IMG/VR virus record: IMGVR_UViG_3300047476_001965
Coordinates: 1 to 30,182 of that record
Source: a virus
Direction: 5' to 3' (one strand)
Length of the DNA: 30,182 nt
Numbering within the stretch: the first letter of the stretch is position 1; each line of letters opens with the position of its first letter. Positions 1-30,182 of this stretch are shown piece by piece. The notes under the pieces are model-generated. The model worked only from the letters and a program-made list of their open reading frames with translations, did not search any database and had not been told where the DNA came from. A program made the position numbers and the translations under genes.

Positions 1-321
1 ACCCTGAGCACCAGTAGCTCCCGTAGCACCTGTTGCACCAGTGTTTCCAGTAAGGCCACCAGTACCTCTTATTCCCTGCTCACCCTGAGGTCCAGTTGCA
101 CCAGCAGGTCCGGTCGCACCTGTTGGTCCAGCCACTGTACTCGCTGCCCCCGTAGGTCCAGTCGCGCCAGTAGGTCCGGTCGCACCTGTTGCTCCTGCTG
201 AACCAGTTGCACCAGTCGGCCCAGTTGGACCGCCAGAGGGACCTGTTGCTCCAGTGGCACCCTGAGGCCCCTGAGCACCAACGGCCTTTATCTCTACATA
301 CGCGAAATCATCTGAAAGCAT
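1..321 (-). CDS. Collagen-like fibre protein, N-terminal part (runs off window edge)
   Basis: The reading frame opens with ATG at 321 ([20 protein letters not shown]) and stays open to base 1, so only 107 codons are present and the C-terminus lies outside the window. After about 14 residues it becomes an almost uninterrupted Gly-X-Y repeat, chiefly G-P-T, G-A-T and G-P-Q triplets, as in collagen-like phage fibres. Such regions form triple helices in trimeric tail or head fibres. Thr is the commonest Y residue; I see no X-Pro-Gly triplet, the classical prolyl-4-hydroxylase site. The ATG overlaps the stop codon of the upstream gene as TAATG, implying coupled translation. It lies downstream of the hydroxylase cassette on the same strand, so its product is a natural candidate substrate, which is inference. 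Confidence is high for the collagen-like nature, lower for the exact virion location. Confidence 0.85.
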
Positions 322-683
322 TATTTTGTTACCTCAGCTCGAACCGTTAGGTTGCCTTGAATTATTTTGGTGACTATGCCAGTAGAAGTCTCGGTGAGCT
401 CTAAATCATAGACATAATTTCCAGAAGTCAGTGCCGCCGTCTGAGCTGGGCTGGCAATAACAAGGACTGTCCCGGCGGTAGCATTTATTTCTAGACCACC
501 GTTTAAAGTTGTTAGAGTTAGGACAATTGTGCTTGAGCTCACTTTTTCACGTATGTGCATTACGCCCGTATAGCCAGTAAGGGTTACCGGTGCCTTAGCA
601 GAGCTTTTTAGCCCGATTGAGCGCAAAAGAGTGGCACCCTGATCGACAATAATGTCATAAACGTTTGTGGTTGCGCAATACAC
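321..683 (-). CDS. Small phage structural protein, paralogue of the gene at 20067-20429
   Basis: This 120-residue protein has the same length as the product of 20067-20429 and aligns end to end with it. Shared landmarks are YxIIxDQG near residues 9-16, GYT..MH(I/V)R near residue 40, YVYDLEL near residue 92, and a C-terminal GN(L/F)xVRAEVT. The predominantly beta, Thr/Val-rich composition suggests a small sandwich domain. Proteins with a DQG...GYTARM...YDLEL...G.V.V.PEVT pattern are common beside tail-fibre genes in tailed phages, but I cannot name a function. The start is a GTG preceded by AGGGA about six bases upstream. The stop TAA overlaps the ATG of the collagen-like gene (TAATG). Its position as first gene before a fibre gene mirrors the paralogue, which opens the large tail-fibre operon. 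Confidence 0.75.
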
Positions 684-695
684 GGAAGTCCCTAA

Positions 696-701
696 ATTAT
701 A
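696..701 (-). promoter_or_regulatory. Candidate -10 box (TATAAT) before the small structural gene
   Basis: A perfect TATAAT lies on the minus strand in the gap after the last hydroxylase gene, 12 bases ahead of the GTG start at 683. I see no convincing -35 at the expected distance, and the implied leader would be only about six bases, so this is tentative. Confidence 0.3.
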
Positions 702-746
702 GGCGGTCCCTTATATTTTACCCGATATGGCTAATAATGATTACTA

Positions 747-1454
747 TCAGTATCTAGGTTGCTCATTTTTGGGGACATACCCTTCGCGTTCGCCAACGCC
801 GTAGTTTGGCCCGAGTGCGTCTATTTCTTCGATGGTTCGGTGCCGTTTCCATCCAGTACCAATATGCCATTTTTCGCCTTCTACAATTTTAGTTGAGGCG
901 TGGTAGAAAGGTTTTACGCAAGGAAAAATTACTAGTGTTCCTGGTTTTACTTGAAGTAATACGTCTTGCTCTGGGAACCAAAGATCTCCACCGACTCTAT
1001 CGTTATTTAGATAGATGATTCCAGTACAAATAGGATCAACTTGCGGCTGATAATCATCGTCTACGTGAGGGCCCATTTCTTGCCCCGTGTAGTAGTGAAA
1101 TATAGCATAATCAGTCATTAGTTTGCCATCTTGATAGTCCATACCAAGCTGCTCAAAGTAGTACCTACCTGCTTCATCGAAGAGCGCATCAACTTTACTA
1201 AAAAATGCTTTTACTTCTTCATTTTTCGTATTCTCTAGGTGTTCTCTTGAAGATATTCTTTTTGTTCCGTAAACGTGCGGCGTACCATCCGAGGTTTGCC
1301 AAGGTACTAATTTATGGAAGGCCTCCCCCTGACTATCCATCAACATATCATCCATAGTTTTATGCATGTGGATGGCATAGTCTGGATTATCTAGTGCCTC
1401 TTCGAATACAAAAATACGATCAGCATAAATAGTTAATTTACTAAGATCAAGCAT
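747..1454 (-). CDS. 2-oxoglutarate/Fe(II) dioxygenase (prolyl-4-hydroxylase-type), divergent member
   Basis: This 235-residue protein carries the iron-binding H130-V-D132 and distal H185, with K195 ten residues later as the likely 2-oxoglutarate anchor. These enzymes couple decarboxylation of 2-oxoglutarate to hydroxylation of a substrate. The strand motif read as YLNDDYEGGEL in its neighbours is here YLNNDRVGGDLWFP (148-161), and P171-G172-T is the usual turn before the strand leading to the distal His. Together with a long distinct N-terminal part, this makes it the most divergent of the eight cassette members. The C-terminal tail (206-235) is charged and not shared. The ATG at 1454 has a GAGGA site six bases upstream, and a 17-base gap separates it from the upstream gene. 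It is the last oxygenase transcribed before the structural pair at 1-683. Substrate unknown. Confidence 0.88.
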   Translation of the reverse strand: MLDLSKLTIYADRIFVFEEALDNPDYAIHMHKTMDDMLMDSQGEAFHKLVPWQTSDGTPHVYGTKRISSREHLENTKNEEVKAFFSKVDALFDEAGRYYFEQLGMDYQDGKLMTDYAIFHYYTGQEMGPHVDDDYQPQVDPICTGIIYLNNDRVGGDLWFPEQDVLLQVKPGTLVIFPCVKPFYHASTKIVEGEKWHIGTGWKRHRTIEEIDALGPNYGVGEREGYVPKNEQPRY

Positions 1455-1471
1455 AATAATCCTCTATACCC

Positions 1472-2161
1472 TTAAGCGTCTTTATTTCCGGCAGCCCACT
1501 GTTTTTTCTGCTCGTCTTGGCGAGTACGCTCGTATGCAATTTCAGCTTCCATTTGAGCAAGCTCTTCTTCAGTGTAGACAGAATCAATGTAGTCCCAGAA
1601 ACCTACCACTGTAAATCGAGTTCCAGAAACGATTTCATTAATGCGGTGAATATTCTGTACGCCACCAGGGAATGCAATCAAGCTACCCTGAGGAAGCTTC
1701 ACGGTTAAATCGTGGTCGCGAAATTCTAGCTCCCCGCCCTCGTAGTCATCGTTTAGATACAAAACGCTGGCGAATTTGTTGTTACGCCAAGCGGTCGGGT
1801 TGCCATCAATATCGGAACTATCTGAGTGCCAGCGAGCAAACGCCCCTACTGGCCACTTCTGAGCATGGGCGCTGTTAAGTTTTACGCCACGATCGTAGGC
1901 AGCTTCAATTGCAGAGCGAATGTGCTCTGGCAGCCAACGGAAGTAATCTTTATGGATATCCTCTAAGCCTGAACGCTGTAGAGCATCTTCTTCGATCATT
2001 AATGCCATACCAAGTGAATCATAGAAGCAGGTCTGCATCCAGTGTCCAGAGTTAGTCCCCTGGTCTTCAAAGAAATCAATAATCTTTTGACACTCTTCAG
2101 GGCTCAAAAAACCCGGGTATGTTACAACATCATCTTTAATCCATACTGGTTCTGGTAGCAT
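1472..2161 (-). CDS. 2-oxoglutarate/Fe(II) dioxygenase, copy B of a duplicated block
   Basis: A 229-residue prolyl-4-hydroxylase-type oxygenase. The metal ligands are H112-S-D114 and H172, and R182 fits the 2-oxoglutarate salt bridge. YLNDDYEGGEL occupies 135-145. The N-terminus (YPGFLSPEECQKIIDFFE) resembles the helix that starts many 2OG-FeII oxygenase domains. It is the paralogue of the gene at 3027-3752: both have SAHAQKW or SHAQKW before the HxD, FPGG followed by N-IH around the distal His, TRFT, and a charged helical tail ending W-x-x-GNK-x-A. The ATG at 2161 is preceded by AGGAT at five to six bases. Gaps of 42 and 17 bases flank it in the same-strand array. No substrate can be deduced; proximity to fibre genes suggests a protein or a surface glycan. 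Confidence 0.9.
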   Translation of the reverse strand: MLPEPVWIKDDVVTYPGFLSPEECQKIIDFFEDQGTNSGHWMQTCFYDSLGMALMIEEDALQRSGLEDIHKDYFRWLPEHIRSAIEAAYDRGVKLNSAHAQKWPVGAFARWHSDSSDIDGNPTAWRNNKFASVLYLNDDYEGGELEFRDHDLTVKLPQGSLIAFPGGVQNIHRINEIVSGTRFTVVGFWDYIDSVYTEEELAQMEAEIAYERTRQDEQKKQWAAGNKDA

Positions 2162-2203
2162 TTCTATCCTATTTTTATGCGTTATCTTATAATTATACTG
2201 TGT

Positions 2204-2995
2204 TTAGTAGTCATAGATATCTGTTGATTGGCTCTTTCTGAATGCGCTTTCTCGAGCTTTTTCCATTTCAGCCCATTTTTCGGCACCGTGTTCTGCAAGT
2301 CCAGCTAGCCATTCAGGGGTGCCCTCGAACTCGTGCACCCAAAAAGTTCTAATAAAATACCGATTTCCCGAGTGGATTTGCTTCACTCCGTGATAATACG
2401 GCTCTGTGGATGGGAATACTATTACATCTCCCGCGGCAGGTTTGTAGTCAATTGTGTCGTATCCACCGTTTTTGTTGGCAACCCTAAAAGTAAGTTCGCC
2501 GCCCTCGTAATCATCGTTCAAGTACATCGTGCAGGTCAGGGCGTACTTTAGTCCGGGGGCGTCTGCTTTTTCACGCTGGAAGTCAGTGTGGTAGTGCATA
2601 GAGTAGCGATCATCATCTACTCCGCCTAGTGCTACGTATTTAGCAATAGATGGTTTTTGGTGAGACCAATTAGGCAACTCCAGTGGGTATGTCTTCATAT
2701 AGTCTTCAGTTACCTTATAGAAAAGCTCATCTACATACACTGACAACTCCATGCCCGGTTTTCCAGCTTGTTCTACTTTATAATTTTCTAAGAAAGCTTT
2801 CCATTCTTCAGGAGTTGGCTTAGTTTCAAAACGCACGTAATCAAGCCCTGGAACGCTTACCATATCGCCAAATGTCCACCAAGCCTGCCAGCTTGGTAGC
2901 TCTTTTACATTTTCAATAAAACCATACGGGTCATTAAATATACCCCTATATACAAAAATTCTAGGGTATATTTCTTCATGAAGTAAGTCACTCAT
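2204..2995 (-). CDS. 2-oxoglutarate/Fe(II) dioxygenase, copy A of a duplicated block
   Basis: A 263-residue oxygenase with H136-T-D138 inside MHYHTDFQ, distal H202 inside PYYHGV, and R212 as the likely 2-oxoglutarate ligand. YLNDDYEGGEL spans 158-168. Its paralogue is 3752-4516: both share EIYPRI near the N-terminus, a W-x-AWxTFG segment near residue 40, MHYHTDFQ, TCTMYLNDDYEGGE, a KPxAGD(V/I)(I/L)VFPS turn and YYHGV. The C-terminal 40 residues are rich in Glu, Lys and Ala and are probably helical. The start at 2995 is well fixed by GGAGG five to six bases upstream. With the downstream gene it forms a two-gene block that recurs immediately upstream at 3027-4516, evidence of tandem duplication. 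Confidence 0.9.
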   Translation of the reverse strand: MSDLLHEEIYPRIFVYRGIFNDPYGFIENVKELPSWQAWWTFGDMVSVPGLDYVRFETKPTPEEWKAFLENYKVEQAGKPGMELSVYVDELFYKVTEDYMKTYPLELPNWSHQKPSIAKYVALGGVDDDRYSMHYHTDFQREKADAPGLKYALTCTMYLNDDYEGGELTFRVANKNGGYDTIDYKPAAGDVIVFPSTEPYYHGVKQIHSGNRYFIRTFWVHEFEGTPEWLAGLAEHGAEKWAEMEKARESAFRKSQSTDIYDY

Positions 2996-3026
2996 TTATC
3001 CTCCATGGTTGGAGTCTACTACAATT

Positions 3027-3752
3027 TTAAGCATACTTATTTCCGCGCTCCCACTCGGCCCGCTGCTCGAGCTGAGACTCCCTAACTTCAGCCAATTCAG
3101 CGGCCCATTCTGCTTGTCTCTCTGCTGAATACTCGGCGTCTGCGAAGTCCCAAAAGGATAGCATGGTAAATCTAGTTCCTTCCGATATTTCTTTGACGCC
3201 GTGAATATTCTCTATTCCGCCTGGAAATATGTATATAGAAAAAGCGTTAGGCTTGATCTCTAGATTGTGCTCCGGAAAGTACAGCTCCCCACCTTCATAA
3301 TCACCATTGAGATATAAAACTGCCACGTATTTGTTTATCTCGAAGGCTGTTGGATTGCCGGCTTCATCTGAATTATCAGAGTGCGGATATGCATATCCGC
3401 CTTCTTCCCACTTTTGCGCGTGAGACGTATTTGGTTTTACCCTACGCTCGAATATTATTTCTACTGCAGATTTTGTTCTAGTATTTATTTCATTAAATAC
3501 GTCATGCGTTAGCCCAAATTTTTCTAGTTCAATGGTATCCGGATTTAGCCCCATTCCATAAGATCCATAGAAGGCAATAGGTCCCCACTGCTCTGGACCA
3601 TTTTCAAAGTAGTCAATCAGGTTGCTAGCTATGGAGGGTGCTATAAAGTTAGGAATCTCTATAATTCTATTAGTCTCTACTCCTAGTTTAGAAGTAGTAT
3701 TTTTTTCATCTCTATAAAAGATAAAAGTTTCTTGATTAATAGTTGCGTTCAT
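3027..3752 (-). CDS. 2-oxoglutarate/Fe(II) dioxygenase, paralogue of 1472-2161
   Basis: A 241-residue oxygenase. The frame is open 38 codons further upstream, but the start MNATINQETF at 3752 is preferred: it makes a TAATG overlap with the stop of the preceding gene, and the longer reading would be buried in that gene. Ligands are H124-S-D126 and H184, with R194 for 2-oxoglutarate. The strand motif is YLNGDYEGGELYFPEH (147-162), with Gly replacing the first Asp seen in most neighbours. It shares SHAQKW (110-115), FPGGIENIH (176-184) and the W-x-x-GNKYA tail with the gene at 1472-2161. Expected product: a soluble cytoplasmic hydroxylase of unknown substrate, co-translated with the upstream oxygenase. 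Confidence 0.9.
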   Translation of the reverse strand: MNATINQETFIFYRDEKNTTSKLGVETNRIIEIPNFIAPSIASNLIDYFENGPEQWGPIAFYGSYGMGLNPDTIELEKFGLTHDVFNEINTRTKSAVEIIFERRVKPNTSHAQKWEEGGYAYPHSDNSDEAGNPTAFEINKYVAVLYLNGDYEGGELYFPEHNLEIKPNAFSIYIFPGGIENIHGVKEISEGTRFTMLSFWDFADAEYSAERQAEWAAELAEVRESQLEQRAEWERGNKYA

Positions 3753-4516
3753 TATTCTGCGCTGCCCATTAGGTTGTAGCGTCCGCTTTGACGTTCGGAT
3801 TTTTCTCGCTCTAGCTCCATCTGAGCCCAGGTCTCGGTGCCATATTTTTCTAATCCAGCATGCCAATTAGGTGACCCTGGAAAATAATAATCCCAGAAGG
3901 AGCGGACAAAATATTTTTGACCGTTAGTTGTCAGACCTACACCATGGTAGTACGGTTCGTCCGAAGGAAATACTAGGATATCTCCAGCTTTAGGTTTGTA
4001 GACTATTTCATCTATAGATTTGTCATCTTTTAGAATTTTGAAAGCTATTTCTCCACCCTCATAGTCATCGTTGAGATACATGGTACAAGTGATGTATGGT
4101 TTGAATCCAGGCTCTTCACGCTTTTCTTGCTGAAAATCAGTGTGGTAGTGCATGGCTACATCCTCTGAGGCGCCTCCGTTTGTCTCGTACATACATACAG
4201 CTGGAGAGTTAAAGTTCCAAGATACTTGGTCAATTTCATTGCTTTTAACATAGTGTTTAGTAGCTTTGTAGAAAGCATCCAAAATTTGGTCTGCTGCTGA
4301 ATTTGGAATCTCTACTGATTCTTGAATATTCTTCCAATCAGCCGTAGATGGAAACGACTCAAAGGACCTACGGTCTATCTGAATTACAGCAGTTTCGCCA
4401 AAAGTGTACCAAGCTGACCATTGATACACGCTTTTCAGTGTATCGACAATATTATTGGTATCATTTAGTAATCCGCTATAGATAGATATACGCGGGTATA
4501 TTTCTTTAATCTGCAT
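3752..4516 (-). CDS. 2-oxoglutarate/Fe(II) dioxygenase, paralogue of 2204-2995
   Basis: A 254-residue oxygenase, numbered from the ATG at 4516 (MQIKEIYPRI). An in-frame TTG at 4528 would add four residues. Neither start has a strong ribosome site, and the ATG fits the paralogue better. Ligands are H125-T-D127 (MHYHTDFQ) and H191 (PYYHGV), with K201 for 2-oxoglutarate. YLNDDYEGGE lies at 147-156. It aligns along its whole length with the gene at 2204-2995. The coding region overlaps the end of the upstream oxygenase by 11 bases and ends in TAATG with the next, so three oxygenase genes are translationally linked here. Function is inferred from family; the substrate is not known. Confidence 0.88.
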   Translation of the reverse strand: MQIKEIYPRISIYSGLLNDTNNIVDTLKSVYQWSAWYTFGETAVIQIDRRSFESFPSTADWKNIQESVEIPNSAADQILDAFYKATKHYVKSNEIDQVSWNFNSPAVCMYETNGGASEDVAMHYHTDFQQEKREEPGFKPYITCTMYLNDDYEGGEIAFKILKDDKSIDEIVYKPKAGDILVFPSDEPYYHGVGLTTNGQKYFVRSFWDYYFPGSPNWHAGLEKYGTETWAQMELEREKSERQSGRYNLMGSAE

Positions 4517-5186
4517 GATGTTTAACAATTGTCCAGAAAAAGGGGCACGTATATCTAGTTCCAGACTTAATCTCAGTTACACCGTGAATGTAGTTCATGT
4601 CCCCCGGAAAGAAATAGGCTGCACCGCGCTTAGGTTTGAACTGAATGCCTTGGTTAGGGAAGTAAAGTTCTCCACCCTCATAGTCATCATTAATGTAAAA
4701 AAGACCAGCTAGGTCGTAGTAGGGGAAATCGTTTGGCTTGCCCCTGTCAGCCCCAATGTGAAGCTCTTTATCTGCGTGCGGCTCTTGTCGCATACCTGGA
4801 AGCCATCGAACTAGAGCTGGACTAGTTGGCATAGCGTCTACGTTGAAAAATTTATCAACCTCTACCTTAAGGCGCTCAACCATTCCCTCGATTATTCGCG
4901 GAATCTCCGGGTTTACACGATCGATAGTTGTATAAGTCGCAACTCGGTCCTTCCAATAGTCCGAGTCGTAGATTACCGTGCCTTCTTCGTTGTAGTGGGT
5001 TTCGGTCACATCCCACTGATCGTTACTACGAATAAAAGCGTCTAAGGCAGTGATTTCTTCCTCGGTCATGAAGTTCTCTAAAGAAACGATGTTGTCCGAA
5101 GAATCTCCATAGAAACCAGATGGCGTAATAGATACCCGCGGTGCTCCGCGGTGACTGTTTGCTAGATCTTGCTCTTGTGGTTCCAT
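4506..5186 (-). CDS. 2-oxoglutarate/Fe(II) dioxygenase
   Basis: A 226-residue oxygenase. Two in-frame ATGs sit at 5192 and 5186. AGGA lies one base before the first but seven bases before the second, so 5186 (MEPQEQDLAN) is preferred. Ligands are H137-A-D139 and H201, with R211 for 2-oxoglutarate. The strand motif is YINDDYEGGELYFPNQ (164-179), and RYTCPFFWTIVK closes the domain. A 16-residue insertion between HxD and the strand motif (ELHIGADRGKPNDFPY region) distinguishes it from its neighbours; it has no close partner in the cassette. The gene follows the non-oxygenase pair at 5201-6656 after a short gap and overlaps the next oxygenase by 11 bases. Confidence 0.9.
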   Translation of the reverse strand: MEPQEQDLANSHRGAPRVSITPSGFYGDSSDNIVSLENFMTEEEITALDAFIRSNDQWDVTETHYNEEGTVIYDSDYWKDRVATYTTIDRVNPEIPRIIEGMVERLKVEVDKFFNVDAMPTSPALVRWLPGMRQEPHADKELHIGADRGKPNDFPYYDLAGLFYINDDYEGGELYFPNQGIQFKPKRGAAYFFPGDMNYIHGVTEIKSGTRYTCPFFWTIVKHHAD

Positions 5187-5200
5187 ATTCATATCCTATA

Positions 5201-5935
5201 TCACTCGTAGACTCGTCTAGTCCAGACTTCTTTTTGATACACTCCACCATTAGGTACTCGGTATTTTTGACTATTTTCCATATTATTTTTTACCATGTCA
5301 TTATAGCCAACGGAGATGTCTATCTCGGCTTTCCAATCTTCGCGTTTAAAGGGAAGAATTTGAGCATAAGGAGTTCCTGCGGGTATGATACCTGTAAATC
5401 CTTTAGCAATAAAAAATGGCATTGTCCCTGGTAAGTGGACTTTGTCATTGTCGATAATGCCACTTGTAGTTAAAAATGGTAGCTCAAAGCGGTTAAAAGG
5501 CTGAGAATACAGTGCACTGTAGCCCTCTGGAAGAACTACTGCCCAGTCGGCCCACCAAGCAAAGTGTTTTTCGTGATACCCCTGAGGTGCAGTGAATTGG
5601 GGCATTGGCATACGGTCTCCAACAAAATCCTTGTTGTACTCGTCTAACACTTTAATATTAATTTCACCATTGCTCTCGTATACCTCTACATCGCACGGTG
5701 TTTTGTATACATAACCGGTGCCCATGATATCGAACACTGCAGGGCATGCTTTCCAGGTTGGAACTTTACCTCCGTCCTGGGGATTAATCCAAGGCTCGGC
5801 TGTGTGGGGATTAATAGCAAATCTATCAGCTTTTCTATACCAATCGGGGATAGTTTTAATAGTTGCAGCGGGCGCGGACGGGCTCTCTTTTGTTAGCCAT
5901 GGTCGATTTCGTACAAACTTAATTATCTGAGACAC
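5201..5935 (-). CDS. Uncharacterised phage protein embedded in the hydroxylase cassette
   Basis: A 244-residue soluble protein with no signal peptide or membrane segment. Landmarks are IPDWYRKA (29-36), W61-KACPAVFDIMGTGY (61-75), PCDVEV (80-85) and a C-terminal half containing SQPFNRFELPF (144-154) and IIPAGTPYAQILPFKR (183-198). The last two match, in the same order and spacing, the C-terminal half of the next gene upstream (IQPFTTIMS and ITIPAGTPIFTILPIS), so the two probably share a beta-rich, cupin-like fold. I do not see an HxD...H iron site. Similar proteins occur in environmental phages without known function. The start is GTG at 5935, with AGGAGA nine bases upstream inside the preceding gene, which it overlaps by 17 bases. 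It lies between oxygenase genes, so a role in the same modification pathway is likely but unproven. Confidence 0.7.
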   Translation of the reverse strand: MSQIIKFVRNRPWLTKESPSAPAATIKTIPDWYRKADRFAINPHTAEPWINPQDGGKVPTWKACPAVFDIMGTGYVYKTPCDVEVYESNGEINIKVLDEYNKDFVGDRMPMPQFTAPQGYHEKHFAWWADWAVVLPEGYSALYSQPFNRFELPFLTTSGIIDNDKVHLPGTMPFFIAKGFTGIIPAGTPYAQILPFKREDWKAEIDISVGYNDMVKNNMENSQKYRVPNGGVYQKEVWTRRVYE

Positions 5936-6656
5936 TATATGATTCTCCTGTAACTGGGCAGCTCACCGTGCGTAGCTTAATATTTTTTGACTCGTGAGAC
6001 CCCATTGAGCTGCCGTCGTAGTTAATAGCATCTCGATACATTTTTGACCAATCTCCGACAGAGTTTTTTATTTCTGATGCGTCTCCGTACTTCTTTAGTT
6101 CTTCGTAATACTCACGAGGCATATCTCCCTCAATAATATTCATTTCGTAGTCATCTTGTAGGCCTTTAATTGAAATTGGAAGAATAGTGAAAATAGGGGT
6201 TCCGGCTGGAATAGTTATTTCTTTATTTGGCTCTGTAATTTTTAGAGCTAGCGGGAACTCTCCCTTGTAAAAAGAAGTGCTCATTATTGTAGTAAATGGC
6301 TGAATCCCGCGGATAAATAGGTTTGGCGTTGGCATAGTCAACATAGAGGTATCCTCGTCTGTCTTAATAATTAAGCCACCATAGAAACTAACGGTTCCGT
6401 GACCTCTGCCAGTGAATACATATTCTTCACCTTCTAGAATGGTTACGTGGAAATCTCTAGAATCTTCGATTCCATCCCAAATAAATTTAATATCTTTTGG
6501 AAAAGAAATTCCCCAGCCTAGCCGGTTTGTTAAAGAGACCGGGAAGCACATGTAGGCGTGCCTATCGAAGGTATTATCCATCCAATCACGGGTCCCCCTT
6601 AACTGCTCTACGTGAGCAGACATGGGGCGTAGTCTACGAAGTTCTATTTTCTTCAT
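5919..6656 (-). CDS. DUF6065-like protein embedded in the hydroxylase cassette
   Basis: A 245-residue protein. Residues 23-50 (RDWMDNTFDRHAY, C37-FPVSLTNRLGW) resemble the N-terminal signature I remember for DUF6065, a family of unknown function; I could not check this by search. A beta-rich middle (GRGHGTVSFYGGLI, 83-96) leads to MPTPNLFIRGIQPFTTIMS (108-126) and PAGTPIFTILPIS (150-162), shared with the gene downstream. The start at 6656 forms TAATG with the stop of the upstream oxygenase, and AGGA lies seven bases before it. DUF6065-like genes may sit near 2OG oxygenase genes elsewhere, which would suggest a partner or substrate-binding role; that is from memory and uncertain. No catalytic residues can be assigned. 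Confidence 0.65.
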   Translation of the reverse strand: MKKIELRRLRPMSAHVEQLRGTRDWMDNTFDRHAYMCFPVSLTNRLGWGISFPKDIKFIWDGIEDSRDFHVTILEGEEYVFTGRGHGTVSFYGGLIIKTDEDTSMLTMPTPNLFIRGIQPFTTIMSTSFYKGEFPLALKITEPNKEITIPAGTPIFTILPISIKGLQDDYEMNIIEGDMPREYYEELKKYGDASEIKNSVGDWSKMYRDAINYDGSSMGSHESKNIKLRTVSCPVTGESYSVSDN

Positions 6657-7405
6657 TAGCTTCCTGTTTCTTCATAGAATTTTTGTTTGTGAAATTTGTC
6701 ACTATAGTCAAGCATGGTAACCATAGAATATTTAGTTCCAGACTTTACCGGCATGGCTCGGTGAGGGTACATAAAATTTGAAGGAAATAGGTACACATCG
6801 CCAGCTTTAGGTTTGATTGTTACATCATGCAGCCTAAAATAAAGCTCTCCACCCTCGTAGTCATCATTCGGGAATGCAACTATAGATACTACACAGTTAT
6901 ATGAATATCCGTGATCGTGGTGTTCTTGAAAGTGCTGTCCGGGGCCGTACTTAATGTAATTAGTTGCTTCCCAGTAGCGCAGCTCGCCGATATTGTAGTG
7001 GCGGGTATAGTGTTTGACCGCTTGAAGTTGACGATAGTGGGTCTCGTCTGCTAATTTATGTAGAGTTAATCCCGGCGCAGAGGTGTCTTCGGCAATATCA
7101 CTTTTTTTATATTTAAAGTCAAAACAGTCTCGGTAGTCTGGCATCTTAACTCCGTAGCCAACCATTGCTTCTTCATACTTGTAGTTATTGTCAGAATCAT
7201 TTAAAACTGACTCTAATCTACTAATAATGTTCATGCTTTCTGGTAAAACATCGTGGTAGACCCAGATGCCCGTGCCAGGCGCTACTTCTTCCGCTGAGCT
7301 CCAGGTCTGCTCTTCTATCTCGTACCATGCCTGAAGACGGACGTTGTGATCATCCATCTCTTTTTGCATTTTTTCATCAGGTCCACTGACGTGTTCAGTA
7401 TTCAT
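6656..7405 (-). CDS. 2-oxoglutarate/Fe(II) dioxygenase, paralogue of 7417-8169
   Basis: A 249-residue oxygenase. An ATG at 7417 would form TGATG with the upstream stop, but the next in-frame ATG at 7405 (MNTEHVSGPD) has a textbook GGAGG eight bases before it, so 7405 is preferred. Ligands are H162-H-D164, in FQEHHDHGYSY, and H215, with K225 for 2-oxoglutarate. The strand motif is FPNDDYEGGELYF (178-190). It shares with the upstream gene a Y-GPG-xHF-x-x-HxDHG signature, a KPKAGD turn and a (Y/F)xFPS(N/T)F...H pattern around the distal His. The N-terminal half (about 140 residues) is longer than in the other cassette members apart from that partner. Confidence 0.9.
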   Translation of the reverse strand: MNTEHVSGPDEKMQKEMDDHNVRLQAWYEIEEQTWSSAEEVAPGTGIWVYHDVLPESMNIISRLESVLNDSDNNYKYEEAMVGYGVKMPDYRDCFDFKYKKSDIAEDTSAPGLTLHKLADETHYRQLQAVKHYTRHYNIGELRYWEATNYIKYGPGQHFQEHHDHGYSYNCVVSIVAFPNDDYEGGELYFRLHDVTIKPKAGDVYLFPSNFMYPHRAMPVKSGTKYSMVTMLDYSDKFHKQKFYEETGS

Positions 7406-7416
7406 GTATTCCTCCA

Positions 7417-8169
7417 TCAGTACTTCAACTCGTAAGCCTCAATTGTAGGCGAGACTCGGTGATTTACCCCGTCTCTGTCATTATAGTCGGTCATAACTAC
7501 AACAGCATACTTTATACCAGAAACCATATCCTGGGAAGCGTGTTCATAAATAAAAGTAGACGGGAATACTACAATATCTCCAGCTTTTGGTTTAATGGTT
7601 AGTTTATCAAATCTAGGAAAGTGAATTTCCCCGCCCTCGTAGTCATCGTTTAAGTAGACAACGACAGAGATAGTGCAGACATAAGTGGGGCCGTGATCAG
7701 CATGTACCTTAAAGTGCGTACCCGGTCCATCGTATTTTACAAAATTAAATGATTCGTAAGATGCAATCCCTACTCCCCAGGAGCGACCATAGTCGTCAAC
7801 GCACTGGCGAATTGCTTGAAAAATACGCTCGTGCATTTCGTAGAGCTCGGCATTCTCTGAGCTTTTTGGTCCTAGGTTAGTAGAGCTAATTTTAAAATCT
7901 AGTGCGTTTCTTGCATATAATGCCACTTCTGCTGAAGAGGTGACTCTTGCCCCCTGCCACTCGTATCGAGTTTGCCCGTTTAGGTTTGCCTCCAGAGTGT
8001 CGATATATTTTTTTCCTTGATCGGATGAGATAGCTCCACTATATACATTTATACCGAGGGCTGGATTAGATACTTTAATGTGGCCAATGGCCCTATCTGC
8101 CATACGGTTACTGGCTGTTTCTGAGCGATCTTTAGTAAACCAATCATTTTGCCCGTGTGGCTGATCCAT
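7417..8169 (-). CDS. 2-oxoglutarate/Fe(II) dioxygenase, first gene of the cassette
   Basis: A 250-residue oxygenase with H156-A-D158 in GTHFKVHADHG, distal H210 in FIYEHAS and K220 as the likely 2-oxoglutarate ligand. YLNDDYEGGEIHFP lies at 172-185. The start at 8169 is supported by AGGGAG about five bases upstream. It is the promoter-proximal gene of the ten-gene array and follows a strong terminator, so the cassette is probably its own transcription unit. It is closely related to the next gene downstream; the pair forms a second subfamily, distinct from the duplicated block at 1472-4516. Substrate unknown; the product is expected to be cytoplasmic. Confidence 0.9.
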   Translation of the reverse strand: MDQPHGQNDWFTKDRSETASNRMADRAIGHIKVSNPALGINVYSGAISSDQGKKYIDTLEANLNGQTRYEWQGARVTSSAEVALYARNALDFKISSTNLGPKSSENAELYEMHERIFQAIRQCVDDYGRSWGVGIASYESFNFVKYDGPGTHFKVHADHGPTYVCTISVVVYLNDDYEGGEIHFPRFDKLTIKPKAGDIVVFPSTFIYEHASQDMVSGIKYAVVVMTDYNDRDGVNHRVSPTIEAYELKY

Positions 8170-8202
8170 ATGTCTCCCTGAGTAATTGCTTTTACTTTAA
8201 TT

Positions 8203-8211
8203 ATCCTAGCA
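8203..8211 (-). promoter_or_regulatory. Candidate extended -10 promoter of the hydroxylase cassette
   Basis: On the minus strand the gap between the terminator and the first oxygenase gene contains TGCTAGGAT, an extended -10 of the TGn-TAnnnT form. It lies about 33 bases before the ATG and the intervening leader includes the ribosome site. No clear -35 is visible, as is usual for extended -10 promoters. Confidence 0.4.
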
Positions 8212-8231
8212 TAGGGATTAATATTTTTGGC

Positions 8232-8262
8232 AAAAAATAAGGCCCCCGAAGGGGCCCTATTT
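8232..8262 (-). terminator. Rho-independent terminator after the Hint-domain gene
   Basis: On the minus strand a perfect six-pair GGCCCC/GGGGCC stem closes a TTCG tetraloop (stem 8241-8246 with 8251-8256) and runs into TTATTTTTT. It lies just past the stop codon at 8271 and separates the tail operon from the hydroxylase cassette. Confidence 0.9.
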
Positions 8263-8270
8263 TAGCTGAT

Positions 8271-9563
8271 TTAGTTCTGGTGAACTAGATAACCACCGGC
8301 AATGAACCAGTTGTACGGCTCACAGATGTACTGGTAAACGATGGTTGGTTCGTCTAGGTTAGTGATCTCGGTGATCTCTTCTTCGACGTATGAGCCATCC
8401 TTTAGTACCTTAACCAGGATGTCGCCTACCTTTAGTAGACCAGCATTTATGGTCTGGAACTGGCCATCTACCTTAGCGAACATTGCCTGCTCGTTTGAGT
8501 ACTTAGCCTGGTCGTTGCCATTGAAGTAAACAATCTCTGATTTCTCGGTTTCGATAATCTCGGTGATTGTTGTCTCCACTAGTTTTTCGCCAACGAATGA
8601 GAGTGTAGGAGCAATAACGAAGTTTTCTTCTTCGCGTGGCTCTGTCGACAGCTCATTTAGTTCTACGGATACTAGGGTATCTCCAACCTTTAGGTCCTTA
8701 GCTGCAACCAAACCGGTAGGTGTCTCGATCAATGTGCTTTCCTCGATGCAGAAGCGTGGAGGGAAGAACGGGAAGAACGGGAAGAAAGGCGGGAAGAACG
8801 GGAAGAAAGGCGGGAAGAACGGGAAAAATGGTGGGAAGTACGGTGGGAAGTACGGTGGGAAGTATGGGAAAAACGGTGGGAAGTACGGTGGGAAGTACGG
8901 TGGGAAGTATGGCGGTGTGGTTACGCTACCAGAATAGTCTGACCATGCCGAGCTTCCATTTGCATTTTTTACGTAAAAACGATACTGCTGAGAAGTACTA
9001 GCCTCTTGTGATATAGAAAATTCTGACGTATCTGTACGATCTCCAGCTTTACCGTCCGTGCTTTCCCAGCGGTAGGCATTTGTTGATAGTAGTGCAGAAC
9101 CGCCTGTAGCAGATGGTGCTGAAAGAGTCAGGTAATCATTTTGATCATTCGATACGCTTCTAACTGTCGGTGCGCTAGGAGTAGCCGGGACAGTTGTAAT
9201 ACTTACTGAGCTAGAAGTTGTACCTGCAGCCGATCCTGCAGCATTCTTTGCATATACGGTAAAAGTGTACGCTGTTCCCGATGCAAGCCCTTCAAATACA
9301 AATGGTGATCCAGAAGTTGGAAGTTCAGTTGTATTTTTGGTTACAGTGGTAGGAGTACTTTCAATATCATAACTAGTCGCTGGAGCTGATGCAGACGGGA
9401 GTGTCCAAACTAGGTTTACTGCACCACCTGTCCCGTCTGTTCCAGTACCACTCAGGAGGTATGGTCGGTTAGTACCGACGTTAGTAGCTGAGGTTATAGT
9501 TACAGACTGAGGCTGCAAAAAGTCATTCTGCTGGGCAGAACGTTTACCGGTTCTTTTACTCAT
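8271..9563 (-). CDS. Fibronectin III - Pro/Phe/Tyr repeat - Hint (intein-like) domain protein
   Basis: A 430-residue mosaic protein. Residues about 31-123 and 127-216 are two fibronectin type III-like domains (VxVYAKNAAG and YRFYVKNANG strands). Residues 217-269 are a low-complexity run of PPYFP, PPFFP and FFP units. C272 begins a Hint domain: CIEESTLIETPTG, KDLKVGDTL (290-298), a second LLKVGDIL (376-383) and a C-terminal YNWFIAGGYLVHQN ending in N430. Hint domains splice or self-cleave at their first Cys. The usual block-B TxxH appears as SNEQ (356-359), so the His is replaced by Gln, and no C-extein follows. It is therefore probably a cleavage-type or degenerate domain, not a splicing intein. 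It is the last gene of the tail operon and likely a virion protein. Ribosome site weak (AGGA about 14 bases upstream). Confidence 0.85.
   Translation of the reverse strand: MSKRTGKRSAQQNDFLQPQSVTITSATNVGTNRPYLLSGTGTDGTGGAVNLVWTLPSASAPATSYDIESTPTTVTKNTTELPTSGSPFVFEGLASGTAYTFTVYAKNAAGSAAGTTSSSVSITTVPATPSAPTVRSVSNDQNDYLTLSAPSATGGSALLSTNAYRWESTDGKAGDRTDTSEFSISQEASTSQQYRFYVKNANGSSAWSDYSGSVTTPPYFPPYFPPYFPPFFPYFPPYFPPYFPPFFPFFPPFFPFFPPFFPFFPFFPPRFCIEESTLIETPTGLVAAKDLKVGDTLVSVELNELSTEPREEENFVIAPTLSFVGEKLVETTITEIIETEKSEIVYFNGNDQAKYSNEQAMFAKVDGQFQTINAGLLKVGDILVKVLKDGSYVEEEITEITNLDEPTIVYQYICEPYNWFIAGGYLVHQN
8757..8915 (-). repeat. Tandem repeat encoding PPYFP/PPFFP units
   Basis: About 159 bases of imperfect tandem repeat inside the Hint-domain gene, made on the plus strand of units such as GGGAAGTACGGT and GGGAAGAACGGGAAGAA. 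It encodes residues 217-269. Length variation by slippage or recombination is to be expected. Confidence 0.9.
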
Positions 9564-9589
9564 AGTAAGTCAGTCTATCCTAAAATCTG

Positions 9590-10447
9590 CTAGGCCATTA
9601 GATCGCCATACACAAGCCAAGTGTTTGTGGAAATCTTGGTTATTGTAGCAGACGAATAGGTGGTGCGGAATTTTAGTCCTGGGGTATATTGTAGAGTCAC
9701 ACCTGCGCCAGCTACAAATGACGCACCAGTGCCAGAGCTTTGGTAGAAATCAATGGATGTCCCGACGGGGAACGTGATCGAGTTAGTCGTGTCGGCATCG
9801 ATCGTGACGGTATACGTTCCCGCTACTGGAACCAGTGAATCACGGTATGTTAGCGGAGATGAGAGAGTCGATGTAGTTGCATTAGCGGTAATTGCAGCTT
9901 TAATAGTCGTTAATGATGGTACGCCTTGTTTGGTCTGTACTCCATCATCAAACTGTACGCCTTCGGTATCTACTGTAACTAGCCCGGTGAAAGTGGGGGC
10001 TGCTTTAGGGGCTAGGGTGGTGTCAGTTGGGTGGACGTGGTCTGCGCGAGCATATTTAACTGAGGTGCCTGCTGCAGCTGTGCCGTTTGCTTCTGGGGTT
10101 GCCGAAGCGGCCTGGCCAATAACAAATGCAGTGGTTGCAACCTGAGTATTATTTTGGTCTGCAGTCGCGGTTGGGGCTGTTGGCTCTCCCGTTAACGCCG
10201 GGCTGGCAAGAGGTGCTTTTGCATCGATCTGATCCTGGATAGATGAAGTGACACCAGCCACGTAACCGATTTCGGTTGACGTGGTGGTGGCAGCTACAAG
10301 ATATCCATCAACATCTGAGATGATGTCTCGGTTGGCGGTGTAGGTAGGGCGATTAGGTGTCCACACCTCACCTGACCATGTCCAAGCACGGTTGTTGTAG
10401 GTGTAGATGTCACCTACTTCTGGTTCTGCAGGGAAATTAATAGCCAT
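9590..10447 (-). CDS. Tail-fibre-like protein
   Basis: A 285-residue protein read from MAINFPAEPEVGD at 10447, where ATG overlaps the upstream stop as TAATG; seven more codons are open upstream but less likely. The N-terminus has the short W/G motif (YNNRAWTWSGEVWTP) that recurs at the ends of phage fibres. Residues around 65-90 ([40 protein letters not shown]) match repeats common in tail fibres and also present in the 1140-residue fibre of this operon. ARADHVHP (about 138-145) is another frequent fibre motif. The C-terminal half is Thr/Ser-rich beta structure, probably a tip or trimerising domain. No enzymatic site is seen. Likely a receptor-contact or fibre-joining component. Confidence 0.8.
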   Translation of the reverse strand: MAINFPAEPEVGDIYTYNNRAWTWSGEVWTPNRPTYTANRDIISDVDGYLVAATTTSTEIGYVAGVTSSIQDQIDAKAPLASPALTGEPTAPTATADQNNTQVATTAFVIGQAASATPEANGTAAAGTSVKYARADHVHPTDTTLAPKAAPTFTGLVTVDTEGVQFDDGVQTKQGVPSLTTIKAAITANATTSTLSSPLTYRDSLVPVAGTYTVTIDADTTNSITFPVGTSIDFYQSSGTGASFVAGAGVTLQYTPGLKFRTTYSSATITKISTNTWLVYGDLMA

Positions 10448-13400
10448 TATGCCTGTGCCTCTGTCCATGCTAGACGACCGCTGAATGACGCGGTTGCTGT
10501 CGATAGGTTAGTTACAACGATGGTCAGCGTATCTGGACCGTCTGGGTAGATACCAGTATTAGAGGTTGTACCTCCACCACCAAGCACACAGTTGCCGAGG
10601 TCACGAAGTTTTGTCAACTCGATTGAGTCAGTACCTTGAGACAAGAAACCACCAGTGATTTCACCACCAGAAACAGTCACGTTACCATTTGATCGATAGT
10701 CAGCAATCTGAGCTAGCGATGAGTTAGCAGTGCCGGTCTCGTAGTAGTTTGGAGTAGTCCAAGTTACTGATGCAGACGGGACCGCATTTAAGTAAGCACG
10801 TACTAGATAATTTGTACTTGCTGAAGTTGTGGTCACGCCTAAGCTGTTCATCTTTAGCTGCATGCGGTTGATAATCTCGCGCTGACCGAAGTTAGAACTA
10901 ATACCATTATCTACTGAAGGAGCTAGACGGATTGAGAACAGGGCCTTAGATGCGTTAGCAGGGATAGATACTGTTCCAGTCTGGCCGTAGGTAAAGATAA
11001 GAGATGCGTCATCATCGAAACGACCATCCATGATTACCGAAGTGCCCCAGTGGGAGATAGACGGTGCAAATGAAGGGAACGCTAGCTCTACTGAAGTAGG
11101 TGCGGTGTCGACGTGAGTGTATGTCTTAGCTGTTGAACCCATCGGGGCAAAGATAAGCGTTGGATTTGATCCAGTCAATGCAGTATTAAGTGTTACAACT
11201 GTTCCCGCAATCCCTGTGATAAAAGCACCATCAGGCACGGGGCTTGGAGATACGCTAGAGAAAACTCGCTGACCAATCTGAAGCCCGGTGGCGTCTGAAA
11301 CGATACCGCTGTTGGATCCAATAGTCCATGTAGAAGAGACACCAGTTGCACCAGCCCCACCGCGAGTCAATCCAGTGAAAGTTGTGGCGGTTTTACCGGT
11401 GTAGTTAACGTACTCGTGAAGTAGATCTGGTTCGTTGTCTACCGTACTAGGGCGGATAACAAGAGTTCCTGATGTAGGGAACGCTGAGGTGTCTAGCACT
11501 GTCATTGTAGTGTCAGTATCAGAAAGACTTGCATCCACACGAGTTGTCGGTGGGATGGTTGATGACTCATAGCGAGCTGGGAGGTTTCCAGAACGCATGT
11601 ACGCCTCGTTGTTGACGTTGTTGTTCATCATCTTGTGGCAGTAAATTACGTTACCGTCGGTTGCACGCATACCCCAGCGGATGAATCCAGCACCATACCA
11701 TGAATAGTCGACGTAGAACATCTGCATCTTAGTCAAGTCAACGGTGTATCCTGAAGGACCGGTTCCGTCTAGCTTGTCAAGGTTAAACTCCGACTGAGGA
11801 ACACGAGTATCGATAGTCTTTGAAATACTTACGTGCGATGCACTAGCACCACGGTATGAAGGCGAGATAGTGAAGTTTGGAGTAGTTGAGATATCATCTA
11901 CCGCGATAACCCGGTATGACTGACCGCGGATAACTACATAGTCACCAGGAATCAGCTGGCTTGAGTATGAAGTAGGGAACGATGAGCTAGTACGAGTTAC
12001 TACGTTAGACCCCTGAGTCACAGTCGAACGTCCAGAAAGCTGCTGAGTAGATGAGCGCTTTACAGCATAAAGCTGCTGGCCATCAAATTCCCAGAACACG
12101 CCGTTTTGTGAGTCAAACTGCCCTAGACGGTTAGCTGCACCGTGCCATGAGTTTACGTTTAGGTTTACGATACCGGTTGCTGGGCCAGCGGCTGAGTCCA
12201 GCATTTCATAGGTAAAGGTATTGAAGCCTGTAATCTCAGCTACGGTAAAAGTACCGTTATATTCTGGCTCATTCGCGCCTGATACCTGAATAGAGGTGCC
12301 TGGCTGAATGTTGTGCTGCTCCTTGGTAGTTACAGTAGCGGTAGTTCCAGATGAGGTAATACCATCAATGCTTGCGTATGGCTTGAAGATGGTGCCTGAT
12401 GAAATCTGCAGACCCTTACCTGACTGGTAACGGAAGTAACGACGAGTCTGGCGAATTGCAGCTTCGTAGTTTGAGCTTGCGTTGGCAGAGAACAGAACAC
12501 CACCGTCAAATGCACGGTGCAAGAACTGAGCTTGTGGACGTACGTAGATAGCTGCGTTTGTTGTTGTCAAGCTAGCTGGGTTGCCTTCAGTAGGGTCAGC
12601 GTAGTAGACAAAAGTAGTAGGAGTTGCAACTGTAGCCACACGGTATGAGCCGTTTGGTGGGTTGGTTCCGGTTACACCAGTCACAGCAATTGTGTTACCA
12701 ATCGATAGACCGTGAGGGACTGTAGTAGTTACAGTAACCTTTAGGTCTGACCCTGAAACGCTCATGGTTGGCGCTCCACCAATTTTTGCGTTGGTGTATA
12801 GGTTTGCAACGTAGATTGCAGTTTTGTTTGGGTCTAGAACGTCGGTAACAGTTGTCTTGTTCTGAGCACGACCTAGGTATGTAAAGGTTCCAGTACCGCC
12901 ACCTGATTCAATCAAGAAGTTACCGTTAGCTGCTGCAAGGAAAGTATCCTGTACGTTTACTGCAGTTCCAGTTACTGGTGCAACACCAGCGATAGCCTGA
13001 CCTGAAGTCCAAGTTTCTGTGCCAGTGGTTGTATTGGCAACTGCAAAGGTTGTTGTAGTTGGGGTTGAGTAGATTGAGAAAGTACCATTGTAGCCAGATA
13101 CTGATGAACCAGAGATAGTCACATACTGACCGGTTGAGAAACCGTGAGCAGATGAAGTTGTGTAGGTTACATATCCTGAAACTGGGCTAGCTGAAACAGC
13201 TTCAGTGACGGTGGCTGTAGTTGTAGTCAATGTTACTGTCACAACTCGGGCGTTTGTGGACATAGTGATTGCAGACACGTTAGGAATTGCAGTTGCTGAA
13301 GGAGCTGCAAATGGGCGGTTGTTAGTTACGCCAAGGTTTTCCCACTTTGACTGCTGAGTACCATACTCGAAGTCGGTATCGATCAGCGCCTGGGCTGTCG

Positions 13401-13485
13401 AGGTACGTAGTTTATTTACTGGGTCAGTCAGGACTTCGGTAGGGTTAAAACGACCGTCTGACGCTGGAAATTGTTGAATACTCAT
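10447..13485 (-). CDS. Large repetitive virion structural protein
   Basis: A 1012-residue beta-rich protein. The N-terminus (residues 28-52, STAQALIDTDFEYGTQQSKW) resembles large structural proteins of cyanophage-like myoviruses, as far as I recall. Three copies of a module with the pattern HG(F/L)xxGxx(I/V)xVxG...YNG(T/S)(F/Y)xV...TFxY lie at about 113-149, 257-294 and 390-429. Between the second and third copy is a conserved stretch, FLHRAFDGGVLFSANASSNY (321-340). A later YTGKT...TFTGLTRGGAGATG repeat resembles another phage structural module. Both ends make TAATG overlaps with the neighbouring genes, so its expression is tied to the tail operon. It is probably a baseplate, tail-surface or long-fibre scaffold protein; the exact place in the virion cannot be told from sequence. 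Confidence 0.8.
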   Translation of the reverse strand: MSIQQFPASDGRFNPTEVLTDPVNKLRTSTAQALIDTDFEYGTQQSKWENLGVTNNRPFAAPSATAIPNVSAITMSTNARVVTVTLTTTTATVTEAVSASPVSGYVTYTTSSAHGFSTGQYVTISGSSVSGYNGTFSIYSTPTTTTFAVANTTTGTETWTSGQAIAGVAPVTGTAVNVQDTFLAAANGNFLIESGGGTGTFTYLGRAQNKTTVTDVLDPNKTAIYVANLYTNAKIGGAPTMSVSGSDLKVTVTTTVPHGLSIGNTIAVTGVTGTNPPNGSYRVATVATPTTFVYYADPTEGNPASLTTTNAAIYVRPQAQFLHRAFDGGVLFSANASSNYEAAIRQTRRYFRYQSGKGLQISSGTIFKPYASIDGITSSGTTATVTTKEQHNIQPGTSIQVSGANEPEYNGTFTVAEITGFNTFTYEMLDSAAGPATGIVNLNVNSWHGAANRLGQFDSQNGVFWEFDGQQLYAVKRSSTQQLSGRSTVTQGSNVVTRTSSSFPTSYSSQLIPGDYVVIRGQSYRVIAVDDISTTPNFTISPSYRGASASHVSISKTIDTRVPQSEFNLDKLDGTGPSGYTVDLTKMQMFYVDYSWYGAGFIRWGMRATDGNVIYCHKMMNNNVNNEAYMRSGNLPARYESSTIPPTTRVDASLSDTDTTMTVLDTSAFPTSGTLVIRPSTVDNEPDLLHEYVNYTGKTATTFTGLTRGGAGATGVSSTWTIGSNSGIVSDATGLQIGQRVFSSVSPSPVPDGAFITGIAGTVVTLNTALTGSNPTLIFAPMGSTAKTYTHVDTAPTSVELAFPSFAPSISHWGTSVIMDGRFDDDASLIFTYGQTGTVSIPANASKALFSIRLAPSVDNGISSNFGQREIINRMQLKMNSLGVTTTSASTNYLVRAYLNAVPSASVTWTTPNYYETGTANSSLAQIADYRSNGNVTVSGGEITGGFLSQGTDSIELTKLRDLGNCVLGGGGTTSNTGIYPDGPDTLTIVVTNLSTATASFSGRLAWTEAQA

Positions 13486-13799
13486 TACGCTATCTCTACT
13501 CCGCTAATGTGAACTTTTACTGAGGTTGCTGACGCGAAACCGCGAATCTTTTTTGCTGTTGCATTAGCATCAAGAACCTGCTTCATGTCTACTGACACTG
13601 TAGCATAACCAGCAATCGGAGTTTGCTCAAAAAGCTCGACTCCGTCTAAAAGAATATTAAAAGTTTGTGCAGCGGCACTAGTGTTTACTACAACAACGTT
13701 AGTGATAACGGTTGTGGTTCCAGTGGTTGGTACGGTATAGAGATCGCCCTCAGTTGTGGCGAATGCAGTTCGCGCTAGGGCTTTAGTTGTGGTAGCCAT
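13485..13799 (-). CDS. Small phage structural protein
   Basis: A 104-residue protein rich in Thr, Val and Ala, with alternating hydrophobic strands (TTVITNVVVVNTSAAAQTFN, residues 29-48) and a GVELFEQTPI segment. The pattern suggests a single beta-sandwich of the kind used as fibre-base or capping proteins. I do not recognise a named family. The ribosome site is weak (GAAAG about 12 bases upstream), and the stop overlaps the next start as TAATG. It stands between the two largest structural genes of the operon. Confidence 0.7.
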   Translation of the reverse strand: MATTTKALARTAFATTEGDLYTVPTTGTTTVITNVVVVNTSAAAQTFNILLDGVELFEQTPIAGYATVSVDMKQVLDANATAKKIRGFASATSVKVHISGVEIA

Positions 13800-13839
13800 T
13801 ATTTACTACTTTCTTTATTTTATTTTTGTGCGTTATTTA

Positions 13840-16800
13840 TTAGTATGCACCCATGATGACCATTATAGCAGTTGAGTTATCTACTACGGGTGTCACCCAG
13901 TCGGCATCGCCGTCAGTGCTTGATGATTTTGTGAGAACTTGCCCTTGAGTACCACCTAGGGGTAGTGCTTCACCAGCAGGGCCAGTCGGACCGGCTGGAC
14001 CCTGAGGACCAGCTTCACCAGAGGTTAGTACCCAGTAGCCGTCGTAGAATGCATAGATTCCGGCAGCCTCGCTGTTGAACCATAGGTCACCCTCGGTTGC
14101 GCCAGTTGGAGGAGTTGCTGAAACAGCAAGACTTGCACCACCACCCTCGCCGTTAGATGCAAGAGTGATGCGACCCTTCGCGTCTACCGTGATGTTTGCG
14201 TTGGTATATGAACCAGCGGTCACACCTGAGGTTGCCAAGGTTGGGTTTGGGTAAGAACCAGTTAGGTCTCCACCAGCAGAGCCGCTTGGAGTACGAGAGT
14301 TAGATAGTCGAGAGTCTGTAGTGATTACTGCAGTACCTGCAACGTCAGCTGGTTGAATATTGCCTGCAGATAGAAGACCGCCAGCAGAAGACTTAACTAC
14401 ACCAGCAGTTAGCGGTACGTATACCTCGCCAGTGAATATCGGGCTGTTCGATGGAGCCTTGGCATCGATCTGATCCTGAATTGCAGAGGTCACGCCTTCT
14501 AGGTATGAAATCTCTGTACCTGTAACGGCACCAATAGATGTTGTCACTGGAAGAACTGTAGTTCCGGTGAAGGTAGAGCTGTCTAGAGTAGCAACTACGG
14601 CTGTATCAATAGAAATTTCTGAACCGTCTTTGACGATTCCGTTTCCAGCGATAATGTTTTGGGCCGCACTGAACTGGGTAAATACAACGTCATCGGTACC
14701 GAGGGTGATTGTTCCAACTGTTGAAATGATAAATCCAGCGTTAGCGTTGGTGTCACCGAACTGCACTAGACAGAAGTTACCGCCAGCTACTTCAGCTGAA
14801 GGACTGTTATCTGCATCGGTTGCACGAATAAGCTTCCACTTAGATGAGCCAGATCCTAGGCTGTCTACGTAGTAAATACCGTTTTCGGTAGCATCGGTCT
14901 GAGATTTGACCAATACTCGGTTGTTAGTAGTTACTGCGTAGTTATCAATTAGCCCTAGAGCACCATTTGAGGTTCCTTCTAGGAATGCCCCTAGACCGTC
15001 AGTACCGTTGTCGTAGTTAGCGGTTAGATTTCCAGTGGTTGCTACAGCTACTGGATCCTTAACGCGAAGACCAGTAGCAAGAGTGTCTACATACGCCTTG
15101 GTTGCTGCGTGTAGGTCAGCTGTTGGCGCAGCGTGTAGCGTCAGGGCACCAGTAAGGGTTCCACCAGAAAGAGCGAGTCTGCCGTTAATTGCAGTTTGCT
15201 GAGCAGTAGATACTGGCTTGTTTGCGTCCGAAGTGTTGTCTACGTTACCCAAGCCAACCATTGACTTTGAGATACCGTTTACGGTACCAGTGAATGTTGC
15301 ACCAGTAAGTGAAGCCTTACCATCAAGCTGGGTCTGGATTGAGTCAGTAACGCCGTCGACGTAGTTAAGCTCGGTAGTTGTAGCGGTGATGCCGTCAAGT
15401 ACGTTTAGCTCAGCAGCTGAAGCAGTTACGTCACTAATGTCTGCAGCTACAACGGTGATGTCGTTGTCCGCAGTGTCAATAGTTTTGTTAGTTAAGGTCT
15501 GAGTGCCAGAGTTAGTGGTAACGGTAGAGTCAATCTCTATTGCACCAGTGATACTAAACTGAACTCCCGTACCTACTACCGCTGAAATAAAGGCCCCGGC
15601 ATCGTCGTAGGTTAGACCGTTTCCTAGGTTATTTCCAACCGCATCCTGAGCACGCTCATTGGTGAAGTACTGGTTTGTACCTTCTTCAATGTCTGAAGTT
15701 GTAAGCGCGTTTATTGCAGAAGTAGTAAAGCTGTTAGCTGCAGTCTCGGCTGCATCTGCTTTATCCTGCGCACCTGCTGTAGTCTCAAGCAATGAAGTGT
15801 CTGCAATACCGTGAACGCTTGTGGTGTCAGATGCGTGAGTAGATAGGTCAGTTGATGACGCTTTTGCGTCCAAAGCGGTCTGAGTTGCAGTGGATATTGG
15901 CTTGTTGGCATCCGAAGTGTTGTCAACGTTACCTAGACCAACGTGAGTCTTAGTTACACCAACAACGGTTCCTGTGAAGGTTGGGTTATTTAGTGGAGCT
16001 TTCTGATTAATCAAAACCTGAGTAGCTGTTGAGACTGGCTTATCTACGTCAGCAGTATTGTCAACGTTTCCAAGCCCAACCATGGACTTGGTAATTCCCT
16101 CGACTGTCCCAGTGAATGTCGCGCCACTTAGGGATGCTTTAGCATCAAGCTGAGTCTGGATTGAGTCAGTAACGCCGTCGACGTAGTTAAGCTCGGTGGT
16201 TGAGGCAGATACTCCCGATAGCTTATTTAGTTCTGCAGTTGTAGCCGCGATGCCGTCTAGAACATTTAGTTCTGCAGAGGTAGCGGTCACTCCTGAAAGA
16301 GTATTTAGTTCTGCAGTTGTAGCCGCGATGCCGTCTAGAACATTTAGTTCTGCAGAGGTAGCGGTCAGTTCGCTGAGTGTTGTAAATTGAGTGGATCCTA
16401 CTTGAAGAACCCCTCCTACCGTCTCAATTGTGGTTCCTGCTGGCAGCGATACGCTACCAGTAAATGTAGGTCCCTCTGTAGAGGCTAAAAGACTGGTGTC
16501 AGCGATTCCGTGAACATTTGTTGAGTCTTGATTGTGTGTATTTAGAGCATCTACTAAATCTACTTCGTATACAAGATTACTTGTATCGGAGATGCCATGT
16601 ACGTTAGTGCTGCTTTGGACATGGCTGCTTAGGTCGGTATATAGCGTATCGACAGAGCTTTGTATATCGCTTACTGCTTGGAAAAAACCTGGATCATCAT
16701 TGATAGCCGCGGCTAGTTCATTCAAAGTATCCAGGGCGCTAGGGGCCGCGCCAATCAAATTTGTTATTGCCGTTTCAATTCGATCGGTAACAGTGTTGCC

Positions 16801-17262
16801 AGTGGTGCCATCTACGGTCACATCACCTACTATTAGATCAGCGTAGGCCTTTGCATCAGTCTCTGCTTGGTCTGCTTTCGACTGTGCGCCCGAAGTGGTC
16901 TCTAGTACAGACGTATCTGCAATACCGTGGATGTTGGTAGTGTCGGAGGCGTGATTAGATAGGTTAGTGGCTATCGTGCTGAAGAAACTAGGGTCATCAT
17001 TGATAGCAGCAGCGATCTCGTTAAGAGTGTCTAATGCGCTTGGTGCTAGGTCAATTACACCGCCGACCGCATCTGTGATGGCATTGGCAACTTCAGTAGG
17101 AGTCATTCCAGCATATGCAAGTGAGGTCCATGCTGTTGAACCAGTACCTACCTTAAGCTTGCCGGTGTCTGTCTCGAAACCAAACTCTCCAGCAGAAAGG
17201 GTCGGGTTATATGAAGTCCAGTTAGAGGCTGTATCGCGTCTAATTTGAATTTTAACTGCCAT
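13840..17262 (-). CDS. Long tail fibre with AELN and GLGNVDNT repeats and short collagen stretch
   Basis: A 1140-residue fibre. The N-terminus [15 protein letters not shown]...[17 protein letters not shown] is a well-known start of phage fibre proteins. The middle carries many repeats: [18 protein letters not shown] units of 13 residues, several copies of [15 protein letters not shown], and three or more [11 protein letters not shown][12 protein letters not shown] units. Near the end is a four- to five-triplet collagen-like run ([13 protein letters not shown], about 1085-1097), then [10 protein letters not shown] and DGDADW, a common fibre-tip signature. CGGAT precedes the ATG at 17262 by a few bases, and only two bases separate it from the upstream stop. 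It probably forms a trimeric long fibre for host recognition. Repeat number may vary between isolates. Confidence 0.88.
16224..16367 (-). repeat. 66-base direct repeat inside the long tail-fibre gene
   Basis: Bases 16224-16289 and 16302-16367 appear identical, a 78-base period that encodes two AELN-type 13-residue units per copy ([17 protein letters not shown]). Further, less perfect copies continue downstream in the gene (around 15360-15430). Exact DNA identity suggests recent duplication or gene conversion. Confidence 0.8.
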
Positions 17263-17264
17263 GA

Positions 17265-17621
17265 TTATCCGTTCGCGTTTCCGCCATTAACAGTGACTAG
17301 GTAGTTTGACCCAGCACTTCCGCCATCCAAAACATCGTAGTTAGTTCCTGTTAATACATTTGTATCTACGTTTTCCCACTTAGAGTTATAACTATTGTAC
17401 ATTAGTAGTTGATTATCGGCCAAGTCTGTAAGTAGTACGTCGGTTAAATCTGATACTGCTGATGCACCACCACCTGATCCTTGAATTTCCGTCCAAGCGG
17501 TGCCGTTATGTGTGTAGACCTTGTTGTCTGTAGTTTTGTAAAAAAGATCGCCGGCCGAACCTGCCGCAGGGAGCGTTGCTCCGTGCGGTAGGTTTACCGG
17601 GGTTAAAAACCTTCTAGACAA
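17265..17621 (-). CDS. Small tail-fibre-like protein
   Basis: A 118-residue protein beginning [20 protein letters not shown] and followed by [20 protein letters not shown] (24-43), the short strand motif seen near the N-terminus of many fibre proteins. The start is TTG at 17621, supported by AAGGAT eight bases upstream. The C-terminal half ends in [21 protein letters not shown]. Its first residues resemble those of the larger upstream fibre (MARQFLTGLNLNKNELLNAK), suggesting that both attach through a similar N-terminal anchor. No enzymatic feature is seen. Probably a short fibre or fibre-base component. Confidence 0.72.
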
Positions 17622-17645
17622 GATCGATCCTTTTTATTGGTAGGA

Positions 17646-19739
17646 CTAGCCTACAATAACAACTTGGTATGCACCTGCAGTAACGGTTGCTGCTGCTGGC
17701 CACTTTAGAGTTACGGTGCTTGTATTAGTACGCTCTACGTCAACTTCGACTGAGTCAAATCCCTCAGTGTCGTAAACCTGAACAACTACAGTACGGATAC
17801 CTAGGTTGTGAGTTACGGTCCAAGTAACTTCACCGCTTGATACGGTTAGTTCTGGGTTAGCCTCGGTGTACTTAGTGGTTGCTCCAAGGTTCTGACGAGC
17901 ACCAGCAGCGGTTGAGGCACCAGTACCACCGTCTGCAACAGCGATGTCAGTACCATTCCACACACCAGTGGTAATAGTTCCAAGGGTTGTAATGCTTGAC
18001 TGACCGACATAGCTTGTAGAGATGTCAATATTGTCAGCATGTACGGTGATGCGGTTAGAGGTTCCGACTACATCAAGAGTGTTGCCATCCTTGGTTAGAC
18101 CAGCACCAGCCACAATCTGAGCTGCACCAGAGAACTGTACCCAGTCTTGGTTGGTGAAGTCGGTTAGGTAAGTATTGCCTTGAGTCCAAGCTGACTGCCC
18201 GTAGGTTGTGCCTTCTTGGACGAATACGGTTGCACCCTTTAATTCAGTGTAAACGTCTGCATCTGCGGAACGTGTGAGTGTGTAGGTACTACCAGTGTCT
18301 GCATATACATAGATACCGTTTTGAGAGTCAGTTGACTGGTTTGTGAGCAAGATGCGGTAGCCAACGTGAGATGTGCCTAAGGCAGCGTGACCATCAATTA
18401 CAAGAGTCTCGGTGTCGCCAGTTAGAGCAATGTTCGAGGTGGCAAGCAGGTGCACTGCTGGCTTCCAAGTTAGACCTGCTACTGCATTGTCAACGTAACC
18501 CTTTGTTGCGGCATCCGATGAGTTAGTTGGGGTAGGTAGGTTGGTGATGGTGTTGCCATCAGCATCTAGGTCTGCAGAAAGGGCGTTACCTGAGCCAAGA
18601 GTCTTATTGGTAAGGGTCTGAGTGTCAGATGTGCCAACAATGTCGCCATTCACACCGTGAACTAGGTTGGTGTATCCAGCGTGGTCTAGGATTTCAGTGT
18701 CTACGTAGAGCTTGGTAGCAGCATCAGAGTCAGCTGAAGGGGCACCTAGATCGGTAATGGTGTAGGTGTTAGCGTCTACGTTAGCGCTAAGAACTGTACC
18801 GGTGCCTAGAGTCTTGTTAGTTAGGGTCTGAGAGTCTGTAGTACCTACAACATCTCCGGTAGTGCCGTGAGCAGAGTTGTCATTGATGTGTGTGCTTAGG
18901 TTACCAGCAACTGAGCTAATTCGGTCAGCAACAGTGTTTCCAGTTGAACCATCTACAGTGTTGTCACCGAGGTATGAGTCAAGCCTGCCTTGGATAACGA
19001 TCTCATTGCTTGGGTTGCTAGCCGAACCTACATAGGCGTCACCGTCAGGGTTAAGGACAATATTGCCATTGGCAGAAGCAATAGTTACACCAGTATCACC
19101 AGTGAGCGATAGGTCGTTGCCAGTTGTGGCACCGATTGCAAGGGTGGTCCCCTCGTCAGAAACATAGCCCGCATCTCCAACGTTAACAGCACCAAAAGTG
19201 ACCTCGTTAGCTGCAAAGTTTCCGAACTCATCGCGCTTTACAATCTTGCCCGCAGTATCTGCTGATGTTGCTGCTGCCTCTGCTGCTGCTACTGCTCTAG
19301 AGTCTGTGAAGTATAGGTTAGTTGAGCCTTCAGTCAGATCGTCAGTATCTGAGTCAGCAACGCCATTCTCAGCTGTAATGGTCAGACCAGATCCGTCACC
19401 TGTGATAGTGATGTTTGTTTTGGTTGCGCCTGTTAGAAGCTCGGCGGCATCAGTCTTTGCGCGCGACTCGGTGTAGTAAAGATTACTTACACCCTCTTCG
19501 ATGTCATCGGTATCCAGAGCGTTGATTGCAGAAGCAATCGCATCCCCGACGTTGCCACCGGCAGCTAGTGCAAGCCAGGCAGTGCCGTCCCAGACCTTAA
19601 GCTGATTAAGGTCAGTGTCGAAGAATATTTGACCTTTTACAGGACTCGATGGGGCCTGAGAGGTAGGGAGATTTTGAATCTTTGCATTTAGAAGCTCATT
19701 CTTATTTAGATTGAGCCCAGTTAGAAATTGGCGAGCCAT
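17646..19739 (-). CDS. Tail fibre protein
   Basis: A 697-residue fibre. Residues 31-57 (SSPVKGQIFFDTDLNQLKVW and following DGTAW) are the usual fibre N-terminal motif. The body has NLY(Y/F)T(E/D)SRA repeats, two GD(V/I)VGT(T/S)D(S/T)QTLTNKTLG units, and DAATK(L/G)YVD units that are a hallmark of phage tail fibres. The C-terminal domain (VTWTVTHNLGIRTVVVQVYD, about 640-660) recurs in the small protein encoded just upstream (TTWTINHNLNFYPNVTVFNS), so the two may share a tip fold. AAGGA eight bases before the ATG supports the start. It is probably a trimeric adhesin; the Ala/Thr-rich composition is typical. Confidence 0.87.
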   Translation of the reverse strand: MARQFLTGLNLNKNELLNAKIQNLPTSQAPSSPVKGQIFFDTDLNQLKVWDGTAWLALAAGGNVGDAIASAINALDTDDIEEGVSNLYYTESRAKTDAAELLTGATKTNITITGDGSGLTITAENGVADSDTDDLTEGSTNLYFTDSRAVAAAEAAATSADTAGKIVKRDEFGNFAANEVTFGAVNVGDAGYVSDEGTTLAIGATTGNDLSLTGDTGVTIASANGNIVLNPDGDAYVGSASNPSNEIVIQGRLDSYLGDNTVDGSTGNTVADRISSVAGNLSTHINDNSAHGTTGDVVGTTDSQTLTNKTLGTGTVLSANVDANTYTITDLGAPSADSDAATKLYVDTEILDHAGYTNLVHGVNGDIVGTSDTQTLTNKTLGSGNALSADLDADGNTITNLPTPTNSSDAATKGYVDNAVAGLTWKPAVHLLATSNIALTGDTETLVIDGHAALGTSHVGYRILLTNQSTDSQNGIYVYADTGSTYTLTRSADADVYTELKGATVFVQEGTTYGQSAWTQGNTYLTDFTNQDWVQFSGAAQIVAGAGLTKDGNTLDVVGTSNRITVHADNIDISTSYVGQSSITTLGTITTGVWNGTDIAVADGGTGASTAAGARQNLGATTKYTEANPELTVSSGEVTWTVTHNLGIRTVVVQVYDTEGFDSVEVDVERTNTSTVTLKWPAAATVTAGAYQVVIVG

Positions 19740-19749
19740 TTATTTTTCC

Positions 19750-20067
19750 TTATGAGAGATGAGCTTTTCCCGACATAGCCGAGGAGAAGGTTACGGTTAG
19801 TGATGTTGCATCGGTGTGTACTACGTCTCCCTCTACTTGATCGCCTGCACTATTAAAGACAGTAACGTTTGGGTAGAAGTTTAGGTTGTGGTTTATGGTC
19901 CACGTGGTGAGCGAGGCATTTTGAATATGACGATAGGAAACTAGAGCTACGATATCGTCGGCTTGTACACCGTCAACACCACCAGGCCCTTGCGGTCCGG
20001 GTGCAGAAACTACAATCTGGCGGACGTACCTACCAGTTGCGACATTGCTTGGAACATCTCCAGCCAT
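19750..20067 (-). CDS. Small fibre-associated protein with short collagen-like motif
   Basis: A 105-residue protein. After GRYVRQIVVSAPGPQGPGGV (12-31), which includes two to three Gly-X-Y triplets, it continues with a single beta domain: TTWTINHNLNFYPNVTVFNS (54-73) then AGDQVEGDVVHTD. This domain matches the C-terminus of the following 697-residue fibre. The ATG overlaps the preceding stop (TAATG), giving a translationally coupled pair with the small structural protein upstream. Likely a fibre connector or short tip protein; the role is inferred from context. Confidence 0.72.
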   Translation of the reverse strand: MAGDVPSNVATGRYVRQIVVSAPGPQGPGGVDGVQADDIVALVSYRHIQNASLTTWTINHNLNFYPNVTVFNSAGDQVEGDVVHTDATSLTVTFSSAMSGKAHLS

Positions 20068-20429
20068 TATCGAGTCACCTCTGCTCGGACAACAAAGTTG
20101 CCTTTTAATAGTTTGTATACATATAGGTCCTTAGTGGGTCCTAAGAGCTCTAAGTCATATACATACTTGTCTTCAGGAAGTGTTGCCATTGTGTCGTCGT
20201 CTATGGTTAAAGTGATCTGACCGTTAGTACGGTGCAGACTAATTCTTCCATTCTCGGTGGTGAGTACCAGGACTGTATCGGTGCTATCCACTGATTTTCT
20301 GACGTGCATTCTGGCTGTGTAGCCTTCCATCAGGATTGGTTTTTTGGCTGGATCTCGCCATACGATTGTGCGTGAGAAAGTAGAGCCCTGATCGGCTATG
20401 ATGTTATAAAGACCAGCAGGTGTACTCAT
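20067..20429 (-). CDS. Small phage structural protein, first gene of the tail operon
   Basis: A 120-residue protein read from MSTPAGLYNIIADQG at 20429. The frame is open for 36 more codons upstream, but those codons have no counterpart in the equal-length paralogue at 321-683 and cover the divergent promoter region, so they are rejected. Shared landmarks with the paralogue are DQG(S/A)T near residue 14, GYTARMHVR, YVYDLEL and GNFVVRAEVTR at the end. Predicted all-beta; function unknown, but this family recurs beside fibre genes in tailed phages. GAAAG about nine bases upstream may serve as ribosome site. The stop overlaps the next ATG (TAATG). Confidence 0.75.
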   Translation of the reverse strand: MSTPAGLYNIIADQGSTFSRTIVWRDPAKKPILMEGYTARMHVRKSVDSTDTVLVLTTENGRISLHRTNGQITLTIDDDTMATLPEDKYVYDLELLGPTKDLYVYKLLKGNFVVRAEVTR

Positions 20430-20462
20430 TACGCACTTTCGGGAGATACAGTCAATACTTAT

Positions 20463-20489
20463 TTTACAGCATTTGCAGTATGGTAAGAT
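20463..20489 (+). promoter_or_regulatory. Candidate plus-strand promoter in the divergent gap
   Basis: TTTACA (20463-20468) and TAAGAT (20484-20489) are separated by 15 bases, a short but possible spacing, ahead of the methyltransferase gene at 20522. The same 92-base gap must also hold a minus-strand promoter for the tail operon; TAAAAT on the minus strand (20466-20461) is the best -10 candidate for it. Both are tentative. Confidence 0.35.
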
Positions 20490-20521
20490 GGGCACCTTAC
20501 AGGCACATTTAGGGATTAAAA

Positions 20522-21331
20522 ATGATTTCGCTACCATATCTAGGAATAGACGAAGCAGTATGTAGCACTCTTAGAGCCCTCATTGATCAGGCCACGGAAT
20601 ACGGCTCCGATGCGCAATACCATGCCACGCATGCTAGGCGTCATGCTCGAACTTTGGAAGTTTTGCTCCAACAGGAGCTAGGAGACTGTCTGCTAGAGGT
20701 TGGCACTAGCTCGATTGTCCCGGTTGCTTTAAATGTGCTAGTACCGAACCTAAAAGTAGACGTAACTCATTTTGATCTAAGTTTGCCTATGAAAGGTAAA
20801 CTACCTGTTATTTTTGGATCTACTAAATTAGAATTAAATTACGTAGCGGTAGATCTTGAGAGTACCCCCTTACCTATAAAAAACTCCGCGTATGACTCAA
20901 TCCTGTGTTCTGAGGTTTTAGAGCACTTAGATGTAGACCCTATGTACATGCTCTCCGAGCTTAATAGGATCCTGAAACCCGGTGGAGTGTTGATTCTAAC
21001 AACCCCCAACTCATGCAGTACTCAGTCGCTATGGAAGCTTCTTCGTGGGTATGAACCGTATTTCTACATGCAATACCACAAGGATCGCAACCCGTACCGT
21101 CACAACTATGAGTACAGTAAACGCACCCTTAAAATCGTCCTAGAGGCCGCTGGGTTTGAGGTTGATATCTGGACCGAGAATACTTTTGAAGACCCCTTTA
21201 TGGAAGACCTAGAGCGCCTTAATGCTGCTGGATATAATCTTGACCCCGAGGATATGGGGGATAATTTATTTGTGGTTGCTAAAAAAATATCAGGTGTGGT
21301 AGACCGGTACCCGGGGGTGATTTACGTATGA
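20522..21331 (+). CDS. Class I SAM-dependent methyltransferase
   Basis: A 269-residue protein with the Rossmann-type methyltransferase motifs in order: LLEVGTSS (57-64) as motif I, D111 after a hydrophobic strand, YDSILCSEVLEHL (124-136) as the post-II/IV region with the typical EVLEH, and LKPGGVLILTTPN (151-163). This fits Methyltransf_11-like enzymes that act on small molecules, sugars or lipids. The C-terminal 90 residues are specific and may bind the acceptor. The ATG has AGGGA seven to eight bases upstream. It overlaps the next gene by ATGA and probably forms an operon with the GH130-like and DUF3039-like genes. A role in modifying a surface sugar is possible, given the glycan-related neighbour. 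Confidence 0.85.
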   Translation: MISLPYLGIDEAVCSTLRALIDQATEYGSDAQYHATHARRHARTLEVLLQQELGDCLLEVGTSSIVPVALNVLVPNLKVDVTHFDLSLPMKGKLPVIFGSTKLELNYVAVDLESTPLPIKNSAYDSILCSEVLEHLDVDPMYMLSELNRILKPGGVLILTTPNSCSTQSLWKLLRGYEPYFYMQYHKDRNPYRHNYEYSKRTLKIVLEAAGFEVDIWTENTFEDPFMEDLERLNAAGYNLDPEDMGDNLFVVAKKISGVVDRYPGVIYV

Positions 21332-22281
21332 AAAATAAAATTAAACAATCATACCCTACTATTGCAAAACTAGGTGGAACTACCAGGCAAATTCGTAGAC
21401 TAGTTGATCCTGAAGTTAAGACCTGGTCTGCCTTCAATCCGTCAATTGCGTACTCGCCTAGCGAGGGCTATGCGCTCACTATTCGCTCCAGTAACTACGT
21501 CATCTACCTAGATACTGGCTACCTAGAAGTGACTAATCAGGGGGAGATCAAAAATCAGGTATGGTTTGCCGAACTTGATAAAGATCTAAAACTACAGAAT
21601 CTTCGTCAGGTTGAGTTTGCTAAATCTGACTATACGCTTGAGCGTGGTATCGAAGACGCCAAACTTTTTTGGCGAGATGGGTCTTGGTACTTCACTGGAA
21701 TCATGATGGAAAAGGGGCACACCCCTGTTGCTCGTGTTGCTCTTTATAAGTATGACCACAAAAAGAACGTGGCTACCTTAATAAAAAAATATGATGGCCC
21801 TGAGTATGCTAAGCCCGAAAAAAATTGGATGGCCCCGTATGAACCAAACCCTAACTTTGAATATATTTATGGACCTACTGCTATAATTAAAAACGATACT
21901 CTTATCAATAAATTTAATCCAAATAAGAAACTTAGTGGGTTACGTGGAAACACCAATCTTCATGATTTGGGGGACGGTACTTACTTAGCCGTAGTTCACA
22001 TTTTGTACATTAAAAATGTTACGTACCAGAGCCGTAGAACTTTCGCGGTTCAGGCTGGTAAGCAGAAATTCTACACTCATCAATTTGTAAGATATGATAA
22101 CCAAGGTACAATTATATCTATCACACCAGAATTTCAATTTGAAATAAACGGCATCGAGTTTGCTGCTGGCCTGGTTGAGCGTGGTTCCGACTTTATTGTG
22201 TCCTATGGAACAAACGATATAAGTAGTCATCTTGCTATAATTCCAAAATCAAAAGTTATGTCTTTATTGGAGGAAGTATGA
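21328..22281 (+). CDS. GH130-like five-bladed propeller protein (glycoside phosphorylase/hydrolase fold)
   Basis: A 317-residue protein with repeated propeller-blade signatures: FNPSIAY (36-42), ERGIEDAKLFWRDGSWYFTG (105-124), EKNWMAP (164-170), YGPTAIIKN (181-189), GNTNLHDLGDGTYLAVVH (207-224) and a last blade ending FIVSYGTNDISSHLAII (289-305). The G-I-E-D-A-K/R motif and EKNW recall GH130 beta-mannoside phosphorylases and related viral or phage proteins. Whether it is a phosphorylase, a hydrolase or only a binding protein cannot be told. It starts inside ATGA with the methyltransferase and ends in ATGA with the next gene, so the three are co-translated. Plausible role: remodelling a host or virion glycan. 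Confidence 0.7.
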   Translation: MKNKIKQSYPTIAKLGGTTRQIRRLVDPEVKTWSAFNPSIAYSPSEGYALTIRSSNYVIYLDTGYLEVTNQGEIKNQVWFAELDKDLKLQNLRQVEFAKSDYTLERGIEDAKLFWRDGSWYFTGIMMEKGHTPVARVALYKYDHKKNVATLIKKYDGPEYAKPEKNWMAPYEPNPNFEYIYGPTAIIKNDTLINKFNPNKKLSGLRGNTNLHDLGDGTYLAVVHILYIKNVTYQSRRTFAVQAGKQKFYTHQFVRYDNQGTIISITPEFQFEINGIEFAAGLVERGSDFIVSYGTNDISSHLAIIPKSKVMSLLEEV

Positions 22282-22508
22282 GTCAGGTACTTGATTTAGT
22301 AGAGACTGATCTAGATCAAGATACAGAGTCTTCTGATAATAATGAGCTCGCTCATTATGCTGAAGCTGCCTCTGTGACAGAGGGGTATGTCATGGGCACC
22401 CCTGTACAAGCGCTATGTGGAAAAATTTTTATACCGTCCAAAAACCCTGAACGTTTAAAAATCTGTCCGATTTGCAAAGAAATCGTAGAGGATGTATCCT
22501 TTTTCTAG
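22278..22508 (+). CDS. DUF3039-like small zinc-ribbon protein
   Basis: A 76-residue protein. After an acidic N-terminus, residues 26-68 (HYAEAASVTEGYVMGTPVQA, then LCGKIFIPSKNPERLKICPI and CKE) match the pattern I know from DUF3039, a small family widespread in actinobacteria: H26, C47, C63 and C66 are the likely zinc ligands. Function of the family is unknown; a nucleic-acid or protein-binding role is usually supposed. The start overlaps the preceding stop as ATGA. Its presence supports an actinobacterial host and probably reflects gene capture from that host. Confidence 0.75.
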   Translation: MSQVLDLVETDLDQDTESSDNNELAHYAEAASVTEGYVMGTPVQALCGKIFIPSKNPERLKICPICKEIVEDVSFF

Positions 22509-22536
22509 CGAATAAATCGCAAGTCAAAATCTGATT

Positions 22537-22542
22537 TATACT
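22537..22542 (+). promoter_or_regulatory. Candidate -10 box for the nrd operon
   Basis: TATACT lies in the 118-base gap between the DUF3039-like gene and nrdH. No good -35 is seen 17 bases upstream. A start near 22549 would place the 8-bp inverted repeat at 22555-22590 in the 5' leader. Confidence 0.35.
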
Positions 22543-22554
22543 AGTAGTCCACCT

Positions 22555-22590
22555 CCTGACGAGCCAGAAAAATTTGGAAAAATCGTCAGG
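22555..22590 (+). promoter_or_regulatory. Inverted repeat in the nrd operon leader
   Basis: CCTGACGA (22555-22562) and TCGTCAGG (22583-22590) form a perfect eight-pair stem around a 20-base A-rich loop, which could itself close by CCA/TGG. No T-run follows, so it is not a terminator. It sits about 37 bases before the nrdH start and could be an operator or an RNA control element. Confidence 0.55.
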
Positions 22591-22626
22591 ATTTGGTGTC
22601 TACAACCACCTTGAAAGGTCAATACT

Positions 22627-22854
22627 ATGTCTGTAACCGTTTATACACTTCCTTCATGCGTTCAGTGTGAGAGTACAAAAAAGGTTTTAGACAAAAACAA
22701 CATTGAATATTCTGTTGTTGACTTGGCTCAGGATGAGGGTGCGTATGAGATGGTTAAGGCTCTTGGCTACCAGGCCGCACCAGTTGTGATTGCAGGGGAC
22801 TCTCACTGGTCTGGATTCCGCCCGGACATGCTAGGCGCTCTAGTAGCTGCTTAA
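22627..22854 (+). CDS. nrdH: NrdH-redoxin (glutaredoxin-like electron donor)
   Basis: A 75-residue thioredoxin-fold protein with active site C11-V-Q-C14, the cis-Pro segment APVV (51-54) and the NrdH signature W61-SGFRPD67. NrdH reduces the C-terminal cysteines of class Ib ribonucleotide reductase NrdE after each turnover and is itself recycled by thioredoxin reductase. Length and motifs are normal for the family. The upstream sequence (CTTGAAAGGTCAATACT) contains AAAGG about nine bases before the ATG. It is the first gene of nrdH-nrdI-nrdE-nrdF, the standard order in actinobacteria and in several of their phages. Confidence 0.95.
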   Translation: MSVTVYTLPSCVQCESTKKVLDKNNIEYSVVDLAQDEGAYEMVKALGYQAAPVVIAGDSHWSGFRPDMLGALVAA

Positions 22855-22864
22855 GTAAGTTGTC

Positions 22865-23290
22865 ATGTATGACATCGTTTACTTTTCTAGCGCCTCTGAA
22901 AACACAAAGCGATTTGTTGAAAAGCTATCTTCAGAGTTAGACTTACTGCGTATCCCGCTTAGGTGGGATCCAGATGCACCACTACTTACTGAAAAAGAAT
23001 ATGTTCTTGTACTACCAACTTATGGTGGTGGAGAATATGAAAAAGCTGTACCTAGGCAAGTAGTCAAATTTTTAAACTTGAAACAAAACAGAGACCTTAT
23101 CCGCGGGGTCATAGGCACTGGTAACACTAACTTTGGTGAGCACTATTGTTTAGCCGCAGATGTCGTTGCAGCAAAGACGGGCGTTCCGTTGTTGCAAAGA
23201 GTAGAAATATTAGGAACGCCAGATGATGTTGAAAAAGTAAATGAGAGGCTCAAGCAGCTATGGATAACAAGTACAGCTACCACGAACTAA
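22865..23290 (+). CDS. nrdI: NrdI flavodoxin-like ribonucleotide reductase maturation protein
   Basis: A 141-residue protein with the NrdI flavin-binding pattern: [13 protein letters not shown] (5-17), PTYGGGEYE (51-59) and [12 protein letters not shown] (84-95), then GTPDDV (117-122). NrdI binds FMN and delivers an oxidant used to assemble the dimanganese-tyrosyl radical cofactor of NrdF. The start at 22865 follows nrdH by ten bases with only a weak AAGTAAG site. The 3' end overlaps nrdE by 31 bases in another frame, so expression of NrdI and NrdE is probably coupled. Confidence 0.95.
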
Positions 23291-25377
23291 ATGCAATGTT
23301 GAATCTATACGATTCAGAAGGCAAGATTCAGTTTGGTAAAGATAAAGAAGCTGCTCGCGCATACTTCCTAGATCACGTAAATCAGAACACCGTGTTCTTT
23401 CACTCAATCGAGGAGAAGCTCCACTACCTAGTGGAGAACGAATACTACGAACCAGAGATCTTGGCTCAGTATTCGCCGGAGTTCATTAAGTCTGCCTTCC
23501 AGGCTGCTTACGCTTACAAATTCCGCTTTGATGCTTTCCTTGGTGCTTATAAGTTCTACACCTCTTACGCGCTTAAGACTTTTGATGGTGAACGATACCT
23601 AGAGCGCTTTGAAGACCGTGTCGTGATGAACGCTCTGGCTCTTGCCCGTGGCGATGAATCTCAGGTTCTGAGTATTATCGATGAGATTATCTCTGGTCGT
23701 TTCCAGCCAGCCACCCCCACCTTCTTGAATTCTGGCAAGAAGCAGCGCGGGGAGTTTGTCTCCTGCTTCTTGCTTCGCATTGAAGACAATATGGAATCCA
23801 TCTCTCGTGGAATTAACTCAGCTCTGCAGCTTTCAAAGCGCGGTGGTGGCGTTGCCCTCAACCTAAGCAACTTACGTGAAGCGGGCGCACCAATCAAGAA
23901 GATTGAAAATCAGAGCTCTGGAATCATTCCAGTTATGAAGCTTCTCGAGGACTCATTCTCGTACGCAAACCAGCTAGGTGCGCGTCAGGGTGCGGGTGCT
24001 GTTTACCTAAATGCACACCACCCCGACATTCTTAAGTTCTTGGATACCAAGAAGGAAAACGCCGACGAGAAGACTCGTATTAAGACTTTGTCTATTGGTG
24101 TTGTAATTCCCGACATCACTCTTGAACTTGCTAAAGACAATGCAGACATGTACCTCTTCTCTCCATATGACGTTGAGAATGTCTACGGTATCCCGTTTGG
24201 TGATATCTCAGTTACCGAGAAGTACCAAGAGATGGTTGACGATGCACGCATCAAGAAGACCAAGATCAAGGCTCGTGTTTTGTTTGAGCGTATTGCCGAA
24301 CTTCAGTTTGAGTCTGGTTACCCATACATCATGTATGAAGACACTGTAAATGCTGCTAACCCTGTAGAGGGTCGCATCAACATGTCAAACCTTTGCTCTG
24401 AGATTCTTCAGGTAAATACTCCATCTACTTACAAGGCTGACCTAGGCTATGACGAGATTGGTAGCGACATTAGCTGCAACCTTGCATCTCTAAATATCGC
24501 TAAGGCTATGGAGTCTAAAGACTTTGGTAAGACCATTGAGACTGCCATCCGCGCTTTGACTGCAGTTTCAGACCTAAGCTACATTGATTCAGTCCCTTCA
24601 ATTGCTGAGGGTAACAAGCGTGCTCACGCGATTGGTCTTGGCCAGATGAACCTGCACGGATATCTTGGTAAATCACGCATCCACTATGGCTCAGAAGAAG
24701 GAATCGACTTCACCAACATTTACTTCTACACCGTTTTGTTCCACGCTCTAAAGGCATCTAACAAGATCGCAATCGAGCGCAATGAGACCTTCGTAAACTT
24801 TGAAAAGTCTAAATATGCTGATGGCACATTCTTTGATAAGTACGTGGATCAGACTTGGGCTCCAGCTACCGAGCGTGTTGCAGAACTATTCAAGAATGCT
24901 GGTATCGAGATCCCTACCCAGGCGGATTGGGATGCATTGCGTAAATCAGTAATGATTAACGGAATTTACAACCAGAACCTTCAGGCCGTTCCACCAACTG
25001 GTTCGATTTCTTACATCAACAACTCAACCAGCTCGATCCACCCAATTGCGTCGAAGATTGAGATTCGTAAGGAAGGAAAGCTTGGTCGTGTTTACTACCC
25101 AGCGCCTTACCTAGATAATGACAATCTAGAATTTTATGACGATGCTTACGAAATCGGGCCAGAGAAGATTATCGATACCTATGCGGCTGCAACTCAGCAC
25201 GTAGACCAGGGTCTATCACTGACATTGTTCTTCAAAGACACCGCAACCACTCGCGATGTTAACCGTGCTCAGATTTACGCATGGAAGAAAGGCATCAAGA
25301 CTATTTACTACATTCGTATTCGCCAGATGGCCCTCGACGGTACTGACGTCGAAGGCTGCGTCAGCTGCATGCTTTAA
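23260..25377 (+). CDS. nrdE: Class Ib ribonucleoside-diphosphate reductase, large subunit
   Basis: A 705-residue R1 subunit that reduces ribonucleoside diphosphates to deoxy forms for phage DNA synthesis. The active-site Cys pair is C169 (EFVSCFLL) and C406 ([10 protein letters not shown]). The catalytic N377-x-C379-x-E381 (MSNLCSEI) is intact, and the C-terminal shuttle cysteines are C700 and C703 (EGCVSCML). No N-terminal ATP-cone is present, as expected for class Ib. Length is normal. It begins within nrdI, and nrdF follows after 12 bases. Codon choice looks smoother and more GC-ending than in the neighbouring unknown genes, suggesting strong expression or recent transfer from a host. Confidence 0.97.
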
Positions 25378-26346
<969 letters not shown>

Positions 26347-26355
26347 GGAGGAATC

Positions 26356-26397
26356 ATGGACTGCGGATGCGGTAACTGCCAGTGCGGTAAGAAGTAA
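26356..26397 (+). CDS. 13-residue Cys-rich microprotein at the end of the nrd operon
   Basis: The nrdF stop codon is followed by AAGGAGGAATC and then ATG, as strong a ribosome site as any in the window. The frame reads MDCGCGNCQCGKK and stops with TAA. Four cysteines form two CxC motifs (C3, C5, C8, C10), a CxCxxCxC arrangement able to bind zinc, copper or an iron-sulphur cluster, or to act as a dithiol. A terminator starts eight bases later, so this is the last gene of nrdHIEF. I do not know a described family. A role in metal or thiol supply to the reductase would fit the context but is speculation. The ideal ribosome site and placement argue against chance. Confidence 0.65.
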   Translation: MDCGCGNCQCGKK

Positions 26398-26404
26398 AAA
26401 ATTG

Positions 26405-26433
26405 AAAGCCCCTCTTCGGAGGGGTTTTCTTTT
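26405..26433 (+). terminator. Rho-independent terminator of the nrd operon
   Basis: CCCCTC (26409-26414) and GAGGGG (26419-26424) pair around a TTCG tetraloop, extended by AAAG/TTTT, and run into TTTTCTTTT. The plus strand carries the T-run, so it ends transcription of nrdH through the microprotein gene. Confidence 0.92.
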
Positions 26434-26439
26434 ATCCTG

Positions 26440-26451
26440 TAGAATTACAGG
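26440..26451 (+). promoter_or_regulatory. Candidate leaderless promoter (TAGAAT-N6-ATG) of the FmdB-like gene
   Basis: TAGAAT (26440-26445) lies exactly six bases before the ATG at 26452, right after the nrd terminator, with no room for a ribosome site. This is the geometry of actinobacterial leaderless transcripts, where the A of ATG is the first transcribed base. The same arrangement recurs at 27404 and 29623. Confidence 0.55.
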
Positions 26452-26637
26452 ATGCCAACTTATGAATATAAATGCGAACTTAACCCCGAACACAAGCACA
26501 TTGAAATTAGGGGAATTACTGAAAATCAGTCAAGAACTACTTGCGCTGAAGAGGGTTGCGAAGGTAGACTATTGAGAGTGTTCAGTGCTCCACCGATTAC
26601 TTTCAAAGGTACTGGGTTCCAGCACACGAACAGGTAA
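26452..26637 (+). CDS. FmdB-like zinc-ribbon protein
   Basis: A 61-residue protein starting MPTYEYKC, the hallmark of the FmdB/CxxC small zinc-ribbon family, and ending PPITFKGTGFQHTNR, which matches the family's F-x-G-x-GF-x-x-T-x-R close. C8, C31 and C36 are the visible Cys; the usual second Cys of the first knuckle is missing (CELNPEH), so H14 may substitute. The family is of uncertain function and is often called a regulatory protein. In phages it may bind nucleic acid or a host protein. A probable leaderless promoter directly precedes it, and the WhiB-like gene follows 21 bases downstream. Confidence 0.78.
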   Translation: MPTYEYKCELNPEHKHIEIRGITENQSRTTCAEEGCEGRLLRVFSAPPITFKGTGFQHTNR

Positions 26638-26658
26638 ACCTAAATAGAAAGACTACGC

Positions 26659-26994
26659 ATGAACTTGGACAGTGTCGGCTACCTAAAAGATTTCCCCAGT
26701 TTTGTCCAAGATGGTGTCCCGCCCTGCGCTGAAGCCGATCCTGATATGTTTTTCCCGGTCGACCCTTCAGATGCAATTTTGTCCGTAAAAGAGTACTATG
26801 CATATGAATCTGAGGCTAAGGCTGTATGCGGTAAATGCCCTTATCAACTGGCATGCTTCTCTTATGCTCTAAAAAACACTGAACTACAGGGCATTTGGGG
26901 TGGAACTACCGCTAAAGACAGGATAGCTGTCCGTCGTGGCCGTGGGGCAAAGCTCCAGCGTAGCCTAGGCCTCGCACCAACTAAAAGACGATAA
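26659..26994 (+). CDS. WhiB-like [4Fe-4S] transcription factor
   Basis: A 111-residue Wbl protein. The four cluster ligands are C23 (PPCAEADPDMFFP), C57, C60 and C66 (C-G-K-C-PYQLA-C), followed by the family's GIWGG turn (78-82) and a basic C-terminal DNA-binding tail (RRGRGAKLQR). WhiB proteins occur in actinobacteria and their phages and bind the primary sigma factor to redirect transcription; the well-studied phage example is WhiBTM4 of mycobacteriophage TM4. Length is normal. GAAAG about nine bases upstream of the ATG may be the ribosome site. It is likely to alter host promoter use during infection. Confidence 0.95.
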   Translation: MNLDSVGYLKDFPSFVQDGVPPCAEADPDMFFPVDPSDAILSVKEYYAYESEAKAVCGKCPYQLACFSYALKNTELQGIWGGTTAKDRIAVRRGRGAKLQRSLGLAPTKRR

Positions 26995-27018
26995 AGTGCG
27001 GTAAAATAGAACTGCCCT

Positions 27019-27053
27019 TGGGAGAGAGGCTTAATTAACTAACCTCTATCCCG
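27019..27053 (+). promoter_or_regulatory. Leader hairpin before the small membrane protein gene
   Basis: GGGAGAGAGG and CCTCTATCCC pair at nine of ten positions across a 13-base AT-rich loop. The hairpin ends just before the ribosome site GGGAG, and CCCGGG at its base makes an alternative pairing with that site possible. TAAAAT at 27002-27007 may be the -10 of the promoter. Confidence 0.5.
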
Positions 27054-27061
27054 GGAGAAAA

Positions 27062-27346
27062 ATGAAAACTGTTCTAGGTATCGTATACCGAATTATGGCG
27101 GTATTTATCGCCACCGCGCTTAGCGTTATTGGTACTGGATCTATCGTTGGTGTTGGCCTTGCACAGGCTTGCCTAATGGCAGGTGCTGGTGCTGTAGCAG
27201 CTGTAGTTGAGCGTCTAGCTCGTGCCTACATCGATGATGGCAAGCTAACTGCTGAAGAAATTAATGCTGCCTTCAATGTGAAAGACCCTAAAGCAACCGC
27301 TGATGGTCTTGGCGAATCAAAGCCTGAAGAAGAAAAATATCAGTAG
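27062..27346 (+). CDS. Small membrane protein, holin-like
   Basis: A 94-residue protein. Residues about 5-48 are hydrophobic and Gly/Ala-rich, enough for one long or two short membrane spans (GIVYRIMAVFIATALSVIGT and GVGLAQACLMAGAGAVAAVV). The charged C-terminus contains RAYIDDGKLTAEEINAAFN (54-72), a pattern I associate with small phage membrane proteins sometimes annotated as holins. A holin would make holes in the host membrane at lysis. There is no endolysin gene in this window to support that role, so the call is tentative. The start has CGGGAG six bases upstream and a terminator follows the stop, making it a single-gene unit. Confidence 0.6.
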   Translation: MKTVLGIVYRIMAVFIATALSVIGTGSIVGVGLAQACLMAGAGAVAAVVERLARAYIDDGKLTAEEINAAFNVKDPKATADGLGESKPEEEKYQ

Positions 27347-27360
27347 TTTATACTAAAAGT

Positions 27361-27397
27361 AAATTGACCTTCAATTAATGGAGGTCAATTTTCTTTT
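27361..27397 (+). terminator. Rho-independent terminator after the small membrane protein gene
   Basis: AATTGACCT (27362-27370) pairs perfectly with AGGTCAATT (27382-27390) around an 11-base loop and continues into TTCTTTT. The stem is AT-rich but long. Confidence 0.8.
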
Positions 27398-27403
27398 ATA
27401 CAG

Positions 27404-27415
27404 TACAATCTAACT
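27404..27415 (+). promoter_or_regulatory. Candidate leaderless promoter (TACAAT-N6-ATG)
   Basis: TACAAT (27404-27409) is followed by exactly six bases and the ATG at 27416, directly after a terminator. It is the second instance of the arrangement seen at 26440 and would drive the small peptide and SGNH-like genes. Confidence 0.55.
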
Positions 27416-27523
27416 ATGCTCTACTTTAGATACTTAATTTATAAAATCTATGCCACCTATAAGAGTAGAAAACTTACAAAAAAAGCTAATAAAAATGAAC
27501 CTGTAAAAAAGTACTTATATTAG
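27416..27523 (+). CDS. 35-residue basic peptide, probable small gene
   Basis: The frame MLYFRYLIYKIYATYKSRKL continues to a TAG at 27521 and encodes 35 residues. The first 15 are aromatic and hydrophobic, a possible short membrane anchor. The remainder is strongly basic, with about ten Lys/Arg. It begins six bases after a TACAAT box and ends four bases before the next gene, so it behaves like the first gene of a two-gene unit. No family is recognised. It may be a true small protein or a leader peptide for the SGNH-like gene. Confidence 0.5.
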   Translation: MLYFRYLIYKIYATYKSRKLTKKANKNEPVKKYLY

Positions 27524-27527
27524 GTCT

Positions 27528-28700
27528 ATGAATAAGAATAACAACGATATGTATGATAAATCTAATATGGAAATAGATCCAGATTTAGATATGGAACTTC
27601 CTCTGATTGATCCAATTCGGCTATCTAAATTGGATGCAAGCGTTATGTTCACTAATACTTTAGAGACAGAGCAATACTTTTTTGAGTTTAAAAAGAAGCT
27701 AGAAGATAGTGGTATATCCATAACCGAAAATCTACTTTATAAACTAACTGAAGACGGGTTGCCTATATATAATGACACCGTAAATACATATAAGTACAAT
27801 TCTTATGGCTATAGATCACCTGAATATGATGGATCTGCCGAACTGCTTTTTGCAGGCTGCTCGAATACCTTTGGTACCGGACTTCCTGAAGAGGCAATCT
27901 GGGGCAGTCAATTGGCAAATAATTTAAATATGAAATATGCGAATATCTCTAAACAAGGAGCATCTGTATCTTGGATAGTAAAAAATATTTTTGCTTATTT
28001 AAATGAAGTGGGACACCCTAAGATTATATGTTGCCTATTTCCAGATTTTCTAAGATTGATGATTCCAATTGACCCTAGGGATTTTACCTCAGCCAAAGAA
28101 CCATCTAGTAATAATAACTCAATTAAAAAATCTTCTGACGGTAATTCAAGGGAAAGCTCCAACAAAATTATTCATACTTCTATAATCTATGGTGGCGGAC
28201 ATAGAGTTGTGCCTGAGTACTCTAAGCGTCCTCACCTTATAGAAACAATGATTCCACCTAATTTTACTATGTTTCTGGCAATTCAAGACATTCTTCGTTT
28301 AAAAATGTATTGCGAATCTAACAACATAAAGTTTCTATGGTCTACTTGGGAACTAAGTACTTTAAATTATCTGTTTAAATTGAAAAATAAATACCCTCGC
28401 GATTATGAGAATTTGTTTGGTTGGAAGGCTCATGGGTGGAAAGCTAGATCTAAGGATGAGGGTTATGGGGATTTTTATGCACCCTCCGAGCAAGATCACA
28501 TTAATAACGTAAAGATGTCTATCGCTCCATATACCCCTTTACTTAATGAAGATTGTCATATAGATTTAAAGCACAAGTACGGCACTAATTTTTACCGTGG
28601 ATTAGACGAGATACACGGAATAGACAGTACGCACTTTGGAATACATAAACACGCTCATATAGCGGATGGGTTTCTATCAGCTATATCCACGAATGGATAA
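27528..28700 (+). CDS. SGNH/GDSL-like hydrolase
   Basis: A 390-residue protein. ELLFAGCSNTFGTGLPEEAI (105-124) matches block I of the SGNH superfamily, with S112 as the probable nucleophile (GCSNT in place of GDSxT). G144 in KQGAS may be the oxyanion Gly, and D366-S-T-H369 near the C-terminus is the expected Asp/His pair of block V. These enzymes remove acyl groups from sugars, lipids or peptides. A Ser/Asn/Lys-rich stretch at about 187-213 looks like a disordered insertion. The gene is visibly AT-richer than the nrd genes. The ATG at 27528 is preferred; M8 is possible. TATATT lies six bases before the start and could be a further promoter. Function in the phage is unknown; modification of a surface glycan is conceivable. 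Confidence 0.68.
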   Translation: MNKNNNDMYDKSNMEIDPDLDMELPLIDPIRLSKLDASVMFTNTLETEQYFFEFKKKLEDSGISITENLLYKLTEDGLPIYNDTVNTYKYNSYGYRSPEYDGSAELLFAGCSNTFGTGLPEEAIWGSQLANNLNMKYANISKQGASVSWIVKNIFAYLNEVGHPKIICCLFPDFLRLMIPIDPRDFTSAKEPSSNNNSIKKSSDGNSRESSNKIIHTSIIYGGGHRVVPEYSKRPHLIETMIPPNFTMFLAIQDILRLKMYCESNNIKFLWSTWELSTLNYLFKLKNKYPRDYENLFGWKAHGWKARSKDEGYGDFYAPSEQDHINNVKMSIAPYTPLLNEDCHIDLKHKYGTNFYRGLDEIHGIDSTHFGIHKHAHIADGFLSAISTNG

Positions 28701-28703
28701 ATT

Positions 28704-28940
28704 ATGTTTGATGACTGGCTAAAGCAGGGGTATGATAATGGCTGGATTGGTCCAGCAGTGTGTTACACGCATGACGGGCTTCCACTATCAGAGGAAGAGG
28801 ATATTGAATTTCAGGAGTCTGATCCTTGTATTCACATTCTTCGTCTATATGAAGATCCAACTGTAAAACTAGCAGTTGAAGCTAACCACTCGCCTAGTGT
28901 ATGGAGAGCTACTAACTCCGGGCTTGATAAAGATAATTAA
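28704..28940 (+). CDS. Small hypothetical acidic protein
   Basis: A 78-residue acidic protein beginning MFDDWLKQGYDNGWIGPAVC and containing HDGLPLSEEEDIEF (23-36). It resembles small phage proteins of no known function that carry a W-IGP-xxCxxHDG pattern. It starts three bases after the SGNH-like gene and is likely co-transcribed with it. Its stop codon shares TTAA (28937-28940) with the stop of the convergent oxygenase gene, so the two genes meet with no spacer. Confidence 0.7.
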   Translation: MFDDWLKQGYDNGWIGPAVCYTHDGLPLSEEEDIEFQESDPCIHILRLYEDPTVKLAVEANHSPSVWRATNSGLDKDN

Positions 28941-29611
28941 GAATTTCGGCTGTAATTTACTTCTACGCCCAAATCTTCGTAGTGTTTCTTGATGATCTCG
29001 TTACTCTGATCAAAACGCCCCTGATCATCTTGCTTGTGTTGAAAACCTATAGCCGCTCGCGGACCTGGTGTGACTACAGAGTGTCCTACTAGAAAACCAA
29101 CAAATATAACGTCGCCAGGCTCCAGCTCCAGTTCCATCTCTGGTTTAATTCCATAGGCTTTTTGAGCATTAATGTTTTCTTCTTTATATATTTTCCATAT
29201 AGCCTTACCCTGACATTGCCAGTACACTGTTTCGCGCATGTCGCAGTGGGGATCTATTGGCTTTTCCCCCCCTAGAAAATTAACAAATGCACTTACTGGC
29301 CAAATGTCAGTCTCTAGCACTTCATTAAATACATCTCTAACTAGTCGGCTTTGAGGGAACATCTTGTCGTTAGGGTTTGAAACCATCATATAGAAGAGAT
29401 TTCTAAGCAGTACGCCATTGATAAAGCGCTCTTCGAATGGCTGCGCTGGAATGTTACCTGGAGGGGTTGAAATCTCTAGCTGAGCGTGGTTGATAAAGTC
29501 TTCCCAGGTAGGTACCTCTGGAAATAGGTTCTTAAAAACTACAGCAAGTTCACCATTACGAACGCGCTCTATTCCGGCGCGAACCTCTTCTAATCTGTCA
29601 AATTCAATCAT
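28937..29611 (-). CDS. JmjC/cupin-type 2-oxoglutarate/Fe(II) oxygenase-like protein
   Basis: A 224-residue protein whose core reads PIDPHCDMRETVYWQCQGKA (118-137), WKIY, then LELEPGDVIFVGFLVGHSVV (161-180). H122-C-D124 and H177 form the facial triad, and K140 or R185 could bind 2-oxoglutarate. The layout is that of JmjC/cupin hydroxylases, different from the eight prolyl-hydroxylase-type enzymes at 747-8169. It stands apart from them, convergent to the small gene at 28704. A TAGAAT box lies exactly six bases before the ATG, suggesting leaderless expression. Substrate unknown; JmjC relatives hydroxylate proteins or ribosomal components. Confidence 0.8.
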   Translation of the reverse strand: MIEFDRLEEVRAGIERVRNGELAVVFKNLFPEVPTWEDFINHAQLEISTPPGNIPAQPFEERFINGVLLRNLFYMMVSNPNDKMFPQSRLVRDVFNEVLETDIWPVSAFVNFLGGEKPIDPHCDMRETVYWQCQGKAIWKIYKEENINAQKAYGIKPEMELELEPGDVIFVGFLVGHSVVTPGPRAAIGFQHKQDDQGRFDQSNEIIKKHYEDLGVEVNYSRNS

Positions 29612-29623
29612 AAAAAGATTCTA
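29612..29623 (-). promoter_or_regulatory. Candidate leaderless promoter (TAGAAT-N6-ATG), minus strand
   Basis: On the minus strand TAGAAT (29623-29618) is followed by CTTTTT and the ATG at 29611. No ribosome site precedes the ATG. It is the third exact instance of the arrangement in the window and the only one on this strand. Confidence 0.5.
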
Positions 29624-29625
29624 TC

Positions 29626-29671
29626 TTGACTTTTATTTTGCTATTCGAACCATATGTGCTACCATATACAT
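29626..29671 (+). promoter_or_regulatory. Candidate tmRNA promoter region
   Basis: TTGACT at 29626-29631 is a good -35, but the base runs 17 bases later (around ACCATA, 29649-29654) are a poor -10. TATACAT at 29665-29671 is a better -10 with a start near 29678, a few bases before mature tmRNA. The true pair is unclear. Confidence 0.3.
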
Positions 29672-29684
29672 ACAACTAAATAGA

Positions 29685-30000
29685 GGGGATGACAGGTTTC
29701 GACGGTCATTCGACAAACTAGTGAAGCAAGCAGAGACTGCCACGCACTCTTAAGTGTGGCAAAACCATAAATGCAAACTCACGTTCAGCATTCGCACTAG
29801 CTGCTTAATAGCCGCTTATGCCCCTGACAAAGCAGTAGTTCTAGCTGGGCAGTCAGGTTTTAAATAAATAGAACACCACCAAGGGTTGCAGCAGGAGACC
29901 TCAAGATCCCGCCTTCGTAGTACCGTGGCTGGTAGAGCCTAAGCTTGTAGAAGAATAGTTTGTTTTTGATCGGACCGGGGTTCAATTCCCCGCATCTCCA
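29685..30000 (+). ncRNA. ssrA: tmRNA (transfer-messenger RNA), tag ANSRSAFALAA
   Basis: The 5' end GGGGATGACAGGTTTCGACGG is the tmRNA start consensus and pairs with the 3' CATCTCC (29993-29999) to make the acceptor stem, with one G-U pair. The T-arm is CGGGG-TTCAATT-CCCCG near 29976-29992. The open reading frame resumes at GCA 29773 and reads ANSRSAFALAA, then TAA-TAG; the ALAA end is the usual proteolysis signal. The discriminator base is A30000 and is followed by CGA, so CCA is not encoded and must be added. Total length is 316 bases, normal for tmRNA. It rescues stalled ribosomes with SmpB, which is not in this window and is presumably the host's. Phage tmRNAs are known from some mycobacteriophages. 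Confidence 0.95.
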
Positions 30001-30182
30001 CGATTCCATACTCTGAAACGCGGATTACGCCGCGGTAGGTAAATGGCCCAAGGTATGGTAGGGCAAGTGTTAGGTACCCTGTTCCGGACGGTTGAAGGAC
30101 CCTAGTGCTATGGACTAGCCTCTACGGAGGACCAGGTCCCAGGGCTGACCGCGTCTCGGCAATGGGTAGTGGGTGCAAATCC
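30001..30182 (+). ncRNA. Unidentified structured RNA-like sequence, runs off window edge
   Basis: These 182 bases hold no convincing open frame but many strong local helices: CGCGG/CCGCG (30019-30023 with 30030-30034), CCATAC/GTATGG (30006-30011 with 30053-30058), GCCC/GGGC (30046-30049 with 30061-30064, which would make a pseudoknot with the previous helix), CTAGT/ACTAG with a seven-base loop (30102-30118), CCTC-TACG-GAGG (30119-30130) and a T-arm-like GTGGG-TGCAAAT-CC at the edge. No complete tRNA can be drawn: the seven-base loop lacks U33. It may be the beginning of a large structured RNA or a decayed tRNA cluster. Confidence 0.5.

Follow-up and report, generated by a model that had tools for sequence, protein, structure and literature searches.

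A conserved cassette of clustered 2OG-Fe(II) oxygenases adjoins a candidate fibre substrate in uncultured water phages

The viral procollagen lysyl hydroxylase and glycosyltransferase (PDB 6ax6), presumably mimivirus L230, is a 2OG peptidyl hydroxylase that acts as a single enzyme on lysine in viral collagen. The bacterial prolyl 4-hydroxylase (PDB 3itq and 5hv0), which we take to be that of Bacillus anthracis, is likewise a single, cellular enzyme. The nearest viral precedent for the locus described here is the prolyl 4-hydroxylase of PBCV-1, a small virus-encoded enzyme of the 2OG type that acts on proline-containing peptides; hydroxyproline was not found in PBCV-1 virions (PMC7019647). Viral prolyl hydroxylases have also been reported from aquatic viromes, where their viral use "remains cryptic" (PMC9301287), and marine cyanophages carry several 2OG-Fe(II) oxygenases per genome, for which roles have only been proposed (PMC3037559). 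No report of phage prolyl hydroxylation of tail or fibre proteins was found in the literature searched.

In contrast to the collagen-directed 6ax6 enzyme and to the single gene of the eukaryotic virus PBCV-1, the phage locus analyzed here encodes a bank of 2OG-Fe(II) oxygenases, with a PPxF tract as candidate substrate. The window, the whole stretch of 30,182 nucleotides that was analyzed (IMG/VR record IMGVR_UViG_3300047476_001965), contains at 747-8169 ten minus-strand ORFs tiled with overlaps or short gaps (Table 1). Eight of the ten matched PF13640 (2OG-FeII_Oxy_3) with scores above the gathering threshold, and HxD, the distal histidine and R/K were present in all eight in the alignment, which confirmed the original prediction of eight oxygenases with intact catalytic residues. 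Their ORFs have the coordinates of Table 1 except for O4, whose ORF was listed as 3027-3866; its true start is most likely an internal ATG near 3752, which in the translation lies directly 3' of the O5 gene. The PHROG labels "DNA endonuclease V" and "ferrochelatase" on cassette oxygenases were taken as probable annotation carry-over and set aside, because Pfam and the catalytic residues indicate 2OG enzymes. PADLOC matched the cassette with its generic 2OG model alone and detected no defence system.

Table 1. Features of the oxygenase cassette and its upstream flank in the window
Feature	Coordinates	Strand	Evidence
O1, accessory 2OG-Fe(II) oxygenase	747..1454	-	PF13640 5.5e-8; its clade in the tree holds 55 genes from 51 loci
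O2, accessory 2OG-Fe(II) oxygenase	1472..2161	-	PF13640 1.1e-9; clade single-copy, 57 loci
O3, accessory 2OG-Fe(II) oxygenase	2204..2995	-	PF13640 1.5e-12; clade narrow
O4, accessory 2OG-Fe(II) oxygenase (probable start)	3027..3752	-	PF13640 4.7e-7; clade single-copy, 18 loci
O5, accessory 2OG-Fe(II) oxygenase	3752..4528	-	PF13640 1.7e-9
O6, core 2OG-Fe(II) oxygenase	4506..5192	-	PF13640 1.6e-7; single-copy, 78 loci, support 1.0
phrog_7084 family core protein, predicted dUTPase fold	5201..5935	-	phrog_7084 1.3e-32; AF2 pLDDT 89.6
DUF6065 core protein, predicted dUTPase fold	5919..6656	-	PF19541 2.1e-26; AF2 pLDDT 85
O7, core 2OG-Fe(II) oxygenase	6656..7417	-	PF13640 1.9e-13; single-copy, 78 loci
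O8, core 2OG-Fe(II) oxygenase (opens the cassette)	7417..8169	-	PF13640 4.9e-12; clade in 80 loci
Intrinsic terminator between PPxF fibre gene and cassette	8232..8263	-	hairpin -22.9 kcal/mol, z -3.67
Candidate substrate, an FN3-like fibre protein carrying a (PPYFP/PFF)n tract	8271..9563	-	fn3 4.6e-8; tract 8757-8915

The oxygenases of marine cyanophages (PHROG 61) belong to the same broad family as those of the cassette. Complete phage genomes carried three to nine PF13640 matches (Melnitz-3, 3; S-H9-1, 7; S-RIM4, 7; P-SSM2, 9), and the baseline of one or two oxygenases per phage assumed at the outset was thus too low. The matches in these genomes, those of cyanophages included, are scattered, whereas the eight of the cassette are clustered. 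Because scattered phage oxygenases are known and cyanophages have several, what is new is the grouping into one unit, together with the candidate substrate of that unit; the unusual feature is the clustering, not the oxygenase count per genome.

The cassette is not peculiar to one contig but common to many uncultured water phages. About 80 related IMG/VR contigs had the same core order (O8, O7, DUF6065, phrog_7084, O6), with a variable set of further oxygenases downstream. O6, O7 and O8 were orthologous across 78-80 loci in the tree. Separate, single-copy or near single-copy clades were headed by O2, O4, O6, O7 and O8, and O1 headed another; most cassette oxygenases are therefore not fresh duplicates. 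All four catalytic residues were kept in 486 of 488 alignable relatives, and the oxygenases are under purifying selection (pN/pS 0.08-0.24, reference L001). When bacterial genomes were searched with the DUF6065 alignment, one contig from a Chitinophagaceae bin was retrieved, and its cassette order equalled that of the phages. A DNA-level search of phage records with the cassette gave no match. Neither DUF6065 nor the PPxF fibre protein had a match in 50,697 phage records, and therefore no isolate was available for comparison.

Profiles of the three core oxygenases were compared with the PDB, and their best enzyme matches were prolyl 4- or prolyl 3-hydroxylases. O8 matched prolyl 4-hydroxylase at 4e-6, the bacterial enzyme being its nearest solved relative, and O7 did so at 1e-3; O6 matched prolyl 3-hydroxylase 1 (1.3e-5) as well as bacterial prolyl 4-hydroxylase (1.4e-4). 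Lysyl hydroxylase and PKHD-type (PiuC) enzymes were also among the matches. O7 showed a weak match to the viral enzyme 6ax6 (E 0.022), and O6 matched 5c5t (E 0.013), an entry labelled prolyl 4-hydroxylase that presumably represents the enzyme of Paramecium bursaria chlorella virus 1. The O8 alignment with the bacterial enzyme covers the catalytic core only, and similarity of this kind leaves the substrate unfixed. No AlkB or TET enzyme was among the PDB matches of the three profiles. The family search advised in the original prediction thus related the core to peptidyl prolyl and lysyl hydroxylases, not to nucleic-acid oxygenases.

Two candidate substrates had been named for a modification of the phage's own fibres, the collagen-like ORF at 1-321 and the PPYFP-repeat protein. 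The former is a real collagen-like gene (PF01391) cut by the window edge. However, its tract in the window has no proline at the Y position of the triplets, and collagen-like genes were found in just 15 of 81 loci; on these grounds collagen was rejected as the main substrate and is a poor candidate. The PPYFP fibre fared better, since both gene order and co-occurrence strongly support it. Each of the 74 cassettes with sufficient flanking sequence had a (PP[F/Y/H]F)n or PP/aromatic tract upstream of O8 (67 were counted by one rule and 73 by a second, L045 being caught by the first alone), and the PPxF tail gene was the immediate neighbour of O8 in 33 of 73. Several loci with other gene orders, whose DUF6065 proteins are only about 30% identical, also had a 2OG gene directly after the PPxF gene (for example L132, L165, L144, L136, L096 and L100). 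Selection of contigs by the PPxF motif alone (n = 39) recovered PF13640 in 37, mostly in 5-12 copies, and DUF6065 in 30. The PPxF gene lay apart from oxygenases in 12 of 68 cases, several of these contigs carrying the cassette elsewhere. The C terminus of the 8271-9563 protein was Hint/intein-like, with a cysteine start and a VHQN end, but its PF14890 match (E 0.0059) was below the cut-off.

A fibre-matched control consisted of 29 contigs of at least 35 kb chosen by the Mtd_N fibre motif. All eight contigs with PPxF had 6-11 oxygenases, and 20 of the 21 without it had 0-4, mostly 0-2 (Fisher p 2e-6). In the exception, G076, a variant tail with FFAPPGFF repeats adjoined the cassette; a diverged tail beside a cassette was recorded at L310. 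Tail length and oxygenase number were not correlated (rho 0.03). Because the 74 cassettes are kin and the contigs are fragments, the co-occurrence is partly a matter of linkage and descent.

The two non-oxygenase genes of the cassette, to which the original prediction had given no identity, were examined by structure prediction, and a predicted fold is now available for both. All VIA matches listed for the phrog_7084 model were dUTPases (Z up to 10.6). For the DUF6065 model the best 50 Foldseek matches were dUTPases (lowest E 3.4e-4), with a VIA Z of 10.6. Over both proteins, the Foldseek and VIA matches listed comprised dUTPases and dCTP deaminases with Z about 10, which assigns the dUTPase fold to both models. 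On inspection by eye, the sequence of DUF6065 at dUTPase motif 3 is STSFY, lacking the aspartate of the motif, and phrog_7084 keeps GIIDND, the motif tyrosine being absent. DUF6065 was not mentioned in the literature searched. We know of no role of dUTPase-fold partners in peptide hydroxylation, and none are known to us for the PBCV-1 prolyl 4-hydroxylase.

We consider it probable that the cassette is dedicated to peptide hydroxylation and modifies the phage's own PPxF-tailed fibre, because a bank of collagen-hydroxylase-related enzymes sits just after a proline-phenylalanine-tailed fibre gene. The gene upstream of O8 would encode a protein of the virion that usually has FN3 domains and carries a long PP-x-F repeat tract. 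Within this tract, O8, O7 and O6 would hydroxylate residues that are most likely prolines; further or context-specific hydroxylations may be added by the accessory O1-O5. The dUTPase-fold proteins would accompany the enzymes as invariable partners, perhaps as a subunit for binding or scaffolding, a role suggested by their constant linkage alone. Once hydroxylated, a tail that is otherwise very hydrophobic and would serve at the cell surface would become stiffer, more soluble or adhesive, and adsorption may be affected. More tentatively, the locus might be a phage maturation system in which several peptidyl hydroxylase lineages and two dUTPase-fold partners produce a hydroxyproline-rich PPxF virion rod, comparable in idea to plant extensins and mussel adhesives. 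A specific, encoded and repetitive candidate substrate thus adjoins the enzymes in a widespread uncultured phage group, and naming it makes the use of viral hydroxylases testable. Phage oxygenases as such need no PPxF substrate, since the tract was absent from the complete cyanophage and methylophage genomes checked, in which the three to nine PF13640 matches were found. The missing hydroxyproline of PBCV-1 virions, the PPxF genes that lie apart from oxygenases and the absence of a correlation with tail length also count against the fibre reading.

The fixed pair of dUTPase-fold partners keeps nucleotide or DNA chemistry as a rival, in which the oxygenases would hydroxylate pyrimidines and the partners bind nucleotide. 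In both cyanophage S-RIM4 and halovirus HCTV-7, relatives of phrog_7084 are found close to ribonucleotide reductase genes, and O6 matched Tet_JBP weakly (E 3.7e-4), short of the cut-off. However, the peptidyl hydroxylase matches of O6-O8, the dUTPase motifs that by eye appear altered and the position of the cassette in a fibre region, where it tracks the PPxF gene, make this reading unlikely. A different target, such as other fibres or, on the host side, a surface protein or a polymer, appears somewhat less improbable: in the window the cassette has Mtd_N fibres and the collagen-like ORF on its flanks, and the existence of several oxygenase lineages could point to more than one target. Against it stand the rarity of collagen-like genes, the lack of Y-position proline in that of the window and the general lack of oxygenase banks in Mtd_N contigs without PPxF.

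Linkage without any enzyme-substrate relation, through a shared variable fibre region or shared descent, would agree with the kinship of the cassettes, the turnover of accessory oxygenases and the finding of PPxF tracts on different proteins. We hold it to be improbable, as two or more gene orders, whose core proteins are only about 30% identical, keep the adjacency and the diverged tail of L310 still accompanies its cassette. A metabolic role, by draw-down of 2-oxoglutarate or altered host nitrogen signalling, has been proposed for cyanophages, which likewise carry several such genes (PMC3037559). It seems very unlikely here: eight diverged genes with conserved catalytic sites and the linkage to one fibre type would be left unexplained, and the host is probably not a cyanobacterium because WhiB is present.

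The surroundings of the cassette were compared with the original prediction as well. Promoter-like sites were not above shuffles (16 found, 18.1 expected), which did not support a promoter of its own. The strong terminator described ahead of the cassette is real, its hairpin lying within 8271-8169, and a strict scan picked up comparable terminators at the equivalent site in 12 of 68 loci. The JmjC-type gene at 28937-29611 was also genuine (PF08007, scoring 29.7 bits where the cut-off is 22), but it lies 20 kb from the cassette.

The 30,182-base IMG/VR fragment stems from a tailed phage with fibre genes. It also encodes a ribonucleotide reductase and a WhiB-like regulator, and one complete tmRNA gene lies inside the window. 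The WhiB-like gene suggests an actinobacterial host. Eight cassette genes, O1 to O8, were classified by Pfam as 2OG-Fe(II) oxygenases, and each has a complete catalytic set, as originally noted.

Features of the cassette and its surroundings
Feature	Position	Strand	Remark
Ten cassette genes	747-8169	minus	contiguous, filling the interval
phrog_7084 gene	5201-5935	minus	non-oxygenase cassette member
DUF6065 gene	5919-6656	minus	non-oxygenase cassette member
FN3-type protein with PPYFP/PFF tract	8271-9563	minus	directly upstream of O8
JmjC-type oxygenase gene (PF08007)	28937-29611		distant from cassette
tmRNA gene, complete	29685-30003		tag ANSRSAFALAA

Gene order was compared across 80 IMG/VR loci related to O8, the first cassette gene. 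Most show either the order O8, O7, DUF6065, phrog_7084, O6 or the alternative O8, phrog_7084, O7, DUF6065, O6; a run of further oxygenases, variable among loci, follows this core. Each of 20 contigs searched end to end contained 6-11 PF13640 genes. In a phylogeny of 499 oxygenase genes, O6 and O7 each form a single-copy clade in 78 loci and the O8 clade spans 80; O1, O2 and O4 head broad clades, O3 and O5 narrower ones. Because of this clade structure, the eight oxygenases were taken to be mostly long-separated lineages, not recent copies. Identity among the window's paralogues is at most ~43% over full length. Of 488 oxygenases, 486 retain every catalytic residue, and pN/pS of the oxygenases against the related locus L001 was 0.08-0.24, with synonymous sites near saturation in that comparison. 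A further putative, diverged 2OG enzyme with HxD and distal-His motifs is encoded between tail gene and O8 in L001 (4795-5436) and L003 (6790-7398).

The proteins upstream of O8 in relatives carry the same type of tract as the window's FN3-type protein, (PPFFPPYFPFF)n, with ~45% Phe and ~39% Pro. Each of the 74 cassettes whose upstream flank was long enough has this PPxF tract (67 and 73 loci by two detection rules, the first catching the sole locus missed by the second), and the tail gene was the next gene in 33 of 73. In phages with another gene order and a DUF6065 only ~30% identical, an oxygenase again comes after the tail gene. The tract is borne by proteins of differing make-up, some of which resemble PASTA domains on visual inspection; the repeat also occurs as PPHF and PPWF. 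Across contigs L099, L101, L102, L129, L142, L152 and L159 the tract sits on quite different proteins, at times mid-protein, and some of them have a second PPxF gene distant from the oxygenases.

Linkage was also assessed in control sets. Contigs chosen by the PPxF motif alone contained PF13640 in 37 of 39 cases and DUF6065 in 30. Among contigs of at least 35 kb chosen by the Mtd_N fibre motif alone, the 8 with PPxF carried 6-11 oxygenases each, against 0-4 in 20 of the 21 lacking it (Fisher p 2e-6), figures that measure linkage and not independent events, since these contigs are fragments and kin. The lone exception, L310, has a variant tail with FFAPPGFF repeats adjoining its cassette. The complete isolate genomes of P-SSM2, S-RIM4 and S-H9-1 gave 9, 7 and 7 oxygenase matches and lack the tract. 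PPxF accompanies the clustered cassette; phage oxygenases as such need no PPxF.

Profiles of O8, O7 and O6 were searched against PDB sequences. O8 matched a prolyl 4-hydroxylase (4e-6) and O6 prolyl 3-hydroxylase 1 (1.3e-5); lysyl hydroxylases and PKHD-type PiuC were also matched. The remaining matches (designed chlorophyll proteins, AdeR) were judged spurious. In an independent study, phage 2OG oxygenases, PHROG 61 members included, were reported to resemble the human prolyl hydroxylase EGLN3 in structure (PMC12774648). DUF6065 and phrog_7084 are remote kin (hhalign 96%, E 4e-9). Structure models built from ~60 homologues each (pLDDT 85 and 89.6) had as best 50 PDB matches dUTPases for DUF6065 and dUTPases plus a few dCTP deaminases for phrog_7084, with VIA Z up to 10.6 for both; as modelled, both fall in the dUTPase fold.

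We propose that the core oxygenases hydroxylate the PPxF tract. Further hydroxylations, specific to site or context, would come from the accessory enzymes. Given the relatives of the enzymes, Pro is the likeliest modified residue; Phe or Tyr are also possible. The dUTPase-fold pair, judging from linkage, may bind or present ligand or substrate. A strong terminator follows the fibre gene, and 12 or more of 68 loci have a similar one. This arrangement would yield fibre in bulk and enzymes in lesser amount. Several points count against fibre hydroxylation: the PBCV-1 enzyme acts on peptides, but hydroxyproline was not found in the virions of that virus (PMC7019647); among relatives, longer tails do not go with more oxygenases; and for 12 of 68 tail genes the downstream sequence covered contains no oxygenase. 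A role in nucleotide chemistry stays alive because relatives of phrog_7084 lie near ribonucleotide reductase genes in two other viruses, halovirus HCTV-7 and cyanophage S-RIM4 (L082, L081).

Viruses are known to encode peptidyl hydroxylases, and phages with several oxygenases have been described (PMC3037559). The apparently new part is the compact bank with its conserved core, two dUTPase-fold partners and linked repetitive candidate substrate, a combination not found in the literature searched, which excluded most subscription journals, so that an earlier description is possible.

In the window's fibre protein, the PPxF tract is followed at once by a C-terminal Hint/intein-like region (Cys start, VHQN end; Pfam below cut-off), which may serve cleavage or covalent attachment of the tail. 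A comparable extension of 148-170 residues occurs in ~21 of 73 relatives; nearly all others stop within ~40 residues of the tract.
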